Shown piece by piece: positions 1 to 64,000 of a stretch of DNA of 64,000 nt (positions are counted from its first letter, which is position 1; each line of letters begins with the position of its first letter). Origin of the DNA: Halorubrum rubrum. GTDB lineage: Archaea; Halobacteriota; Halobacteria; Halobacteriales; Haloferacaceae. The stretch is taken from NCBI RefSeq assembly GCF_024494685.1, contig NZ_JANHDM010000003.1, forward strand, positions 124,001 through 188,000. The letters run 5' to 3'. The notes under the pieces are model-generated. The model saw only the letters and a program-made list of their open reading frames with translations, was not told the DNA's origin and did no database searches. The position numbers and the translations under genes are program-made.

Positions 1-129
1 CTCACGGGGTTGCGGATGGCTCTCCTCGCCGTCGCCTACTGGGGCGGCGGGTTCGTGGTGGCGTACCTCCTGTACAGGCGGTGGCGCGGCGACGGACCGC
101 GCGACACCGACGGCGAGGCGGACGACTAG
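1..129 (+). CDS. C-terminal fragment of a membrane protein (cut by window start)
   Basis: The frame is open from base 1 and ends with TAG at 127-129, giving 42 residues. About 22 hydrophobic residues (LAVAYWGGGFVVAYLLY region) form one membrane helix, followed by a short charged tail with RRWRGDG and then acidic residues. This looks like the last transmembrane segment and cytoplasmic tail of an integral membrane protein. The remainder lies outside the window, so family and function cannot be given. Confidence 0.6.
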   Translation, partial: LTGLRMALLAVAYWGGGFVVAYLLYRRWRGDGPRDTDGEADD

Positions 130-212
130 CCTCGACGCGGCCCGCGGACCGCGGAGACGATCCCCGATTCCGCATCGGCCACGCTTTTGTCGACGCCCGC
201 CGGAGGGGCGGT

Positions 213-1205
213 ATGACCGACACGGCGCTCGTCATCGGCGGCACGCGGTTCATCGGCCGACACGCGGTCGCGGACCTCACCGAGAACGGCTACCGGGTCA
301 CGACGCTGACCCGCGGGAACCGAGAGGACCCGTTCGCGGACGACGACCGGGTCTCTCACGTCGAGGGCGACCGCACGAACGACCGCGACCTGGAGGCCGC
401 GAGGCGCTCCGCGGAGCCCGACGTCGTGATCGACTGCGTGGCGTACCACCCCGCCGACGTGGAGGCGGCGACCGATATCTTCGCCGACGTCGACGCCTAC
501 GTGTACGTCTCCTCGGGAGCCGCCTACGCGGCCGAGCACGTCCCGAAACGCGAGGGCGAGACGCCGCTCGAGGGGTGTACGCCCGAACAGGCGACCGACG
601 ACGGCGACGCCACCTACGGCAACCGGAAGGCCGCCGGAGACCGGGCGGTCTTTTCGGCCGCCGAGGACGGCGTCAACGCCATGGCCGTCAGGCCGTGTAT
701 CGTGTACGGTCCCCACGACTACACCGAGCGGCTCGACTACTGGATCGACCGCGTCCTCACCTACGACCGCGCGGTCGTCCCCGGCGACGGACAGAACCTC
801 TGGCATCGGGCGTACGTCGAGGACGTGGCGAGCGCGCTCCGGATCGTCGCGGAGCGCGGCGAGGCGGGGACCGCCTACAACGTCGGCGACCGCCGGGCGC
901 TCACCCTCGAGGAGACGTTGGAGACGATCGCCGCGGTCGCCGACACGACGTGTACGGTCGTGCCCGCGAGCGCGGACGCGCTCGCCGCCGGCGGCCTCGA
1001 GCCGACGGACTTCACGCTCTACCGGGAGTACCCGCACCTGCTCGACACCTGCGCGCTCGCCGACCTCGGCTGGGAGTCGACGCCCGTCGAGGAGGCGATG
1101 GCGCGGAGCGTCGCCGACCACCGCGACTCGGACCGCGACGGGAGCGAGTGGGACCCAGGACGCGACGCCGAGGAGCGAGTACTCGGCGTGAAAGACACGT
1201 TGTAG
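213..1205 (+). CDS. NAD-dependent epimerase/dehydratase (extended SDR family)
   Basis: 330 residues from ATG 213; the frame is open further upstream, but this Met lies just before the Rossmann motif, as expected. The nucleotide-binding motif GGTRFIG is at residues 9-15 and the SDR catalytic pair Y135-x3-K139 sits in TYGNRKA, with S100/S101 in the VSSG strand. The family acts on nucleotide-sugars or related substrates in the cytoplasm; the substrate is not readable here. RPCIVYGPHDY near residue 155 is the usual post-catalytic segment. The gene stands alone on the plus strand and is followed by a run of hairpins. Family assignment is firm, substrate unknown. Confidence 0.9.
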   Translation: MTDTALVIGGTRFIGRHAVADLTENGYRVTTLTRGNREDPFADDDRVSHVEGDRTNDRDLEAARRSAEPDVVIDCVAYHPADVEAATDIFADVDAYVYVSSGAAYAAEHVPKREGETPLEGCTPEQATDDGDATYGNRKAAGDRAVFSAAEDGVNAMAVRPCIVYGPHDYTERLDYWIDRVLTYDRAVVPGDGQNLWHRAYVEDVASALRIVAERGEAGTAYNVGDRRALTLEETLETIAAVADTTCTVVPASADALAAGGLEPTDFTLYREYPHLLDTCALADLGWESTPVEEAMARSVADHRDSDRDGSEWDPGRDAEERVLGVKDTL

Positions 1206-1221
1206 CTCTGCGGTCGGCGTC

Positions 1222-1309
1222 GCCGGACGTAGTCCGGCTTCCAGAGGCGCGTAGCGCCTCGCTGTCGCCGGCGGCTCTACCGCCGGATTTACGCGAGAGC
1301 GAAGCTCTC
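1222..1309. repeat. Run of four perfect short hairpins
   Basis: Four perfect inverted repeats follow one another just after the epimerase stop codon: 1222-1238 (7-bp stem gccggac, loop gta), 1244-1260 (7-bp stem gaggcgc, loop gta), 1268-1286 (7-bp stem ccggcgg, loop ctcta) and 1295-1309 (6-bp stem gagagc, loop gaa). The stems differ in sequence, so this is not a simple tandem repeat. It could be a terminator region, an RNA structure or the decayed end of a mobile element. No gene is seen in the rest of 1206-1501. Confidence 0.7.
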
Positions 1310-1501
1310 TCCCTGCGCCTGCGAGCGCCCGGTAGGGCACGAGCAACGAGGCCGGGGAGGCGTGAGGTGCGGGGCCGTGCGGTCGGGTGGGGCTTTGGTG
1401 GAGTCGACCGCGCCGGCAACCGCGTACAGCCGAGCGGCCGGGGCCCTCCAAACCGCCATCGAGCGGGCAACCACGGAGGAGATCGGAGCGGCGTCGACTC
1501 G

Positions 1502-2251
1502 TCAGTACGCCGCGTCCCACCGCGCCGCCTTCCGTCGGTTCTCGCAGTCGAGACACTCGACGGCGTCCATCGTGTCGATCGCGACGTTCGTCCCCTCGCA
1601 GTTCCCGCAGAAGTAGCCGTAGCGAGTCTCGTGGTCGGCGTCGGCGTACGCGACGTAGAAGGGCGCTTTCGAGCCGCGCTCGCTCTCGTCGAAGGCGACG
1701 TACACCGTCTCGCCGTCGGCCGTCTCGTAGATCCCCTCTCGAAGTCCCCCCTCGCGGCCGATCCGCTTGCGGTAGAGTCGTTCGCGGAACTCCTCGTCGC
1801 CGATGTCGACGACGCGCTCGCCCGAGAGGTCGTACCCCTCGCGCTCGTAGAAGGCGGTCCCGGCCTCGTTGTCGACGAGGACCTTCCCCTCGATGCTGTC
1901 GACGTCGCGGTCGCGCAGCTCGTCCTCGACGCGTTCGAGCAGTGCCGAGCCGATCCCCGACTCGCGGTGGTCCGGATGGACGTGGAGCCAGTCGATCTCG
2001 CCGACTCGCTCGCGGCGGTCGACGACGTAGCTCTCCGCGAACGCGACGACCGCGGCGTCGACGACCGCGACCGGAAAGACGGTGTCCGGGTCGGCGACCG
2101 CCTCCCCCACGTCGTCAACCCCGTACCAGTTCTCGACGGCCTCCGACAGCAGCGCCTCGTCGACGGCGTGGCCGTACGAGGCGGAAAGCGACGCTAGCGC
2201 TACCTCGCGGATCGATCCGACGTCGTCGACGGTTGCGGCTCGCAGGTCCAT
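1502..2251 (-). CDS. GNAT N-acetyltransferase with C-terminal zinc ribbon
   Basis: 249 residues. The first 150 or so form a GNAT domain: the acetyl-CoA loop is HRESGIGSAL at 95-104, after the DWLHVHPDH strand, and the VDNEAGTAFYEREGY stretch (127-140) is typical of motif B. The C-terminal 80 residues carry C215-x2-C218 and C233-x2-C236, a clear zinc ribbon (FCGNCEG, ECLDCEN). It should acetylate an amine of a small molecule or protein; the ribbon may bind nucleic acid or a partner. It points toward the epimerase gene but is separated from it by the hairpin region. Confidence 0.88.
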   Translation of the reverse strand: MDLRAATVDDVGSIREVALASLSASYGHAVDEALLSEAVENWYGVDDVGEAVADPDTVFPVAVVDAAVVAFAESYVVDRRERVGEIDWLHVHPDHRESGIGSALLERVEDELRDRDVDSIEGKVLVDNEAGTAFYEREGYDLSGERVVDIGDEEFRERLYRKRIGREGGLREGIYETADGETVYVAFDESERGSKAPFYVAYADADHETRYGYFCGNCEGTNVAIDTMDAVECLDCENRRKAARWDAAY

Positions 2252-2355
2252 ACGGAGGCGTGTCGCCGCGGCTACAAAAAGTTCCGCGCCGAAACGAATC
2301 CCGGCGTCCGGCTCACGACGGGCACCGTCGTTCCCGCGACGCGCTCACGGGACGC

Positions 2356-2631
2356 TCACGAGATCGAGTAGGCGGCCGCGGCCATGAGCAGCATGGTCAA
2401 CGCGAGCGCGAGCCCCATCAGGTACGTCAGCGAGGGGTTCTCCCAGCGCAGGTGCTGGAAGTACGCGACGATGAGCACCGTCTTGATCACGGACAGGAGC
2501 ATCGTTCCGGCGAACGCCTCCCAGTACGTGAAGCCGAACAGCTCGACCTCGAAGAGAACGAAGTTCAGAATCGCCGCGAGCAGGAGCGCGACGTATATCG
2601 CCGAGTACAGTTTGACGGAGTCGGACGACAT
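2356..2631 (-). CDS. Cytochrome c oxidase subunit IV-like membrane protein
   Basis: 91 residues with three hydrophobic helices (about 9-27, 37-57 and 68-90). It matches the prokaryotic COX4 family in length and in the stretch VIKTVLIVAYFQHLRWENPS between helices 2 and 3. Such proteins are accessory subunits of haem-copper terminal oxidases in the cell membrane and help assembly rather than catalysis. The large oxidase subunits are not nearby, so this is an orphan subunit within the window. It starts with ATG and its promoter would lie in the AT-richer 2632-2680 region. Confidence 0.82.
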   Translation of the reverse strand: MSSDSVKLYSAIYVALLLAAILNFVLFEVELFGFTYWEAFAGTMLLSVIKTVLIVAYFQHLRWENPSLTYLMGLALALTMLLMAAAAYSIS

Positions 2632-2779
2632 TTCTTGAGAGCACCTTCGTCCGCGTGCTTAAAGAAGTAACCATCCGAGGGGAGGAATCGCCCGGAGGTG
2701 GCGGTGGCCACGTCCGTGGAAGACGGGCCTCGTCCGTGAGCGATCGACGACCGACCGCAGGCCGCCGCCCGAAACGCCT

Positions 2780-3349
2780 ATGCCCGAGACGCACCGATCC
2801 GTCATCGATCGCGAACCCGGAGACCCCATCGTGGACCCGATCGAACCCGACGACGACCTGCTCGAATCGCTCTACGTGGTGAACAAGGTCGCGAAGCGGC
2901 TCGCCGACGAGGCGACCGCCGCCTACGACCGCGGCGACGTCACCGAGAGCAACGTCGCTTCCGCCCGGAAGGACGCGCTGTACCGGACGAAAACGGAGGT
3001 GTTGAATCGTATCGTCGCCCGCAATCCGGACGCCGTGGCCGGGGAGTACCACGCGGTCCACGGCGACGTCTGGCTGCTCGTCACCGTGAACGGCTGGGAG
3101 TTCCACCAGCCCCCCTACGCGTTCGGGAGCGACCTCACGGACCGGATCGAGATCGCGAACTCGGCAGCGGAGCCGCGGGACGTGCCGTACGTCCGCGACG
3201 CCAGCGTCGAGCGGTCGGAGCGCTCGCTCGAGGAGGCCCTTCGGGGACTCGCCGACCGCGGCGTCGACGCCAACGACCACCTCGCGCGGCCGACGATAAG
3301 CGGGGAGCGCGACCAGCTCGTCGACGTGCGGTGGGCGTTCCTGCGGTAG
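2780..3349 (+). CDS. Conserved haloarchaeal protein of unknown function
   Basis: 189 residues, soluble, acidic, with no signal peptide or membrane segment. I do not recognise the family. Residues 25-75 look helical (LLESLYVVNKVAKRLADEA..., then NVASARKDALYRTKTEVLNRIV). The middle has a WLLVTVNGWEFHQPPYAFG segment and the end DVRWAFLR suggests beta strands. It faces the COX4-like gene divergently and converges on the VOC dioxygenase gene, with 19 bp between stop codons. High-G+C third positions and normal amino-acid usage support a real gene. Confidence 0.72.
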   Translation: MPETHRSVIDREPGDPIVDPIEPDDDLLESLYVVNKVAKRLADEATAAYDRGDVTESNVASARKDALYRTKTEVLNRIVARNPDAVAGEYHAVHGDVWLLVTVNGWEFHQPPYAFGSDLTDRIEIANSAAEPRDVPYVRDASVERSERSLEEALRGLADRGVDANDHLARPTISGERDQLVDVRWAFLR

Positions 3350-3368
3350 GTCTCCAGGAAACCGACGC

Positions 3369-4322
3369 CTACTCCGGCGTCGGCGCGCCCGTCTCGAGCT
3401 CCGGAAGCCCGGCCTCGATCTCCTCGCGGCGGCCCTCCAGCCAGTCGGGTAAGACGAGCCGCTCGCCGAGCGACGACCGCGGCTCGTCGACGTCGTAGCC
3501 GGGCTCGGCCGTCGCGAACTCGAAGAGCACGCCGCCGCGGGTGCGGGCGTACACCGACCGGAACCACTTCCGGTCGATCACCTCGCTCGGGCTGAGCCCG
3601 TGTTCCCGAAGCAGCCCCCGCCACTCCTCCTGCTCTTCGTCCGTGACGCGGTAGGCGACGTGGTGAACCGTCCCGGCACCCGGGGTCCCCTGCGCGGTCG
3701 CGGGATCGGTCACGACGTCGACGACGAAGCCGCGGTCGCCGTCGGCCTCGAACCGACGGCGGTGGCTCGCCTCGTCGCCGTCGGTCTGCTCGTATCCCAT
3801 CGCCTCCAGGAGGTCGATGGTGGCGTCGGCGTCGGAGAGCGAGAGGTCGACCGAGAAGAACCCCCGGATCGCGTGTTCGGCGGGAACGGGGCCCGCCGGC
3901 GGATCCCCCGCGGGAGCGTCCTCGCGGCCGACGATCTCGAGCGGGAGCCCGTCGGGATCGGCGAAGGCGACGACCGCGTCGCCGAACCGCTCGCCCGTCT
4001 CGACGTCGACGCCGCGGCCGGCGAGCCGCTCGGCCCAGTAGTCGACCGACGCGGCCGGGACCGTGAACGACACCGTCGAGGCCTGCCCGGTGCCGACGCG
4101 GCCGGATCGGGCCCCGACGTACGGGAAGAACGTCATGCTCGTCCCCGGCGACCCGGCGTCGTCGGCGTAGAACAGGTGGTACACGCCCGCGTCGTCCTGG
4201 TTGACGCTCCGCTTGACGAGTCGGAGGCCGAGCGTCTCGGTGTAGAAGGCGTGGTTGGCGTTCGGGTCGCCGGCGATCGCGGTCACGTGGTGGATCCCTG
4301 GCGTCCCGAGGGTCTGGGTCAT
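3369..4322 (-). CDS. VOC-family ring-cleaving dioxygenase-like protein
   Basis: 317 residues from MTQTLG; the frame runs eight codons further, but this Met precedes the conserved GIHHVTAIAGDP opening. Two glyoxalase/VOC modules are visible: residues 8-130 with IHHVTA (H11/H12), and 150-275 with TVHHVAYRV (H220/H221) and VLFEFAT (E268). Those His/Glu residues fit the metal site of the extradiol or MhqO/PcpA-like dioxygenases. The family opens hydroquinone-type rings or handles quinone stress in the cytoplasm; the actual substrate is not evident. No other aromatic-catabolism genes are adjacent. Confidence 0.85.
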   Translation of the reverse strand: MTQTLGTPGIHHVTAIAGDPNANHAFYTETLGLRLVKRSVNQDDAGVYHLFYADDAGSPGTSMTFFPYVGARSGRVGTGQASTVSFTVPAASVDYWAERLAGRGVDVETGERFGDAVVAFADPDGLPLEIVGREDAPAGDPPAGPVPAEHAIRGFFSVDLSLSDADATIDLLEAMGYEQTDGDEASHRRRFEADGDRGFVVDVVTDPATAQGTPGAGTVHHVAYRVTDEEQEEWRGLLREHGLSPSEVIDRKWFRSVYARTRGGVLFEFATAEPGYDVDEPRSSLGERLVLPDWLEGRREEIEAGLPELETGAPTPE

Positions 4323-4431
4323 ACTCGTACTACGCGCCGAGAGCACTTGTACACGCGCTGACGGGATCGAAACCGGCTGACGTCGGTGTTACCCCGCGAC
4401 TTCGCGGCGGCCGTCGATCGACAGGTTTCGA

Positions 4432-4947
4432 CTACTCGACGATCTCGATCGCACCGTGCATCCCGTTGGTCTGGTGTGGGGTACAGTAGTACAGCTGGAT
4501 CCCGGCCTCCTCGAACGTCTGCTCGAAGGTCGTCCCCTCCTCGTCGACCGCGTCGCCGCTGTCGAAGTCCGACGCGGATCCCTCCGCGGAGGTGACGTTG
4601 TGTGCGCCGCCCTCGCCGGTCCACTCCCAGACGACCGTCGTTCCGGCGTCGATCCGGATCGCGGCGGGGTCGAACGCGAAGCCGACCTCGCCGGCACCAA
4701 CGTCGACGACGACCTCGTCCTGCCCGGTGTAGTCGGCGATCGTCCCCTCGTACAGGCGCGCCTCGTTCTCGGTGAGGTAGTCGTCTATCTCGCCCGGCAC
4801 GTCGTCGGCGGGCTCGCCGGCGGAGCCGTCTCCGCCGCCGTCCCCTCCGCTCCCGTCGCCGCCGCCCGAGCAGCCCGCGAGCGCACCGGTGGTCAGCGCC
4901 GCGCCGGTTCCGACGACGTACCGCCGTCTGGACAGTCTTCGTGTCAT
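4432..4947 (-). CDS. Halocyanin (blue copper lipoprotein)
   Basis: 171 residues from ATG 4947, chosen because it starts a Tat-type signal (MTRRLSRRRYVVGTG) with a lipobox LAGC at Cys26; the open frame continues upstream without coding character. A Gly/Asp-rich linker (27-50) leads to a cupredoxin domain. Copper ligands are visible as H116 (GGAHNV), C155 (YYC), H158 (TPH) and M163 (NGMHG). Halocyanins carry electrons at the outer face of the membrane, probably to a terminal oxidase. A second intact copy is at 47234-47782 and a decayed one near 8890-9130. Confidence 0.93.
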   Translation of the reverse strand: MTRRLSRRRYVVGTGAALTTGALAGCSGGGDGSGGDGGGDGSAGEPADDVPGEIDDYLTENEARLYEGTIADYTGQDEVVVDVGAGEVGFAFDPAAIRIDAGTTVVWEWTGEGGAHNVTSAEGSASDFDSGDAVDEEGTTFEQTFEEAGIQLYYCTPHQTNGMHGAIEIVE

Positions 4948-5102
4948 CTGCCGATCGTAGGGTCCGAGGACAGACAAACCCCTTGATACCCCCACTTCGT
5001 GAGAACCGCCATCGCCGAACAACCATCTACACAGAGTATCGATCTGGGGAGCGATCGCCGGCCCGTCAATCGACGGGCGTGGCCGCCACGGACCGAAGCG
5101 GA

Positions 5103-5112
5103 CGCTTAAGCG
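5103..5112 (+). promoter_or_regulatory. Box A (TATA) for gene at 5135
   Basis: The sequence cgcttaagcg is centred about 28 bp before ATG 5135. This is the haloarchaeal box A position for a leaderless transcript and supports that start codon. Confidence 0.5.
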
Positions 5113-5134
5113 TCGCCGCTCCCTGACCCGATCC

Positions 5135-5746
5135 ATGCGGGAGGACGACCTGGCGGCGCGGATCGTCGACCACTACGAGGCCGTCCACGACGACCCGGAG
5201 ATCCGGCTCGAGGAGCCGTACGACGCGGAGGGGCGTCGCGGGGTCGTCGACGTCCACGTCCGGCTGCGAACGCCCGAGCCGGTCGACCACGTCATCGAAC
5301 TCAAATGCGACGCCGCCGTGCGCCGCGTCACCGGCGCGAACGAGGTCCTCAGACAGTACCGCCGGATGGAGCGGTACTTCCACGCGGACGAGGCCCACCG
5401 GCTCCGCCCGAAGCTCGGCCGGTCCGGTCCGGGCGCGTGCTACCTCCTGTTTTTCGCGCCGACGCCGACCTGCGTCCACCACGTCGCGACCCACCGCACC
5501 CTGTACGCCTCCGTCGACCCCGCCGGGAGCGTCGGCGACGTGCCGACCGCGCGAACCGTCGGCTTCCTCACCGGCCTCGACGGCGACCCGGCCGATCTGG
5601 GATACCTCTCCGTCAACGGCGAGGCGTCGTTCGGCTCGCCGGCGTTCCTGGCGTCGGTCCCCGAGGACTCGCGGCTCGCCGAGAGTCTGCGGGCCGTCGA
5701 CGACGACCTCGTCGCCTTCGACGACGGGTCAGGTACCGACGACTGA
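5135..5746 (+). CDS. Unknown protein with PD-(D/E)xK-like core
   Basis: 203 residues, soluble. An N-terminal helix is followed by GVVDVHVRLR (36-45) and HVIELKCD (52-59), then the helix NEVLRQYRRMERY. A strand with Asp, a strand ending in E-x-K and a following helix with Gln resemble the core of restriction-endonuclease-like (PD-(D/E)xK) nucleases. That reading is an inference from motif order only. Residues 98-125 contain hydrophobic strands (ACYLLFFAPTPT, HHVATHRTLYASV). It stands alone, facing the halocyanin gene divergently and converging on the acyl-CoA dehydrogenase. The family is not otherwise recognised. Confidence 0.75.
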   Translation: MREDDLAARIVDHYEAVHDDPEIRLEEPYDAEGRRGVVDVHVRLRTPEPVDHVIELKCDAAVRRVTGANEVLRQYRRMERYFHADEAHRLRPKLGRSGPGACYLLFFAPTPTCVHHVATHRTLYASVDPAGSVGDVPTARTVGFLTGLDGDPADLGYLSVNGEASFGSPAFLASVPEDSRLAESLRAVDDDLVAFDDGSGTDD

Positions 5747-5772
5747 CGCCGCCGGCAGGACGCCGGCCGGGT

Positions 5773-6912
5773 CTAGAGGCCGAGCTCCCGGCCGAGCACG
5801 ACGTGTTGGATCTCGCTCGTCCCCTCGCCGATCTCCATGAGCTTCGCGTCGCGGTAGAACCGCTGGGGGGCGAAGTCGGTGGTGTAGCCGTAGCCGCCGA
5901 GGGTCTGGACGGCCTCCTCCGCGACCTCGCGGGCGGCCTCGCTGGCGTCGAGCTTCGCGAGCGCGGACGCCTTCGTGACGGGCTCGCCGGCGTCGTACCG
6001 GGTCGCCGCCTTGTGCGTCAACAGTCGTGCGCGCTCGGTCTGGCGGTACATGTGGACGATCTTGTCGCGGATCGCGTCGAACTCCGCGATCGGCTTCCCG
6101 AACTGCTCGCGTTCGCCCGCGTACTCCCTCGCCGCCTCGTAGGCGCCCTGTGCGAGCCCCACGGAGAGCGCGGCGATGGAGATCCGGCCGCCGTCGAGCG
6201 TCTTCATGGTCTGTTCCCACCCCTCGCCCTCCTCGCCGAGCAGACGGTCGGCCGGGAGCCGGAGGTCGTCGAGCCGGATCTCGCAGGTTGGCGAGCAGTT
6301 CAGCCCCATCTTCTCCCAGACCGTCGTCACCTCGAAGCCGTCGTCGTCGGGGTCGACGATGAACGTCGAGATGCCGTCGTAGCCGGCGTCGGGGTCGGTG
6401 ACCGCCTTCACCAGTACCGAGTTCGCGACGCTCGCGTTCGTGATGAACTGTTTCGTCCCGTTCAGGACGTACTCGTCGGCGTCGTACTCGGCGGTCGTCT
6501 CCATGTTCGAGGCGTCCGAGCCGCTTTCCGGCTCCGTCAGCGCCCACGCGCCGATCCCGTCGCCCTCCGCCAGCGGGCGCAGCCACTCCTCCTTTTGCGC
6601 CTCGGTCCCGAACGCCTCGATCGGCTTCGCGCCGAGGGAGGTGTGGGCCGCGTACGAGAGCCCGATCCCCCCGGAGACGCGACCCAGCTCCTCGGTCACC
6701 AGCGCGTACGTGAGCTGGTCGCCGTCGAGCCCGCCGTACGCCTCGCTCACGGGTACCCCCATCATATCGAGGTCGGCGAGCGACGCGAACACCTCCTCGG
6801 GGAACCGATGCTCGTCCTCGATCTCCTGGGCTATCGGGCGTATCTCGGCCTCGCAGAACTCCCTGACCGCGTCCCGTATCATCCGGTCTTCCGCGGACGG
6901 CTCGAACTCCAT
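5773..6912 (-). CDS. Acyl-CoA dehydrogenase
   Basis: 379 residues from ATG 6912; a GTG five codons upstream is possible, but a TTTATG-like box about 28 bp before 6912 favours a leaderless start here. The three acyl-CoA dehydrogenase domains are recognisable: helical N-terminus, beta domain with WALTEPESGSDA (FAD/acyl binding) and helical C-terminus with FGKPIAEFDAIRDKI. The usual active-site glutamate motif GEGTSEIQ places E363 as the catalytic base. It oxidises acyl-CoA to enoyl-CoA in the cytoplasm, passing electrons to ETF. Chain-length preference cannot be read. No beta-oxidation genes are adjacent. Confidence 0.95.
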   Translation of the reverse strand: MEFEPSAEDRMIRDAVREFCEAEIRPIAQEIEDEHRFPEEVFASLADLDMMGVPVSEAYGGLDGDQLTYALVTEELGRVSGGIGLSYAAHTSLGAKPIEAFGTEAQKEEWLRPLAEGDGIGAWALTEPESGSDASNMETTAEYDADEYVLNGTKQFITNASVANSVLVKAVTDPDAGYDGISTFIVDPDDDGFEVTTVWEKMGLNCSPTCEIRLDDLRLPADRLLGEEGEGWEQTMKTLDGGRISIAALSVGLAQGAYEAAREYAGEREQFGKPIAEFDAIRDKIVHMYRQTERARLLTHKAATRYDAGEPVTKASALAKLDASEAAREVAEEAVQTLGGYGYTTDFAPQRFYRDAKLMEIGEGTSEIQHVVLGRELGL

Positions 6913-6960
6913 GGCGGAGGAGTTCACCCGCCGCGAGCATAAACGACACGACGGTCACGA

Positions 6961-7012
6961 TCGATCGTCGGCATTCTGACGGTTCGTCGATCGTCGGCAT
7001 TCGGACGGTTCG
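6961..7012. repeat. 26-bp tandem direct repeat in a divergent promoter region
   Basis: Two 26-bp units starting tcgatcgtcggcattc lie at 6961-6986 and 6987-7012 and differ at one position (t versus g). They sit between the acyl-CoA dehydrogenase and the RIO-like kinase, whose starts face away from each other, just upstream of the kinase's likely box A at 7024-7032. Phased direct repeats here could be a regulator binding site. Confidence 0.75.
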
Positions 7013-7059
7013 GACCGTTCGCGATCATTTATCAGCCGCGGGCGCGTGGACCGGATCGT

Positions 7060-7938
7060 ATGGAGTTCCGCCGACTCGTCCGCGGGACGGTGAGCTGGCC
7101 CGAGCTGGAGCGGGTCGTTCGCGAGTTGGCGGATCGCTACGACCGCGAGAGCGTGCGCGTCGAGTTCCTCGACGCCGACAACTGGCTGTCGATCCCGTTC
7201 GTGCTCGACGACGATCTCTTCGTGAAGGTGATCACGAAACAGAACACGCTCGTCCACACGCTCTTCACCACCGGACGCAACCTCGGGGCCTTCTCCGCCG
7301 GCACCGAGGGCTTCTTCGAGCGCCACGAGACGCCCTACGAGATGGCCCGTCACGAGCTCGAGGCCACCCGGAGGGTCCGCGAGATCGGCGTGAACGCGCC
7401 GGAGCCGATCGAGGCGTTCGAGGTGGGGGAGTTCGGCGTCCTCGTGTTGGAGTACCTCCCCGAGTTCCGCACGCTCGACGAGGTCGACCACGAGCGGGAG
7501 CGCGAGCTCGCGCCGGAGCTCTTCGCCACCCTCCGGCGGATCCACGACGCCGGGCTCGCACACGGCGACGTGCGCGCGGAGAACGTCCTGGTGCTCGACG
7601 GGGAGATATACGTGATCGACGCGACGAACGTGAGCGGGGACGGTCGAACGGACGCCCGCTCGTACGACCTCGCGAGCGCGCTCGCCGCGCTGGAACCCCT
7701 CATCGGCGCGCCGGCCGCGATCGACGCCGCGCTCGCGAGCTACGACCCCGTGGAGCTGCTCGCGGCCCGCCGCTTTTTGGACTTCGTTGCGATCCGGCCG
7801 GACCACGACTTCGACGCCGCCGAACTCAAAGGCGAGATCGAGAAGCGCGCGGCCGCGGACCGCGAGACCGGAGGGGCGGGGAGCGGCACGGCGGACGCCG
7901 AGGGGGAGATCTCCTCCGGAGCCGACGGCTCGACGTAG
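7060..7938 (+). CDS. RIO-like serine/threonine protein kinase
   Basis: 292 residues. Kinase landmarks are in order: FVKVI with ATP-binding K56, a helix with E99, catalytic loop AHGDVRAEN (H168, D170, N175), and VIDATN with D187 in place of a DFG aspartate. The compact size and HGD-x4-N loop resemble archaeal RIO or Kae1-associated type kinases more than eukaryotic ones. The last 40 residues are a low-complexity Gly/Ala/Glu tail. It probably phosphorylates a cytoplasmic protein or acts as an ATPase in ribosome or tRNA work; the partner is unknown. A box A (catttatc) at 7024-7032 precedes it. Confidence 0.85.
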   Translation: MEFRRLVRGTVSWPELERVVRELADRYDRESVRVEFLDADNWLSIPFVLDDDLFVKVITKQNTLVHTLFTTGRNLGAFSAGTEGFFERHETPYEMARHELEATRRVREIGVNAPEPIEAFEVGEFGVLVLEYLPEFRTLDEVDHERERELAPELFATLRRIHDAGLAHGDVRAENVLVLDGEIYVIDATNVSGDGRTDARSYDLASALAALEPLIGAPAAIDAALASYDPVELLAARRFLDFVAIRPDHDFDAAELKGEIEKRAAADRETGGAGSGTADAEGEISSGADGST

Positions 7939-7980
7939 TCCGACGGTCGCGTCGGCCGGTCGTCGACGCGTCGACGACGG

Positions 7981-8874
7981 TCACCCGTCGAGCGACTCCC
8001 GCACCGCGTCCGCGACGCGCGAGAGCGGCGGACCGCTCAGCGGGGCGGCGGCGACGACCCGCTCGCGCGGGCGGCCGACCGGCCGAGCGACCCGCTCGGT
8101 CTCGACGAGGCCGGCGTCGATCAGTCGGCGCTTGATCCGGGTGAACGTCGAGGGACTTCCCAGTCCGGCGTCCTCGCAGGCGCGCCTGAGAGTGCGGTCG
8201 TGGGCTCCGTGGCGCGCGCCGACGACGTACGCGCGGAGCCGCGGACCGACCGGATCGCTCGCGGGGAGGGGGGGACCCGGATCGAGCAGGCGGACGACGT
8301 CGACGGCGACCGCCTCCCCGAACCGGTCCTCGAAGGCGGCGTACACGCGACGCCGGCTCGGCGTGCGGACCCGGTAGGGGTCCGCGTTCGCGACGGTCCC
8401 CTCGTACCGGTCCCGGAGCGTCGGGTCGTCGCCGACGCGACGCCACCGCGCGTCCTCCTCGCCGGCGACGCCCACGAGGACGCAGCCGGTCTCGTCGCCG
8501 GCGAGGAGGGCGTTCGGCTGGGGCTCCGCGAGCGTCAGGAGGTCGAACGCGTCCGCGTCGGCGAGCGCCGCGAGGCGGCTCGCGGCGCGGAACCCGCCCG
8601 CGATCGACCCGAACGCGGCGGGGGTGGCGAGGACGGAGATCCGCGGGAGTTCCGGCGGCGTCGTGGACGCCCCCGACTCGCCGCCGCTCGACTCGTCGCC
8701 GTCGAGGGCTCGAAGCGCGGCGACGTCGGGATCGACGAGATCCGGCGCGGCCTCGCGGTACGCCTCGACGACCGCGGAGAGGAGCGGCGGCTCCGGGTCG
8801 ACGAGCAGCGGGTCCGCGAACGACTCGAGCGACAGCGACCCCCCCGCGATCGGGATCGCCGGTTCGGGAGGCAT
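7981..8874 (-). CDS. Haloarchaeal wHTH transcriptional regulator (TbsP/DUF5821-like, tentative)
   Basis: 297 residues. The N-terminal 200 form an alpha/beta region (ISVLATPAAF, DAFDLLTLAEPQPNALLAGDETGCVLVGV) that may be a sensing domain. The last 95 look like a winged helix: DRTLRRACEDAGL, SPSTFTRIKRRLIDAGLVETERV. This layout and length resemble the haloarchaeal DUF5821/TbsP family, a regulator of glycolytic genes in Haloferax, but that match rests on memory of the architecture and is not checked. It would act as a DNA-binding protein. The decayed halocyanin directly upstream is probably incidental. Confidence 0.68.
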   Translation of the reverse strand: MPPEPAIPIAGGSLSLESFADPLLVDPEPPLLSAVVEAYREAAPDLVDPDVAALRALDGDESSGGESGASTTPPELPRISVLATPAAFGSIAGGFRAASRLAALADADAFDLLTLAEPQPNALLAGDETGCVLVGVAGEEDARWRRVGDDPTLRDRYEGTVANADPYRVRTPSRRRVYAAFEDRFGEAVAVDVVRLLDPGPPLPASDPVGPRLRAYVVGARHGAHDRTLRRACEDAGLGSPSTFTRIKRRLIDAGLVETERVARPVGRPRERVVAAAPLSGPPLSRVADAVRESLDG

Positions 8875-8889
8875 GGCTCACGGTTCGCG

Positions 8890-9130
8890 GCGGTCGAAGT
8901 AAACGCGACGGTGGCCCCGACCGGCGTGCCGGCGAAGCGGGAGTCGAGACGACCCCGCTACTCCTGGACGGTACCCCTTCGTTTCGACCGTCTCGCTCTC
9001 GAACGCGCCGTCGGCGCGTGAGACGTCGTGGTCGCCGCCCCCGCCGGTCCACGCCCGGACCACCGTCGTGCCGGGCGCGACCGCCACCGCGGCCGGGCCG
9101 AACGACGACCGCTTCGGGAGGGGGTTCGCG
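8890..9130 (-). pseudogene. Decayed halocyanin domain
   Basis: On the minus strand one frame reads VAVAPGTTVVRAWTGGGG then DHDVSRADG, matching the halocyanin core (IRIDAGTTVVWEWTGEGG then AHNV) of the gene at 4432-4947. The frame then shifts; the +1 frame continues as GTPVGATVAFTS, like the halocyanin C-terminus. There is no signal peptide, the first ligand histidine is preserved only as HDV, and the Cys/Met ligands are not found. This is best read as a frameshifted, truncated relic filling most of the 379 bp between the regulator and the histidine kinase. Confidence 0.6.
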
Positions 9131-9253
9131 GGCGAGGAGGTCCGGTCGGTCGCGACGGAGCACGACGTCGAGCGACGATGCGGCCGCTCCGCCACCGCCG
9201 ACGGCGGTCCCGGATCGGCACGTAAAAACTCCGGGACGACGTGCGATCGAACG

Positions 9254-10003
9254 ATGGACGACGATACCGGCGGAAACGCCGCCGCCGAGGAGCGGCTCAA
9301 ACGACAGCGGGACGACCTCAGACTGTTGAACCAGGTGATGCGTCACGACATCCGCAACGACCTCCAGCTGATCGGGGCGTACGCGGAACTGCTCGAAGAG
9401 CACGTCGACGAGGGCGGAGAGGAGCACCTCGAGATCATCCGGGAGAACACCCAGAGCGCGGTCGACCTGACCACGACGGTTCGGGACCTCGCGCAGGTCA
9501 TGCTCCGGGACGACGCGGAGACGCGGCGCGTTCCCCTCGACCGGATCCTCACTCAACAGCTCGAGGAGGTTCGATCGGCGTACTCGACGGCGGTGTTCAC
9601 CGTCGAGGGATCGTTGCCGGACGTGGGAGTCCTCGCCGACGAGATGCTGAGCTCCGTCTTCCGGAACCTCCTGCGGAACGCGGTCCAACACAACGACGAG
9701 ACGCCGCCGAAGGTGGCGGTCTCTGCCACCGTCGTCTGCGAGGAAAACGGCGACGGCGGCGGAAACGACGACGGCGCCCGCGACGTCGTCGAGGTGCGTA
9801 TCGCCGACAACGGGCCGGGGGTCCCGGAGGACCAGCGCGAGGAGATATTCGGGAAAGGCGAGAAGGGTCTCGACAGCCCCGGTGCGGGGATCGGACTGTA
9901 CCTCGTCCGGTCGCTCGTCGAGACCTACGGCGGGGCGGTCCGGGTCGAGGACAACGAGCCGAAGGGGTCGGTCTTCGTCGTCGACCTCCGGCCGGCGGCG
10001 TGA
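9254..10003 (+). CDS. Soluble sensor histidine kinase (minimal)
   Basis: 249 residues from ATG 9254. The upstream open frame overlaps the halocyanin relic and lacks protein-like sequence. The H-box VMRHDIRNDLQLI has the phospho-acceptor H31, the N-box FRNLLRNAVQHND has N142, and the G boxes DNGPGV (185-190) and GAGIGLYLV (210-218) are intact. There are no PAS, GAF or membrane segments, so it is a bare HisKA+HATPase_c protein. It must take its signal from another protein and pass phosphate to an unlinked response regulator, since none is adjacent. Confidence 0.9.
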   Translation: MDDDTGGNAAAEERLKRQRDDLRLLNQVMRHDIRNDLQLIGAYAELLEEHVDEGGEEHLEIIRENTQSAVDLTTTVRDLAQVMLRDDAETRRVPLDRILTQQLEEVRSAYSTAVFTVEGSLPDVGVLADEMLSSVFRNLLRNAVQHNDETPPKVAVSATVVCEENGDGGGNDDGARDVVEVRIADNGPGVPEDQREEIFGKGEKGLDSPGAGIGLYLVRSLVETYGGAVRVEDNEPKGSVFVVDLRPAA

Positions 10004-10007
10004 ACGG

Positions 10008-10433
10008 TCACTCCCCGTCGAACTCCATCGCGACGGAGTTGATACAGAAGCGCTTGCCGGTCGGTTCCGGCCCGTCGTCGAAGACGTGCCCGAGGTGCGA
10101 GTCGCAGGACGCACACCGGACCTCGGTGCGGCGCATCCCGTGGCTGGTGTCGATCGTCGTCGTCACCGAGTCCTCCTCGGCGGCGTAGAAGGCGGGCCAG
10201 CCGCAGCCCGACTCGTACTTCGTCTCGGCGTCGAAGAGGACCTCGCCACAGGCCGCACAGCGATACTCGCCGTCCTCGGGAAGGTGGTCGACGTACTCGC
10301 CCGAGAAGCGCGCCTCGGTGCCGCTCTCGCGGAGCACGCGATACTCCTCCTCGGAGAGCCGCTCGCGCCACTCCTCGTCGGTCAGCTCCGTGGAGTCCTT
10401 CTCGCCGGTCGAGGCCGCGTCGGTGTCGCTCAT
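10008..10433 (-). CDS. msrB: Peptide methionine (R)-S-oxide reductase
   Basis: 141 residues. It reduces methionine-R-sulfoxide in oxidised proteins in the cytoplasm. The structural zinc cysteines are C59/C62 (YRCAACGE) and C107/C110 (VRCASCDS), and the catalytic cysteine is C130 in GKRFCINS, with GCGWPAF (76-82) and HLGHVF (113-118) as expected. The N-terminus has a short Asp/Glu-rich extension typical of halophiles. It converges on the histidine kinase gene with only 4 bp between stop codons. Confidence 0.95.
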
Positions 10434-10632
10434 GGGTACCGGTACGGTCCGCGTCGGTAAGGCTGTTTCCCGCGGCCGTCGACGGGAGCGTCGGCGACTC
10501 GAGGATGCGTTTCCATCGAGACGGCGACTGTGGATCTCGAAGCGTGGCAGGATCGCCGATCCCCGACCGTGGACACCTCGCCGCCTCCGCGACCCGAGGG
10601 ATTCAAGATACTGCCGAACGCCTTCTCCGACG

Positions 10633-11574
10633 ATGCGTCAGGACCACCTCATCACCGCGACCCAACTCTCGCGGGATGACATCGAGGCGGTGCTCGATCG
10701 GGCCCGCGAGGTCGCCGCCGACCCCGAAGCGTACGCGGGCCGACACGCGGGGACGATGCTCGCGCTCTGTTTCTTCGAGCCGAGCACGCGCACGCGGATG
10801 AGCTTCGACGCCGCCGCCCAACGGCTCGGGATCGACACGATCGACATGGGCGACGTGGACTCTTCGTCGGTCTCGAAGGGCGAGTCGCTCGCCGACACCG
10901 TCCGCGTCATCGAAGGGTACGCCGACTCGATCGTGTTGCGCCATCCCAGCGAGGGCGCGGCGACGCTCGCCGCGGAGTTCGTCGACGTCCCCGTGATCAA
11001 CGCCGGCGACGGGGCCGGCCAACACCCCTCCCAGACCCTGCTCGACCTCCACACGATCCGGGAGAACCACGGCCTCGACGACCTCACCGTCGGGATCATG
11101 GGCGACCTGAAGTACGGCCGGACGGTCCACTCGCTCGCGACCGCGCTGACCAACTTCGACGCCCGCCAGCACTTCGTCAGCCCGGAGTCGCTGCGGCTGC
11201 CCCGGTCGGTCCGGTTCGACCTCCACGAGACGGGCGCGCAGGTGCGCGAACACGACGACCTCGAGGCCGTCCTCCCCGAGCTCGACGTGCTGTACGTCAC
11301 CCGCATCCAGAAGGAGCGGTTCCCCGACGAGAACGAGTACCACCGCGTCGCCGGCGAGTACCGGATCGACGCCGACACGCTCGAGGCCGCCCCCGACGAC
11401 CTCACCGTGATGCACCCGCTGCCCCGCGTCGACGAGATCGCCCCCGACGTCGACGACACCGACCACGCCCGCTACTTCGAACAGGCGCACAACGGGATCC
11501 CCGTCCGGATGGCGCTTCTCGATACCGTACTGGAGAACGCCGAGGCGGACGAGGGTGTGGAGGTGGACCGATGA
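10633..11574 (+). CDS. pyrB: Aspartate carbamoyltransferase catalytic subunit
   Basis: 313 residues from ATG 10633. It joins carbamoyl phosphate and aspartate in the second step of pyrimidine synthesis. The carbamoyl-phosphate loop [12 protein letters not shown] contains STRTR at 51-55. HPSEGAA (about 98-104), [11 protein letters not shown] (about 132-142) and [10 protein letters not shown] near residue 260 are the other family signatures. The length matches the usual 300-310. The stop codon overlaps the pyrI start as ATGA, so the two subunits should be translationally coupled. Confidence 0.97.
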
Positions 11575-12029
11575 GCGACCACGAACTGCGCGTCTCGAAG
11601 ATCCGCGACGGCACCGTGATCGACCACGTCGAGGGCGGCCAGGCGCTCAACGTGCTCGCGATCCTCGGCATCGACGGCTCCGAGGGGCTCGGCGTCTCCG
11701 TCGGGATGAACGTCCCCTCCGACCGGCTCGGTCGGAAGGACCTCGTCAAGGTCGAAGGACGGGAACTCTCCCAGTCGGAGGTCGACGTCCTCTCGCTCAT
11801 CGCGCCGGAGGCGACGATCAACATCATCCGCGAGTTCGAGGTGGTCGAGAAGAACCGCGTGACCCGGCCCGACCGCGTCGCGGGCGTGCTCTCGTGTCCG
11901 AACCGGAACTGTATCACCAACGCCGACGAGCCGGTCGAGACCCGGTTCGAGGTCGTCGCCGACGGCGTCCGCTGTGACTACTGTTCGACGGTCCTGCGGT
12001 CGGACATCGCCGACCACATCGACGTCTAG
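11571..12029 (+). CDS. pyrI: Aspartate carbamoyltransferase regulatory subunit
   Basis: 152 residues, overlapping pyrB by 4 bp (ATGA). It binds nucleotide effectors and holds the catalytic trimers together in the ATCase complex. An N-terminal allosteric domain ([20 protein letters not shown]) leads to a C-terminal zinc domain with C109, C114, C135 and C138 in SCPNRNC and CDYCST, as in E. coli PyrI. All four zinc cysteines are present, so a dodecameric holoenzyme is expected. Confidence 0.96.
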
Positions 12030-12142
12030 CTCACGGCCCTCGCACTCGTCGGCTCTCCTCGCCCCGTCGCGCTCGTCGGGTCTCCCCATCCGACCGGCCG
12101 AACGTCGGTAGTTTTTAGCGGCCGCCGGTCGACGGTACGCAC

Positions 12143-12238
12143 ATGGGAACGAAAGCGAAACTCGTCGTCGTACTGTCGCTCGTGGTCCTCGCGTACGTCC
12201 TCCTGTCCGGCGATAAACAGCCGGTCGAAGTGGAGTAA
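12143..12238 (+). CDS. 31-residue single-helix membrane peptide
   Basis: ATG 12143 opens a 31-codon frame ending TAA. The peptide has a short basic start (MGTKAK), one strongly hydrophobic helix (LVVVLSLVVLAYVLL) and the polar tail SGDKQPVEVE. A box A, gtttttagc, is centred about 27 bp upstream, the spacing of a leaderless haloarchaeal gene. Third positions are G/C-biased. It is probably a small membrane-anchored regulator or complex subunit; no function is known to me. Confidence 0.72.
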   Translation: MGTKAKLVVVLSLVVLAYVLLSGDKQPVEVE

Positions 12239-12346
12239 AGGACCCGCGGAGGCGTCGATGCGGCCTCCAGGGAGGTATCGCCGCGAACGCGCGACCGCTC
12301 GGGCGCAAGCCCGCCGTTTTTACCTGTCACCCGCGTAGCGACTCGT

Positions 12347-13207
12347 ATGTACGGGGTCGTCACGCGGAACGCCGACGAGGTCGACATGGATCCGTTCGAT
12401 CTCGGGTTCTACGAGGTCAAGGACGTCACCGGACGGGCGGCCGCGCCCCTCCCGAACGCCGTCAACATGGTGTCGTGTTTCGGGGACAACGCGGCCGCGG
12501 GCGAGAACCCGGAGCTGGTCCCGGTCGACGACCGCGGCGAGCCCGCGACCCGCGACCGCGAGTACTTCGACTGGGCGTACGTCTGTCCGACCCACCCGGA
12601 GTACCGCGAGGGACTGCTCGAGATAATCGAGGACTGCGCCGACGAGAGCGACGACGTGCGCCTCGACGACGTGGGGTTCCCGCGGGAGGGGTTCTGCCGG
12701 TGTGACCGCTGTGAGCGGCTGTTCGCCGAGAGCGACCGCGAGGAGTGGGTCGACTGGCGCGCCGACGTCATCACGGCGTTCGTCGCGGACGCGGCAGAGC
12801 GGGTCCCCGGCCGGACGCTGCTCACCCTCTATCCCGACCCGTATCCCGGTCACCTCCGCACGCGCTCCGGGCTCGAACTCGACGCCCTGACGGCACACGT
12901 CGACGAGTTCGTCGTCCCGCTGTACGACACCGAGTACGCGACCACCTACTGGCTGGAGTCGATCCTTCGCGGCTTCCGGTCGCGGCTCGGCGGCGACTAC
13001 GACGTCCACGGCGCGCCGCCGGAGACCCCCGTCTCGGCCGAGCTCTACGCCGTCGACGTCGGCGTCGACGAGTTGATCCACGCCGCGGAGGTCGCGGAGA
13101 CGTACGCGAAGGACGTGTTCTTCGGCTACGACGCCAACAACGCGGCCGCGGCGCTCCGTCGGAAGGACGCCGACGGCCGCGAGGGGAAGGTTCACCGGCC
13201 GGACTGA
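12347..13207 (+). CDS. Uncharacterised protein, possibly a glycoside-hydrolase-like TIM barrel
   Basis: 286 residues, soluble. The stretch FDWAYVCPTHPEYREGLLEIIEDC, then DVRLDDVGFPREGFCRCDRCE (about residues 105-125), resembles barrel proteins related to glycosyl hydrolases, in which an Asp-rich strand is followed by a CxCxxC element. WRADVITAFVADAAERV and LYPDPYPGHLRTRSGLEL also fit alternating helices and strands. This is an inference and the substrate is unknown. Its TGA stop (13205-13207) is the first codon of a tgacatcctcccc sequence that resembles an IS605-type end, so the C-terminus may have been reshaped by insertion. Confidence 0.72.
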   Translation: MYGVVTRNADEVDMDPFDLGFYEVKDVTGRAAAPLPNAVNMVSCFGDNAAAGENPELVPVDDRGEPATRDREYFDWAYVCPTHPEYREGLLEIIEDCADESDDVRLDDVGFPREGFCRCDRCERLFAESDREEWVDWRADVITAFVADAAERVPGRTLLTLYPDPYPGHLRTRSGLELDALTAHVDEFVVPLYDTEYATTYWLESILRGFRSRLGGDYDVHGAPPETPVSAELYAVDVGVDELIHAAEVAETYAKDVFFGYDANNAAAALRRKDADGREGKVHRPD

Positions 13208-13217
13208 CATCCTCCCC
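13205..13217 (+). mobile_element. IS200/IS605-type end remnant (partial)
   Basis: The 13 bases tgacatcctcccc are identical to the start of the two 38-bp end repeats at 47035 and 47828. The following cgttagc recalls their ttttagcc but the hairpin between is missing. It reads as an internally deleted insertion-element end whose first three bases now serve as the stop codon of the preceding gene. Confidence 0.45.
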
Positions 13218-13321
13218 CGTTAGCGCGAGGCGTTCCCCTCGATCTTCTAAGGATGGTCGGGAGAGCTCCCCTCGCCTCGCGGGTGACTCGGATTTATGCC
13301 TCCTCGCCGGCATCACCCGAC

Positions 13322-14170
13322 ATGACCGACCTCCCGACGGTGATCGGGATCGCCGCGGTGACCGGACTCGTGACCGGACTCGGCGCGCTCCCGGTGTTCG
13401 TCCGCGCCCGCGTGAGCCACCGGACGTACGACGCCGCCCTCGGCCTCGCCGCCGGGCTGATGGTCGCCGCCAGCGTCTTCGGGCTGATCCTCCCCGGCAC
13501 CGAGGAGGGAAGCCTCACGGCGGTGCTCTTCGGGCTCCTCGTCGGCGGGTTCGGGCTCCTCGTCGGCAACCGACTCATCCCGCACCTCCACGCCCGCTAC
13601 CGGGGCTGGCGCGCGGAGGGCGGGGCGACCCGCGCGGACGTCGCGGGGATGGCGGGTACCGGAGGGGCCGCCGAGGACGGGCCCCGTGAGAACGGCGACT
13701 CGACCGCGACCATCGACGCCACGCTCCGCCGGGCGCTGCTCGTCGGCGGGGCGATCACCCTCCACAACGCGCCCGAGGGACTCGCGATCGGCGTCGCGTT
13801 CGCCTCCGGACTCGAGGAGGTCGCGCTCGTGTTGGCGATCGTGATCGGTCTCCAGAACGTCCCGGACGGGTTCGCGTTCGCGATCCCGATGGCCGAGACG
13901 GGGATGAGCAACCTCCGAGTGTTGGCGTACACGGCGCTCTCGGGGACGGTCCCGCAGGTGATCGCCGCGACGATCGGCTTCTCGCTCGTCTCCCTGTCGA
14001 CCGGGCTCTTTCCCGCCGCTGCCGGGTTCGCCGCGGGCGCGATGCTCGCGGTCGTCTTCCGCGAACTCGTTCCCTCCTCGCACGGCCACGGGTACGCCGA
14101 CGCCGCGACCGCCGCCTTCCTCGGCGGGTTCGTCCTGCTGGTCGTGGTCGACGCCGTCGTGACGGTGTGA
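13322..14170 (+). CDS. ZIP-family divalent metal transporter
   Basis: 282 residues from ATG 13322. About seven to eight hydrophobic helices are split by a variable, glycine-rich cytoplasmic loop (residues 95-130). Metal-site motifs are HNAPEG in helix 4 (H148, N149, E152) and QNVPDG in helix 5 (Q178, N179, D182), the pattern of GufA-like ZIP proteins. It should import zinc or a similar ion across the cell membrane. It lies alone between the barrel-like gene and the convergent PAS histidine kinase. No metal-responsive regulator is adjacent. Confidence 0.92.
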   Translation: MTDLPTVIGIAAVTGLVTGLGALPVFVRARVSHRTYDAALGLAAGLMVAASVFGLILPGTEEGSLTAVLFGLLVGGFGLLVGNRLIPHLHARYRGWRAEGGATRADVAGMAGTGGAAEDGPRENGDSTATIDATLRRALLVGGAITLHNAPEGLAIGVAFASGLEEVALVLAIVIGLQNVPDGFAFAIPMAETGMSNLRVLAYTALSGTVPQVIAATIGFSLVSLSTGLFPAAAGFAAGAMLAVVFRELVPSSHGHGYADAATAAFLGGFVLLVVVDAVVTV

Positions 14171-14182
14171 GCGAGCGACCCC

Positions 14183-15694
14183 TCAGTCGCGATCGACGCC
14201 GGTGAACTCGAAGCGGGCGCCGCCCGCCTCGCCTTCCGTCACGGAGACCGTCCACCCGTGCGCCTCGACGATCCGCTCGACGATCGCGAGCCCGAAGCCG
14301 GTCCCGTCCTCGGCCGTCGTGTGACCGGACTCGAAGGCGTCGTCGCGCTCGTCGTCCGGGATGCCCGGACCGTCGTCCTCGACGTAGAACCCGTCCGGGA
14401 GGTCGTCGACTGTCACGGTCGCGTTCACCCCGCCGTGTTCCACGCTGTTTCGGAACAGGTTGCCGAACAGTTGCCGAAGGCGAGCCGGGTCGGCGCGCAC
14501 CGTGCCCGACGCCTCGTTTCGAAGCGTCACGCTCCGTGTGGCGACCGTTTTCCAGCAGTCGGACACGAACGCGTCGAGGTCAACCGACTCCGTCTCGTCG
14601 ATGACCTGTCCCCGTTTCGCGAGCGAGAGGACGTTCGTGATCAGGTCTTCCATCCGCGTGTGAGCGTTCGCAACCGCCTCCACGTGCGGATCGTCGTCAC
14701 TCTCCGGTTCGATCATCTCCAGGTGGCCGATGGCAGTGTTCAGAGGGTTCCGGAGGTCGTGGCTCACGACCTCCGCGAACCCCTCGAGGTGGCGGTTCGT
14801 TCGGCGAAGCTGCTCTTCCGCTCGCTTGCGGTCGGTGATATCGAGGTACGCACCGAGCGCCTCGTCTCGGTCGTCGCTGGCGAGGTGAGTCGCGACGAGC
14901 AGGAAGGTGCGACACTCGCCGCTCGCGGTTCGTCGGACGACCTCTCGGTGGACTCGCTCACCCTCCCGGATCCGCTCGTTGATCTCGTTTGCGATATCCG
15001 TACCGTCCTCGTCGACGATGTACTCGTCGAGCGACGAGCCGGCTAGCAGTTGCTCGTCGAAGCCGAACTGCTCTCTGAACGCGCTGTTCGTCTGCTCGAC
15101 CAGCGGTTCTCCGTCGCTGAACTCGGACAACACGATCGGCACCGGCACCGCGTCGAGAAGCCGTTCGAAGCGGTCGCGCTCCTTTTCCGCGCGCTCCCAG
15201 GACGCGCGCAGTTCAGTGATGTCCTCGTTGATCGCGACGAACCGAACGATCGTTCCCTCGGAGTTCGTGACGGATGAGATCGTCTGTTTCACGACGTAGC
15301 GTTCGCCGTTCCGCCGTTCGTTGATTATCTCTCCGTTCCAGACCTCGCCGGAGAGGATCGTATCCCAGAGCCGCTCGTAGAACTGCTGGTCGTGTACGCC
15401 CGACTGGAGGAGGCTCGCGTTGCTCCCGACGGCCTCGTCGGCGCTGTACCCGGTCTGTTCTTCGAACGAGGCGTTTACGTACTGGATCGTGCCGCTGGTG
15501 TCCGTCCAGTATATCGAGTGTCCCGCGCTGCGCACGACCTCTCGGAACGTTCGAAGCTCCACCGCCGTCGGCTCGTTTCCGGGACCGCTCGATTCGTTCC
15601 GTTCGACGGAATCGCACTCGCTCCGGACCGCGCCGTTCTCGCCGGGAGAGGCACCGTCGCCGGCGGAGTCGCCGCCTGGGTGCGGGGGATCCAT
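14183..15694 (-). CDS. PAS-domain sensor histidine kinase
   Basis: 503 residues from ATG 15694; a start 15 codons upstream is possible, but a TATA-like stretch 30-40 bp before 15694 favours this one. Two PAS domains are visible (about 43-160 with SIYWTDTSGTIQYVNASFEEQTGYS, and 175-295 ending LGAYLDITDRKRAEE). They are followed by a HisKA domain with H312 in VVSHDLRNPLNTAIGH and a HATPase domain with FGNLFRNSVEH, DDGPGIP and GTGFGLAIV. No membrane helices are present, so it senses an internal signal. No response regulator is adjacent. Confidence 0.93.
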   Translation of the reverse strand: MDPPHPGGDSAGDGASPGENGAVRSECDSVERNESSGPGNEPTAVELRTFREVVRSAGHSIYWTDTSGTIQYVNASFEEQTGYSADEAVGSNASLLQSGVHDQQFYERLWDTILSGEVWNGEIINERRNGERYVVKQTISSVTNSEGTIVRFVAINEDITELRASWERAEKERDRFERLLDAVPVPIVLSEFSDGEPLVEQTNSAFREQFGFDEQLLAGSSLDEYIVDEDGTDIANEINERIREGERVHREVVRRTASGECRTFLLVATHLASDDRDEALGAYLDITDRKRAEEQLRRTNRHLEGFAEVVSHDLRNPLNTAIGHLEMIEPESDDDPHVEAVANAHTRMEDLITNVLSLAKRGQVIDETESVDLDAFVSDCWKTVATRSVTLRNEASGTVRADPARLRQLFGNLFRNSVEHGGVNATVTVDDLPDGFYVEDDGPGIPDDERDDAFESGHTTAEDGTGFGLAIVERIVEAHGWTVSVTEGEAGGARFEFTGVDRD

Positions 15695-15775
15695 CGTATT
15701 GGTGCGCCGTTTCGGCCGGAGATCTATACAACCATTCATTTCCGCGAGGGGACGTTTCCCCGTCCGCCGGTCGAG

Positions 15776-16963
15776 CTACTCGTTCCGCGGGCTGCTCGGG
15801 TGGTACTCGGTGTGGTACTGGCCGGGGTTCGCGTCGACGCGGTCGGGATTGATCCGGCCGGCGAGAAGCATGAAGTCGAGGACGGTACAGTAGAGCATCG
15901 CCTCGACGACGGGGACGGCCCGCGGCGGGAGCACGGGGTCGTGTCGGCCGACGACCTGGATCTCCTTCTCCTCGCCCGTCTCCCAGTCCGCGGTGTGCTG
16001 TTTCTTCGGGATCGAGGTGGGCGCGTGCCATGTCGCCTCGCCGTAGATCGGCTCGCCCGTGGTGATCCCGCCCTGGAGCCCGCCGTGGTCGTTGCCGACG
16101 GGCACCGGGTCGCCCTCCTCGCTTTCGACGTGCGCGAACGACTCGCCGTCGTCGAACGTCCAGTCCTCGTTGCGGTCGCTGCCGGAGACGCCGACCGCGT
16201 CCTTTCCGAGGCCGAACTCGACCGCGGTCGTCGCCGGGATGGAGAACATCGCCCGTCCGAGCCGGCTCGGGAAGCCGTCGAACCGCGGCGCGCCGAGCCC
16301 GCGCGGGACGCCCCGGCACTCGAAGTAGATCGAGCCGCCGATGGAGTCGCCGCGTTCCTGATACTCCCCGATCAGCTCCTGCATCTCGGCGGCGGCCTCG
16401 GGGTCGGCACAGCGCACGTCGTTCTCCTCGCTGTTCTCGAGGAGCTGCTGGAAGCTCACCTCGTCCGCCTCGACCTCGCCGATGCGGTTGACGTGGGCTT
16501 TGATCTGAACGTCGTACTCGGACGCGTCGAGGACCTGTTCGGCGACCGCGCCGGCGGCGACCCAGTTCACCGTCTCGCGCGCGGAGGAGCGGCCGCCCCC
16601 GCCCCAGTTGCGCGTGCCGAACTTCGCGGAGTAGGTGTAATCGCCGTGGGAGGGGCGCGGTGCGGTGACGTACGGTTCGTACTTGCCCGATCGCGCGTCC
16701 TTGTTCTGGATGGTCATCCCGATCGGGGTGCCGGTGGTGTAGCCGTCCTGGACGCCGGAGTTGACGACGACCTCGTCGGGCTCCCCGCGCGAGGTGGTGA
16801 TCATCGACTGGCCCGGCTTTCGCCGGTCGAGCTGCGCCTGGATCGCGTCCTCGTCGAGATCGACGCCCGCGGGCACGCCCGAGACGGTCACACCCATCGC
16901 GTCGCCGTGGCTCTCGCCGTAGGTGGTCACCTGAAAGAGGCGACCGAACCGGTTCCCGTTCAT
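15776..16963 (-). CDS. aroC: Chorismate synthase
   Basis: 395 residues from MNGNRFG (ATG 16963); the frame extends 16 codons upstream but the family begins here. It makes chorismate from 5-enolpyruvylshikimate 3-phosphate with reduced FMN, the last shared step for aromatic amino acids and menaquinone. Signatures are TTYGESHG (14-21), the FGTRNWGGGGRSSARET segment and DHGGLQGGITTGEPI. The C-terminus LLAGRINPDRVD is also typical. In this window its product would feed isochorismate synthase (32692-34104). No other shikimate genes are adjacent. Confidence 0.97.
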   Translation of the reverse strand: MNGNRFGRLFQVTTYGESHGDAMGVTVSGVPAGVDLDEDAIQAQLDRRKPGQSMITTSRGEPDEVVVNSGVQDGYTTGTPIGMTIQNKDARSGKYEPYVTAPRPSHGDYTYSAKFGTRNWGGGGRSSARETVNWVAAGAVAEQVLDASEYDVQIKAHVNRIGEVEADEVSFQQLLENSEENDVRCADPEAAAEMQELIGEYQERGDSIGGSIYFECRGVPRGLGAPRFDGFPSRLGRAMFSIPATTAVEFGLGKDAVGVSGSDRNEDWTFDDGESFAHVESEEGDPVPVGNDHGGLQGGITTGEPIYGEATWHAPTSIPKKQHTADWETGEEKEIQVVGRHDPVLPPRAVPVVEAMLYCTVLDFMLLAGRINPDRVDANPGQYHTEYHPSSPRNE

Positions 16964-17074
16964 ACTCGTCCGTGAACGCGAGGGCATATAGGGGTTGCAA
17001 TCCGCGAACACGCTCGCGCCGGTCGTCCCCGACGAACCAATGCCGGTTTATCGGGCGACTCCGTGGGTCGTATC

Positions 17075-17296
17075 ATGCGCGACCGACTCACCTCCGATCT
17101 CGGCGTCTACGCGCTGTCGGGACTCCTCTCGTTTCTGGTGTTCCTCGCCGCGCTCGTCGTCCTGTCCGCGACGCTCCCCGGCGGGCTCGACGCGCGGCGC
17201 ACCGTCGGGCTCGTCGTCGGCTACCTGCTGTTCTTATCGGCGTACACCGCGGCGTGGTACATCTACACCGGGATCGACGCCCGCGAGGAGGTCTGA
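17075..17296 (+). CDS. Small two-helix membrane protein
   Basis: 73 residues from ATG 17075 with two hydrophobic helices (about 10-33 and 45-64) joined by a short LPGGLDARRT turn. A box A (gtttatcg) about 27 bp upstream supports a leaderless start, preferring this ATG to the GTG at 17063. The ending WYIYTGIDAREEV is charged and probably cytoplasmic. No family is recognised. It faces chorismate synthase divergently and precedes hpt, which has its own promoter. Confidence 0.75.
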   Translation: MRDRLTSDLGVYALSGLLSFLVFLAALVVLSATLPGGLDARRTVGLVVGYLLFLSAYTAAWYIYTGIDAREEV

Positions 17297-17348
17297 GGTC
17301 GTCGTCGATCCCTGCCACCGCTCCGCACGAGACCCCGCAACCGCCACG

Positions 17349-17358
17349 CTTTATTAAC
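17349..17358 (+). promoter_or_regulatory. Box A for hpt
   Basis: The sequence ctttattaac ends 19 bp before ATG 17378 (centre about 25 bp upstream), fitting a leaderless transcript of the phosphoribosyltransferase gene. Confidence 0.6.
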
Positions 17359-17377
17359 CGCCACGAGTACCGGCGAC

Positions 17378-17947
17378 ATGGACCAGTTGCGGCAGTCGCT
17401 CCTCGACGCGCCGATCATCGAGAAAGGCGAGTACCAGTACTTCGTCCACCCGATCAGCGACGGCGTTCCGATGCTCGAACCCGAGCTCCTCCGGGAGATC
17501 GTCATCCGGATCATCCGGAAGGCGGAGCTGGAGAACGTCGACAAGATCGTCACTCCCGCCGCGATGGGGATCCACATCTCGACCGCCCTCTCTCTCATGA
17601 CCGACATCCCGCTCGTCGTCATCCGCAAACGCCAGTACGGCCTCGACGGCGAGGTCCCGCTGTTCCAGGAGACGGGGTACTCGGAGTCGGAGATGTACAT
17701 CAACGACGTCGAGGAGGGCGACCGCGTGCTCGTCATCGACGACGTGCTCTCGACGGGCGGCACGATGAAGGCCATCCTCGACGCGCTCACCGACGAGGTC
17801 GGCGCGGAGGTCGTCGACGTCGTCGCCGTGATCAAGAAGGCCGGCGAGAACGAGCTCGACGACACCGACTACGACGTGAAGACGCTGATCAACGTCACCG
17901 TCGAGGACGGCGAGGTCGTGATCGTCGACGCCCAGGGCGACGAGTAG
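17378..17947 (+). CDS. hpt: Hypoxanthine/guanine phosphoribosyltransferase (archaeal type)
   Basis: 189 residues. It salvages purine bases by attaching them to PRPP in the cytoplasm. The PRPP loop [13 protein letters not shown] is at 117-129. The segment [27 protein letters not shown] matches the archaeal Hpt/APRT-like family in both length and spacing. The gene has its own box A, so it is probably monocistronic. Base preference (hypoxanthine, guanine or adenine) cannot be settled from sequence alone. Confidence 0.93.
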
Positions 17948-18228
17948 AACGCGGACGGTCCTCCTTTCGAACGGACGGTGGTCGATGAGGGGCAAAACCG
18001 ATCCGAACGCACCCACATCGCTCGCGGCTCACGTCTTGCGGCTTTCCGCTCGGGTTCGCCGCGTCCCTCGCGCGATGCCGCTCGTAGCGGCGTTCACACT
18101 GGGGCCGAACCGAGCAGTCGTCGGGGCCCCGCCGTGCCGGATCCGGGTACCGCCGCGCGTCTCGTTTCGACCGCGTCGGAGCGGAACGAAGTTGTCACCG
18201 GCCGGAACACGATCGCGTTCGACGGGAG

Positions 18229-18444
18229 TCAGGACGCGTCGACCGCGCTGCCGGCCGCGATGAGGAACCCCGTGATCGCGGTGATCAGCGCGACGGTGCC
18301 GACGGCGACGACGCCGATCCGGAGCGTGTCGCCGGAGAGACGGTTGACGATCAGAAACAGGAAGACGGTGGTGACGAAGCCGATGAGCGCGAGCGTCCGC
18401 CCGAACCGAGCGAGATCGATGCCGGGCTCGACGTCGCTAGACAC
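18229..18444 (-). CDS. Small two-helix membrane protein, second gene of a pair
   Basis: 71 residues starting with GTG at 18444, whose codons overlap the end of the preceding gene by 8 bp, which argues for coupled translation. Two hydrophobic helices span about 15-34 and 44-64. No family is recognised. The preceding partner is likewise a small membrane protein, so the two may form one complex. Downstream, 17948-18228 shows no gene. Confidence 0.75.
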   Translation of the reverse strand: MSSDVEPGIDLARFGRTLALIGFVTTVFLFLIVNRLSGDTLRIGVVAVGTVALITAITGFLIAAGSAVDAS

Positions 18445-18700
18445 GGTTCAGCAGCTCCTTGAGGACGCCCTGGTACTCTTCCTCGGTGGCGGCGTTCCCG
18501 AGCGAGTGGATCGACTGAGCGATCCACAGCCCGGCGGTGAAGTTGATGAACGCCGTCATCGAGATGATACCGAGCTGTCCCTCGACGAACAGCCCCGAGA
18601 CGACGGCCCCGACGAACCCCAGCGCCATGAACGTGTGCGTGAGCAGCGAGCGGGTACCGAAGTCGGCGAGCTGTAACGACAGACGGGTGCCAACGGCCAT
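18437..18700 (-). CDS. Small membrane protein, first gene of a pair
   Basis: 87 residues from ATG 18700. Two hydrophobic helices lie at about 20-40 and 45-65 (FMALGFVGAVVSGLFV, IISMTAFINFTAGLWIAQSI), followed by a charged tail EEEYQGVLKELLNRV. I do not recognise the family. Length, codon use and the 8-bp overlap with the downstream membrane protein indicate a real operon. It faces the reductase gene at 18807 divergently across about 106 bp. Confidence 0.75.
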   Translation of the reverse strand: MAVGTRLSLQLADFGTRSLLTHTFMALGFVGAVVSGLFVEGQLGIISMTAFINFTAGLWIAQSIHSLGNAATEEEYQGVLKELLNRV

Positions 18701-18806
18701 GCGTACGGTTGCGGCCGGTGACGTAAAGAGGTACCGCGACTCGCATCCGCCACCGACCGATCGATCCCGCCCGCTTACCCCTCGCGCCGCGTAGTGGCGG
18801 ACGAGC

Positions 18807-20078
18807 ATGACCGACACCGACCGGACCCACGACGTCGTCGTGTGGGGCGCGACCGGGGTAGCGGGGCGGTTCGCGGCCGAGTACCTGACCGAGCGATACG
18901 GTCCCGACGAACTCTCGCTGGCAATCGGCGGGCGGAGCCGGGACCGGCTCGATGCGCTCGCCGCCGACCTCGCCCGCTGCAGCGACGCACGGGACGACGT
19001 GCCGGTCGTCGTGGGCGACGCGACGGATTCCGAAAGCCTGCGCGCGGTCGCCAGGGAGGCGCGCGTCGTCTGTACGACGGTCGGCCCGTACACCCGACTC
19101 GGGACGCCGCTGGTCGAGGCCTGCGTCGAGACCGGCACGGACTACTGCGACCTCACCGGCGAGGTGAACTGGGTGCGCGAGACGGTCGACCGGTTCCACG
19201 AGCCGGCGGTCGACGCGGGCGCGCGGATCGTCCACAGCTGCGGGTTCGACTCCGTGCCTGCCGACGTCGGCACCCTGCTCGTCCAGTCGTTCGCGAGGGA
19301 GACGTACGGCGCGGCCTGCGACACGGTGCGGATCTACTTCGACGGCGGCAGCGGGAGCGTCAGCGGCGGCACGCTGGCGAGCGTCGGCGAGCTGTTCGAG
19401 GCGGCCGCGACCGACCCCCTCGCGCGGGAGGCGCTCCGGAACCCGTACTCGCTGGCGCCGCGGGGCGAGCGGAGCGGCGTCGATTCGGGAACACAGCGTT
19501 GGCCGCGGCGCGACCCCCTCCGCGGGACCTGGACCGCCCCCTCGCCGATGGCCCCGGTGAACGAGCGGGTGGTCCGGCGGAGCAACGCGCTCCTGGGCTA
19601 TCCGTGGGGCCGCGACTTCCGCTGTAGCGAGGTCGTCCCGACCGGCGGCGGCCCCGCGGGCGCGGCGACCGCGGGGGCCGTCGCGGGCGGGCTCGCCCTG
19701 TTCACGGTCGCGATGTCCGTGGGACCGCTGCGCTCCGCGCTCCGCCGCTACGTCTTCCCCGCTCCCGGCGAGGGGCCGACGCGGGAGGAGGCGGACGCCG
19801 GGAGCTTCCTGATCCGGATCCTCGGACGCGGTACGGGCGCCGACGGTCCCTTCGCGGTCGAAGCCGAGTTCGGCGCCGACCGCGACCCAGGGTACGGCGC
19901 GACCGCGCGGATGCTCGGCGAGTCGGCCGTCAGTCTGGCGCGCGGCGACGTCGACTCGCCGTTCGACGGGGGCGTGTTGACGCCGGCGTCGGGGATCGGA
20001 CTCCCGCTCGCGGACCGGCTCCGCGATGTCGACTTCACCGCATCGGTCCGCGAGACCGCGGCGAGCGAACGCGGATAG
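18807..20078 (+). CDS. Saccharopine-dehydrogenase-like / trans-acting enoyl reductase
   Basis: 423 residues. An N-terminal Rossmann motif VVVWGATGVAG (10-20) is followed by GGRSRDRL and CTTVGPYTRLGTPLVEACVETGTDYCDLTGEV, the hallmark of the saccharopine dehydrogenase family. The set that includes trans-acting enoyl reductases and SCCPDH-like proteins has this length. HSCGFDSVPADVGTLL (about 144-159) is another conserved block. Residues 285-310 are hydrophobic (Ala/Gly-rich), suggesting membrane or lipid contact. It probably reduces a lipid or polyketide-like substrate with NAD(P)H; the substrate is unknown. Confidence 0.88.
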   Translation: MTDTDRTHDVVVWGATGVAGRFAAEYLTERYGPDELSLAIGGRSRDRLDALAADLARCSDARDDVPVVVGDATDSESLRAVAREARVVCTTVGPYTRLGTPLVEACVETGTDYCDLTGEVNWVRETVDRFHEPAVDAGARIVHSCGFDSVPADVGTLLVQSFARETYGAACDTVRIYFDGGSGSVSGGTLASVGELFEAAATDPLAREALRNPYSLAPRGERSGVDSGTQRWPRRDPLRGTWTAPSPMAPVNERVVRRSNALLGYPWGRDFRCSEVVPTGGGPAGAATAGAVAGGLALFTVAMSVGPLRSALRRYVFPAPGEGPTREEADAGSFLIRILGRGTGADGPFAVEAEFGADRDPGYGATARMLGESAVSLARGDVDSPFDGGVLTPASGIGLPLADRLRDVDFTASVRETAASERG

Positions 20079-20132
20079 TCGACCGCGGGCACGGGCTCCT
20101 TTTCCGTCGGGCGCCCGAACGGCCGGGTACAC

Positions 20133-20810
20133 ATGAGCAGCGCGCTGTTCGTCGTGAGCGAGGAGGGGTACTGGGCCGAGGAGTGTATCGAGCCGCTTTC
20201 GACGCTCGAGAGCGAGGGCGTCGACGTGACGGTCGCGACGCCCTCGGGCTCGCCGCCCGTCGTCGACGAGCGATCGCTGGATCCGGACGCGGCGGGCGGC
20301 GAGGACACGGCGGCGGAGTACCGCGAGGTCGACGAGAGCCACCCGGAACTGAACGATCCCGAGCCGCTCGCGACCGTCGAGGCCGCCGACCACGACGCGG
20401 TCGTGTTCCCCGGCGGCCACGGGACGGTGTGGGACGTGAACCAGGACCGACACGCCCGCCAGCTGCTGCTCGACGCGGTCGCCGGCGACGAGGGCGTCGC
20501 GCTCGTCGTCTGTCACGCGGTCGGCATCCTCGCGTTCACGCGCGAGGCCGACGGGACGCCCCTCGTCGAGGGGCGCGCCGTCACCGGCTTCCCGAACGAG
20601 TGGGAGGAGGGGATCGTCGACGACGCGGACGTGCTGCCCGACGGCCGGAAGCTCCCGTACTGGGTCGAAGACGAGGTCCGGCTGGCCGGCGCGGAGTGGG
20701 ACGCCGAACTCGACGCCGACGAGAGCGTGACCGAGGACGGCGATCTGCTCACCGCCCGCGGACCCGGATCGTCCTCGGCCGCCGCGGCGGCGCTGCTCGA
20801 GCGGCTGTGA
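20133..20810 (+). CDS. DJ-1/PfpI family protein (class I glutamine amidotransferase-like)
   Basis: 225 residues. The nucleophile elbow is C127-H128 in VALVVCHAVGIL, with E16 in the EEGYWAEE region near the start and VVFPGGHGTVWD at 90-101. This matches Hsp31/DJ-1-like proteins, which act as glyoxalase III, deglycase or chaperone. RAVTGFPNEWEEGIV (about 149-163) is the usual cap region of that subgroup. It probably protects against dicarbonyl stress; the exact reaction is not settled. It follows the reductase by 54 bp on the same strand. Confidence 0.9.
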   Translation: MSSALFVVSEEGYWAEECIEPLSTLESEGVDVTVATPSGSPPVVDERSLDPDAAGGEDTAAEYREVDESHPELNDPEPLATVEAADHDAVVFPGGHGTVWDVNQDRHARQLLLDAVAGDEGVALVVCHAVGILAFTREADGTPLVEGRAVTGFPNEWEEGIVDDADVLPDGRKLPYWVEDEVRLAGAEWDAELDADESVTEDGDLLTARGPGSSSAAAAALLERL

Positions 20811-20822
20811 CCCGCGGGTAGC

Positions 20823-21107
20823 CTACCGGATCACGAACGCCGGCTCGTCGATCCGCTCGCTCTTACACTCGGGACATCGCGAGGGCGCGTTGAGCGGGTC
20901 GTCGAAGCCGTCGAACCCGCAGTCGCGACACGTCGGCGGGGCCACGAGGAACTCCTCGTCTTCGTCGTCCTCGCCGACCGACCGGGAGACGTGTTCGAGA
21001 TGTTCGTAGACCGTCGGCGTCGGCAGCGAGAGTTCGACCGCGATCTCGCTCGCGGTCGCCGGCTCCGCTCGAAGTCTCGCCGCGATCCGCTGGCGGGTCG
21101 TCTCCAT
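20823..21107 (-). CDS. HTH regulator fused to a zinc ribbon
   Basis: 94 residues from ATG 21107. The N-terminal half is a winged-helix start (TRQRIAARLRAEPATASEIAVELSLPTPTVYEHLEHV). The C-terminal half carries C60-x2-C63 and C78-x2-C81 (CRDCGFDG, RCPECKSE). This arrangement matches the archaeal family of predicted transcriptional regulators with an HTH plus Zn ribbon. It probably binds DNA. It faces the nucleotidyltransferase gene divergently across about 96 bp, so it could regulate that gene, which is a guess from position. Confidence 0.87.
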   Translation of the reverse strand: METTRQRIAARLRAEPATASEIAVELSLPTPTVYEHLEHVSRSVGEDDEDEEFLVAPPTCRDCGFDGFDDPLNAPSRCPECKSERIDEPAFVIR

Positions 21108-21203
21108 GGCTCCCGCTGGCGGGCGGGAAATAAAACGGCGACGGAGTCTCTCACCGTTGGCACAGACACAAGAAGTATGTCGCTCGCCCTCACGGGTACG
21201 TGT

Positions 21204-22178
21204 ATGAAAGCAGTGGTACTTGCCGGCGGATACGCGACGAGGCTCTGGCCGATAACCAAGGACCGCCCGAAGATGTTCCTCCCCGTGGGCGAGCGGACCG
21301 TCATCGACGAGATCTTCGCCGACCTCGAGGGCGACGACCGGGTCGACGAGGTGTTCGTCTCGACGAACGAGCGCTTCGCCGACACCTTCTCCGCGTACCT
21401 CGCCGAAAGCGAGTTCGAGAAGCCGACGCTCTCGATCGAGGAGACGGTCGAGGAGGACGAGAAGTTCGGCGTCGTCGGCGCGCTGGCCCAACTGGTCGAC
21501 CGCGAGGGCGTCGACGACGACCTGCTCGTCGTCGCCGGCGACAACCTGATCAGCTTCGATCTGGCCGAGTTCACCGACTTCTTCGAGGAGAAGGGGACGC
21601 CGACGCTCGCCGCCTACGACGTGGGATCGCTCGAGCGCGCCAAGTCGTACGGGCTCGTCGAGCTCGAGGGCGATCGGGTCGTCGACTTCCAGGAGAAGCC
21701 CGAGGACCCCAAGAGCACGCTCGTCTCCATCGCGTGTTACGCGTTCCCCGCCGGGACGCTGCCCGACCTCGCGACGTACCTCGAGGACGGGAAGAACCCC
21801 GACGAGCCGGGCTGGTTCCTCCAGTGGCTCCAGTCGCGCGAACCGGTTCACGCGTTCACCTTCGACGGCGCGTGGTTCGACATCGGCACCGCAGACAGCT
21901 ACCTCGACACCGTCGAGTACGCGCTCGACGGCGGCAGCCTCGTCGCCGACGGCGCGACCGTCGAAGACTCCGAGATCGGCGACGTCGTCCACGTGATGGA
22001 CGGCGCGGAGGTAACCGACTCCTCGCTCGAGCGCGCCGTCGTCTTCCCCGAGGCGACGATCACGGACAGCGCCGTCAAGAACACCGTCGTCGACGAACAC
22101 GCCGTCCTCGAGGAGGTCGACCTCACCGGATCGCTGATCGGTGCGTACACCTCGATCACGAGCGGCGACGACTTCTAG
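21204..22178 (+). CDS. Sugar-phosphate nucleotidyltransferase
   Basis: 324 residues from ATG 21204. The N-terminal NTP-transferase signature is LAGGYATRLWPITKDRPKM (6-24). DDLLVVAGDNLISFD carries the metal-binding Asp, and FQEKPEDPKSTLVSIACYAF is the sugar-binding part. The C-terminal 80 residues show short hexapeptide-like repeats (VEDSEIGDVVHVMDGAEV). It forms an NDP-sugar such as UDP-GlcNAc or dTDP-glucose in the cytoplasm for surface glycans or protein glycosylation. Which sugar is unknown. Confidence 0.92.
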   Translation: MKAVVLAGGYATRLWPITKDRPKMFLPVGERTVIDEIFADLEGDDRVDEVFVSTNERFADTFSAYLAESEFEKPTLSIEETVEEDEKFGVVGALAQLVDREGVDDDLLVVAGDNLISFDLAEFTDFFEEKGTPTLAAYDVGSLERAKSYGLVELEGDRVVDFQEKPEDPKSTLVSIACYAFPAGTLPDLATYLEDGKNPDEPGWFLQWLQSREPVHAFTFDGAWFDIGTADSYLDTVEYALDGGSLVADGATVEDSEIGDVVHVMDGAEVTDSSLERAVVFPEATITDSAVKNTVVDEHAVLEEVDLTGSLIGAYTSITSGDDF

Positions 22179-22199
22179 CGGACGTTCCTCCCGACCGGT

Positions 22200-22718
22200 T
22201 CATTCCACGCGCTCCTCGCGAACCGCGTCGGCGACGCGGCACGCCGTCCCGTACTCCGCCTCGGAGTGGGCGATGAAGCGCACGTCCCGCAGGGTCTCCG
22301 GGTCGTACCCGCGGATCTCCTCCACGACGATCCGTGCGCCCTCCTCGAGGTCGAACCCCGCAACCCCACAGCCGAGCGCGGGGATCACGAGCGACGCACA
22401 GCCCCGCTCGTCGGCCGCCGAGAGCGCGTTTCGGGTCGCCTCGCGGATGCTCTCTTCCGTCGCGCGGCCGTCCCCGTAGTGGGGCATCGCCGCGGCGTGG
22501 ATCACGACCTCGGCGTCGAGGTCGAACGCGTCGGTGACGGCGACGCCGCCGAGATCGACAGGCCCCTGCTCCGTCGCCGCGTCGGTTATCGGGCCGTTCG
22601 CCGCGCGTCTGAGCGCGCCCGCGACGCCGGAACCCATCCGCAGGCTCGTCCCCGCGGCGTTCACGAGCGCGTCCGCCGACGCCTCCGCGATGTCGCCCTG
22701 AACGACAGTGAACTCCAT
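22200..22718 (-). CDS. Macrodomain (ADP-ribose-binding) protein
   Basis: 172 residues forming a single macrodomain. VVQGDIAEASADALVNAAGTSLRMGSGVAGAL (5-36) is the substrate-binding N-terminal block. VIHAAAMP and LVIPALGCGVAGFDLEEGARIV (about 109-131) are the second binding loop. Such proteins remove ADP-ribose from proteins or nucleic acid, or process ADP-ribose derivatives such as O-acetyl-ADP-ribose. The gene converges on the nucleotidyltransferase with 21 bp between stops. The next gene on its own strand starts about 317 bp upstream, with its stop 24 bp away. Confidence 0.92.
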   Translation of the reverse strand: MEFTVVQGDIAEASADALVNAAGTSLRMGSGVAGALRRAANGPITDAATEQGPVDLGGVAVTDAFDLDAEVVIHAAAMPHYGDGRATEESIREATRNALSAADERGCASLVIPALGCGVAGFDLEEGARIVVEEIRGYDPETLRDVRFIAHSEAEYGTACRVADAVREERVE

Positions 22719-22741
22719 GCGCGGACGGTCGATCGCCGCGG

Positions 22742-23035
22742 TCAAGAGCGTTCCGCGGGGACGACCGCGTCGGCGTCGGTGTCGGGATCGGCGTCGGCGG
22801 AGCCGCGTTCCGCCGCGTCGCGCGTCCCCGTCCCCGCGTCCGCGTGCGTGTGGTGGTAGCAGTCGAGCGCGGGGTCGCCGTCGGCCGTCGCCGGGTGGAA
22901 ACACACCCGCCGGTAGCGCCCGTTGTCGAGTAAGTTGACCGCGAAGCCGCCGGCGTGCCGCGACACCGACTCGTAGGGGTCGCCGCAGGCGGGACAGGCC
23001 GCCGGTGGATCGTCGGGGACGTACACGCGTGTCAC
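22742..23035 (-). CDS. Small Cys/His-rich protein, probably zinc-binding
   Basis: 97 residues. The GTG start at 23035 is supported by a box A (ccgtttagtc on the minus strand) about 28 bp upstream. C14-x2-C17 (ACPACGDP) is followed by C45-x-H47 (VCFHP) and C59-x-H61-H62 (DCYHH), enough for one or two zinc sites in the first 65 residues. The last 30 residues are an Asp/Ala tail. The family is not recognised. It is transcribed in line with the macrodomain gene downstream. Confidence 0.72.
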   Translation of the reverse strand: MTRVYVPDDPPAACPACGDPYESVSRHAGGFAVNLLDNGRYRRVCFHPATADGDPALDCYHHTHADAGTGTRDAAERGSADADPDTDADAVVPAERS

Positions 23036-23130
23036 CGGGTGTCGGATACGGTCCGCGGCGACTAAACGGGTTCGGCGACCGGGTCGACGGGGCGGTCGGC
23101 GGGGCCGCGGTCGGGCTCCGGGTCGGGCCC

Positions 23131-24411
23131 TCACTCCCGACGCGCCTCCCGGAGGCGTCCCGACCGCCAGCTCTCGAGGAAGGCGCTCACCGGGTGGTAG
23201 TCGGGCTCGACGGCCGGCGGCTCCGGAGCGACCGGATCGCCGCCGGCGGCGGGCGCGAGACGCTTCTCGTACCAGACGCCGGCCGGCCCGCGATAGTCGT
23301 CCGCGAGGTCCACGAGACGGCCGTGCCACCGATCGAACCGGTCGACGTCGACCGCGACCGGGTCGTTCCCGGCGTCGACGGTCCCGTGGCCCACCGCAGC
23401 CGCCTCGACCGCGTCCGGATCGACCCTCCCCGCGTCGGCCCGCTCCGCCAGCGCCGCGGCCGCGCCGATCCCCTCGGCGAGCGCCCACCCGTAGCGGTCG
23501 GGGACGAGGACGTCGCCGTCGGCCTCGACGGTGTAGACGAACCCGTCCCCCGTCCAGCCGAGGTCGACGGCGGCCGCGAACAGCTCGGCCGCGCGCGACG
23601 CCCAGCCGCCCGCGGGCGCGCAGCCGGCGTCGTACCGGTCGAGCAGCGCGAGGAGCGTCGCCCACTCGGCGTGGTGGCCCGGCTGGTAGCCGGGCGGTCG
23701 GAATCGGTGTCGCGGCGCGTCAGCGTTGTACGCGAAGTCGTGGTCCCACCCCTCGGTGTAGTGTTCCCAGAGGAGCCCGTCGGTCTCGGCGGCGAGGTCG
23801 ACCGTGATCCCGCGGGCGACCCGTCGGGCACGTTCCAGGTATCGCCGGTCCCCGGTCGCCTCGTGGGCGGCGAGGTACGCTTCGCAGGCGTGCATGTTGG
23901 CGTTCTGTCCGCGGTACGGCTCGCGTTCGGTCCAGTCGGGGTCGCAGTCGCTCCGGAGGCGGCCCGTCCCGTCGTGGAACCGCTCCTCGAGGAGGGCGGC
24001 CGTCGCCTCGAGTCCGGCCTCGGCACCGTCGACTCCAGCGGCGGTCGCGCGGGCGTACGCGAGCAGCACGAAGGCGTGGCCGTACGCCGACCGGGTCCGG
24101 TCGACCGGGTCGCCGTCGGCGTCGACGACGAGGCGGTAGCCGCCGGCGTCGGCCCGATGTGCCGACTCGAGAAAGTCGATCCCGCGTTCGGCGGCGTCGA
24201 CGCACCAGTCGGGGCCGCCCGCGACCGCGCCGGCCGCGAAGTTGGCGACCGACCGGCAGGTCGCGACGAGGTGCCGCCGGCCGTCGGCGCAGGGCTCGCC
24301 CGTGACCGGGTGGAGCGGCCGGAATCCCGCCCCGCCGAGCACGTCCGGGTACTGGACGCGGAGCGCGGCGAGGAGCCGACCGCGGGCGGTCGCGGACGCG
24401 CGCTCGATCAC
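23131..24411 (-). CDS. AGE-family epimerase/isomerase
   Basis: 426 residues, GTG start overlapping the stop of the preceding MenE-like gene (GTGA). The protein has the alternating helical pattern of an (alpha/alpha)6 barrel. Key segments are YRGQNANMHACEAYLAAHEATGD (about 164-186) and YQPGHHAEWATLLALLDRY (about 243-261), where the paired histidines correspond to the catalytic histidines of N-acylglucosamine 2-epimerases and related aldose-ketose isomerases. It would interconvert sugars in the cytoplasm; which sugar is unknown. Overlap with an AMP-ligase gene is odd and may be incidental. Confidence 0.85.
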   Translation of the reverse strand: MIERASATARGRLLAALRVQYPDVLGGAGFRPLHPVTGEPCADGRRHLVATCRSVANFAAGAVAGGPDWCVDAAERGIDFLESAHRADAGGYRLVVDADGDPVDRTRSAYGHAFVLLAYARATAAGVDGAEAGLEATAALLEERFHDGTGRLRSDCDPDWTEREPYRGQNANMHACEAYLAAHEATGDRRYLERARRVARGITVDLAAETDGLLWEHYTEGWDHDFAYNADAPRHRFRPPGYQPGHHAEWATLLALLDRYDAGCAPAGGWASRAAELFAAAVDLGWTGDGFVYTVEADGDVLVPDRYGWALAEGIGAAAALAERADAGRVDPDAVEAAAVGHGTVDAGNDPVAVDVDRFDRWHGRLVDLADDYRGPAGVWYEKRLAPAAGGDPVAPEPPAVEPDYHPVSAFLESWRSGRLREARRE

Positions 24412-26348
24412 GGCTCAGGTCCCGGATCGCCGGCGGAACCGTCGTCATCGTCGCCCAGTTCGGAGTCGTCCGCCCCGTCGTCATCGCCGCCGACGTCGTC
24501 GCGATCGGCGACGCCGTCTCGGTCGGCCGGTTCCGGGTCGGCCGGTTCCGGATCGGCCGGTTCCGGATCGGCCGGTTCCGGATCGGCCGGTTCGAACCCG
24601 GCGCTCCCGAACTCGCCGCGCGGGTCGTGACCCGTCTCTCGGAGCCGCTCCCTGACCGCGTCGCGGTCGATCGTTCCCGAGACGGTTCGCGGGAGTTCGT
24701 CGGTGTACGCGACGGTTTTCGGGATCTTGAAGCCGGCGAGCCGGTCCCTAGCGAACTCGAGAAGTGAGTCGTCGAGGTGGTCTGCGGTGGCCGAACCGGC
24801 GTCTCCAGCGGCCGCGGGACCGGCGTCGCCCCCGGTCGGCGTATCGACGTCACCGTCCGCTTCGGAGGCGCTCTCGACCTCGACTTCGTCCTCGCCGCCG
24901 TCGCCAGTTCGCTCCGGACCGTCCTCGTCGATCGCATCAGTCGCCGATTCCGCGTCGACTCCCGATTCCGCGTCGACTCCCGATTCCGCGTCGGTTGCCT
25001 CCGTCGTCTCGATCGCGGCGGGTCGGTCCCCGACGGCGACGAGCGCCGCGACGCGTTCGCCCCACTCGTCGTCCTCGAGGCCGACGACGGCGACGTCGTC
25101 GACCGCGGGATGTCCCCCCAACACGTCGGAAACCTCGCCCGGCTCGACGTTCTCGCCGCCGGAGATGATCCGGTCGTCGAGCCGGTTGAACACGTAGAGG
25201 TAGCCGTCCTCGTCGAGGGTTCCGACGTCGCCGGTGTGAAGCCCGTACGGTCCGAACTCCTCACCTGCCGCGTCCGGACCCAGATACCCCGACGTTATCG
25301 TCGGGCCGTCGACGACGATCTCGCCGGTCTCGCCGGCGTCGACCGGGTCCCCGTTCTCGTCGACGACGACCACGTCGGTGCCGAAGACCGGGCGACCGAC
25401 CGTGTCGGGCCGGTCGCGGGTCGCACTCGGCGTGGCCGTCGCGACCTGCGAGGCGGCCTCGGTCATCCCGTAGGTCGGGTACACCGGAACCGAGTAGTCT
25501 CGGCAGCGCTCGATCAGCTCCTCGGGGGCCGGCGCGCCGCCGAGGAGCACGACCCGCAGCGTGTCCGCGAGCGTCCCGCGGCGGTCGAGCATGCGCTCGA
25601 GCATCGTCGGCACGAGCGAGACGCCGGTCACGTCGTACCGGTCGATGTCGTCCGCGGTGCCGCCGGGATCGAATCCCTCGCGAAGCACGAGCGTCGAGCC
25701 GTAGAGCACCGCCCGGTACACCGGCGCGAGCCCGCCCATGTGGTGGAGCGCGAGCGAGACGAGCCAGCGGTCCTCGGGGTCGACGCCGAGCCGAAACGCG
25801 GACGCGACCGCCGACGAGTAGACGTTGCCGGCGGTGAGCGGGACCGGCTTCGGCGCGCCGGTCGTCCCCGACGTGAAGAGGATACACAGCGGATCCTCGA
25901 ACGTCCACGCGGCGGGTTCGACCGGCTCGGGATCGACGTCGTGGACGGCGGTGACCGTCGCGTCGGTGGGCTCGTCGACGGAGAGGACCGGAACGTCCTC
26001 GACCGCGTCGAGCGCGTTCGACTCGGTCGACTCCGCACAGACCACCGCGTCGAGGCCGACGCGATCGACGCGTTCGCCCAGTTCGCGCGGAGTGAGCTCC
26101 TCCCCGAGCGGAACGAGCGTCGCACCGAGACGCATCGTCGCGTGGACGAGCCCGACCGTTCCGACGTACGGCGGCGTGAGCACGCCGAGGCGGTCCCCCT
26201 CGGCGATCCCGTGTGCGGCGAGCCGACCAGCGGTCTCCGAGACGAGTCGATCGAGGTCGGCGTACGTCCACGCCTCCCCGTCCTCCGCGCGGATCAGTCC
26301 GACCTCGTCCGGCGAGGAGACGACCCGGTGTGAGAGCCAGTCGCGCAT
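24408..26348 (-). CDS. menE: o-Succinylbenzoate-CoA ligase-like (MenE) AMP-forming enzyme
   Basis: 646 residues, longer than typical MenE (450-520). It would activate o-succinylbenzoate to its CoA thioester in menaquinone synthesis. The P-loop LFTSGTTGAPKP is at 158-168, followed by YPTYGMTEAASQ, LHTGDVGTLDEDGYLYVFNRLDDR and GGENVEPGEV. About 80 acidic low-complexity residues (starting RPAAIETTEATDAESG) split the C-terminal domain, and the tail ends in EPADP repeats. The A10 motif reads VSGTIDR, with Thr where most family members have the catalytic Lys (GKI). Family membership is firm; the substrate is likely from MenF in the same window. Confidence 0.82.
   Translation of the reverse strand: MRDWLSHRVVSSPDEVGLIRAEDGEAWTYADLDRLVSETAGRLAAHGIAEGDRLGVLTPPYVGTVGLVHATMRLGATLVPLGEELTPRELGERVDRVGLDAVVCAESTESNALDAVEDVPVLSVDEPTDATVTAVHDVDPEPVEPAAWTFEDPLCILFTSGTTGAPKPVPLTAGNVYSSAVASAFRLGVDPEDRWLVSLALHHMGGLAPVYRAVLYGSTLVLREGFDPGGTADDIDRYDVTGVSLVPTMLERMLDRRGTLADTLRVVLLGGAPAPEELIERCRDYSVPVYPTYGMTEAASQVATATPSATRDRPDTVGRPVFGTDVVVVDENGDPVDAGETGEIVVDGPTITSGYLGPDAAGEEFGPYGLHTGDVGTLDEDGYLYVFNRLDDRIISGGENVEPGEVSDVLGGHPAVDDVAVVGLEDDEWGERVAALVAVGDRPAAIETTEATDAESGVDAESGVDAESATDAIDEDGPERTGDGGEDEVEVESASEADGDVDTPTGGDAGPAAAGDAGSATADHLDDSLLEFARDRLAGFKIPKTVAYTDELPRTVSGTIDRDAVRERLRETGHDPRGEFGSAGFEPADPEPADPEPADPEPADPEPADRDGVADRDDVGGDDDGADDSELGDDDDGSAGDPGPEP
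24525..24599. repeat. 15-bp in-frame tandem repeat coding EPADP
   Basis: Five units of ggccggttccggatc (first unit gggtc at its end, last one diverged to gaaccc) lie head to tail within the 3' part of the menE-like gene. Each unit encodes Glu-Pro-Ala-Asp-Pro on the minus strand, forming a flexible acidic tail. Copy number is likely to vary between strains. Confidence 0.9.
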
Positions 26349-26394
26349 GATCAGGCGAACGGAAGCCGACGACGTGGGTCACTCATCGTCGTAC

Positions 26395-26829
26395 CTACTC
26401 ATCGCTCGGCTGTCGGACGGTCAACACCGGGACGTCGGCGGTTCGAACCACCCGCTCGGTCACGCTCCCGAGCAGGTACCGGTCGAGCCCCTTCCGTCCG
26501 TGAGTCCCCATCACGATCATGTCGATCCCGTGTTCGTCGACGTACTCGCGGATCGATCGGTAGGCGGTCCCCGACGCCACCGTCGTGGTCGCCTCCACGC
26601 CGGCGTCCGCCGCGGCGTCGGCGACGCGCGCGGTCGCCTCCTCTCCTTCCGACTGTAGCGCGTCGATGACGATCTCCGAGCCGGCCTCCAGCGTCGAGTA
26701 CGCGGAGCCGTCGACGACGTAGAGCGCGTGGAGTCGGGCCCCGTACCGGTCAGCGAGGTCGATCGCGTGTTCGATCGCGGCGTCGGAGGCGGGACTCCCG
26801 TCGGTCGGCACCAGAATGTCGTCGTACAT
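26395..26829 (-). CDS. Universal stress protein (UspA family)
   Basis: 144 residues, single Usp domain. The start YDDILVPTDGSPASDAAIEHA and the C-terminal nucleotide loop MGTHGRKGLDRYLLGSVTERVV (about 111-132) give the G-x2-G-x9-G(S) ATP-binding pattern. It is probably an ATP-binding stress protein in the cytoplasm. It lies between MenE and TFB on the same strand, but gaps of 46 bp and 75 bp suggest a separate transcript. Confidence 0.95.
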   Translation of the reverse strand: MYDDILVPTDGSPASDAAIEHAIDLADRYGARLHALYVVDGSAYSTLEAGSEIVIDALQSEGEEATARVADAAADAGVEATTTVASGTAYRSIREYVDEHGIDMIVMGTHGRKGLDRYLLGSVTERVVRTADVPVLTVRQPSDE

Positions 26830-26904
26830 CTCATCGAGCGATACGCCGGGTGCCGATTAAAAACCCGATCCTCCGGCGGCCGCCGGCGAGCGATCGACCG
26901 CGAG

Positions 26905-27858
26905 CTAGCGGAAGCCCATCGCTTCGATCTGCTCCTGATAGCGGTTGCGGATGGTGACCTCGGTGACCTGGGCGACGTCGGCGACCTCGCGCTGGGTCTT
27001 CTTCTCGTTACACAGGAGCGAGGCGGCGTAGATCGCGGCCGCGGCGAATCCGGTGGGAGACTTCCCGGAGAGCAGTCCCTGCTCCGCGGAGACGTCGATG
27101 ATCTCGGTCGCCTTCGACTGAACCTCCTCGCTGAGTTCGAGCGAGGAGGCGAACCGCGGGACGAACTGCTTCGGATCGACCGGTTTGAGCTCCAGTCCGA
27201 GCTCCTGGGAGATGTAGCGATACGTCCGGCCGATCTCTTTTTGCGGAACCCTGGACACCTCCGCGACCTCGTCGAGCGAGCGGGGGATCCCCTCCTGTCG
27301 ACAGGCGGCGTAGAGCGCGGCGGTGGAGACGCCCTCGATCGACCGGCCGCGGATGAGGTCCTCGCTCAGCGCGCGTCGGTAGATGACCGAGGCCACCTCG
27401 CGGACCGACCGGGGAACGCCGAGCGCGCTCGCCATGCGGTCGATCTCCGAGAGCGCGAACTGGAGGTTCCGCTCGCCCGCGTCCTTCGTCCGGATCCGCT
27501 CTTGCCACTTCCGCAACCGGTGCATCTGCGAGCGCTTCTCCGAGGAGAGCGACCGACCGTACGCGTCCTTGTCCTTCCAGTCGATCGTCGTCGTCAACCC
27601 CTTGTCGTGCATCGTCTCCGTGATCGGGGCGCCGACGCGGGACTTCGACTGCCGTTCGGAGTGGTTGAACGCCCGCCACTCCGGCCCGCGGTCGATCGTC
27701 TGTTCGTCCAAGACCAGCCCGCAGTCCTCACAGACGAGCTCCTGGTCCGCGTCGGTGACGATCTCGGCGGAATCACACTCGGGGCAAGCGATCGCTTCCT
27801 CGTCCGATTCTCGCTCGGTGTCCCGCTCCCGTTGGCGCTGCCGGCTCGGACGTTCCAT
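26905..27858 (-). CDS. tfb: Transcription initiation factor IIB (TFB)
   Basis: 317 residues from ATG 27858. TFB recruits RNA polymerase to TBP-bound promoters. The zinc ribbon uses C25, C28, C43 and C46 (CPECDS, CEDCG). The B-finger region (about 55-105) carries [23 protein letters not shown]. Two cyclin folds follow (about 120-205 and 215-310), including [26 protein letters not shown] and [15 protein letters not shown]. The length matches haloarchaeal TFBs, which usually occur in several copies per genome. A leaderless start fits the box A at 27881-27889. Confidence 0.97.
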
Positions 27859-27880
27859 TATAAGGTTTCTGGTCACTGCC

Positions 27881-27889
27881 GTATTTAAG
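27881..27889 (-). promoter_or_regulatory. Box A for tfb
   Basis: On the minus strand this reads cttaaatac, centred about 27 bp before the TFB ATG at 27858. It is a near-ideal haloarchaeal TATA box and implies a leaderless mRNA. The surrounding 27859-28128 region is AT-rich and holds the promoter for the divergent gene as well. Confidence 0.75.
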
Positions 27890-28137
27890 ACTTGTTCACA
27901 AATATTGGAGAGGAAACACGATCGAACGCCGAAGATGAGAGCCGAATACCCGACGTACAGCGTCTCTCGATCCGTATTACGCCCGATCAGTGTGAAAGTC
28001 GAAGGTGCGGCGGTACTCGAAGGGCGGCTTCCGTCGTCCGCGTCCGAACACGAAACGTGACCGACGCTCCGTGACGCACGAATTATTACTATCAAACATT
28101 CAAAAAGGCTTTTGTATAACTAGAAACTATGACGTGT

Positions 28138-28554
28138 ATGAGCACGACGGAGCCCCACGGGATCGACGCCGCGATAGACGGCTGTCGCCCCGCCGAGATA
28201 GACCCCATCGTCGTCGACGCGGCCGACCTCGAGAGCACCGCGCCCGAGTACCTTCGAGACCTCAAATCCGGCCTCTCCGCGCGCGGATACCACCCGGCGA
28301 CGCTCTCCGTCGACGCCTGCTTCGCCGACGACTGCCCGCTCGCCGCCGGCGAGGAGGCCGACCGGCTGCGCGGGTTCGTCCGCGCGGCCGCGTTCCTCGG
28401 AGCCGGCCGGATCGAGGTCCGCCTCGACGAGGTCGCGAACGCCGAGACGGTCGAACCGACGCTGTCGGCGCTGGCCGAGCGCGCCCGCCGCGAGGGAGTC
28501 GAGTTCGTCCGGGTCGACGACATCCCGACCGACGGCGACCCGACGGCGGCCTGA
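28138..28554 (+). CDS. Conserved haloarchaeal protein upstream of METTL5-like gene
   Basis: 138 residues from ATG 28138; ATG 28129 in the same frame is the alternative, but the TATA-like ttttgtata at 28110-28118 gives better leaderless spacing to 28138. The protein is acidic and looks alpha/beta (DPIVVDAADL, YHPATLSVDACFAD, RIEVRLDEVAN). No motif is recognised. It ends 4 bp before the METTL5-like gene, so the two form an operon and this protein may assist RNA methylation; that is inference. Confidence 0.75.
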   Translation: MSTTEPHGIDAAIDGCRPAEIDPIVVDAADLESTAPEYLRDLKSGLSARGYHPATLSVDACFADDCPLAAGEEADRLRGFVRAAAFLGAGRIEVRLDEVANAETVEPTLSALAERARREGVEFVRVDDIPTDGDPTAA

Positions 28555-28558
28555 GCGC

Positions 28559-29197
28559 ATGGCGACGAAGCGATCGCTCGCGACGAAACTCGGCGTCATC
28601 GCCGGATTCGAGAGCCCCCGCGCGGCCCTCGAGCAGTACCCCACCCCGCCGGACCTCGCCGCCCACGTCGTCCACCTCGCGGACCTCCAGGGCGACGTCG
28701 ACGGCCGGACGGTCCTCGATCTGGGTGCCGGAACGGGGATGTTCGCGCTCGCTGCCGCGCTCCGCGGGCCCGCGCGAGTCGTCGGCATCGAACTCGATCG
28801 CACCGCCCTGACCACCGCGCGCGACAACGAGCGCCGTGTCGCCGCGAGCGCCCCCGTTCACTGGATACAGGGGGACGCGACGCGAGCGCCGGTGAGCTTT
28901 CGAGAGCCGGTCACCGTCGTGATGAACCCGCCGTTCGGGGCGCAGGACGGCAACCGCAACGCGGACCGGTCGTTCCTCGCGACCGCGAGCGACCTCGCGA
29001 GCGTCTCCTACTCCGTCCACAACGCCGGCAGCCGCGACTTCCTCGAGGCGTTCGCCGCCGACAACGGCGGCGAGGTGACCCACGCGTTCGCGGCCGACTT
29101 CGCGGTCGACGCCCAGTTCGACCACCACGCCGAGGACTCCCGCGACCTCGACGTCGAGGTGTACCGGATCGAGTGGGAGTCAGTGACCCACGACTGA
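28559..29197 (+). CDS. METTL5-family adenine N6-methyltransferase
   Basis: 212 residues. The SAM motif VLDLGAGTGMFALAAAL lies at 52-68, VVGIELD (74-80) binds the cofactor, and the catalytic NPPFG motif (123-127) marks an amino-methyltransferase. Size and motif spacing match METTL5/archaeal homologues, which modify an adenine in small-subunit rRNA; the target here is inferred. The stop TGA at 29195-29197 sits in the loop of a perfect 8-bp hairpin, so the last residues (SVTHD) are shared with that element. Confidence 0.9.
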   Translation: MATKRSLATKLGVIAGFESPRAALEQYPTPPDLAAHVVHLADLQGDVDGRTVLDLGAGTGMFALAAALRGPARVVGIELDRTALTTARDNERRVAASAPVHWIQGDATRAPVSFREPVTVVMNPPFGAQDGNRNADRSFLATASDLASVSYSVHNAGSRDFLEAFAADNGGEVTHAFAADFAVDAQFDHHAEDSRDLDVEVYRIEWESVTHD

Positions 29198-29206
29198 AGT
29201 CGTGGG
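29187..29206 (+). repeat. IS605-type end hairpin overlapping a stop codon
   Basis: The arms cccacgac and gtcgtggg form a perfect 8-bp stem with loop tgaa, followed by ctttcc. The same 8-bp-stem/tgaa-loop plan appears in the end repeats at 47035 and 47828. The loop supplies the TGA of the METTL5-like gene. It could also act as a transcription or processing signal at the gene end. Confidence 0.6.
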
Positions 29207-29257
29207 CTTTCCTTGGTCCTCCGTGAACCGCCCGCTCGTCGATCTCTCCGCCCGCCG

Positions 29258-30967
29258 TCAGCTCCGTTCGCGCCCCTCGTACCGCTCCCGCTCCGCGATC
29301 CGAACCCTCGAGTCGCCGCGTTCGGCGTAGATCGCTTCCGTCTCGCGGTGGAACTCGACCTCCTGGAGCGTCACCGACCCGTTTCGCGGAGGGATCGACG
29401 CCGTCGCGTTTTCGCCCTCGTGAGCGACGCGGAGGTCGAAGCCGCCCTCGACGGCCGCGACCGTGACGTTCCGACCGTCGAGGACGGGTTCCGCGTCGAC
29501 CGCATCGCTCACGAACAGCGTCGATCGGCCCTCCTCGCGAACCGCGTCGACGCGGTAGGTGGCGTTTCCGCCGACGGCGACCCACCCGGTGCGCTGTACC
29601 CACACCGTCTCGCGCCAGCCCGTCCCGCCCACGTCGACGGCGCGGTACCCCCAGAAGGCGAGGTTCCCCTTCGAGACCGCCGTGGTCCAGATCTCCCGGT
29701 CCGGGTTCGCGACGATCACCCCCGAGGTCCGCACCGACGTGGAGCGACCGAACGCCTCGACGTCGATCGCGCTCACCGTCCGGTCCTCGACGTCCTCGGC
29801 GTAGGTCACCTGGTACCCCTCGACGTCGACCGGATCGCCCGGAAGGCCCGCCTCGTCGACCGCGACGAGGTTGGGAACGACCGCGGGGCCGGCGACGGCC
29901 GCGAACGCGGCGAGGAGCAGGAACAGTCCGAGCGCCGCTGGCGTCGCGGACGCGACGCTCTCGCGTATCGTTCTCGGGTTCGGCACCGCGATCGCCGGAC
30001 GGATCGGCCGCTCTCGTCCCGCGACGGCGACGGCGACGATCGCGGCGAGCGCGAGGACGCCGGCGAGTCCTAGCGCGCGGTACAGCTCGTACCGCTGATC
30101 CCCCAGGTACCAGTAAACCGCCCACAATCGGCGCGACGCCCCGAACAGCGCCACGGCGGCGAAGACGGCGAGCGCCGAGACGTGCGAGGGACCGGCGTGC
30201 CCCCGCGATCGTCGGCGGAGGAGCCAGACTCCGACGAGCGCCCCGGCGATCAGCCCGAGCGCGTGTCCCTGGATCGCGACGTTCGCCCAGCTCGGCGGGC
30301 CGAACGAGGGGGTCGCCTCCGCGATCTCCACCGGCGTTCGGACCGCCTCGTAGACGACGCTCACGAGGGTCGCCGCCGTCAGCGACGCGATCGTGCCGAT
30401 CGGGTAGTGAACGAGCGCGAATCCCCACAGCGCGAAGACGACGCCAGAGAACCCGATCACCGGTCCGAGCGCGAAGAGCGAAGAGACGACCCCGAAGGCC
30501 AGTATCGCGCCGGGGACGACACAGAAGGCCCGAACGTACGGGTTCTCTCGGAGCGATCCGAACGCCTCGCGTCCGCGCTCGCGCGGGAAGTGACCGTACG
30601 CGTACTCCGCGAGCGTCCCGGCGACGAGCGTCGACAGCAGGTTGCCGGTGACGTGCCCGCGGCTCGCGTGTGAGAAGCCCGCCCAGAGCATTCCCTCCGG
30701 GTAGAAGTACGACCACGCGCGGAACGGGATCACGACCGGGCGGTTCGGGTTCTCGATCCCGCTCTGTACGAAGAGGTAGACGCCGATCACGAACCCGACG
30801 GCGACGAGCGTGCCCCACGGAACGCCCAACAGCAGCCGCGACCGGAGCCGCCGCCCCCACGATCCGGCGGGGCGGTCCGAGGCGTACACCGCCGCCAGCG
30901 CGGCGATCGACGCCGCGCCCGCGAACAGCAGGTGAGCGGCGTCGACCGGTAGCGCCTCGAGGGCCAT
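29258..30967 (-). CDS. Rhomboid-family intramembrane serine protease
   Basis: 569 residues. Several hydrophobic helices occupy the first 270 residues. The rhomboid active site is visible as S174 in GFSGVVFAL and H235 in QGHALGLIAGA, with H105-x3-N109 (GHVTGN) and the preceding WAGFSHAS loop. It would cleave membrane-spanning substrates within the cell membrane. The rest (about 300-569) contains further hydrophobic stretches and a long outer-side domain with strands (VWVQRTGWVAVGGNATYRVDAV), much longer than a bare rhomboid. The gene converges on the METTL5-like gene. Confidence 0.88.
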   Translation of the reverse strand: MALEALPVDAAHLLFAGAASIAALAAVYASDRPAGSWGRRLRSRLLLGVPWGTLVAVGFVIGVYLFVQSGIENPNRPVVIPFRAWSYFYPEGMLWAGFSHASRGHVTGNLLSTLVAGTLAEYAYGHFPRERGREAFGSLRENPYVRAFCVVPGAILAFGVVSSLFALGPVIGFSGVVFALWGFALVHYPIGTIASLTAATLVSVVYEAVRTPVEIAEATPSFGPPSWANVAIQGHALGLIAGALVGVWLLRRRSRGHAGPSHVSALAVFAAVALFGASRRLWAVYWYLGDQRYELYRALGLAGVLALAAIVAVAVAGRERPIRPAIAVPNPRTIRESVASATPAALGLFLLLAAFAAVAGPAVVPNLVAVDEAGLPGDPVDVEGYQVTYAEDVEDRTVSAIDVEAFGRSTSVRTSGVIVANPDREIWTTAVSKGNLAFWGYRAVDVGGTGWRETVWVQRTGWVAVGGNATYRVDAVREEGRSTLFVSDAVDAEPVLDGRNVTVAAVEGGFDLRVAHEGENATASIPPRNGSVTLQEVEFHRETEAIYAERGDSRVRIAERERYEGRERS

Positions 30968-31117
30968 ACACCCACTACAGCGACCGATCGCATATCAATT
31001 CGCGGGTCGCCGCGGCGAGTGCGCGGGGCGCGGCGGGTGCGAGGAGCGTGACGAGCGCGACGGATGGAGTCGACGTGGGGGGATGCGGGGGGCGCGGTGA
31101 ACCCTCCGAGAGCTCCC

Positions 31118-31396
31118 TCAGATCTTGTTCTCGGCGTCGTCGGCGAGCTCCTTCATCCGCTTGCCGACCCGGCCCGCGGGCGAGAACTCGTCCTCGCTCA
31201 TCGCGTTCGCTAAGGCGTTCCCGAGCACGAACACGGCGTGTTTGTGCTCGCTCTTCGATTTGTGGACGTGCGAGGGGTCGACGTCGAGCTCGTCGTACGG
31301 GTCGAAGAGCCCCTCGTCGACTGTCTCCTGTGCCCGGAAGTGTTCCATGATCGTCACCATCTGTTCGTGAAGCTCGAGCAGTTCGTCCTTGTGCAT
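31118..31396 (-). CDS. UPF0058 family protein
   Basis: 92 residues, soluble, mostly helical. MHKDELLELHEQMVTIMEHF and HVHKSKSEHKHAVFVLGNALAN are the hallmark blocks of UPF0058, a small archaeal family with no known biochemical role. The length is typical. It lies between the rhomboid and the ribbon-helix-helix gene on the same strand, with more than 90 bp on either side, so it is probably a separate transcript. Confidence 0.92.
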   Translation of the reverse strand: MHKDELLELHEQMVTIMEHFRAQETVDEGLFDPYDELDVDPSHVHKSKSEHKHAVFVLGNALANAMSEDEFSPAGRVGKRMKELADDAENKI

Positions 31397-31489
31397 GGAG
31401 CCAAATACGGGTCGGAGTCGGTTTAAGCGTTGTTGAGGGTGAGACGCACGGATCGGGAAAAAACGGGCGCGTCACGCCCCGACTACCGG

Positions 31490-31705
31490 TCAGAAGACGT
31501 ACTCGTCCTCGTGACCCATCATCCCCTCGTCTTCGAATCCGCCGGAGTCGTCGTCCTCCATGGGTCCGCTCGTCTTGTACGCCTTGATTCCGGTCGAGAG
31601 GAGCTCCTCGACGGCCTCCTCGCGGTTGAGGAACTCGCCCTGTTCTACCATCTGCGTGATCTGCATCTCCAAGTGTTCCGGGACGGTTATCTTCACTCGT
31701 GGCAT
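31490..31705 (-). CDS. Ribbon-helix-helix (CopG/Arc-like) regulator
   Basis: 71 residues. A single strand (PRVKITVPEHL) is followed by two helices (EMQITQMVEQ, NREEAVEELLSTGIKAY), the ribbon-helix-helix fold of small dimeric repressors. The acidic tail (EDDDSGGFEDEGMMG) is unusual and may modulate binding. A box A (gtatataaatg at 31732-31742) lies about 31 bp upstream, and an 11-bp inverted repeat at 31760-31809 just beyond it is a candidate operator, so autoregulation is plausible. Confidence 0.9.
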   Translation of the reverse strand: MPRVKITVPEHLEMQITQMVEQGEFLNREEAVEELLSTGIKAYKTSGPMEDDDSGGFEDEGMMGHEDEYVF

Positions 31706-31759
31706 TCTCTTGGCCGCGTCTAACAGGATAGTGTATATAAATGTAGCGTCGGCTCTCGG

Positions 31760-31809
31760 GTGATCCGAAACTCGATCTATTTACTTTCAAAACAATACTT
31801 TCGGATCAC
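31760..31809. repeat. Perfect 11-bp inverted repeat with AT-rich centre
   Basis: gtgatccgaaa (31760-31770) and tttcggatcac (31799-31809) are exact complements 28 bp apart; the spacer is markedly AT-rich. It sits between the divergent RHH regulator and sulfite-oxidase-like genes. A third partial half-site, tccgaaac, follows at about 31831. This is a candidate operator. Confidence 0.8.
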
Positions 31810-31890
31810 ACATCGTCGGTACGGGGTTTCCGAAACGAGCACGTGAGATCCGAACGGTACCCATACGGTTCCCGAGTCCGTATCCGGGGT

Positions 31891-32526
31891 ATGACCGAGA
31901 CACGGACGGAGGAGAGTGAGAACCCGGTAACCGACGGTATCGAGGACCTCACCGGCCTCTACCGCGAGTACGGCGACGACCGGCTTCCGCCGGGACAGCG
32001 CGAGACCGACCGGTTCCCGGTGCTCTCGAAGAGCGGCACGCCCTCGTGGAGACCCGACGAGTCCTTCGAGGTCTGGGGGGCCGTCGACGACTCGCTCTCC
32101 CTGTCGCTCGAGGCGGTCACGGAGCTTCCCGCGGTCACCCAGCGACAGGACTTCCACTGCGTCACCGGCTGGAGCAAGTTCGACTGTGAGTTCACCGGGG
32201 TCGAGTTCGCCGAGATCGTGGAGCGCGCCGGCGTCCGCGAGGACGCCGACCACGTCATGTTCCACGCGCTCGACGGCTACACGACCGACCTGCCGCTCGC
32301 GGAGTGTACTCGAGACGGCGTCCTCTTCGCGTACGAATACGACGGCGAGGACCTCCCGCCGGACCACGGCGGTCCGCTCCGCGTCGTCACGCCCCACAAG
32401 TACGCCTACAAGGGAGCGAAGTGGGTCTCCGGCGTCGAGTTTCTGACCGAACGCGAACTGGGCTACTGGGAGAAGCGCGGCTACAGCGACACCGCGAACC
32501 CCTGGAAGGAGGAACGGTACAGCTGA
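31891..32526 (+). CDS. Sulfite-oxidase-like molybdopterin oxidoreductase
   Basis: 211 residues from ATG 31891. The fold matches the molybdopterin domain of the sulfite oxidase/YedY family. C90 in RQDFHCVTGWSKFDCEF is the expected molybdenum-ligating cysteine, and PHKYAYKGAKWVSGVEF near residue 180 is the usual C-terminal block. There is no Tat or Sec signal, so it probably works in the cytoplasm, unlike YedY. Its electron acceptor and substrate are unknown. It faces the RHH gene across a region holding the inverted repeat, so it may be under that repressor. Confidence 0.9.
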   Translation: MTETRTEESENPVTDGIEDLTGLYREYGDDRLPPGQRETDRFPVLSKSGTPSWRPDESFEVWGAVDDSLSLSLEAVTELPAVTQRQDFHCVTGWSKFDCEFTGVEFAEIVERAGVREDADHVMFHALDGYTTDLPLAECTRDGVLFAYEYDGEDLPPDHGGPLRVVTPHKYAYKGAKWVSGVEFLTERELGYWEKRGYSDTANPWKEERYS

Positions 32527-32544
32527 ACGGCCGAGGGATCCCCG

Positions 32545-32613
32545 CGACCGCGCACGGATTCTCGACCGCACACGGATCTCGACCGCACACGGATCTCGAC
32601 CGCGTACGGATCG
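32545..32613. repeat. Degenerate 17-bp tandem repeat
   Basis: Four head-to-tail units of cgaccgcacacggatct (first unit 18 bp, last unit with gtacggatcg) fill the gap between the sulfite-oxidase-like and isochorismate synthase genes. Its function is unknown; it may be replication slippage or clustered binding sites upstream of the menF box A at 32659-32668. Confidence 0.8.
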
Positions 32614-32691
32614 GCGTCGCTCCGGTCACGACCCGCCGGAACGCGGGGGGAGTTGACACCCTTAAGAGCCTCCGGACCCGAACTCGCTTCA

Positions 32692-34104
32692 ATGGAACCG
32701 GCGCGTTCGACGTCGTCGCCGCCGCTCGTCAGCCGCACGACCGCGGTTTCGTCGCCCGCGTTCGCGGCGGCGTTCGACGCGCTCCCGACGCCGCGGACGG
32801 TCTGGAGCGCCCCCGACGACGCGCTCGTCCTGGCGGGCGGTGCGGCCGCGACGCTGACCGCGAGCGGGCCGGACCGGTTCGCCGCGATCCGCGAGGCGAC
32901 CGACGATCTGTTCGACACCGGCGACGTCCACGCCGGGACGGAGGCGGCCCGACCGCGGGTGTTCGGCGGGTTCGCCTTCCACGAGGGGGCCTGTGCCGGC
33001 GACCCGTGGAAGCCGTTTCCGGAGGCGCGATTCGTCCTGCCCCGCGTTCAGGTCACGTTCGCCGACAACGGGACCTGGCTCACGGTGACGGACGCGGGAT
33101 CGGACGCGTCGGCGGCGGCGGTCGAGCGCCGGCTGGACCGCGAGACGGACCGGCTGGACGGCCGCCCGGCGGACGGGTCGCGGCCCGGTCGACCGGGGAT
33201 CCGCGGGAAGCGACGGACGACGAGCCGGGAGGACTGGCGGGAGAGCGTCACCGCCGCGCTCGATCGGATCGGCGAGGGCGAGCTGCGGAAGGTGGTGCTC
33301 GCCCAGGCGCTCGAGGCCGACCTCGCGAGCGAGTTCCCCAGGGCGGCGACGCTCGAGCGGCTCGCCGCGAAGTACCCCGACTGTCACCGCTACTGTTTCG
33401 AGCCCGACGACGGCGGGAGCGTCTTCTTCGGCGCGACGCCGGAGCGGCTCGTCTCGCTTCGCGGCCGAACCGTCGAGACCGACGCGCTCGCCGGAACGAC
33501 CGGTCGCGGCGAGACGCCCGCGGAGGACGAGTGGCTCGCCGAGGAGCTGCTCGCCGACGCGAAGAACGTCCACGAACACGAACTCGTCGCGGAGACGGTG
33601 CGCGATCAGCTGGAGCCGTACGCCGCGTCCATCTCGGCCGGCGAGCGTCGCGTCCGTCGGCTCGCGACGGTCCAACACCTCCACACCCCGATCACCGCGG
33701 AGCTGGACGCGGACCGACACGTGCTCGAGCTCGTCGAGGCGCTCCACCCGACGCCGGCGGTCGGCGGGCTCCCGCCGGACCGCGCCCTCGAGACGATTCA
33801 CGAGACGGAGCCGTTCGATCGCGGGTGGTACGCGGCTCCCGTCGGCTGGATCGACGCCGCCGGCAACGGCGCGTTCGCGGTCGCGATCCGCTCCGCCGTG
33901 GCGACGCCCGACCGGGCCACCCTCTTCGCCGGCGTCGGACTCGTCGGCGACTCCGATCCCGACCGCGAGTGGGACGAGATACAGCTCAAGTACCGGCCGA
34001 TCCTCGACGAGTTGGAGGAACACGACGCGGGCGATCCCGGCGAATCCGCCGGCTTCACCGACGGTGGCCCGGTGGACGACGGAGCGCCCGAACGCGACGA
34101 CTGA
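32692..34104 (+). CDS. menF: Isochorismate synthase
   Basis: 470 residues from ATG 32692, with box A cttaag about 29 bp upstream. It isomerises chorismate to isochorismate at the entry to menaquinone synthesis. The chorismate-enzyme signatures are all present: KVVLAQALEAD, FFGATPERLVSLRGR, TDALAGTTGRGETP, HEHELVAETVRDQLEPY, VQHLHTPI, LHPTPAVGGLP and RGWYAAPVGWIDAAGNGAFAVAIRSA. The other men genes, apart from a MenE-like one at 24408-26348, are not in the window. Substrate would come from AroC (15776-16963). Confidence 0.95.
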   Translation: MEPARSTSSPPLVSRTTAVSSPAFAAAFDALPTPRTVWSAPDDALVLAGGAAATLTASGPDRFAAIREATDDLFDTGDVHAGTEAARPRVFGGFAFHEGACAGDPWKPFPEARFVLPRVQVTFADNGTWLTVTDAGSDASAAAVERRLDRETDRLDGRPADGSRPGRPGIRGKRRTTSREDWRESVTAALDRIGEGELRKVVLAQALEADLASEFPRAATLERLAAKYPDCHRYCFEPDDGGSVFFGATPERLVSLRGRTVETDALAGTTGRGETPAEDEWLAEELLADAKNVHEHELVAETVRDQLEPYAASISAGERRVRRLATVQHLHTPITAELDADRHVLELVEALHPTPAVGGLPPDRALETIHETEPFDRGWYAAPVGWIDAAGNGAFAVAIRSAVATPDRATLFAGVGLVGDSDPDREWDEIQLKYRPILDELEEHDAGDPGESAGFTDGGPVDDGAPERDD

Positions 34105-34110
34105 CGGCCG

Positions 34111-34851
34111 TCACTGGAACATCTTCAGCGGCTCCGCCTGCGAGCTCTCCTCGGTCGCCTGTCGCATCCGTTCCGCGAGCTGCTGTTTCGCGTCGCGGAT
34201 CTCCGTCGCCTGGTCGACGAGGCCGTCCGTCGACGTCTCCGTGCCCGCGATGGGGTCGATCCCGTCGCGGATGAGGATCCGCGCGGCCTCGGGATCGGGG
34301 AACTGCGGGTCGGACTCGACGATCAGCCCGACCGCGTCGCGGTCGCGCTCCAGCGACGCCGAAAGCATCGCCCCGGTCGGCCCGGAGACGAGCCCGGACT
34401 CGGGCGGATCCGACACCTCGGCGCGCGCCAGGGCGTCGTCGCCCTCTCCGGTCGCGATCCCGTAGATCGACGGCGGCTCCTCGCCCTTCTCACGGCCGAG
34501 TCCCGAGAGGAACACGGGGAAGGTGCCGGTCTCGTCGAACCAGCCGTCGAGACAGTTCGCGACCTCGGCGGCGGCGCTCGGGTGGACCGGCACGTCGCTT
34601 CGGAGCGCCACCAGATCGCGCTCCGGATCCGCGTACAGCCGCACCGGCGTCGTCGCCGACGAGTCCGACTCCAGGTAGACGGCGACCGGCGGGAGCCCGT
34701 CGCAGTGGACGTTCGCGTAGTGGACCATCCCGTGTGCGTCGATCATGTGGTCGGTCGCGATCTTGCCGACGAGCCCGACGCCCGGAAACCCCTCGACCAG
34801 GGTCGGTTCCGAGAACGAGACCGCCTCGTCGAGAACGGATATTCGCGCCAT
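34111..34851 (-). CDS. PAC2-family (proteasome assembly chaperone-like) protein
   Basis: 246 residues. The opening EPTLVEGFPGVGLVGKIATDHMID (16-39) and the middle VFLSGLGREKGEEPPSIYGIAT are typical of archaeal PAC2/ATP-grasp-like proteins, which in eukaryotes help assemble the proteasome. The C-terminus is a charged helix (DQATEIRDAKQQLAERMRQATEESSQ). No proteasome genes are close. It converges on menF with 6 bp between stops and is divergent from the RNA methyltransferase. Confidence 0.92.
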   Translation of the reverse strand: MARISVLDEAVSFSEPTLVEGFPGVGLVGKIATDHMIDAHGMVHYANVHCDGLPPVAVYLESDSSATTPVRLYADPERDLVALRSDVPVHPSAAAEVANCLDGWFDETGTFPVFLSGLGREKGEEPPSIYGIATGEGDDALARAEVSDPPESGLVSGPTGAMLSASLERDRDAVGLIVESDPQFPDPEAARILIRDGIDPIAGTETSTDGLVDQATEIRDAKQQLAERMRQATEESSQAEPLKMFQ

Positions 34852-34977
34852 GCGCGGCGGTACGACGCGGGGCGACCTAAAGGTAGGCGTGGCGTCGGAC
34901 GCGGGACGTCGCGCGGGCTCCCGCTCGCACCGATGTCGACCCGAAACCGACTAACCGAGCGGCACGAAAGGGCGCGC

Positions 34978-35952
34978 ATGAACCCGCTCGACCGGTACGA
35001 GTCGCTCGTCGACGACGTCGACGCGTTCCGGGCGGCCTGCGACCGACCCCTGCCGTCGGTCGTCCGCACGAACCGGATCAAGGCCTCTCCCGCGCGCGTC
35101 CGCGAGGCGTTCGAGGCGGAGGGGGTCGCCCACGACCCGGTCGGATGGCACGACGGGATCTTCCGGCTCCCCGACGGGAACCCCGGCGGGAACTGGCCGC
35201 ACGCGCACGGCTGGACGCACGGCCAGGAGGAGGTCTCGGCGCTTCCCGCGCTGGCGCTCGATCCGCAACCGGGCGACCGGGTCTGGGACGCGTGTGCGGC
35301 GCCGGGCAGCAAGACGACGCAGACCGCGGACCTGATGGACGACGAGGGGACCGTCGTCGCCAACGACAACGACCTCGGCCGCCTCTCGGCGCTGCGGCAC
35401 AACGCCGAGCGCCTCGGCGTGACGAACGCGATCGTGACCAACCAGGACGCCCGGAACTTCTCTCTGAAGCCGCTCGCGTTCGACGCGTTCGACCGCGCGC
35501 TGGTCGACGCGCCCTGCTCGTGTGAGGGGACCTGCCGGAAGAACCCGGACGTGCTGGCGGAGTGGACGCTCGACCACGTCCACGGCGTCGCCGGGATCCA
35601 GAAGGGAATCTTGACGCGGGCGATCCAGGCGACTCGGCCCGGCGGGACCGTCGTCTACTCGACGTGTACGTTCGCGCCGGAGGAGAACGAGGCGGTCCTC
35701 GATCACGCGCTCGCGAGCGAGGACTGCGAGGTCGTCCCGTTCGACCTGCCCCTCGAGACGGCTCCCGGCGTGACCGAGTGGGACGGCGAGACGTACGACG
35801 ACAGCGTGACGCGCGCCCACCGGGTGTACCCGCACCACAACGACACGGGCGGGTTCTTCTGTGCGAAGCTGCGCGTCGGGGGGGCGGAGGAGGGTGCCGG
35901 CGGGAGCGACGCCGCCACCGCCGACCGCGACGCGGCGGGGGTGGCCCGATGA
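34978..35952 (+). CDS. RNA m5C methyltransferase (RsmB/NOP family)
   Basis: 324 residues from ATG 34978; the upstream open frame lies over the antisense PAC2 gene. It methylates cytosine C5 in rRNA or tRNA using SAM. The SAM loop WDACAAPGSKTTQ is at 103-115, motif IV DAPCSCEGT provides C180 and motif VI VVYSTCTF provides C230, the two catalytic cysteines. Its start TNRIKASPARV is the N1 RNA-binding region. The stop overlaps the next gene as ATGA, so both are co-translated. The RNA target is unknown. Confidence 0.95.
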   Translation: MNPLDRYESLVDDVDAFRAACDRPLPSVVRTNRIKASPARVREAFEAEGVAHDPVGWHDGIFRLPDGNPGGNWPHAHGWTHGQEEVSALPALALDPQPGDRVWDACAAPGSKTTQTADLMDDEGTVVANDNDLGRLSALRHNAERLGVTNAIVTNQDARNFSLKPLAFDAFDRALVDAPCSCEGTCRKNPDVLAEWTLDHVHGVAGIQKGILTRAIQATRPGGTVVYSTCTFAPEENEAVLDHALASEDCEVVPFDLPLETAPGVTEWDGETYDDSVTRAHRVYPHHNDTGGFFCAKLRVGGAEEGAGGSDAATADRDAAGVAR

Positions 35953-36500
35953 GCGACGCCGATCCCGACGCCGACCACGGACCGACCAACGACGGTCAGC
36001 GGTTCGACCGGCTGCCGGAGACGCCCGCGGACCGCGAGGTGGCGGGGCGGGCCAGCCGCGAGGAGGTCCTCGACTGGTGGGAGACGCGCTTCGGGATCGG
36101 CCGGGAGGTGCTGGGTGGATACAGCTTCTGGGAGAAGGGGGCCGGGAAGGTGTGGGTGTTCAACGGCGAGGCCGCCGATCCGAGCCGGGTCGAGACGATC
36201 GGGATGACGTTCCTGCGGACCCGCCAGGAGCACTGGAAGCCGACAACCCGCGCGGTCCAGCGGTTCGGCGAGGACGCGACCCGGAACGTCGTCGAACTCG
36301 GCCCCGAGCGCGCGAGCCGGTTCGTCGCCGGCGAGGACCAGGACCTCCCGGAGTGGGACGGCGACTGGGGGTATCTGATCGTCTCCCACCGGATCGCGGG
36401 CACGAGCGCCCCGATCGGCGTCGGCCTCTACCTCCACGGCGAGTTACGCTCCGTGGTGCCGAAGGGGAGCCGGGCGGACCTGCCGGTCGTCGAACGGTGA
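35949..36500 (+). CDS. PUA/RsmF-C-terminal-like RNA-binding partner protein
   Basis: 183 residues, overlapping the m5C methyltransferase by ATGA. In bacterial RsmF and some archaeal relatives a similar domain is fused to the C-terminus of the methyltransferase; here it is a separate protein. Conserved-looking blocks include REEVLDWWETRFGI, YSFWEKGAGKVWVFNGE and GLYLHGELRSVVPKGSRADL, the last resembling a PUA-like barrel end. It probably binds RNA and guides the methyltransferase. Identity rests on context and pattern, not on catalytic residues. Confidence 0.75.
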   Translation: MSDADPDADHGPTNDGQRFDRLPETPADREVAGRASREEVLDWWETRFGIGREVLGGYSFWEKGAGKVWVFNGEAADPSRVETIGMTFLRTRQEHWKPTTRAVQRFGEDATRNVVELGPERASRFVAGEDQDLPEWDGDWGYLIVSHRIAGTSAPIGVGLYLHGELRSVVPKGSRADLPVVER

Positions 36501-36552
36501 GGGTACGGTCCGAAACGGAACGGTTCGAGACTGGCGTCCCCGTCCGCCCGCC

Positions 36553-36810
36553 TCAGATCGACGTGTCCGCCGGGGGCTCGCGGGCCACGCTCGAGGCGGC
36601 GTACGCCCCCCACAGGAGCAGTCCGAGGAGCATGACCGACGACCGGATCGAGAGCGGAACCAGCGTCTCGTGAACGATCTGGCCCTCCCCCGTCACCGGG
36701 TGCGGCGTGCCCGCGACTATCTCGAGCAGCCCGATCCCGAGCGTGCCGATCAGGAGCAGGCCGCCGCCGCCGTACAACGCGATCCGTTCCGCCGTGGTGA
36801 GTTGAGTCAT
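36553..36810 (-). CDS. Small membrane protein linked to DoxX
   Basis: 85 residues from ATG 36810, two hydrophobic helices (about 8-32 and 56-74). It starts 8 bp after the stop codon of the DoxX-family gene and would be its operon partner. The PHPVTGEGQIVHETLVPLS loop between the helices is probably exposed outside. No family is assigned. The pair resembles two-subunit membrane oxidoreductase modules, but that is inference. Confidence 0.8.
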   Translation of the reverse strand: MTQLTTAERIALYGGGGLLLIGTLGIGLLEIVAGTPHPVTGEGQIVHETLVPLSIRSSVMLLGLLLWGAYAASSVAREPPADTSI

Positions 36811-36818
36811 GGTGTCCG

Positions 36819-37352
36819 TTAGCCGATGAAGTGCCGCAGCCGCGGGTGTTCCTTCACGAAGTCCGTCCGCGCGAGGTAGGCGTCCAGCCCGAGCACGCGC
36901 CCGGCCCCGAGCGTGGCGATCATCGCGAAGATCAACAGCCCGAGCAGGTCGCCGGTGATCACGCCGTGTGACCAGCCGCCCGTCTCGCCGTTGACGAAGT
37001 AGAAGAACACCATCAGGAACGCGCCGAAGAAGGCGGCGAGCCGAGTGAACGCGCCGACGATCAGGCCGAGACCGATCAGCACCTGCCCGACCGGGACCAT
37101 CACGTTCGTGAACGAGAGCAGTATCCCCTCCGAGAAGAGGACGAGGATCGGTCCCAGCGTCGTCTGGGCGGCCGCGCCGCCGACGAACCAGCTCGCGTCG
37201 AACGGCCACGCGAGGAACTTGTCCAGCCCCGCGTGGAGGAACCACCAGCCGACGATCAGCCGCATCACGACCAGCCAGTAGGCCAGCCGCGACTCCTCGA
37301 CCGGGAACGATACGTCCTGTCCCAGCAGCCGCGTTCGTATGTTCGCTACCAT
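36819..37352 (-). CDS. DoxX-family membrane protein
   Basis: 177 residues, about four hydrophobic helices. The signature MRLIVGWWFLHAGLDKF (30-46) is typical of DoxX/TQO small-subunit-like proteins, and GPILVLFSEGILLSFTNVMVPVGQVLIGLGLIVGAFTRLAAF matches the middle of the family. Members include subunits of thiosulfate:quinone oxidoreductase and uncharacterised quinone-linked membrane proteins. A box A (cttatatatg at 37384-37392, minus strand) lies about 35 bp upstream. A small membrane protein follows in the same operon. Confidence 0.92.
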   Translation of the reverse strand: MVANIRTRLLGQDVSFPVEESRLAYWLVVMRLIVGWWFLHAGLDKFLAWPFDASWFVGGAAAQTTLGPILVLFSEGILLSFTNVMVPVGQVLIGLGLIVGAFTRLAAFFGAFLMVFFYFVNGETGGWSHGVITGDLLGLLIFAMIATLGAGRVLGLDAYLARTDFVKEHPRLRHFIG

Positions 37353-37383
37353 ATGTATTCCAGATTACACTGCGACGGCCGAA

Positions 37384-37393
37384 CATATATAAG
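37384..37393 (-). promoter_or_regulatory. Box A for the doxX operon
   Basis: Reads cttatatatg on the minus strand, centred about 36 bp before ATG 37352, implying a very short (about 9-nt) leader. It is one of the strongest TATA elements in the window. Confidence 0.6.
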
Positions 37394-37483
37394 CATCCGG
37401 TACTTGTCACCCTTCGAAAACGTCGGACGCGCCCGCTCACGGCCGTCGCTCCCGGCCGCGATCGCCGCACCTGTCGCCGTCTC

Positions 37484-39004
37484 TCACCCGTCTTCGGGAG
37501 AAGCCTCCTTCTCCCGAACGGTCCCGCCGCCGAGTCCCTCCCATTCGACGCGGTATCCGAGCGCCGAGAGGGTCGCGCTCGCGTCGTCGATCCCGTACGC
37601 GTCGAGCCGCTCCTCGACCGCCGACAGCGACGCCCCGTCGTCGATCTCCTCGCGCAGCCGGTCGAGGACCTGCGGGCGGATCAGCGTCCGTCCCACGAGT
37701 TCGTGGTCGGGGAACGGGCCGTCCTCGACGGCCGACTCGCTCACGCCGTGGCGGGCCGCCAGCTCGGCGAGCGCGACGGCGTCGTCGTCGGGCGCGAACG
37801 ACTCCGGGAGGGCCGCGGCCGCCTCGGCGACGAGGTCGACCTCGTACTCGCGGAGCACGTCGACGACGTCCTTCACCGGAACGGTCCCCGCGTAGGTGAG
37901 CACGCGGTGGTCGCGTGCGGCGATCGCCTCGCCGACGCCGAGGCTCTCGTCGGCCGCGACGAGGAGGTCCACGTCCTCGACGTCGGCGAGCTGGCCGAGT
38001 TTCTTCTCGACGTACTCGGGGGTCCAAAACCCCATGATTTCGAAGAACAGCGTGAAGTCGGCGTGGTCGTACGTGAACGCGAAGTCGGGGATCATCACCC
38101 GCGTCCCGGTCGCGAGCGGCTCCGGCTCGCGGACGAGCGTCCAGTCGAGGTCGAGTCCGCGGAAACGGGCGGCGAAGTCGGCCTCGACGCCGCTGTCGAA
38201 GTCGGGCTCGGCGACGGGCTCGACGCCAGGAACGCTCACGTCGCTCCCGGAGAGCGTCATCGTCCGCTCGGTCCCGCGATCATCGATCGTCGCCTCCAGG
38301 TGCCACTCGGCGGTGCCCGCGACGGTTCGGAGGAGTCGGGCGAACGCGGTACCGTAGCGTCTCGTCCGCCGGAAGAGCGCGTCCGGGCCGGTGACGACGA
38401 GTTCCCGGCCGTCGTCGGTGCGTCGGAGCTCGTACATCAGCCGGAGCCGCTTGACCGCGTTCACGAGCGCCTTGGGGTCGACGGAGCGCACCCGGATCTC
38501 GGTGGCGTCGAACAGCGCGGTCTGTGCGAGAGAGAGGTTGTACTGTTCGATGAGCGCGTCCGGATCCCAGCGGACGTCGGCGTCGACGAGGACCTCCTTG
38601 CGCTCGCGGTCCGCGTACAGGTCGTCCTCGACGACCGCGGGGCCGACGCCGAGGCGGTCGGCGGCTCGGTCGATCGCCCGCGTTCTGTCGCTCTCGTCGG
38701 CGACGCCGACCGACTCGGCCGCCTCGAAGGCGGCTCGGCGGACGCGCGGCGGCGGGACCGTCGACCGCGCCTCGAAGACGCACTCGCGCTCGACGAGGGC
38801 GGCGAGCCCGCGGACGAGCTTGAAGTCCTCCGACTCCGCCTCGAGCGCGTCCGTCGCCGCCGTCACGGCCGATCGGGGCTCGCCGACGGTGGACTCGAAG
38901 GCCCCGAGCACCTTCGCGGCGAGCGGGCGGCGCTCCCGACCGACGAACCGGGGGCGGTAGCCGCCGCCCGCACGGGAGACGCGCAGGAGGTCCTTGCGTA
39001 ACAC
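37484..39004 (-). CDS. Bax1 (DUF790) nuclease, partner of XPB helicase
   Basis: 506 residues, GTG start at 39004 (MLRKDLLRVSR, the conserved opening). DUF790 proteins are the archaeal Bax1 nucleases that bind XPB and cut DNA at bubbles during repair. The N-terminal 400 residues include FKLVRGLAALVERECVF and YNLSLAQTALFDATEIRV. The core MIPDFAFTYDHADFTLFFEIMGFWTPEYVEKKL (about 305-340) holds the nuclease-like D and E plus YxxKK. The XPB gene lies 1.8 kb upstream on the same strand, separated by three small genes. Confidence 0.9.
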   Translation of the reverse strand: MLRKDLLRVSRAGGGYRPRFVGRERRPLAAKVLGAFESTVGEPRSAVTAATDALEAESEDFKLVRGLAALVERECVFEARSTVPPPRVRRAAFEAAESVGVADESDRTRAIDRAADRLGVGPAVVEDDLYADRERKEVLVDADVRWDPDALIEQYNLSLAQTALFDATEIRVRSVDPKALVNAVKRLRLMYELRRTDDGRELVVTGPDALFRRTRRYGTAFARLLRTVAGTAEWHLEATIDDRGTERTMTLSGSDVSVPGVEPVAEPDFDSGVEADFAARFRGLDLDWTLVREPEPLATGTRVMIPDFAFTYDHADFTLFFEIMGFWTPEYVEKKLGQLADVEDVDLLVAADESLGVGEAIAARDHRVLTYAGTVPVKDVVDVLREYEVDLVAEAAAALPESFAPDDDAVALAELAARHGVSESAVEDGPFPDHELVGRTLIRPQVLDRLREEIDDGASLSAVEERLDAYGIDDASATLSALGYRVEWEGLGGGTVREKEASPEDG

Positions 39005-39080
39005 GCCGTCCGGTAGGCGGTGGGGAGGTTAATACCCGACGGAGGGCTCGGCCGGTCGGTCGCGGGTCGACCCGCCGTCC

Positions 39081-39749
39081 TCACTCCGTCGTCAGTCGCC
39101 GTTTCAACTCGCCGCTCACGGGCGGGAGGTCCTCGACGAACTCGCGGACGATCGTCCGTTCGACGCGCTGGAGCGTCTCGCTACACGTCGACTTCGCGAT
39201 CCCGGCCGCCTCGGCGACCTCGGTCAGGGTGCTCTCGCGGGGCACGTCGTAGTAGCCGGCCTCCACCGCGGTCAGGAGGAGGTCGAGCTGGTTCTCAGTG
39301 AGGAGCTGGCTCGGGTTCACGCGCTGTTGGACGAACTCCACCTCGTAGTCCAGTCCCATCCCGGCGAGCTGGTCGCCGAACGTCGAGAGCCGGTCGTGCG
39401 CGCCGGTCGCGTCGAGCGTGGCGATCCCGTTCGTGATCTCGACGGGCATCTCGATGGGCACGCCCGCGCCCTGCGCGGCGAGCAGCAGGATCGGCGAGGA
39501 CGCCTCGATCTGGACCGTCGTCTCGCCGGATGAGCGCGTCATCACCGAGACCTCGGCGAGGCCGGAGTGGGCCTCCATCGCCGCGAGCACGTCGTCGACG
39601 GCGTCGGTAGTGATCCGGACGAGCGCGAACCCCGCCTCGTCGCCGGGGGTCGCGGTCAACACGCGGAAGACGGCGTCGGGGAACGCACGCGAGACGTCGG
39701 CGATCCACGGTCCGTCAGGCAGGTCGACGAGGAGGCGTATCTGTGCCAT
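39081..39749 (-). CDS. Bat-like HTH-10 transcriptional regulator
   Basis: 222 residues from ATG 39749 (GTG 39758 is possible). The C-terminal 60 residues carry the haloarchaeal HTH-10 domain: LTENQLDLLLTAVEAGYYDVPRESTLTEVAEAAGIAKSTCSETLQRVE, named after the bacterio-opsin activator Bat. The first 150 form a small-molecule or redox-sensing-like region of alternating strands and helices (FRVLTATPGDEAGFALVRI, ETTVQIEASSPILLL). It regulates unknown targets. It sits between the XPB and Bax1 genes on the same strand. Confidence 0.92.
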   Translation of the reverse strand: MAQIRLLVDLPDGPWIADVSRAFPDAVFRVLTATPGDEAGFALVRITTDAVDDVLAAMEAHSGLAEVSVMTRSSGETTVQIEASSPILLLAAQGAGVPIEMPVEITNGIATLDATGAHDRLSTFGDQLAGMGLDYEVEFVQQRVNPSQLLTENQLDLLLTAVEAGYYDVPRESTLTEVAEAAGIAKSTCSETLQRVERTIVREFVEDLPPVSGELKRRLTTE

Positions 39750-39833
39750 GGTCTCCACCCGATCCCCCCGGTGGCCGGGGCGGTCGAACGCCGAGGTATC
39801 GGATCCCTCCGGACATAAACGTGTCCGAGCCTC

Positions 39834-40310
39834 TCAACAACAGAACATGAACGGGTACACTAACGCGACGCGGTCCCCCTCCTCGAGTTCGGTGTCGAAC
39901 CCGCGCTCGTTCTCGTTGAACCGGCCGTTCACGAGGATCCGGGCGTAGGCGATGGTCTGTTCGCCGACCGGGTTCTTCGTCCACGTGCCGGGAAGCTCCT
40001 CGGGCGTCGGGGCCCAGCCGCCGTGGGTGGCGTCCGCCTCCGTCTCCGCGATCAACAGCTCTTGAAGCGCCGGGTAGTCCTCGAAGAGGTCGTCGAGGAA
40101 CTCCCGGAGCGTGTCTCCCAGAAAGGTGTACTCGAACTCGTAGGTCCCGTCGAGTTCCGTGCGGACGTGGCCGGTACACCGGACCGTCACCGTCGTCTCC
40201 GGCGGTTCGCCGGCGGTCGTCGCCCCGTCTCCGGTCGCGGCGTCCGCCTCGCTCACGGCGTCGCTCTCGCTCGCCCGGTCGTCCTGGCGCTCCTCTGCGG
40301 TCGTGCTCAT
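39834..40310 (-). CDS. MoaD/ThiS-like beta-grasp protein ending in Cys-Cys
   Basis: 158 residues from MSTTAEER (ATG 40310). After 45 acidic residues comes a beta-grasp-like domain: TVTVRCTGHVRTELDGTYEFEYTF, GDTLREFLDDLFEDYPAL, then YARILVNGRFNENERGFDTELEEGDRVALVYPFMFCC. The order and the L-V-NGR/EGDxVALVYP ending resemble molybdopterin-synthase or sulfur-carrier proteins. The usual Gly-Gly C-terminus is replaced by Cys-Cys, so it cannot be activated as a normal thiocarboxylate carrier. Function unknown. Confidence 0.72.
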   Translation of the reverse strand: MSTTAEERQDDRASESDAVSEADAATGDGATTAGEPPETTVTVRCTGHVRTELDGTYEFEYTFLGDTLREFLDDLFEDYPALQELLIAETEADATHGGWAPTPEELPGTWTKNPVGEQTIAYARILVNGRFNENERGFDTELEEGDRVALVYPFMFCC

Positions 40311-40447
40311 GGCCGACGGTAGGACGCCGTCCCCCGTAAACGGCGACCCGAACACGTTCGCCCGATGGACGTCGGTGGGTCGACCGAGCGCGATCGCGGA
40401 TCGAGCGGCCGGATCGTCCCCCGACGAACGCGTTCGTCACCGACGGT

Positions 40448-40675
40448 TCAGCCGAACGTCCGTTCCATCGTGTCGTCCACGAGGATGGCACCGTCCCCGA
40501 CGATCCGTACGGAGTGGTTCGGAAGGTCGAACTGGAGCGTCCACGAGTCCCTCTCGTGGGCGTCCAGCTGGCGTATCGCGGCCGTAGAGACGTAGTTTTC
40601 GAGGGCAACCTCCAGTTCGTCCGGCTCCGTGTCCTTCGCGTCCGCGATCGCCCCGATGAGTGAATCCAGAAGCAT
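40448..40675 (-). CDS. HalOD1-domain protein
   Basis: 75 residues from ATG 40675. LLDSLIGAIADAKDTEPDELEVALENYVSTAAIRQL then SWTLQFDLPNHSVRIVGDGAILV matches the haloarchaeal output domain HalOD1, found alone or at the C-terminus of response regulators. It probably acts in a signal-transduction output. It lies in the same-strand series between the XPB gene and the MoaD-like gene. Confidence 0.85.
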   Translation of the reverse strand: MLLDSLIGAIADAKDTEPDELEVALENYVSTAAIRQLDAHERDSWTLQFDLPNHSVRIVGDGAILVDDTMERTFG

Positions 40676-40842
40676 CGCTCGTCGTGCGCGTTCGGTTCTC
40701 GAGAGCAAGTGGATTTCGATACACTGCGGTGATCGCCGCGGTATCGACGGGCGAGCGCGTTCGCGCCGCCGGTTCCTCCCGTCGAACGGAACGAACCGGG
40801 AACGCCGGGGAACGAACGACCCGACCGGTCCCGCGAGCCGTC

Positions 40843-42279
40843 TCACCGCCGACGCGCCGCGACCCGCTCCTCGGCCGTCTCCGCGGAGACGATCTCGTAG
40901 AGCACCGCCCGGCCGCCGTCCGCCTTCGGCCGGAGGATCCGGCCGAGCCGCTGGGTGAACTCCCGCTCGCTGCCCGACCCCGAGAGGACGACGGCGACGT
41001 TGGCGTCGGGGACGTCGACGCCCTCGTCGAGCACGTTCGCGGCGACCACGCGGCTGTACGTCCCGTCGCGGAAGCGCTCGAGGACCTCCCGGCGCTCCTT
41101 CGCGCCCGTCTCGGCCGTGATCGCGGGGATCAGGAACCGCTCGGAGATCCGGTAGACCAGCTCGGTGTGGGCGGTGAAGACGATGACCCGGTCGTCGCGG
41201 TGGCGCTCGAGGAGGTCCCCGAGGCGTTCGAGCTTCCGGTCGGCGTTCATCATGACCTCGCGGGCCGCCGACTTCGCGAGCAGCGCCTCCCGCGCCCGCG
41301 GGTCGGTGCCCGAGCGCATCACCAGCTTCCGGTAGTCCTCGCCGGTCTCGAAGGTGATCCCCGCCTCGCGGACGTACTCGAGGAAGGTCCCCTGCTTCTC
41401 GTCGTACCGCTCGCGCTCCTCGGGGGTCAGCTCCACCTCGATCCGCCGGATGTCGTAGGACGCGAGGTGGTCGCCGGCGAGGTCGTCGACGTCGAGCGCG
41501 TAGACCCGCTCGCCCACCAGCTCCGCGACCGTCTCGTGGGCCCCGTCGGGGCGCTCGAACGTCGCCGTGAGCCCGAGCCGCGCGGGCGCGGCGAGCAGGC
41601 GGGCGACGTCCCGGTAGCCCTCGCCGCCGAGGTGGTGGACCTCGTCGAAGACGACGAGCCCGAACGCGTCGCCCACGTCCTCCGCTTTGAGGTACGCGGA
41701 GTCGTACGTCGACACCGTGATCGCCTCCCGGCGCTGCTCGCCGCCGCCGAACCGGCCGATCGGTACGTCGAACTCCGTCTCCAGCTCGCGTTGCCACTGC
41801 TCGAGGAGGTCGATCGTCGGGACGACGACGAGCGTGGGGACGCCCAGATCGACCATCGCGCGGATCGCGATCACGGTCTTGCCGGCCCCCGTCGGGAGCT
41901 CCAGGACCCCCCGGTCGTCCGCGTCGTGCCACGCCGCGAGCGCCTCGGCCTGGTACTCGCGGAGGTCGTAATCGGTAGAGAGCGCGAGTTCGGCGTCGTC
42001 GTGGCCGTCGTCGCCCGCTCTCGAGCCGGCCGGCTCCCACGCGGGAACCCGGTCGTCGACGGGGACGCCGGCGACCTCGAGGGCCCGGCGTATCGCCGCG
42101 TAGCGGTGGGCGGGGGCACGCCCCGTCCCCGATCGCGGATCGGTCTCGACGCCGGGAAGCGGGGGCAGGCCACCGCCGCGGGCGGGGGCGTCGCTGTCCG
42201 CACCGGCGGCACCGTTGTCCCCCTCCGGGTCGGCCTCGACCCGGATCGTCCCGTTCTCGTACGACAGCCGGACCGTCAT
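40843..42279 (-). CDS. XPB-like superfamily 2 DNA helicase
   Basis: 478 residues. It unwinds or remodels DNA in nucleotide excision repair. Walker A LPTGAGKT places K134, the DEVH box is 212-215 in VVFDEVHHLGGEGYR, motif III is GLTATFERPDG and motif VI is QRLGRILRPK near residue 448. The N-terminal 100 residues are a damage-recognition-like region with an acidic insert. Its partner Bax1 is at 37484-39004 on the same strand; the three small genes between may or may not belong to the same transcript. Confidence 0.93.
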   Translation of the reverse strand: MTVRLSYENGTIRVEADPEGDNGAAGADSDAPARGGGLPPLPGVETDPRSGTGRAPAHRYAAIRRALEVAGVPVDDRVPAWEPAGSRAGDDGHDDAELALSTDYDLREYQAEALAAWHDADDRGVLELPTGAGKTVIAIRAMVDLGVPTLVVVPTIDLLEQWQRELETEFDVPIGRFGGGEQRREAITVSTYDSAYLKAEDVGDAFGLVVFDEVHHLGGEGYRDVARLLAAPARLGLTATFERPDGAHETVAELVGERVYALDVDDLAGDHLASYDIRRIEVELTPEERERYDEKQGTFLEYVREAGITFETGEDYRKLVMRSGTDPRAREALLAKSAAREVMMNADRKLERLGDLLERHRDDRVIVFTAHTELVYRISERFLIPAITAETGAKERREVLERFRDGTYSRVVAANVLDEGVDVPDANVAVVLSGSGSEREFTQRLGRILRPKADGGRAVLYEIVSAETAEERVAARRR

Positions 42280-42329
42280 CGGTCGGAGTTACCGACCGAC
42301 TGATAAAGGGCCACCGCCTCGGTCCCCGC

Positions 42330-43331
42330 ATGCGCGCGGCCGAACTCGACCCCGAACTCGCGGCGGTCGTCGACGAACTCGAGACGCTCGGGCTCCCGGA
42401 GTGGCACGACCTCTCCGTGGAGGCCGCCAGACGCCTGGAGGACGAGGTGTTCTCCGGCGAGCCGGAGCCGCCCGTCGCGAGCGTGCGGGACCTCGCGTTC
42501 GACGGGCCACACGGCGAGGTCCCCGTTCGGGTGTACCGGCCGGCGGCCGCGACCGACGCCGACGAACCGGCCGACCCCGACGCGGCGACCGACGTCGACG
42601 AACCGCCCGGTTCCGACGGATCGGCCGCCCGAACCCTCGTCTACTTCCACGGCGGCGGCTGGACGCTGGGGACGCTCGACTCCATCGACGGCCCGTGTCG
42701 CGAGCTGGCGGCGCGGACCGATTCCGTCGTCGTCTCCGTCGACTACCGGCTCGCGCCCGAGCACCCCTTCCCGACCGCCGTCGACGAGGCGGCCGCGGCG
42801 GTGGAGTGGGCCGCCGAGGTCGCGGACGCGTTCGGCGGCGACCCCGACCGGCTCGGCGTCGCCGGCACCAGCGCGGGGGCAACGCTCGCGACCGTCGCAG
42901 CGCTTCACGTCCGCGAGTTCGACGGCCCCGAGATCGCGGGCCAGTTCCTGTTGTACCCGATCGCCGGCCACGACTTCGAGACGGACTCCTACCGCGAGAA
43001 CGCCGACGGACCGCTCCTCACCCGCGACGACATGAAGTGGTTCTACGAGCGGTACCTCCGGAGCCCGGTCGACGCCGCCAACCCCTTCGCGGTCCCGCTG
43101 CGGGCCGACGATCTGGGTGGGCTCCCGCCGGCGACGGTCGTCACCGCCGGCTTCGACCCGCTCCGGGACGACGGGCTCGCGCTCGCCGAGCGGTTCGCCG
43201 AGGAGGGCACGCCGGTCGAGAGCCGGCACTACCCGGCGATGGCGCACGGATTCTGTAGCCTCACGGACCGGGTCGCGGTCGCCGAGGAGGCGCTCTCGGC
43301 GGTCGCGGGCGACGTCAGGGAGCGGCTGTAG
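42330..43331 (+). CDS. Alpha/beta hydrolase, hormone-sensitive-lipase-type esterase
   Basis: 333 residues. The oxyanion motif HGGGW is at 107-111, the nucleophile S181 is in GTSAGAT, and D276 (FDPLRDDG) and H306 (MAHGF) complete the triad. VDYRLAPEHPFPTAVDEA is a hallmark of the HSL/esterase group. It hydrolyses esters of short or medium acyl chains in the cytoplasm; the natural substrate is unknown. Residues 72-98 are an Asp/Pro/Ala insertion (ATDADEPADPDAATDVDEPP), probably a flexible halophilic loop. Confidence 0.93.
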   Translation: MRAAELDPELAAVVDELETLGLPEWHDLSVEAARRLEDEVFSGEPEPPVASVRDLAFDGPHGEVPVRVYRPAAATDADEPADPDAATDVDEPPGSDGSAARTLVYFHGGGWTLGTLDSIDGPCRELAARTDSVVVSVDYRLAPEHPFPTAVDEAAAAVEWAAEVADAFGGDPDRLGVAGTSAGATLATVAALHVREFDGPEIAGQFLLYPIAGHDFETDSYRENADGPLLTRDDMKWFYERYLRSPVDAANPFAVPLRADDLGGLPPATVVTAGFDPLRDDGLALAERFAEEGTPVESRHYPAMAHGFCSLTDRVAVAEEALSAVAGDVRERL

Positions 43332-43374
43332 TCGGGGAAGCCTACGAGCGTTCCGATCGCCGCCCGGACCGTTC

Positions 43375-44373
43375 CTAGAACAGCGCCTCGCTCGCGTCGA
43401 GGACGTGCGCCGGGCCGCCGACTTCCCAGACGTCGGTGTCGATCCCGATCTCGGCGATCCGCGACTCCACCTCGTCGACGTGTTCCGCGCGGGTGTTGAC
43501 GTACACCGACGCGCCGGTGTCGGTGGAGAAGTAGACGTCGACGCCCGACTCGCGGAGCTCGCGCACCGCGTTGAACACCGCGATCGTCTCCGGTTGCCAG
43601 TACACCCAGCCGGCGGGGCCGGTCATCGTCGTCGCCGTCAGCGACAGCGAGTCGTGCTCGGCGGTCCCGTAGATCCGGTCGAAATCGCCCTCTCGGAGGG
43701 CGTCGGTCATCTCCACGAGCTGGTCCTGGACGTGGGCGACGCGCGCGTCCATCATGTGGCTCGCGGCCGCCTCGCGGTGGGCCTCCTCGGTCTCCTTGTA
43801 GGCGGGGACGTGGGCGGCCACGATCCGGAGGTCCTCCTCGGGGTCGAAGCCGTCGTCGCCGACGCCGACGTCGAGCCGGCGCGAGCGACAGTCCGCGTCG
43901 TTGAGTCCGGTCGCGAGAAGCGAGTACGCGCCCGTCACGGCGCGGGCCGCGGAGGAGGAGCCGAGCCGGGCGACCGTCGAGACCTCGGGCAGGTCGAGGT
44001 CGAGTCCCGCAGCCTCGACGAGCGCGAGCGCGGCGGCCGCGAACCCGGACGACGAGGAGCCGAAGCCGATGTTCGACGGGAAGGAGTTCTCGCTCTCCAG
44101 CCGCACGGCGGCGTCGGTGTCCGCGCGCTCGCGGACCTCGTCGACGACCGCGGCGATCCGCTCGGCCGCGCGCCCCTCGACCGCCTCGCCGCCGATGACG
44201 TAGGTGTCCTCCGGGGCGTCCGGCTCCCACTCCACGGTGGTCGTGGTGGCGGTGGGGGCGGTACAGAGGCTGATGCTGTCGTGGTACGGGTAACGACGCC
44301 GCTCGTCGCGCATCCCGTGATACTTGACGAGCCCCTGGATCGGGTGGGCGCGCGCGGTGGCCTTGCCGGTCAT
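43375..44373 (-). CDS. Phosphomevalonate decarboxylase (archaeal mevalonate pathway)
   Basis: 332 residues, GHMP-kinase fold related to diphosphomevalonate decarboxylase. The start KATARAHPIQGLVKYHGMRDERRRYPYHDSIS and the nucleotide loop NSFPSNIGFGSSSSGFAAAA (about 96-115) are the signatures. In Haloferax the homologue decarboxylates phosphomevalonate to isopentenyl phosphate, and the haloarchaeal lineage suggests the same here. It serves isoprenoid lipid synthesis. The other pathway genes are not in this window. The gene converges on the esterase. Confidence 0.92.
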   Translation of the reverse strand: MTGKATARAHPIQGLVKYHGMRDERRRYPYHDSISLCTAPTATTTTVEWEPDAPEDTYVIGGEAVEGRAAERIAAVVDEVRERADTDAAVRLESENSFPSNIGFGSSSSGFAAAALALVEAAGLDLDLPEVSTVARLGSSSAARAVTGAYSLLATGLNDADCRSRRLDVGVGDDGFDPEEDLRIVAAHVPAYKETEEAHREAAASHMMDARVAHVQDQLVEMTDALREGDFDRIYGTAEHDSLSLTATTMTGPAGWVYWQPETIAVFNAVRELRESGVDVYFSTDTGASVYVNTRAEHVDEVESRIAEIGIDTDVWEVGGPAHVLDASEALF

Positions 44374-44451
44374 ACCTCGGAAAGCGGCCGGCGAGGGATT
44401 AGTCGTTGCGATGACCGGGAGGAAGCTCCTGAGGAAGAATACGTACGACGG

Positions 44452-44712
44452 TCAGTCCGAATTCCGAACCAAGAGGTAGATCACGACCACCAACAGCATC
44501 ACGTCCAGCCCCGCGACCAGCGTCAGCGGAGTGCCGAACCCCCACTGCCACGCCCACTCGCTTCCCCGAGTCTTCGCGTCCCCGTAGATCCACCGCCCGA
44601 GCGTCGCCCAGAGGACGAGAAGCGCCGCGAGAAGGAACAGTTCGTCGCGGACGACGGTGACGCCCCAGAACCGATACGTCGGCAACCCTGCAACGGAGGG
44701 AGCGAGGACCAT
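44452..44712 (-). CDS. Small two-helix membrane protein
   Basis: 86 residues from ATG 44712, with a box A (gtttataaaa on the opposite strand, 44737-44747) about 29 bp upstream that supports a leaderless start. Two hydrophobic helices (about 26-44 and 60-82) are joined by a charged loop with GDAKTRGSEWAWQWGFG. No family is recognised. It faces the ferredoxin gene divergently. Confidence 0.8.
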   Translation of the reverse strand: MVLAPSVAGLPTYRFWGVTVVRDELFLLAALLVLWATLGRWIYGDAKTRGSEWAWQWGFGTPLTLVAGLDVMLLVVVIYLLVRNSD

Positions 44713-44869
44713 TGACGGGTTCGCCTTCGCGTCCCGTTTATAAAAAAAACCGACATCGGAAACCGACCGGAATCGGACGCACCGCGGCGCGTCGTGGTCA
44801 CTTCCGACCCCGCGACGGCGACGGGATCGAGGGGAACCCTTTTTGACGGGTCGGCGGGTACTCCGCCTC

Positions 44870-45208
44870 ATGACCGAGTACACCGTCGAGTTCGTCGGCA
44901 CCGGCGAGACGATCGAGGTGTCCGACACGGAGACGATCCTCCAGCCCTGTATCGAGGAGGGGATCGCCCAGGAGTACTCCTGCCGGGTCGGCATGTGTCT
45001 CGCCTGTTCCGCGGAGATACTCGAGGGCGAGGTGACCCAACCGGCCGCCCGCGGACTCACCGACGAGGAGGCCGAGGAGTTCGCGCTCACCTGTATGGCG
45101 CGCCCGCAGTCCGACCTCAAACTCGACCGCGGGAGGTACCCGCCGAGCATCGAGGAGGACGCGGACGCGGGATCGGGCGGGCCGACCGCGACGGCCGACG
45201 ACGACTGA
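44870..45208 (+). CDS. [2Fe-2S] plant-type ferredoxin
   Basis: 112 residues from ATG 44870. Iron-sulfur ligands are C38, C43, C46 and C75 in YSCRVGMCLACSAE and LTCMARP, the C-x4-C-x2-C...C pattern of plant-type ferredoxins. It carries electrons in the cytoplasm. The last 25 residues are acidic with low complexity, ending ATADDD. Its stop codon lies inside a direct repeat of gacgacgactgatccgca (45197-45232), so the C-terminal Asp codons and TGA are duplicated downstream. Confidence 0.94.
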   Translation: MTEYTVEFVGTGETIEVSDTETILQPCIEEGIAQEYSCRVGMCLACSAEILEGEVTQPAARGLTDEEAEEFALTCMARPQSDLKLDRGRYPPSIEEDADAGSGGPTATADDD

Positions 45209-45246
45209 TCCGCAGACGACGACTGATCCGCAGACGACGACCGACC
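45197..45246. repeat. 18-bp tandem repeat spanning the ferredoxin stop
   Basis: Two exact copies of gacgacgactgatccgca (45197-45214, 45215-45232) plus a partial third (to 45246) lie across the end of the ferredoxin gene. Loss or gain of a copy would keep the stop codon intact. Confidence 0.8.
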
Positions 45247-45282
45247 CCGGCTCCCGCTACGGCTCGGCTCGCCCTCGGCCGC

Positions 45283-45414
45283 TCACAGGTCCCGCGAGCG
45301 GCCCAGGTGGAGCAGCTCCCCGCCGCAGTCACAGCGCCCCGCGGTCTCCGAGCGCGAACCGCATTCGAAACATTCGTACACTTCCTCTCCCGCGTCCGTG
45401 GTTTTCGGTCTCAT
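45283..45414 (-). CDS. Rubrerythrin-like zinc-finger microprotein
   Basis: 43 residues from ATG 45414. Four cysteines in YECFECGSRS and GRCDCGGEL form a small zinc or iron knuckle, as in the many haloarchaeal proteins annotated as rubrerythrin-like domain. The second pair is C-x-C instead of C-x2-C. It might bind metal or nucleic acid; function unknown. It lies immediately beside the broken thermonuclease and is on the same strand. Confidence 0.7.
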   Translation of the reverse strand: MRPKTTDAGEEVYECFECGSRSETAGRCDCGGELLHLGRSRDL

Positions 45415-45499
45415 AGTACGCCAGAGCATGCCGAAGCGGATAGGCGTACACCTTATATCCATAGTATTGTTTGATCGGATACGAGGTGTTCCGATCGAC

Positions 45500-45890
45500 G
45501 AACGGTCGGATCCGCGCCGGTCCGCCCCCTCGTCGACCGCGATACGCACTTCCTCGTCGGCCAACTCGGCCCTCGCGTGGCGCGTCGCCTTCTCGCCCCA
45601 CTCGTAGAGGTGATACCGGCCGGCGGTCGTCTCCGGGATCCTCTCGAATTCTCTCGGCGTGACCGCGTCCATCGAGGTCGCCGGGGTGTCGACGCCCAAT
45701 AGCCGAACCGTGTCCGTCTCCCCGTTCGGGAACTCGACTTCGATCGTGTCGCCGTCGACCACTCGGGTGACGGTCCACTCGGTCCCCGTCTCCGGACCGT
45801 GGGGCTCGGTCGCGGGTTCGTTCGAGTCGGGAACCGGCGAGGACCGGTCGTCGACGACGGTTCCGGCACAACCCAGAAGTATCCGATCAA
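45500..45890 (-). pseudogene. Broken thermonuclease-like (SNase) lipoprotein
   Basis: One minus-strand frame reads ILLGCAGTVVDDRSS (a lipobox), then a linker, then VTRVVDGDTIEVEFPNGE, VRLLGVDTPATS and EWGEKATRHARAELADEEV, which is the start of a staphylococcal-nuclease-like domain with its catalytic Asp/Arg region. No start codon with a signal peptide exists: the frame continues upstream into AAYYFLPVSGVDPDDLVDR and hits a stop at 45988-45990. Downstream of EGADRRG the domain ends abruptly at AT-richer DNA near 45430-45500. Both ends look lost. Confidence 0.65.
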
Positions 45891-46009
45891 CGAGGTCGTC
45901 GGGATCGACACCACTGACCGGGAGAAAGTAGTAGGCTGCCCGATAAACGGGGGGATGGTGAGCGAAATCCGCTCTGGCGATAGCACGCTACATACATCGA
46001 CCATCACCA

Positions 46010-47038
46010 ATGGAAAGACTCAGAATCGACCCGAACACATACACGTCGGAGTCTAAGAGCACACGCAACATAATGGACCCTCAGCGTTACATCACTACCC
46101 TTCCGACGTTCATTGCCCTGGACAGCTACACAGTTCTCGCTGGCCAGAGACAGGGAGCGAGCGTCCAGCTCGACGAGACGTATTTCTCCGGGCAGTTACA
46201 AGCCTTTGAGGCATTTGACGGCGATACCCCTGAATCCTCGAACTCAAGTCGCGGACAACGGTCGCGAGATCTCCGAGAATCGAGACGCGCGTACAGAAGC
46301 ATCAAGGTCGACGTGGATACACTCACGGAGGACGGTCTGTGGACTGCATCGACACAGTTTCGCCGAGAGTTACAGCGCATTCCCGAAATGAGTTATCTCG
46401 AGCGCCAGTTCCCGGGACAGTGTTTCGTCGTCCCGGAATGGCTTCGAACTGAAGGTCACCTCCACTATGGGGCACGCGTCTATTTCTTCCAGGACGACGA
46501 CTCCACGACTCCGAAGGACGTGATACAGGAAAATATCGACGGGATTCTGAGTGACTCGTTCTCAAAATTCGAACGATATCAGGGACGGTTACACGGCTAT
46601 CCGGACTGCTGTATCGACTTTTACCACGAACGCTCGTCGAACGCTCCCTCGCCCGAATGGCGTTCGATCGAACCATTCGCTGACCGAATCAACGAAGCTG
46701 CTCTCGGAAATGACCTCTCTGTATCAATCGACGATATGTTGCCACAGTTCTCAAGTTGGGATGATCGGTATGCGTTCTTCGCCCGGGAATTCTTTCCCGA
46801 GCTAGGTTGTGAGACTGCGCTGACGCAAGGGGAAGTGATCTTTGACAGCCTATCTTCTGAGTACCCCACTGCCCTTATCGAAGACTACTTCCGACTCAAC
46901 TTCGGCTATAATTACCTGATAGCTCGGGCAGTCCATACTGGCGGTACTCACCGACCAGTTCCCGGAGAACTCGGAAAGGAGCACCTCATGTTCTATCTAC
47001 CGCTACGAGAATTGTTGACAACTCCTCGATATTCTTGA
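46010..47038 (+). CDS. AT-rich gene of unknown function (DUF483-like CC motif, tentative)
   Basis: 342 residues if ATG 46010 is used; ATG 46073 (MDPQRYITTLPTF) is an equally possible start. It is visibly less G+C-rich than its neighbours, with codons such as att, ata and aga, and more Ser/Thr/Tyr and less Asp/Ala: a likely transfer. The stretch KFERYQGRLHGYPDCCIDFYHER (near 190-212) recalls the GYPxCC motif of archaeal DUF483 proteins; other regions are unrecognised. Its stop TGA is the first codon of an IS605-type end repeat. Confidence 0.75.
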   Translation: MERLRIDPNTYTSESKSTRNIMDPQRYITTLPTFIALDSYTVLAGQRQGASVQLDETYFSGQLQAFEAFDGDTPESSNSSRGQRSRDLRESRRAYRSIKVDVDTLTEDGLWTASTQFRRELQRIPEMSYLERQFPGQCFVVPEWLRTEGHLHYGARVYFFQDDDSTTPKDVIQENIDGILSDSFSKFERYQGRLHGYPDCCIDFYHERSSNAPSPEWRSIEPFADRINEAALGNDLSVSIDDMLPQFSSWDDRYAFFAREFFPELGCETALTQGEVIFDSLSSEYPTALIEDYFRLNFGYNYLIARAVHTGGTHRPVPGELGKEHLMFYLPLRELLTTPRYS

Positions 47039-47072
47039 CATCCTCCCCGCCCTGAAGGACGGGGTTTTAGCC
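47035..47072 (+). mobile_element. IS200/IS605-type end hairpin, copy A
   Basis: A 38-bp sequence starting ttgacatcctccccgccc and ending gttttagcc forms a near-perfect hairpin with a tgaa loop (one C-A mismatch). An almost identical copy lies at 47828-47865. Such hairpins mark the ends of haloarchaeal IS200/IS605 (TnpB-carrying) elements. No transposase or TnpB gene is present here. It provides the stop codon of the upstream AT-rich gene. Confidence 0.7.
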
Positions 47073-47199
47073 TCGCAACTTCGATAATCCCGATGCCAGA
47101 ATATGCGTGGAGTGAGCGAAGACGGACAAATCCACAGCGGATGAGATGCTCCGTTGTTCCTCCGCTGATTCCCGACAGACGAGAAATTTGGAGGGGGGG

Positions 47200-47206
47200 T
47201 ATATCC
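47200..47206 (+). promoter_or_regulatory. Box A for the second halocyanin gene
   Basis: The sequence tatatcc, preceded by a run of seven G, is centred about 31 bp before ATG 47234. Confidence 0.55.
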
Positions 47207-47233
47207 ATCTGGCCATGCTATTACAATCCGAAG

Positions 47234-47782
47234 ATGACCCGTTCACCTCTCACCAGGGCGGATAGACGAACTGTTCTCAAAGCACTTGGCGCCCTTTCGA
47301 CCGTCGGAATAACTGGATTGGCCGGTTGTGCAGGCGATGGTAACGGGGACGGAAACGGTGCTGATACACTTCCGGGTAGTGACTATCCGGCCGTCGACGA
47401 GTGGATGACCGAGACGGACGTCGGTGATGCGGCGAAGAATTACGATGGGGAGATCGTGGATCTCCGCGAGGAGAGCGATGTGTCGATAGACGTCGGAGCC
47501 GGGGACGACGGGTTAGCGTACGGGCCATCCGCGGTAGCCGTTTCGGCCGGAACCGAGATCCGGTGGGAGTGGACCGGCGAGGGCGGGGCACACAACGTCG
47601 AGGCCGAAGCGGACGAACAGATCGGCGAAACCGACTACGAGTTCAGCTCCGGAGAGGCAGAGACGGGCGACGACATCGAGTACACCCACACCTTCGACGA
47701 GGAGGGAATCGCCCTGTACCACTGCGAGCCCCACCTCTCGTTGGGAATGAAGGGCTCGGTCGTGATTGAGGAGGAGGAGTGA
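47234..47782 (+). CDS. Halocyanin (blue copper lipoprotein), second intact copy
   Basis: 182 residues from ATG 47234, which starts the signal TRADRRTVLKALGALST with twin arginines; the lipobox is LAGCAG. Copper ligands are the His of GGAHNV and the Cys, His and Met of YHCEPHLSLGMKG. The N-terminal half is a Gly/Asn/Asp linker followed by strands typical of the fold. It lies between two IS605-type end repeats beside a tRNA gene, with less G+C bias in its first third, which suggests it came in as cargo. It probably carries electrons to a terminal oxidase. Confidence 0.93.
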   Translation: MTRSPLTRADRRTVLKALGALSTVGITGLAGCAGDGNGDGNGADTLPGSDYPAVDEWMTETDVGDAAKNYDGEIVDLREESDVSIDVGAGDDGLAYGPSAVAVSAGTEIRWEWTGEGGAHNVEAEADEQIGETDYEFSSGEAETGDDIEYTHTFDEEGIALYHCEPHLSLGMKGSVVIEEEE

Positions 47783-47827
47783 TCCGTCGGGCCTCCTCAC
47801 TCGGCGTAGAGGATCCACGTAGCGAAA

Positions 47828-47865
47828 TTGACATCCTCCCCGCCCTGAAGGGCGGGGTTTTAGCC
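47828..47865 (+). mobile_element. IS200/IS605-type end hairpin, copy B
   Basis: This 38-bp copy differs from copy A at one base and its hairpin (ccccgccc, loop tgaa, gggcgggg) is perfect. It lies 793 bp downstream of copy A in the same orientation, on the other side of the halocyanin gene, and 45 bp from the tRNA-Thr gene. Confidence 0.7.
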
Positions 47866-47909
47866 GTGAATCTCCCATAACGTTCCTAAGGGAGGCGTAG
47901 CCGACCGTA

Positions 47910-47982
47910 AGCCGGAGGAGGGATTTGAACCCTCGGCCTATTCCTTACGAAGGAATCGCTCTGCCAGCTGAGCTACTCCGGC
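47910..47982 (-). tRNA. tRNA-Thr (anticodon CGT)
   Basis: On the minus strand 73 nt fold into a full cloverleaf: acceptor GCCGGAG/CTCCGGC, D-stem GCTC/GAGC, anticodon stem ATTCC/GGAAT with loop TTCGTAA, T-arm GAGGG-TTCAAAT-CCCTC. Anticodon CGT reads ACG (Thr). The discriminator base is U, as in haloarchaeal tRNA-Thr. No CCA is encoded. The gene borders the halocyanin/IS605 cassette, and tRNA genes are common integration sites, but I saw no second copy of its 3' end in the window. Confidence 0.95.
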
Positions 47983-48560
47983 GCGCATCCGTCCATACCT
48001 CGATGACGAAAATAAGGGTTCCGAAACGGAGCCGTCGGGGGGAGCGTCGTTGCGCAGATCGACCTCGACCGGCCCGATCGGGCCCGAATCGAGTCGTTCC
48101 GATCCGTACAGCTATTTGAGTCATCTCTACCGGATCGTTTCATAGAACTCCATATCTTGGTATCTGTATAAGGAAAAAGCATAAATACTCGGTTGGACTT
48201 CCATCGGATGCCGAAAGACATCGGCCGCCTCGACGGCGGCGGGGTTCGGTCCCTCGACGGTGTCTGCCCGATCGGAGCCCGTATCGGGCGGCGACGACCG
48301 TGTCGGCAAGCGTGGCGCCGCGCGCCACCGGCTAGTCCCCACGAGTCGCCGGCGACCGGTCATCGGCTGTCAGCAACGACCGCGGTCGACGTGTGATCCA
48401 CGTCTTCGACGTGCCAAGCGCGAGGTCGCCTCTGGCCCCGACGGTCCACGGCCGCGGACTCTCGTCATGTGACGGGCCGTAGCCGTCCGCCCCGACCGCC
48501 GCTCGGGGTCGACGGCGTTCTCCACGCGGATCGGAACCCGACGCCGAACCGATCGTTTCC
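47983..48560. other. Region without a convincing gene
   Basis: The 578 bp between the tRNA and the next minus-strand gene contain only frames with Arg/Pro-rich, shadow-like translations. The part around 48137-48200 is AT-rich (with a run such as aaggaaaaagcataaatac) and includes a good box A. The rest is G+C-rich. It may be a remnant of inserted DNA or encode an RNA; I cannot support any protein here. Confidence 0.6.
48180..48188 (+). promoter_or_regulatory. Strong box A without a clear gene
   Basis: cataaatac is a near-consensus haloarchaeal TATA. A leaderless transcript would start near 48208, where an ATG opens a 62-codon frame (MPKDIGRLDGGG...) of poor, Arg/Pro-rich composition. The true product may be a small RNA. 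Confidence 0.4.
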
Positions 48561-48950
48561 TCATCCGAGCAGCCGCCGGACCGCGTCGACCGCGGCCGAC
48601 AGGCCGCTCCAGCCGGCACCGACGAGACCCGCGAGGCGGACCTCCGCGGGGGCGACGCCGAGCCGACGCGCGAGCGGACCGGGGCGCGCGGTCGACCCGA
48701 GCACGAGGACGGTCCGCCCCCGGACGCGGATCTCGGTCGTGAGACCGGTCGCGAGCAGAAACCGCGTCGGGCCGGTCGTCTCCAGCCCGTTCGGAAGGCG
48801 ACGGGCTAGCCGGAGCGCCGCCAACGCCGTCGGTACCTCCACGAAGACGCGGTCGCCGGTCGCCCGGACCTCCATCCGGACGCCGTCGATCGCGAGGCTG
48901 AGGTCGTCGGTGGTGATCGAGAGCGGGGCCGACGCGTCACTCCCGTTCAC
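48561..48950 (-). CDS. Small haloarchaeal protein of unknown function
   Basis: 129 residues, GTG start at 48950 inside the end of the upstream gene (14-bp overlap), which supports coupled translation. The sequence alternates strands (LSLAIDGVRMEVRATGDRVFVEVPTAL, TRFLLATGLTTEIRVRGRTVLVLG) and ends in a hydrophobic, Gly-rich helix (LAGLVGAGWSGLSAAV). No family is recognised. With the small acidic upstream protein it forms a two-gene operon. Confidence 0.72.
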   Translation of the reverse strand: MNGSDASAPLSITTDDLSLAIDGVRMEVRATGDRVFVEVPTALAALRLARRLPNGLETTGPTRFLLATGLTTEIRVRGRTVLVLGSTARPGPLARRLGVAPAEVRLAGLVGAGWSGLSAAVDAVRRLLG

Positions 48951-49158
48951 GGGTCGTGACCCGAACGGTGCCGTCGAGCCGCCAGCTGGCGTGCTCGACG
49001 TCGTCTCCGGTACCGCTCGGGACGTCGACGGTCATGTCGTCGAACTCGTAGATTATCTCCGCGTTTCGGCCGGTGAGGCGGTCGTACAGCCCGATCGCCA
49101 GATCCGGCCAGCTCGTCGTCTCGTCGATCCGTTCTTCGGGGTCTTCTGCGTCGCTCAT
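48937..49158 (-). CDS. Small acidic haloarchaeal protein
   Basis: 73 residues from ATG 49158, with a box A (catataattatag, 49185-49197, minus strand) about 30 bp upstream. The body, DLAIGLYDRLTGRNAEIIYEFDDMTVDVPSGTGDDVEHASWRLDGTVRV, is a compact mixed fold resembling small conserved haloarchaeal proteins of unknown role. It overlaps the next gene by 14 bp. The pair may interact, but no function can be given. Confidence 0.75.
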   Translation of the reverse strand: MSDAEDPEERIDETTSWPDLAIGLYDRLTGRNAEIIYEFDDMTVDVPSGTGDDVEHASWRLDGTVRVTTRERE

Positions 49159-49269
49159 GAGATCGAAGGTACGTGCTCGATCGACATATAATTATAGATT
49201 TTTGAAATTTCACGTGACGGACGGGCCCGATCACGGTTCGTTTTTTATCGCTCCCGCACCAGACGACGT

Positions 49270-49356
49270 ATGCGTCTCACGCCCGCCACGATCGAGCACC
49301 GCACACGACGACAGGAACGTCCCGCGGACGACGGCCGGGGGGCCGTGAATCGATGA
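49270..49356 (+). CDS. Possible 28-residue leader peptide before the EamA gene
   Basis: ATG 49270 lies about 24 bp after a box A (ttttttatcg at 49241-49250), the leaderless position. The frame MRLTPATIEHRTRRQ... is 28 codons long and its TGA overlaps the ATG of the EamA gene (ATGA at 49353-49356). The EamA gene itself has no closer promoter. This could be an upstream ORF coupling translation. It may also simply be a 5' leader; coding is not proven. Confidence 0.4.
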   Translation: MRLTPATIEHRTRRQERPADDGRGAVNR

Positions 49357-49766
49357 ACCAGGTCGTCGTCCTCGCGCTGGTGGGCGCGATCGCGTGGGGA
49401 TTCTGGGCGCTGTTCGCCGACGTGGCGACCCGGTCGATGCCACCCGAAGTCGCGATGATAGTCTCCTACTCGGTCGCCATCGCCGTCGCCGGAGTCTACG
49501 TCTGGTATCGCGGGACGGCGTTCCTGGGCAACGACCCGACCGCGCTCTGGTTCGCGGGGCTCGCCGGCGTCGCCTCCGGCGTCGGGGCGGTCGCCTACTA
49601 CGCGGCACTCCAGGTCGGCTCCGCGGGGATCGCGACGACGATCACGGCGATGTACTTCGTCGTCGCCGCGGCGCTCGGCTTCCTCGTCTTCGGCAACGCG
49701 CCGGAGATCAGCGACCTGGCGGGGATCGCCGCGGCCGTCGTCGCGGTCGCGCTGATCGCGTACTGA
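49353..49766 (+). CDS. EamA-family transporter, half-size
   Basis: 137 residues with five hydrophobic helices, one EamA repeat (IAWGFWALFADVATRSMPPEVAMIVSYSVAIAVAGVY). Full-length EamA/DMT exporters have two such repeats, so this half-size protein probably works as a dimer, like SMR-type exporters. GNAPEISDLAGIAAAVVAVALIAY is the typical last helix. Its substrate, a metabolite or drug, is unknown. It may be translationally coupled to a short upstream frame. Confidence 0.88.
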   Translation: MNQVVVLALVGAIAWGFWALFADVATRSMPPEVAMIVSYSVAIAVAGVYVWYRGTAFLGNDPTALWFAGLAGVASGVGAVAYYAALQVGSAGIATTITAMYFVVAAALGFLVFGNAPEISDLAGIAAAVVAVALIAY

Positions 49767-49814
49767 TCGGCCTTTGTCTCGCCGGACGTCGCCGGCCCGA
49801 ACCCCGGACCGCCC

Positions 49815-50804
49815 TCACGTCCGGGTCAGCCGGACGTCGAGACAGACGTTGTACTCGTGGGGCGCGTACGACCGGACGACACGCTCGGTCTCGACGGCGA
49901 CGTCGTAGGCGTCGCCCGCGGCCGCGCGGATCGCCCGCTCGCCGGGGCCGAACGGGTCGTCCTCGTGTTGGATGTCGTAGTAGTGGACCACGCAGTCGTC
50001 GCCCGCGAGCGACACGGCGGTGTCGAGAAACGCGTCGGCGGAGTGCGGGAGGTTCATCACGAGGCGGTCGGCCGACTCGGCGTACGCCGCGGTCGTCTCC
50101 CGGACGTCGCCGGCGACCGCGGTCACCCGGTCGGTCACCCCGTTGCGCTCGGCGTTCTCCTCGAGGTACGCGATCGCCGTCTCGTTGAGGTCGCAGGCGA
50201 CGACGTCCGCGCCGCGAGTCGCCATCGGGACCGCGTACGGGCCGACGCCCGCGAACATGTCGACGACCGACTCGCCGGGGTCGACCCGCTCGATCACCCG
50301 GTGGCGCTCGGTGGCGAGCCGCGGGGAGAAGTACACCTCGGCGACGTCGAGCGCGAACTCGTGGCCGTACTCGCGGTGGACCGTCTCGGTGCCGTTTCCC
50401 GCGAGCACGTCCCACGCGCGGACGCGAAGCTCCCCCTCGATCGGCGACGCGCGGTTGAGGACGGTCGCGCAGGGGAGGTCGGAGGCCATCACGGCGTCGG
50501 CGATCTCGCGGGTGCGCTCGTCGTCGTCCTCGTCGAGGATGACGATGTCGCCGAGCCGCTCCAGCGACGGCTCGTAGCCGAGCAGGTCCGCGGGCGTCCG
50601 CGGCCGGTCACGCTCGGCCGCATCGCGCTCGACGATCCGGTCGGCGAGGTCGGCGGGGACGGCCGACGGGTCGACCACGGGGACGTAGATGGTCCCGTCG
50701 TCGACGGCGATCTCGTGGTCGCCGTCGAGGAGGTCGGCGTCGGCGAGCCGCGCGCGGACGGCCTCGCCGCGCTCGCGCTCGACGGCGACGCAGGGGACGC
50801 TCAT
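49815..50804 (-). CDS. trm5: tRNA (guanine37-N1)-methyltransferase Trm5
   Basis: 329 residues. It methylates G37 next to the anticodon, guarding the reading frame. The SAM site is VVDMFAGVGPYAVPMATRGADVVACDLNETAIAYLEENA (about 200-238), the catalytic block is DRLVMNLPHSADAFLD with the NLP motif, and the C-terminal HYYDIQHEDDPFG and YAPHEYNVCLDVRL are Trm5-specific. The N-terminal domain (TPADLLGYEPSLERLGDIVILD) is the D1/D2 region. Its size is typical. Confidence 0.94.
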   Translation of the reverse strand: MSVPCVAVERERGEAVRARLADADLLDGDHEIAVDDGTIYVPVVDPSAVPADLADRIVERDAAERDRPRTPADLLGYEPSLERLGDIVILDEDDDERTREIADAVMASDLPCATVLNRASPIEGELRVRAWDVLAGNGTETVHREYGHEFALDVAEVYFSPRLATERHRVIERVDPGESVVDMFAGVGPYAVPMATRGADVVACDLNETAIAYLEENAERNGVTDRVTAVAGDVRETTAAYAESADRLVMNLPHSADAFLDTAVSLAGDDCVVHYYDIQHEDDPFGPGERAIRAAAGDAYDVAVETERVVRSYAPHEYNVCLDVRLTRT

Positions 50805-50869
50805 TGCCGGACGGAGGAGGCCAGTCGGATAAAGCGTGACGCTTCGCGAGGGCGGACGCGGCGGAGGGA

Positions 50870-52084
50870 CTACGCCGTGGCGTCCGCCACCGCGGCCAGC
50901 AGGTCCTCGCCGTCGACGTCGTCGGGGACCGTCACGACGCGCTCCGCCGCGTCCGCGATCCGACCGCGGGCGTCCGTCCGGTCGCGGTCGGTCCCGTTCC
51001 CGCCGACCACGACCGTGACGTCGGCGCTCGCGGCCAGTTCGCGCGCCGCCGCCAGCGGCTCGTCGGTGACCCCGGCGAAGGGCGGGACGGTCACGACCCG
51101 CGCGCCCGCTCCCGCATTCGCGGCGGCGACGGCGGCCGCGTCGCCCTCGGGAACGACGCCGAGCGAGACCGCGTGGCCGGCGGCCGCGAGCCGCGCCACG
51201 ACCCGCGCCGCGTCCGGGCCCGTGCCGACGACGTGGACTCGGCGGGGATCGGCGTCCGACCGCGGGAAGGCGGTGACCGCGGGCGTCCCGGTCGCCAGAT
51301 TGCGGCCGACGAACGCCTCCGCGTCGAACGCGTCGCGGACCGCCTCGGCGTCGAGCACGTCCGCGGGCGGACCGTCGGCGCGGACCCGGCCGCCGGCGAG
51401 GACGACGATCCGGTCGCAGTAGCGGGCCGCCATGTCGAGGTCGTGGATCGCCGCGACCGCGGCGCGGCCGTCGTCCGCGATGTCGCGGACGAGCTCCATC
51501 GTCGCCACGGCGTGGTTGACGTCGAGGCTCGCGGTCGGCTCGTCGAGCAGCAGCGTCGGCGTCTCCTGGGCGAGCGCCCGCGCGAGGAGGACGCGCTGGC
51601 GCTCGCCGCCCGACACCTCGGTTATCGACCGGTCGGCGAACCGCTCGACGCCGGCGGCGGCCATCGCCTCGTCGACCGCGGCCGCGTCCTCGGCGCCGTG
51701 GCCGTCGAACCGCCCGAGGTACGGGGTTCGCCCCATCTCGACGACGTGGCGCACCCGGAAGTCGAAGGAGAGCCCCGTCTCCTGTGGCACGCTCGCCACG
51801 CGGCGGGCGACCTCGCGGGCGGAGAGTCCCGACGTGGCGTCGCCGTCGAGGCGAACCGTCCCGTCGTCGGGCTCGATCGCTCCCGTCATCGCCCGAAGAA
51901 CGGTCGTCTTCCCCGCGCCGTTCGGGCCGACGAGGGCGACGAGCGTCCCCGGCTCGACGGTCAGATCGACGCCGGAGACCGCCTCGAGATCGCCGAACGA
52001 GACGGCCAGGTCACGGACGGCGACGGGCGGGTCGCCTGAGGGGAAACGACCGGCGGCGTCGGCGGAGGCGGCGTCCCCGCTCAC
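50870..52084 (-). CDS. btuD: ABC transporter ATP-binding protein (BtuD-type) with C-terminal extension
   Basis: 404 residues, GTG start at 52084 overlapping the stop of the permease gene. Walker A GPNGAGKT is at 53-60, the signature is VSGGERQR, Walker B LLLDEPTASLD, and IHDLDMAARYCDRIVVL follows. It powers import of cobalamin or an iron chelate with the adjacent BtuC-type permease and BtuF-type binding protein. The last 140 residues (RVHVVGTGPDAARVVARLAAAGHAVSLGVV...) form a Rossmann-like extension that typical BtuD proteins lack. Confidence 0.93.
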   Translation of the reverse strand: MSGDAASADAAGRFPSGDPPVAVRDLAVSFGDLEAVSGVDLTVEPGTLVALVGPNGAGKTTVLRAMTGAIEPDDGTVRLDGDATSGLSAREVARRVASVPQETGLSFDFRVRHVVEMGRTPYLGRFDGHGAEDAAAVDEAMAAAGVERFADRSITEVSGGERQRVLLARALAQETPTLLLDEPTASLDVNHAVATMELVRDIADDGRAAVAAIHDLDMAARYCDRIVVLAGGRVRADGPPADVLDAEAVRDAFDAEAFVGRNLATGTPAVTAFPRSDADPRRVHVVGTGPDAARVVARLAAAGHAVSLGVVPEGDAAAVAAANAGAGARVVTVPPFAGVTDEPLAAARELAASADVTVVVGGNGTDRDRTDARGRIADAAERVVTVPDDVDGEDLLAAVADATA

Positions 52085-53223
52085 AGCTCGTACACCTCGC
52101 GGTTCATCAGCAGGTAGACGAAGAAGGGCGCGCCGACGGCGGCGGTGACGACGCCGACCGGGAGCTCCGCGGAGCCGGAGCGGGCGGCCGTGTCGGCGGC
52201 GACGAGGAAGGCCCCGCCCGAGAGCGCGGCGGTCGGGAGCAGCACGCGGTGGTCGGGACCGACGACGAGCCGGAGCATGTGCGGGACGATCAGCCCGACG
52301 AACCCGATTATCCCCGCGAACGCGACCCCCGCGGCCGTGATCAGCGCGCTCGTCGCGAGCAGTATCCGCTTCGTGCGCTCGACGTCGATCCCGACCCCGC
52401 GAGCCTCCTCCTCGCCCAGCAGCAGGACGTTGAGATCGCGGGAGTACGCCAGAAGCACCGCGAAGAGCGGCGGGACGACGAGCGCGGTGACCCCGACCTC
52501 GCTCCAGGCGGCCCCGGAGAGGTGCCCCATCAGCCACGCGACGATCCGCCGGAGCGACTCGCCGGCCTGTAACTGGAGGTACGAGATGACCGCGCCGAGG
52601 AACGTCTGGACGGCGACGCCCGCCAAGAGCAGCGTCGCGACCGGCGTCCGGCCGTGTCGCGTCGCGATGGCGTACACGCCGAACGCCGCGATCAGCGCGC
52701 CGACGAACGCGAACAGGCTCACGCCGGTCCCGTAGGAGACGCCGACGTCGACCGCGCCGAGAAGCGGGAGCGTCAGCGTCGTCGACAGCGCGGTCGGGAA
52801 GACGATGAACGCCACCGCGCCGACCGCCGCGCCCGAGGAGACGCCGATGATCGACGGGTCGGCCATCGGATTTCGGAAGAAGCCCTGCATCACGGTGCCC
52901 GCGGCCGCGAGCGAGAATCCCACGAGCGCCGCGAGCAGGATCCGCGGAAGCCTGACGAGCAACACGATCCGCCGATGGACGTCGTCGACGGGAAAGGCGA
53001 ACGGCGACCGGTAGGCGAACTCGACGCCGGGCAGCGCAAGCGGGCCCGCGCCCGTCGCGCCGAACTCCACGCCCGCGGGCACGACCGCCGCGTTCAAGAC
53101 GATCTTCGTCACCTCCGCGGGCGGGATCTGGACCGGCCCGATCCCGGCGCTGACGACGACGACGACCGCCAGTACGGCCGCTAGCGCGGTCGACCACGCC
53201 GTGGCCCGACGCCGGACTCGCAT
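52081..53223 (-). CDS. btuC: FecCD/BtuC-type ABC transporter permease
   Basis: 380 residues from ATG 53223, with nine or ten hydrophobic helices. The conserved blocks GVSSGAAVGAVAFIV, LLAGVAVQTFLGAVISYLQL and IIGFVGLIVPHMLRLVVGPDHRVLLPTAALSGGAFLVAADTAARS are those of the FecCD family that imports vitamin B12 or iron siderophores. Its stop overlaps the ATPase start (GTGA), so the two are coupled. Divergent from the binding-protein gene, with shared promoter DNA. Confidence 0.95.
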   Translation of the reverse strand: MRVRRRATAWSTALAAVLAVVVVVSAGIGPVQIPPAEVTKIVLNAAVVPAGVEFGATGAGPLALPGVEFAYRSPFAFPVDDVHRRIVLLVRLPRILLAALVGFSLAAAGTVMQGFFRNPMADPSIIGVSSGAAVGAVAFIVFPTALSTTLTLPLLGAVDVGVSYGTGVSLFAFVGALIAAFGVYAIATRHGRTPVATLLLAGVAVQTFLGAVISYLQLQAGESLRRIVAWLMGHLSGAAWSEVGVTALVVPPLFAVLLAYSRDLNVLLLGEEEARGVGIDVERTKRILLATSALITAAGVAFAGIIGFVGLIVPHMLRLVVGPDHRVLLPTAALSGGAFLVAADTAARSGSAELPVGVVTAAVGAPFFVYLLMNREVYEL

Positions 53224-53250
53224 TCGATAGGCAACAAAACTTGTAGTAGG

Positions 53251-53260
53251 TAAATACTTA
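53251..53260. promoter_or_regulatory. Shared divergent promoter of the btuCD and btuF genes
   Basis: The sequence taaatactta gives a box A on either strand (taaatac plus, taagtattta minus), centred about 31 bp from both ATG 53286 and ATG 53223. The whole 62-bp gap is AT-rich relative to the genes. A single regulator could control both directions. Confidence 0.6.
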
Positions 53261-53285
53261 TTGAACCGGGCGCGTCGATACACCG

Positions 53286-54383
53286 ATGCGAGACAGCTTC
53301 GCGGTCGCGGTCGCCCTGCTCGTGACGACGGCCCTCGTGGGCGGCGTCGCGGGCGGAGCGGCGGGCGCACAGCCGACGAGCGGGATCGGAGACGCCCCGG
53401 AGGTTCGCCAGACGGACGGCTCCGACGAGTGTTCGTTCCCGCTCACCGTGACCGACGCGACGGGAGAGGAGATCACCCTCGAGGAGCCGCCGGAGCGGAT
53501 CACGACGACGAATCCGTCGGCCGCACAGACGCTGTGGGAGATCGGCGCGCGCGACCGCGTCGTCGGCGTGACCCAGTACGCGGCGTACCTCGACGGGGCC
53601 GGAGAGAGAACGAACGTCTCCGCGGAGGGACTCGGCGTCGACACCGAGAAGGTCGTCGGAACCGATCCGGACCTGGTGTTGGCTCCGAACGCCTCCGCCG
53701 ACGACGTGGAGCCGCTCCGGAACGCCGGGATCACGGTGTATCACTTCCCGGAGGCGACCGACGTCGAGGACATCGCCGGGAAGACGACGACCGCCGGCCG
53801 GCTGGTCGGCGAGTGCGAGGCCGCCGCCGAGACCAACGCGGAGATGAACGCCGCGGTCGAGGAGACCCGCGACCGGACCGCGGACATCGACCGCCCGGCC
53901 GCGCTCTACCCGCTGGGGAGCGGGTACGTCGCCGCCGGGGACACCTTCATCGACGAGCTCATGACGATCGGCGGGGTCGAGAACGTCGCCGCCGCCGACC
54001 ACGAGGGGTACCCGCAGCTCTCGGCGGAGGTCGTCCTCGAGATGGACCCCGAACTCATCCTCGTCAACGGCCCCGACGCGCCGATCGTGAACGAGGAGCC
54101 GTACGCGAGCACGACCGCCGGACGGGAGGGGAACACGGTCGTGGTGGAGGTCCAGTGGCTGAACCAGCCTGCACCGCGCAGCGTGATCGAGGCGACCACG
54201 ACGATCGCGGACGCCGTCGAGGAGTACAACGCGGCACAGGAGAGCGATGACGGGAACGGGACCGCCGACGCCGACGACGGATCGGCGGAGACCGACGACG
54301 GCGTTCCCGGCTTCGGCGTCGTCGCCGCGGTCCTCGCCGTACTCGCGACGCTCGCCGTCGGCACGACTCGTCGGCGGCCGTAG
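53286..54383 (+). CDS. btuF: Substrate-binding protein of a B12/iron-chelate ABC transporter with PGF-CTERM anchor
   Basis: 365 residues. A signal peptide (residues 1-27) is followed by two lobes of a BtuF/FhuD-like domain: PLTVTDATGEEITLEEPPERITTTNPSAAQTLWEIGARDRVVGVT then EVVLEMDPELILVNG. Residues 318-340 are an acidic linker and the end GVPGFGVVAAVLAVLATLAV with RRRP is a PGF-CTERM signal, so archaeosortase would lipid-anchor the protein on the outer face. It hands substrate to BtuC/BtuD encoded divergently. B12 versus siderophore cannot be settled. Confidence 0.92.
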   Translation: MRDSFAVAVALLVTTALVGGVAGGAAGAQPTSGIGDAPEVRQTDGSDECSFPLTVTDATGEEITLEEPPERITTTNPSAAQTLWEIGARDRVVGVTQYAAYLDGAGERTNVSAEGLGVDTEKVVGTDPDLVLAPNASADDVEPLRNAGITVYHFPEATDVEDIAGKTTTAGRLVGECEAAAETNAEMNAAVEETRDRTADIDRPAALYPLGSGYVAAGDTFIDELMTIGGVENVAAADHEGYPQLSAEVVLEMDPELILVNGPDAPIVNEEPYASTTAGREGNTVVVEVQWLNQPAPRSVIEATTTIADAVEEYNAAQESDDGNGTADADDGSAETDDGVPGFGVVAAVLAVLATLAVGTTRRRP

Positions 54384-54411
54384 ATCGCCGTGACTCGTCG
54401 GCGGCCGTAGA
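54365..54411. repeat. 20-bp direct repeat at the end of the btuF-like gene
   Basis: gactcgtcggcggccgtaga occurs at 54365-54384 and again at 54392-54411. The first copy holds the last codons and TAG stop of the binding-protein gene; the second duplicates them. Confidence 0.7.
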
Positions 54412-54448
54412 CGGGGATCGGTTCGCGGAGCCGCGCCTCTCGATCGCC

Positions 54449-55675
54449 TCAGATCCCCTGTCCCATCAGGTGGCTCCGCAACACGTCGGGCGTCTTGAGT
54501 CCGGCGTCGGTGTTGAGGAGGACGACCGTCTCCTCGCCGTCGAAGTACCCGTCCTCCGCGAGTCCCCACGCGCCGGCGGGCGCGGCCCCGCCGGCCGCAC
54601 CCATCTCGATCACCTCGTTCTGGGCGACGGCGACCGCGCTCGCGAGGACGTCCTCGTCGTCGACGGTCACCGCGGTCCCGCCGCTCTCCTCGATCGCCTC
54701 CAGGGCCGCGCGGCCGCCCGCGGGATCGGGGATCTCCAGTTCGCCACAGATGGTGTCGGGCGTCGACCACGGCTCCGGCTCGTCGAGCCCGCGGTCGAGC
54801 GCGGCCGCGATCGGGGCACAACCGCTCGCCTGGGCCGCGACCAGCCGGGGAGGCGCGTCGATCGCGCCGATCCGCGCGAGCTCGGCGAAGCCCTTGTACA
54901 CGCCCGCGAGCACCTCGCCGGTGCCGGTCGGGACGACGACGACGTCGGGCGCGCCGCCGAGGTCGTCGACGAGCTCGAACGCGACCGTCTTCACCCCCTC
55001 GTGGCGGTAGGGGGTCGCGAACTCGTTCAGGTCGGTGTACTCGGTCTCCAGCTGGTCGTCGACGGCGGCGGCCGCGTCGGGGTAGCGACCCCCCACGACT
55101 CGCATGTCGCCGCCGTGGACGTTCGTCATCGCCTTGTTCGAGAACGCGCAGCGCGAGGGGACGAACGCGTACGAGCGCAGGCCCGCACGCCCGGCGTACG
55201 CCGCCATCGACTGCCCGGCGTTGCCGGGGCTCGCGCACGCGAGCGGCTCGACGTCACGGTCGCCCGCGACTCCCGCGACCGCCGTGAGCGCGACGGAGAG
55301 CCCCCGGTCGAGGACGGTCCCCGTCGGGTTCCGCCCCTCGTCTTTGACGTAGACGGATTCGACGTCGAGTTCCTCGGCCAGCCGATCGGTCGGGACGAGC
55401 GGCGTCGATCCCTCGCTCCCCGAGAGCGCGGCGGAGGCGGGAAACGGCAGGAGCGCGTCGAACCGCCAGTGGCCCGGCGCGGGGGTCCGGCCGGAGTCGT
55501 CCCCGCCGACCGAGGCCGCGTGCGCCCCGAACGGCGCGTCGGGATCGACCGACTCGTAGTCGTAGGTCGCCTCGACGCGGCCCGTCTCGTCCGGGAGCTC
55601 CGCCGGGTCCGCCGTCTCGTACACCCGACCGGACGCGCGACTCTCCAGCCCGCGGAACGTCTCCGTCGTCTCCAT
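54449..55675 (-). CDS. Threonine synthase-like protein lacking the PLP lysine
   Basis: 408 residues from ATG 55675. The fold is that of threonine synthase-type PLP enzymes: VKDEGRNPTG (110-119), CASPGNAGQSMAAYAGRAGL, VPSRCAFSNKAMTNVHGGDMRVV and VVVPTGTGEVLAGVYKGFAEL. However, the expected SFKDRG reads TVLDRG, with Leu122 where the Schiff-base lysine should be, and the glycine loop is atypical (GTGEVLAG). It may be a non-catalytic paralogue or use another chemistry. Calling it threonine synthase outright is unsafe. Confidence 0.85.
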   Translation of the reverse strand: METTETFRGLESRASGRVYETADPAELPDETGRVEATYDYESVDPDAPFGAHAASVGGDDSGRTPAPGHWRFDALLPFPASAALSGSEGSTPLVPTDRLAEELDVESVYVKDEGRNPTGTVLDRGLSVALTAVAGVAGDRDVEPLACASPGNAGQSMAAYAGRAGLRSYAFVPSRCAFSNKAMTNVHGGDMRVVGGRYPDAAAAVDDQLETEYTDLNEFATPYRHEGVKTVAFELVDDLGGAPDVVVVPTGTGEVLAGVYKGFAELARIGAIDAPPRLVAAQASGCAPIAAALDRGLDEPEPWSTPDTICGELEIPDPAGGRAALEAIEESGGTAVTVDDEDVLASAVAVAQNEVIEMGAAGGAAPAGAWGLAEDGYFDGEETVVLLNTDAGLKTPDVLRSHLMGQGI

Positions 55676-55804
55676 ACGCGACCTTGCGGCGGGCCCGACT
55701 AATCGCTTCGCTTCCCGAGCGGCCGGCAAACGGTCACCGGCACGGGACGTGGCGTTCGCTCCGTCGCGCGGCCGCTTATTACCCGCCGGCCCGATGCCGA
55801 ACGT

Positions 55805-57121
55805 ATGGACGCAGAAGCCATCGTCGTCGGCGGCGGACTCGCCGGGCTCGTCTCGGCGGCCCGGATCGCGGAGGCGGGCGCGGACGTGACGCTCCTCGAA
55901 CGCCGGCCGCGCGTCGGCGGCCGGGTTCGCTCCCGCGAGGTCGAGGGCTTCACGCTCGACCGGGGGTTTCAGGTGCTGTTCACGAGCTACCCGGCCGTGG
56001 CGCGCGAGCTCGACACGGACGCGCTCGATCTCCGGCGGTTCTCGCCCGGCGCGACGATCTGTCGGCCGGGATCGCGGGCCGTCCTCTCGGACCCGCTCCG
56101 CGAGCCGACCGCCGCGATCGAGTCCGCGCTCAACCGCGAGGTCCCCTTCTCCGATAAGCTCCGAACGCTCGCGCTCCGGTACGACCTCTCGAAGCGCGCG
56201 AACGACGAGTTCTTCGCGGACGACGGTCCCGACGCGTCGATACGCGACTACCTCGCGGACTGGGGCTTCTCGAGCGACTACGTCGCGAACTTCGTCGAGC
56301 CCTTCTACGGCGGGATCACGCTCGACCGGTCGCTGTCGACCTCGAAGGCCGTCTTCGAGTACACCTTCCGCGCGATGAGCCGCGGGACGATCGCGATCCC
56401 CGCCGGGGGGATGGCGGCGATCCCCGACCAGCTGGCCGAGCGCGCCAGGGACGCCGGCGTCGAGGTCCGCACCGGCGAGGACGTCGAGGCGATCGACGTC
56501 GGCTCCGGCGGGCGGTTCCGGCTCGGAGCCGGGGGGACCGCCGACGGCGCGCGCGTCGAACTCGCTGACGGTGAAACGCTCGACGCGGAGTGCGTCGTCG
56601 TCGCGACCACGCCGCCCGAGGCCCGGCGGCTGACCGGCGTCGGGTCGATCCCCGAGTCCGGCGTCCCCAACGTCACCGCGTGGTTCGCGCTCCCCGAGCG
56701 GTCGTCGTTCGCGACCGGGCGGCGGATCCTTCTCAACGCGGCCGGCGGGTCGCCGAACGCGGTCGTGCCGATCTCGGAGGTCGCAACCGAGTACGCGCCC
56801 CGGAACCGCCCGCTGCTCGCGGCGACGTTCCTCGGCGAGGCGGCGCTGGAGCGCGACGCCGACGACCTCCGTGAGAGCACCCGAGAGGCGCTCTCGGCGT
56901 GGTACCCCGAGCGCGGATTCGAGAGCCTCGAGACCGTCGCCGTCGATCGGATCCCCTTCGCGCAGTTCGCCCAGCCGCCGGGCGTCCACGCGACCCTTCC
57001 AGACCCGGACGATCCCGAGGGATCGGTGGTGCTCGCGGGCGAGTACACCGAGTGGTCGTCGATCCAGGGCGCGTTAGAAAGCGGGCGGGCCGCGGCGGAG
57101 ACGGCGAGCGAGTACCTCTAG
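55805..57121 (+). CDS. FAD-dependent amine-oxidase/phytoene-desaturase-like oxidoreductase
   Basis: 438 residues. The N-terminal dinucleotide fold is AIVVGGGLAGLVSAARIAEAGADVTLLERRPRVGGRVRS (5-43). FTLDRGFQVLFTSYPAV is typical of the carotenoid desaturase/protoporphyrinogen-oxidase group, and VVLAGEYTEWSSIQGALESGRAAAETA is the C-terminal FAD site. It probably desaturates or oxidises a lipid or carotenoid-like substrate at the membrane. Its TAG stop is shared with the convergent gene (CTAG). Confidence 0.9.
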   Translation: MDAEAIVVGGGLAGLVSAARIAEAGADVTLLERRPRVGGRVRSREVEGFTLDRGFQVLFTSYPAVARELDTDALDLRRFSPGATICRPGSRAVLSDPLREPTAAIESALNREVPFSDKLRTLALRYDLSKRANDEFFADDGPDASIRDYLADWGFSSDYVANFVEPFYGGITLDRSLSTSKAVFEYTFRAMSRGTIAIPAGGMAAIPDQLAERARDAGVEVRTGEDVEAIDVGSGGRFRLGAGGTADGARVELADGETLDAECVVVATTPPEARRLTGVGSIPESGVPNVTAWFALPERSSFATGRRILLNAAGGSPNAVVPISEVATEYAPRNRPLLAATFLGEAALERDADDLRESTREALSAWYPERGFESLETVAVDRIPFAQFAQPPGVHATLPDPDDPEGSVVLAGEYTEWSSIQGALESGRAAAETASEYL

Positions 57122-58347
57122 TCGCCCGGCTGGTCGTCCACGGGCTCGTCCGTGCCGTCGCCCGAGTCCTCGTCCGGCAGCGTGAGCACGTTCTCGCGAC
57201 CCAGCCGGAACCCCTCCAACTCGCCCTCGTCGCGGAGCCCGGTCACCACCTGGCTCGTCTTGGCGGCCGTCCAGTCGAGCTCCTCGGCGACCCGCTTCTG
57301 TTTCATCCGACCTCCCTCGCGCTCGAGGAGCCGGAGCACCTGCTCCTCGTTGCTCAGAAGCTCCGCGTCGACCGGCGGCGCGTCCGCGTCGATCGAGTCG
57401 TCGGTGTCGGGTTCGTCGGTGTCCTCGGGTTCGCCGGGAGCGTCGTCCGCGACCGCCTCCGCCGGGGGTTCGTCGGCCGCGGCAGTCCCGACGGTCTCCG
57501 ACTCGACCGGCGTCGCCTCCGCCGCCGCGGACGACGACTCCCGATCGCGTCGGGAGTACGCCGCGATTCCACCGAGGACGACGAGGAGACCGACCGCGAC
57601 GAGGATCGGGAGCCCGCTCGGGACCGAGTCCACCACGGAGTCGGGACCCGCCGCGATGCGCGGCTCGCCCCCGGCGAAGTCGACCGGGCCGACCCAGACG
57701 ACCGATCCGTCTCGCGTCTCCGCGGGTTCGGGCGAGGCCGACTCCAGGTCGTGGGAGTCCGGCCACGAGACGATGAGCGAGCTCTCCTCGTCGAGGAACA
57801 TGCCGTCGACCGCGTCGCCGGCAGCGATCCGTCCGTCCTCGACGGTCGCAAACCCGCCCCAGCGGAACCGGTAGGTGACGACCCCGTACTCCTGGGGGAT
57901 CTCCCGACGCTCCGCAGTCACCGACACGTTCGAGACGCTCATCTCTCGGCCCGTGGCCGACGAGGACTCGTTTACCGTCGTCTCCATTCGCCCCCGGAAC
58001 CGATCGGAGTAGGCGTCGGGATTCGCTTCGAGGTCGGTCCGGAACTCCTCGAAGGCCCGTTCCTCGTCGCTCGTCGAGAGCCGGACCCGGTACTCGATCG
58101 TCCAGACCGCGTCGCCGTCGGCGTCGACGTCGACGGTGATCAACACGTCGTCGGGGTCGATCTCCTCCTGTTGGGCGAAGGGGTCCCCGGCGACCCCCGC
58201 GGCGCCGCCGGACGCGCAGACGAGCAGGCCGCCGACGAGGAGACCGACGACGAGGAGAGGACTGACGAGACGCCAGTCGAGCGTCGAGAGCGCCGTCGTT
58301 CGCTGCACGGCCGACACGACGCGGGGTCGGGCTAAATCGCTTCTCAT
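57118..58347 (-). CDS. Membrane-anchored HTH protein (one-component sensor, predicted)
   Basis: 409 residues. A leader helix (about 28-50) is followed by an outside domain (about 55-245) of strands with VSNVSVTAERREIPQEYGVVTYRFRW and SSLIVSWPDSHDL. A second helix, GLPILVAVGLLVVLGGIAAYS, comes next. An acidic linker leads to a C-terminal winged helix (LLSNEEQVLRLLEREGGRMKQKRVAEELDWTAAKTSQVVTGLRDEGEL). The layout is that of a transmembrane regulator with an outer sensor and an inner DNA-binding domain. It converges on the flavoprotein, with both stops in CTAG. Confidence 0.82.
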   Translation of the reverse strand: MRSDLARPRVVSAVQRTTALSTLDWRLVSPLLVVGLLVGGLLVCASGGAAGVAGDPFAQQEEIDPDDVLITVDVDADGDAVWTIEYRVRLSTSDEERAFEEFRTDLEANPDAYSDRFRGRMETTVNESSSATGREMSVSNVSVTAERREIPQEYGVVTYRFRWGGFATVEDGRIAAGDAVDGMFLDEESSLIVSWPDSHDLESASPEPAETRDGSVVWVGPVDFAGGEPRIAAGPDSVVDSVPSGLPILVAVGLLVVLGGIAAYSRRDRESSSAAAEATPVESETVGTAAADEPPAEAVADDAPGEPEDTDEPDTDDSIDADAPPVDAELLSNEEQVLRLLEREGGRMKQKRVAEELDWTAAKTSQVVTGLRDEGELEGFRLGRENVLTLPDEDSGDGTDEPVDDQPGD

Positions 58348-58389
58348 GTCCGTGGTCGGCTCCGGTCGTCCGGCACCGACGCGAGCACG

Positions 58390-59484
58390 CTACGGGCCAC
58401 CGCTCCGGTCGCCGCCGCTCGGTCCGTCCCCCGCACCCGAGCCCGGATCGGCCCCGGAGTCCGAACCGGAACCGCTCCCGGCGTCATCGTCGTCGCCGTC
58501 GCTCCCGGACGTTCCGTCGCCGCCCGGCTCGTCGTCGCCGTTCCCGTCGGTGACGTTCCCCCCGGTGCCCGTCCCGTCGTGGTCCGGTTCATCGCGTGTC
58601 GAGCCGTCGGCGGCGGACCCGTTCCGCGGTCCGGAGGCGTTGGCTCCGGGCTCGGAGGCGTCAGTTCCCGAAGGACCGCCTTCGGGGAGGTCGTCGATCG
58701 GACCGCCGCCGTCCGGACCGTCACTGCCGGGACCGCCCGGAGCGCCGACCCCGGATCCGGGCGGACCGCGGCGGTCGGGACCCATCGGCGCGCCGGTCCG
58801 GTTTCCACCTATCTCTCGGGCGATGGCGGCGGTCTCGGGACCGCTCAGTTCGCTCGCGCTCTCACGCAGGGTCCGGATCCGGTCGGCGTCGACGCCCCGC
58901 TCGACGAGCGTCTCCTCGGGCAGGCCCGCCGCGACCGCGGCGCTCCGGTTCGTCGTCCGATTCACCGTCGCCACGTGCGCCCCGATCGTCGCCGTTCGGG
59001 CGGCGTACGCGCCGGAACTCACGTTCCCCGCCTCCCGGCGTTCTCGAAGATCCCGTCTCCGCTCTCGCAGCTCCGTAAGCTGCTCCTCGTTCCGCTCGAG
59101 CTGCGCCGCGATCACGGCCGCGCGCTCCTCGTCGGTCTCCGCCTCCGCGAGCCGGATCTCGAAGGACCGCGAGGACACCTCGCCGTCGACCTCGGCCCCC
59201 TGGACGCCGACGACGCCGGAGAGCCGTTCGCCGGGGCTGAGGTCGTCCGCGGTGGATCCGCCGGAGGCGTTCGTGGCGCTCGTGTCGTTCGTGGCGTTCT
59301 CCGATCCGACCTGTGCGACCTCGTCGGTTCCCTCGCCGGCACCCGCGCCGTCGCCGGCACCCGCGCCGTCGCCGATCGCGGGCGGCGCACCGGGCTCGCC
59401 GGTCACCGCGGCTCCGAGCGGGACCATCGCGATCAGCCCCGCGACCGCCAGGGCTGCGACGAGCAACGTGATCCGTCGAGTCAT
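58390..59484 (-). CDS. Secreted Asp/Gly-rich haloarchaeal protein
   Basis: 364 residues from ATG 59484 (MTRRITLLVAALAVAGLIAMVPLG, a signal peptide); an in-frame start further upstream lacks this. Residues 85-215 contain a helical section (EIRLAEAETDEERAAVIAAQLERNEEQLTELRERRRDLRERREAG) that could be a coiled coil. The final 130 residues are Gly/Asp/Ser low complexity, rich in possible N-glycosylation sequons. It is probably exported. It lies directly upstream of the membrane-anchored HTH gene on the same strand (42-bp gap), so it may be its ligand or partner. Confidence 0.75.
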   Translation of the reverse strand: MTRRITLLVAALAVAGLIAMVPLGAAVTGEPGAPPAIGDGAGAGDGAGAGEGTDEVAQVGSENATNDTSATNASGGSTADDLSPGERLSGVVGVQGAEVDGEVSSRSFEIRLAEAETDEERAAVIAAQLERNEEQLTELRERRRDLRERREAGNVSSGAYAARTATIGAHVATVNRTTNRSAAVAAGLPEETLVERGVDADRIRTLRESASELSGPETAAIAREIGGNRTGAPMGPDRRGPPGSGVGAPGGPGSDGPDGGGPIDDLPEGGPSGTDASEPGANASGPRNGSAADGSTRDEPDHDGTGTGGNVTDGNGDDEPGGDGTSGSDGDDDDAGSGSGSDSGADPGSGAGDGPSGGDRSGGP

Positions 59485-59632
59485 ACCTTCCGATCGGCGA
59501 CCGACGCCTAAATACACCCGCACCCTTCGTTCCGGATCAAGCCCGATCAAGCCCGATTAAACCGGATGACGGCGTCGTGTCGGTTGAGCTGCCGGCTCGC
59601 GTGGACGTCGAGCGGAAACCGAGGCGGCCTGC

Positions 59633-61150
59633 TCAGTACGACTTCGCGAAGTACGCCGTCCGCTCGGCCGGGCCGCCACAGATCGCGCACGTCTCCCCGT
59701 GGCCCGCGCCGCCGTCGCTGCCGTCGTCGAGGTCGTCGTCGACGCCGTCGCCGACGAGCGGGTCGTCGTTCTCGAAGGGGACCATGACGATCTCCGCGGC
59801 CATCGGCTCCTTGATCGGTTCCTCGCAGGCCTCGTCGCCGCACCACGGCGTCTTCACGTAGCCGCCGTGCTGGCCGAGCGTGCCGAGGATCCCGGCGCGG
59901 TCGTCCGCCTCCCGAACCTCGCCGTCGAGGGTGTCCTCGGCGGCCGCGTACAGCTTCGCGTACACCGTATCGAGGTGGTCGCGGACGGTCTCGGCGACGC
60001 CCTCGCGGTCCTCGACGCGCTCTTCGCCGTCGGGACGGTGGTTCAGCGTCAGTTCGTCGTCTTCGACCTCGTAGGGGCCGATCTCGATCCGAAGGGGAAC
60101 GCCGTTGAGCTCGTGTTCGTTGAACTTGAATCCGGGGTTGCGCTCGTCGCGGTCGTCGAGTTCGACGCGGATCCCCGCCGCCTCGAGGTCGTCGGCGACG
60201 CCCTCGGCGTACGCGAGCACGTCGTCTTTCGTGTCCTCCTGCCAGATGGGGACGACGACGACCTGGGTCGGCGCAACCGTCGGCGGGAGCACGAGCCCCT
60301 GTTCGTCCGAGTGGGTCATGATCAGCGCGCCGAGCGCGCGCCAGGAGAGCCCCCACGAGGTCGTGTGGGCCGTACGCTCGTCCTCCTCGGCGTCGGAGAA
60401 GGTGATGTCGAACGCCTCCGCGAACGACTGTCCGAGGTGGTGGGAGGTCGCGCCCTGGACGGACTTCCCGTCGGGCATGAGCGCCTCGACGGTCGTCGTC
60501 GTGTCCGCGCCGGGGAACGCGTCGTGATCGGGCTTCTGGCCCTTGAGGACCGGGATCGCGAGGAAGTCCTCGTAGACGGACTCGTACTGGTCGAGCCGCG
60601 TCATCGTCTCGTTCCAGGCGTCCTCGCTCGTCGCGTGGGCGGTGTGGCCCTCCTGCCAGAGGAACTCCTTCGTCCGGAAGAACGGCTTCGTCTCGGTCGC
60701 CTCCCACCGGACGACCGAACACCACTGGTTCACCCGCAGCGGGAGGTCGCGGTGGCTCCGCACCCACTGGCTGATGTACGGCGTGATGATCGACTCGGAG
60801 GTCGGTCGCACCGCGAGCCGCTCCTCGAGCTCCTTCGTACCCGCCTCGGTCACCCACGCCACCTCGGGGTCGAACCCCTCGACGATGTCCTTCTCGCGTT
60901 CGAGGTAGGACTCGGGGATGAACATCGGGAAGTAGGCGTTCCGGACCCCGGTGTCCTTGAACTTCGCGTCGAGGAACCCCTGGAGCCGCTCCCAGACTGC
61001 GTACGCTCGCGGCCGCGTGACGATGAAGCCGCTCATGCCCTCGGGGCCGTAGTCGGCCAACCCCGCCTTCCGCACGACCTCGGCGTACCACTCGCCGGTG
61101 TTGTGTGACTTTGACTCGGTGATGCCGAGCTCCTGGTCGTCGTCGCTCAT
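59633..61150 (-). CDS. proS: Prolyl-tRNA synthetase (archaeal/eukaryal type)
   Basis: 505 residues. It charges tRNA-Pro. Class II motifs are visible: RLAVRPTSESIITPYISQWVRSHRDLPLRVNQWCSVVRWE (motif 2 region, about 113-150), FFRTKEFLWQEGHTAH and TSWGLSWRALGALIMTHSDEQGLVLPP (motif 3). The anticodon-binding region follows, then a C-terminal zinc-like domain (PWCGDEACEEPIKEP, TCAICGG) ending AYFAKSY, the archaeal-type tail. An acidic linker (DDPLVGDGVDDDLDDGS) separates the two cysteine pairs. Confidence 0.97.
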   Translation of the reverse strand: MSDDDQELGITESKSHNTGEWYAEVVRKAGLADYGPEGMSGFIVTRPRAYAVWERLQGFLDAKFKDTGVRNAYFPMFIPESYLEREKDIVEGFDPEVAWVTEAGTKELEERLAVRPTSESIITPYISQWVRSHRDLPLRVNQWCSVVRWEATETKPFFRTKEFLWQEGHTAHATSEDAWNETMTRLDQYESVYEDFLAIPVLKGQKPDHDAFPGADTTTTVEALMPDGKSVQGATSHHLGQSFAEAFDITFSDAEEDERTAHTTSWGLSWRALGALIMTHSDEQGLVLPPTVAPTQVVVVPIWQEDTKDDVLAYAEGVADDLEAAGIRVELDDRDERNPGFKFNEHELNGVPLRIEIGPYEVEDDELTLNHRPDGEERVEDREGVAETVRDHLDTVYAKLYAAAEDTLDGEVREADDRAGILGTLGQHGGYVKTPWCGDEACEEPIKEPMAAEIVMVPFENDDPLVGDGVDDDLDDGSDGGAGHGETCAICGGPAERTAYFAKSY

Positions 61151-61305
61151 TGTTCCTCACAGGGCGGGTCGCAGGCTTAAAAGGTCCGAAGGCGCGTGCG
61201 GATGCGGGGCGGGACGACCCTCCCGGTCGCCGCGGTCGGCCGATCCCGCTCGCCGGCGACCGGATCGGAGAAAGGTTAACTCCCCCGTAGGCCCTACGCT
61301 CCGGC

Positions 61306-61905
61306 ATGGACCTGTCGGGGATCCGCCGTCACGCGTCACGGTCGCTCGCGGGCCGTCGCGAGGCGGCCGTACTGGCCCCGGTGATCGAACGCGACGGGGA
61401 CGCCCACCTGCTGTTCACGAAGCGTGCCGAACACCTCGGGGAGCACCCCGGCCAGATGAGCTTCCCCGGCGGCGGCCGCGAGCCGGTCGACCGAACCCTC
61501 ACCGACACCGCGCTCCGCGAGGCGAGAGAGGAGGTCGGCATGCGTCCCGACGAGGTCGACGTCGTCGGCCGCATCGACGACACGCGGACCAGCAGCGCCT
61601 ACGCGGTCCGGCCCTTCGTCGGGGTCGCGCCCGACCGGGAGTACGTCCCCGACGAGTCGGAGGTCGCCGAAGTCGCCGTTCTCTCGGTCGCGGACCTCAC
61701 GGACCCCGCGAACTACGAGTCGGAACGGCGGATCGGTCACCCGGAGTACGGGGACCACCGCGTCCACTACTTCCACGTCGACGGCTACACCGTCTGGGGC
61801 GTGACGGGTCGGATGGTCGTCCAGCTGCTCGAGCGCACCACGGACTGGCGCGCGCCGCCCGACCCCGACCGCGTCGTCGGCCCCGAAGCCGACTTCCCGA
61901 TCTGA
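61306..61905 (+). CDS. Nudix hydrolase, CoA-pyrophosphatase type
   Basis: 199 residues. The CoA-diphosphatase signature LLFTKRAEHLGEHPGQMSFPGG (about 36-57) directly precedes the Nudix box GGGREPVDRTLTDTALREAREEVGM, which contains the catalytic REAREE core. The box follows the CoA-pyrophosphatase variant. It cleaves CoA-type pyrophosphates and similar nucleotides in the cytoplasm. The gene lies alone between divergent proS and downstream gatD, 78 bp before the latter. Confidence 0.9.
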   Translation: MDLSGIRRHASRSLAGRREAAVLAPVIERDGDAHLLFTKRAEHLGEHPGQMSFPGGGREPVDRTLTDTALREAREEVGMRPDEVDVVGRIDDTRTSSAYAVRPFVGVAPDREYVPDESEVAEVAVLSVADLTDPANYESERRIGHPEYGDHRVHYFHVDGYTVWGVTGRMVVQLLERTTDWRAPPDPDRVVGPEADFPI

Positions 61906-61983
61906 GCGGGAGAGGACGGGACGCTCCGGTCGGCCCGACCGCGAACGGCTGGATTCAAGTCCGCCGACCCGGAACCGGAGGGC

Positions 61984-63297
61984 ATGCAACCCGGAGATCG
62001 CGTCCGCGTCGACCGCGGGGACGTTACGAACGAGGGCATCCTGTTGCCCTCGACGACGCGCGACCACCTCGTCGTCAAGCTCGACGGCGGGTACAACGTC
62101 GGTATCGACCGCGAGGCGGCCGACGTGGAGGTGCTGGAGTCGGGCGCGCGCGACGTCGACGACGCCGGCGACGCCGCGGGCGAGGCGAGCGAGATCACCT
62201 TCGACGACGACCTCCCGACGGTGGCGCTCATCTCCACCGGCGGAACCATCGCCTCGACCGTCGACTACCGCACGGGCGCGGTCACGGCCCGGTTCGACGC
62301 CGAGGACGTGTTGCGGGCGGTCCCCGACCTGGCGGGCCGCGCGAACTATCGCGGCCGCGTCGTCGCCAACATCCTCTCGGAGAACATGGAGCCGCGGATC
62401 TGGCGGGACCTCGCCGAGGCGGTCCGCGAGGAGGTCGAAGCCGGGGTCGACGGCGTCGTCGTGATGCACGGAACCGACACGATGCAGTACTCCGCCTCGG
62501 CGCTCGCGTTCACGCTCGACGTCCCCGTCCCGGTCGTGTTCACGGGGAGCCAGCGCTCCGCGGACCGCCCCTCCTCGGACAACGTGATGAACGCCGTCTG
62601 CGCCGTGGAGGCCGCGAAGGCGGACCACGCCGAGACGCTGGTGTGTATGCACGCGAGCCCCTCCGACGACGTCTGCGCGCTCCACCGCGGCACCCGCGTC
62701 CGGAAGAACCACACCTCCCGGCGCGACGCCTTCGAGACGGTGGGCGCGGAGCCGCTCGGGCTCGTCGACTACGAGGCCGCCACCGAGGCGGGAGCCGACG
62801 GCGACGTCGCCGAGGAGGCGATCGCCTGGAACCGCGACCCCGTCCCGCGGGGTGACGGGGAGGGTGAAGCGGACGAGAGGACGGGGGCAGACCCCGCCAT
62901 CGCGGCCGACTTCGAGCCGGCCGTCGAGCTCGTCAAGTTCACGCCGGGGATGGACCCCGCGGCGTGGGACTACCTGGCGGGGAAAGCCGGCGTCGTGATC
63001 GAGGGGACCGGGCTCGGCCACGTCCACACCGACCTCATCCCGCGGGTCGAGTCGCTCGTCGCGGACGGGACGGTCGTCGTCATGACGAGCCAGTGTCTCG
63101 AGGGCCGGGTGTGCGACCGCGTCTACGACACCGGCCGGGACCTCCTCGACGCCGGCGTGATCGAGGCGGGCGACACCCTTCCCGGCACCGCGAAGGTGAA
63201 GCTCATGTGGGCGCTCGCGAACCTCGACGACCCCGCGGCGGCCATGCGCCGCGACCTCGCGGGCGAACTCACCGAGGAGTCGCGGCCCTGGCGGTGA
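61984..63297 (+). CDS. gatD: Glu-tRNA(Gln) amidotransferase subunit D
   Basis: 437 residues. GatD releases ammonia for GatE to turn Glu-tRNA(Gln) into Gln-tRNA(Gln), the archaeal route. An N-terminal domain with GDRVRVDRGDVTNEGILLPS precedes an asparaginase-type domain: LISTGGTIASTVDYRTGAV (82-100) holds the nucleophile Thr, HGTDTMQYSASAL (about 161-173) the second Thr-Asp, and VFTGSQRSADRPSSDN the third block. The asparaginase part carries an acidic insert (GDGEGEADERTGADP). gatE is not in the window. Confidence 0.96.
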   Translation: MQPGDRVRVDRGDVTNEGILLPSTTRDHLVVKLDGGYNVGIDREAADVEVLESGARDVDDAGDAAGEASEITFDDDLPTVALISTGGTIASTVDYRTGAVTARFDAEDVLRAVPDLAGRANYRGRVVANILSENMEPRIWRDLAEAVREEVEAGVDGVVVMHGTDTMQYSASALAFTLDVPVPVVFTGSQRSADRPSSDNVMNAVCAVEAAKADHAETLVCMHASPSDDVCALHRGTRVRKNHTSRRDAFETVGAEPLGLVDYEAATEAGADGDVAEEAIAWNRDPVPRGDGEGEADERTGADPAIAADFEPAVELVKFTPGMDPAAWDYLAGKAGVVIEGTGLGHVHTDLIPRVESLVADGTVVVMTSQCLEGRVCDRVYDTGRDLLDAGVIEAGDTLPGTAKVKLMWALANLDDPAAAMRRDLAGELTEESRPWR

Positions 63298-63307
63298 GCG
63301 GCGAGCC

Positions 63308-64000
63308 ATGAATCGGGTCGCGGTGCGGGCGGCGCGCCCCGCCGACGTCGACGCGGTCGTCGCCTTCACCGGCGACACGTGGGGCGACCGCTCCGACGAC
63401 TACGTCCCGCGGGTGTTCGCCGACTGGGTCGCGGCCGACGACGACGCGCGGCGGACGCTCGTCGCGACGGTCGCCGCGGACGACCCGGCGCTGCCCGAGG
63501 ACGACGCCACGCTCGTGACCGGCGACGGGACCGGCACGGCGGCCCCCGGCGAACCCGAGGCGGTCGTCGGCTGTATCCAGGGCGTCCGCCTCTCCGAGTG
63601 GGAGGCGTGGGCCCAGGGGATCCGCGTCCACCCCGCCGCCCGCGGGCTCGGCGCGGGCAGCCGGCTCACCCGAGCCGTCCTCCGGTGGGCGCGCGACGCA
63701 GGCGCGACCGTCTGCCGCAACATGGTGTTCTCCTGGAACGTCGCCGGCCTCGGCCAGTCGCGGGCCGCGGGGTTCGAGCCGACGACGGCGTTCCGGTTCG
63801 CCCATCCGGAACCCGCGTCGGAGGCGGATCGCGACGCCCCCGCGATCGCGGCCGTCGACGACCCGGACCCCGACGCGGCGTGGGCGTTCTGGCGGGGCAG
63901 CGACGCCCGCGCCCACCTCGACGGGCTCGCGCTCGACCCGGCCGAGTCGTGGGCGTGTTCGGAGCTCACCAGGGAGCGGCTGGCCGCGGCGGCCGCGGAG
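63308..64000 (+). CDS. GNAT N-acetyltransferase (cut by window end)
   Basis: The frame opens at ATG 63308, 10 bp after gatD, and is still open at base 64000 after 231 codons. The GNAT acetyl-CoA site appears in QGIRVHPAARGLGAGSRLTRAVLRWARDAGA (about 104-134), and CRNMVFSWNVAGLGQSRAAGFEPTTAFRF matches motif B. The second half continues with PDAAWAFWRGSDARAH. Its place just after gatD suggests co-transcription; the acetylated substrate is unknown. Confidence 0.88.
   Translation, partial: MNRVAVRAARPADVDAVVAFTGDTWGDRSDDYVPRVFADWVAADDDARRTLVATVAADDPALPEDDATLVTGDGTGTAAPGEPEAVVGCIQGVRLSEWEAWAQGIRVHPAARGLGAGSRLTRAVLRWARDAGATVCRNMVFSWNVAGLGQSRAAGFEPTTAFRFAHPEPASEADRDAPAIAAVDDPDPDAAWAFWRGSDARAHLDGLALDPAESWACSELTRERLAAAAAE

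Follow-up and report, generated by a model that had tools for sequence, protein, structure and literature searches.

The Halorubrum rubrum DNA analyzed here (a 64,000-nucleotide stretch, referred to as the window) contains a divergent gene pair, in which a minus-strand gene coding for a 408-aa relative of threonine synthase (ThrC) faces away from a gene for an FAD-dependent oxidoreductase (Table 1). The ThrC relative lacks the lysine with which pyridoxal phosphate (PLP) enzymes of this fold form a Schiff base, and such genes are referred to as Lys-less, as opposed to Lys-bearing. The oxidoreductase gene lies directly upstream at most Haloferacaceae Lys-less loci, in counts that include repeats of the same genomes, and it takes the same upstream position at Lys-bearing genes of several further families (f2, f3, f7, f8, and f9); outside the Haloferacaceae, Lys-less and Lys-bearing versions can thus fill one and the same place opposite the FAD oxidoreductase. 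Among the Natrialbaceae-type (f4) loci examined, L232 alone has the FAD neighbor, which some other loci lack as well, so a partnership between the two is not obligatory. Downstream there is a LysE-type translocator, accompanied in many genomes by a DtxR-type metal regulator and a GDT1 antiporter.

Table 1. Features of the Lys-less locus, in window positions
Feature	Position	Strand	Basis or remark
Lys-less threonine-synthase-fold protein, 408 aa, PF00291, ORF intact	54449..55675	-	Reading, AlphaFold2 (AF2) model; nearest solved folds are ThrC
Glu312 codon	54740..54742	-	Newly fixed in Haloferacaceae (31/31); Gly in Lys-bearing paralogue, Ala240 in Thermus ThrC
Former PLP-phosphate loop GTGEVLAG, residues 251-258	54902..54925	-	Glu254 codon 54914-54916; alignment
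NPTGTVLDRG segment	55301..55330	-	Leu122 codon CTC at 55310-55312 replaces Schiff-base lysine; flanks unchanged in orthologues
N-terminal 40 residues	55556..55675	-	Zn-ribbon CxxC...CxxC of most relatives; every cysteine lost in Halorubrum, window copy included
Putative divergent promoter region, 129 bp, common to Lys-less gene and FAD oxidoreductase	55676..55804	.	Predicted from sequence reading
AT-rich TATA-like boxes, ~25-28 bp upstream of the two ATG codons	55699-55703 and 55776-55780		Predicted from sequence reading
FAD-dependent oxidoreductase, PF01593 Amino_oxidase, HpnE/CrtI-like	55805..57121	+	Conserved divergent neighbor

The Lys-less open reading frame (55675..54449, minus strand) has an ATG start and 408 codons with no internal stops, and its key stretches are ...VKDEGRNPTGTVLDRGLSV... 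and ...VVVPTGTGEVLAG... In alignment, Leu122 (CTC, 55312-55310) pairs with Lys61 of Thermus threonine synthase, which bears out the central claim of the initial annotation that leucine replaces the Schiff-base lysine; the TVLDRG motif itself is at 55318-55301, six bases away from the 55307-55324 given there. The altered glycine loop (GTGEVLAG) reported at the same time also holds up, reading GTGEV where true ThrC has GNAGN and the Lys-bearing paralogue GGGVG. The protein matches PF00291 (PALP) with 219.3 bits against a gathering cut-off of 35 and is thus a member by sequence, but it lacks what a functional PLP enzyme of that family has: Leu122 is at the lysine position of SFKDRG, with residues other than lysine in the orthologues, and the glycine-rich phosphate-binding loop is replaced by GTGEV, with a glutamate that is invariant in the Haloferacaceae. 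It scores 132.3 bits against TIGR00260 (thrC), under the curated cut-off of 167.1, and its best family match, NF006050 (PRK08197), reaches 261.6 bits, below the cut-off of 303, whereas Lys-bearing forms score 364-409. An AF2 model (mean pLDDT 95.7, pTM 0.94) places threonine synthases at the top of a Foldseek ranking (E ~1e-25, TM normalized to the target 0.79-0.87 to bacterial ThrC), and bacterial threonine synthases are also the best solved relatives by sequence search; the protein is confidently predicted to adopt the threonine synthase fold. It is very probably not a Schiff-base PLP enzyme.

Lys-less orthologues were read directly in 27 of the 28 Haloferacaceae genera checked, the locus of the 28th being truncated before the motif, and the form is also present in many genera of other families. 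Leucine as such is not what selection has preserved, since beyond Halorubrum this position changes freely, with L, F, Y, H, I, V, T, A, S, G, R, D, E, and Q all represented in Lys-less genes. Despite this drift, T118, D123, and R124 do not vary, and N116, P117, and G119 hardly do. Halorubrum copies have a dN/dS of 0.19-0.28, similar to the 0.19-0.36 of the neighboring FAD gene, a sign of the purifying selection on which the initial annotation had made its reading depend. The protein has the sequence signature of a pseudoenzyme, in that an essential catalytic residue is missing while the remainder stays under purifying selection. Decay of the gene or a sequencing error, for which the two frameshifted copies seen might speak, is highly improbable, as the gene is intact in almost all genomes examined and the same leucine recurs in dozens of independently assembled genomes, including that of a second species whose gene is 91% identical. 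Together with the breadth of the Lys-less orthologues, the low dN/dS, the confident AF2 model, and the ranking of ThrC first by Foldseek, this argues against error and decay, and for the Lys-less family as a whole both are refuted. The protein almost certainly retains a function, and the initial view of a maintained pseudoenzyme or repurposed protein is strengthened further by the class-wide retention of Lys-less genes and by new invariant pocket residues. The frameshifted copies are L079/L127 (one scaffold, in the metagenome-derived genome A07HR67) and L154 (in the single-contig Halorubrum-genus genome G146), and represent either actual loss or assembly error; if they are real, the gene can on occasion be dispensed with. 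Separately, the Zn-ribbon cysteines are partly lost, with one cysteine remaining, in several further Lys-less genera.

There are 12 PF00291 genes in the H. rubrum genome. The canonical thrC that the initial annotation suggested looking for elsewhere has a candidate at contig C18:320717-321868, with SFKDRG and GNAGN motifs, and there is a closer, Lys-bearing paralogue at C22:41231-42442, with TFKDRGQ and GGGVG. We surveyed 194 Halobacteria genomes of at least 90% completeness with degenerate-codon patterns distinguishing Lys-less from Lys-bearing (FKDRG[QH]) forms; a reversed control pattern has no matches in the same genomes. Lys-less genes are present in 135 genomes and Lys-bearing genes in 77, with one Lys-less match in G195 perhaps at a second, unrelated site in a genome that also has a true one. 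All 70 Haloferacaceae genomes are Lys-less, with a Lys-bearing copy in addition in 33 and not in the other 37. Outside this family the two forms exclude each other, with 65 Lys-less and 44 Lys-bearing genomes and no overlap (Fisher p = 5e-21, with genomes counted as independent although they are not). The protein could serve, like SPTLC1 beside SPTLC2, as a subunit without catalytic activity in a heteromer that it forms with a Lys-bearing threonine synthase. Such a role would fit the 33 genomes with both forms and the persistence of canonical ThrC genes; it is nonetheless improbable, given the 37 Haloferacaceae genomes without a close paralogue and the lack of co-occurrence outside the family, which leave the distant canonical ThrC as the sole possible partner. 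The census rules out an obligate heteromer with the Lys-bearing paralogue. Where inspected, the patchy Lys-bearing copies of the Haloferacaceae are never at the FAD oxidoreductase locus, as if separately acquired or moved.

The census also pointed out two Lys-less genes, L221 (TFRDRG) and L222 (SRTDRG), in otherwise Lys-bearing genera. L221 is 79% identical to L240 and L222 is 79% identical to L146, and in both the FAD gene is placed as in the Lys-bearing sisters. In a tree with all pocket columns removed, L221 and L222 nest among Lys-bearing genes (branch support 91-99), and with these two genes added, a single Lys-less clade, named as the clade to be tested after the census and before this tree, is rejected (lnL difference 155, p-AU 0.0001, pocket columns removed). 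Earlier data had given a p-AU of 0.62 with a first reduced set (not rejected) and 0.03 with all data (weakly rejected). Because L221 and L222 nest within Lys-bearing genera and a single Lys-less origin is rejected, the lysine was lost at least three times with the gene kept: in the older lineage or lineages, in L221, and in L222. Three is a minimum, and the older Lys-less lineages may account for more than one loss. Gene pairs that include a recent loss have a dN/dS of 0.18-0.26, compared with 0.17 for Lys-bearing sister pairs, and the recent Lys-less genes are thus still constrained and slightly faster. Two genes, L165 (genome G267) and L136 (genome G260), have lysine at the catalytic position and altered loops (EGTEG and GAGTG) and group with Lys-less genes; their lysine may be a retention, a return, or drift.

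The pocket of the Haloferacaceae form has new fixed residues of its own. Glu254 and Glu312, placed in the pocket by alignment to Thermus ThrC, are invariant in 31 of 31 Haloferacaceae orthologues; the Lys-bearing paralogue has Val and Gly at these positions (Lys-bearing forms more broadly have Val or Gly at 254), and both vary in other Lys-less families. L313, G320, and G321 are likewise newly fixed in the Haloferacaceae, and Asn152 (94%) and Arg224 (100%) are retained. Thr389, which varies in the alignment, corresponds to the Thermus ThrC residue that contacts the pyridine nitrogen (N1). For the Haloferacaceae form only, this pattern agrees better with a rebuilt ligand site than with a damaged enzyme.

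If the protein still bound PLP, either non-covalently or through a different lysine (K181 or K111, for example), the unchanged fold and the near invariance of both lysines in Lys-less proteins would be accounted for. However, K181 and K111 are also present in Lys-bearing forms and therefore are no compensation for the loss, some Lys-less relatives (L184-L186) have Ala or Val in place of K111, and the phosphate loop of the Haloferacaceae carries an invariant glutamate while the N1-contact Thr389 varies; we regard continued PLP binding as improbable. The main rival to a non-catalytic role is a new enzyme, in which the rebuilt pocket (E254 and E312, with S149, N152, R224, and K181 kept) would convert a related amino acid or phospho-amino acid with neither the lysine nor PLP. 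Such a reaction could just as well be what E254 and E312 are for, and it agrees with the acidic residues that have become invariant where the old pocket was, with the substrate-side residues kept in the Haloferacaceae, and with the purifying selection on the gene; but E254 and E312 are not fixed outside the Haloferacaceae, so that the Lys-less genes as a whole are unlikely to share one new chemistry, and a new enzyme is rather unlikely overall.

We favor, at a probability of roughly 0.55, a maintained and probably non-catalytic, PLP-independent pseudoenzyme that belongs, among the fold-type-II PLP enzymes, to the threonine synthase branch; it may be a regulator that binds a ligand and has a link to the FAD oxidoreductase. 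A ligand-binding regulatory role, taken by itself, is somewhat less likely than not, and the FAD oxidoreductase as its partner is a tentative suggestion, a shared gene neighborhood being no proof of interaction. On this reading the family has a role independent of PLP chemistry, so that catalysis could be given up repeatedly, and the old active site of the Haloferacaceae form would have been rebuilt into a pocket for a non-PLP ligand. The two-domain clamshell would most likely bind an amino-acid-like ligand and change shape, and may serve an adjacent pathway as its sensor, its chaperone, or a regulatory partner; among candidate partners the divergent FAD oxidoreductase ranks first and the LysE-type exporter, which many relatives have downstream, second. 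A broader version, in which the core function of the family in Halobacteria never depended on PLP catalysis, the lysine was repeatedly discarded at one conserved locus, and the Haloferacaceae pocket was rebuilt around two invariant glutamates for binding or catalysis with a different ligand, is less likely than not.

Among known systems, ThrC (PDB 2zsj, 6nmx, 1v7c, and 2c2b) resembles the 408-aa protein in fold and over a full-length alignment (31-35% identity for bacterial forms), and the NPTG..DRG segment, the GN loop, and Arg224/Arg160 are retained; the 408-aa protein differs in the missing Schiff-base lysine, in GTGEV for GNAGN, in the N1-contact threonine that is not conserved, and in falling below the ThrC model cut-off (132 versus 167 bits). 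It shares its N-terminal domain and a C-terminal LRSHL segment with the NF006050/PRK08197 "threonine synthase" family, itself of putative function and represented in this genome by the Lys-bearing paralogue (C22:41231-42442); members with the lysine can be at the same locus in other families, and the 408-aa protein differs in lacking the lysine, the GGGVG loop, and the Zn-ribbon cysteines. SPTLC1 and the antizyme inhibitors are of fold types I and III, with one known loss each, in a eukaryotic lineage. The Lys-less threonine synthase relative differs from SPTLC1, AZIN1, and ADC in being of fold type II, archaeal, and class-wide, with recurrent loss at one locus. Nonenzymic roles are known for these Lys-less homologues of PLP enzymes, namely SPTLC1 and the antizyme inhibitors AZIN1 and ADC (PMC2748086). 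In the open-access literature, to which our search was confined, we found no published description of a Lys-less threonine synthase of haloarchaea. Disruption of thrC3 (HVO_2969) in Haloferax volcanii leads to a requirement for Gly/Ser/Thr (PMC4300041), and we equate thrC3 with no gene described here.

Lys-less proteins are probably labeled as threonine synthases in databases, and most members in this class-spanning sample are predicted to be unable to form the internal aldimine, so such labels affect pathway reconstruction in haloarchaea. That a PLP enzyme has repeatedly lost the single residue it cannot do without, at the same locus and with the gene retained, amounts to a natural replicate experiment in the passage from enzyme to non-enzyme, and the genetic tractability of Haloferax volcanii makes the question open to testing there.

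Several other features of the window are of note. Convergent btuF-like and btuC-like genes for cobalamin-type ABC transport (52081-54383) adjoin the Halorubrum copies only, for which reason a cobalamin link, suggested by these neighbors and by threonine phosphate being a B12 precursor, is rejected as a general role. At 57118-59550, genes for two uncharacterized proteins (DUF7345/DUF7343 and DUF7096) separate the FAD oxidoreductase gene from one that is prolyl-tRNA-synthetase-like. At 45799-47782 the third-position GC is low (0.59-0.68, versus ~0.9 around it), which suggests a recent insertion or foreign DNA.
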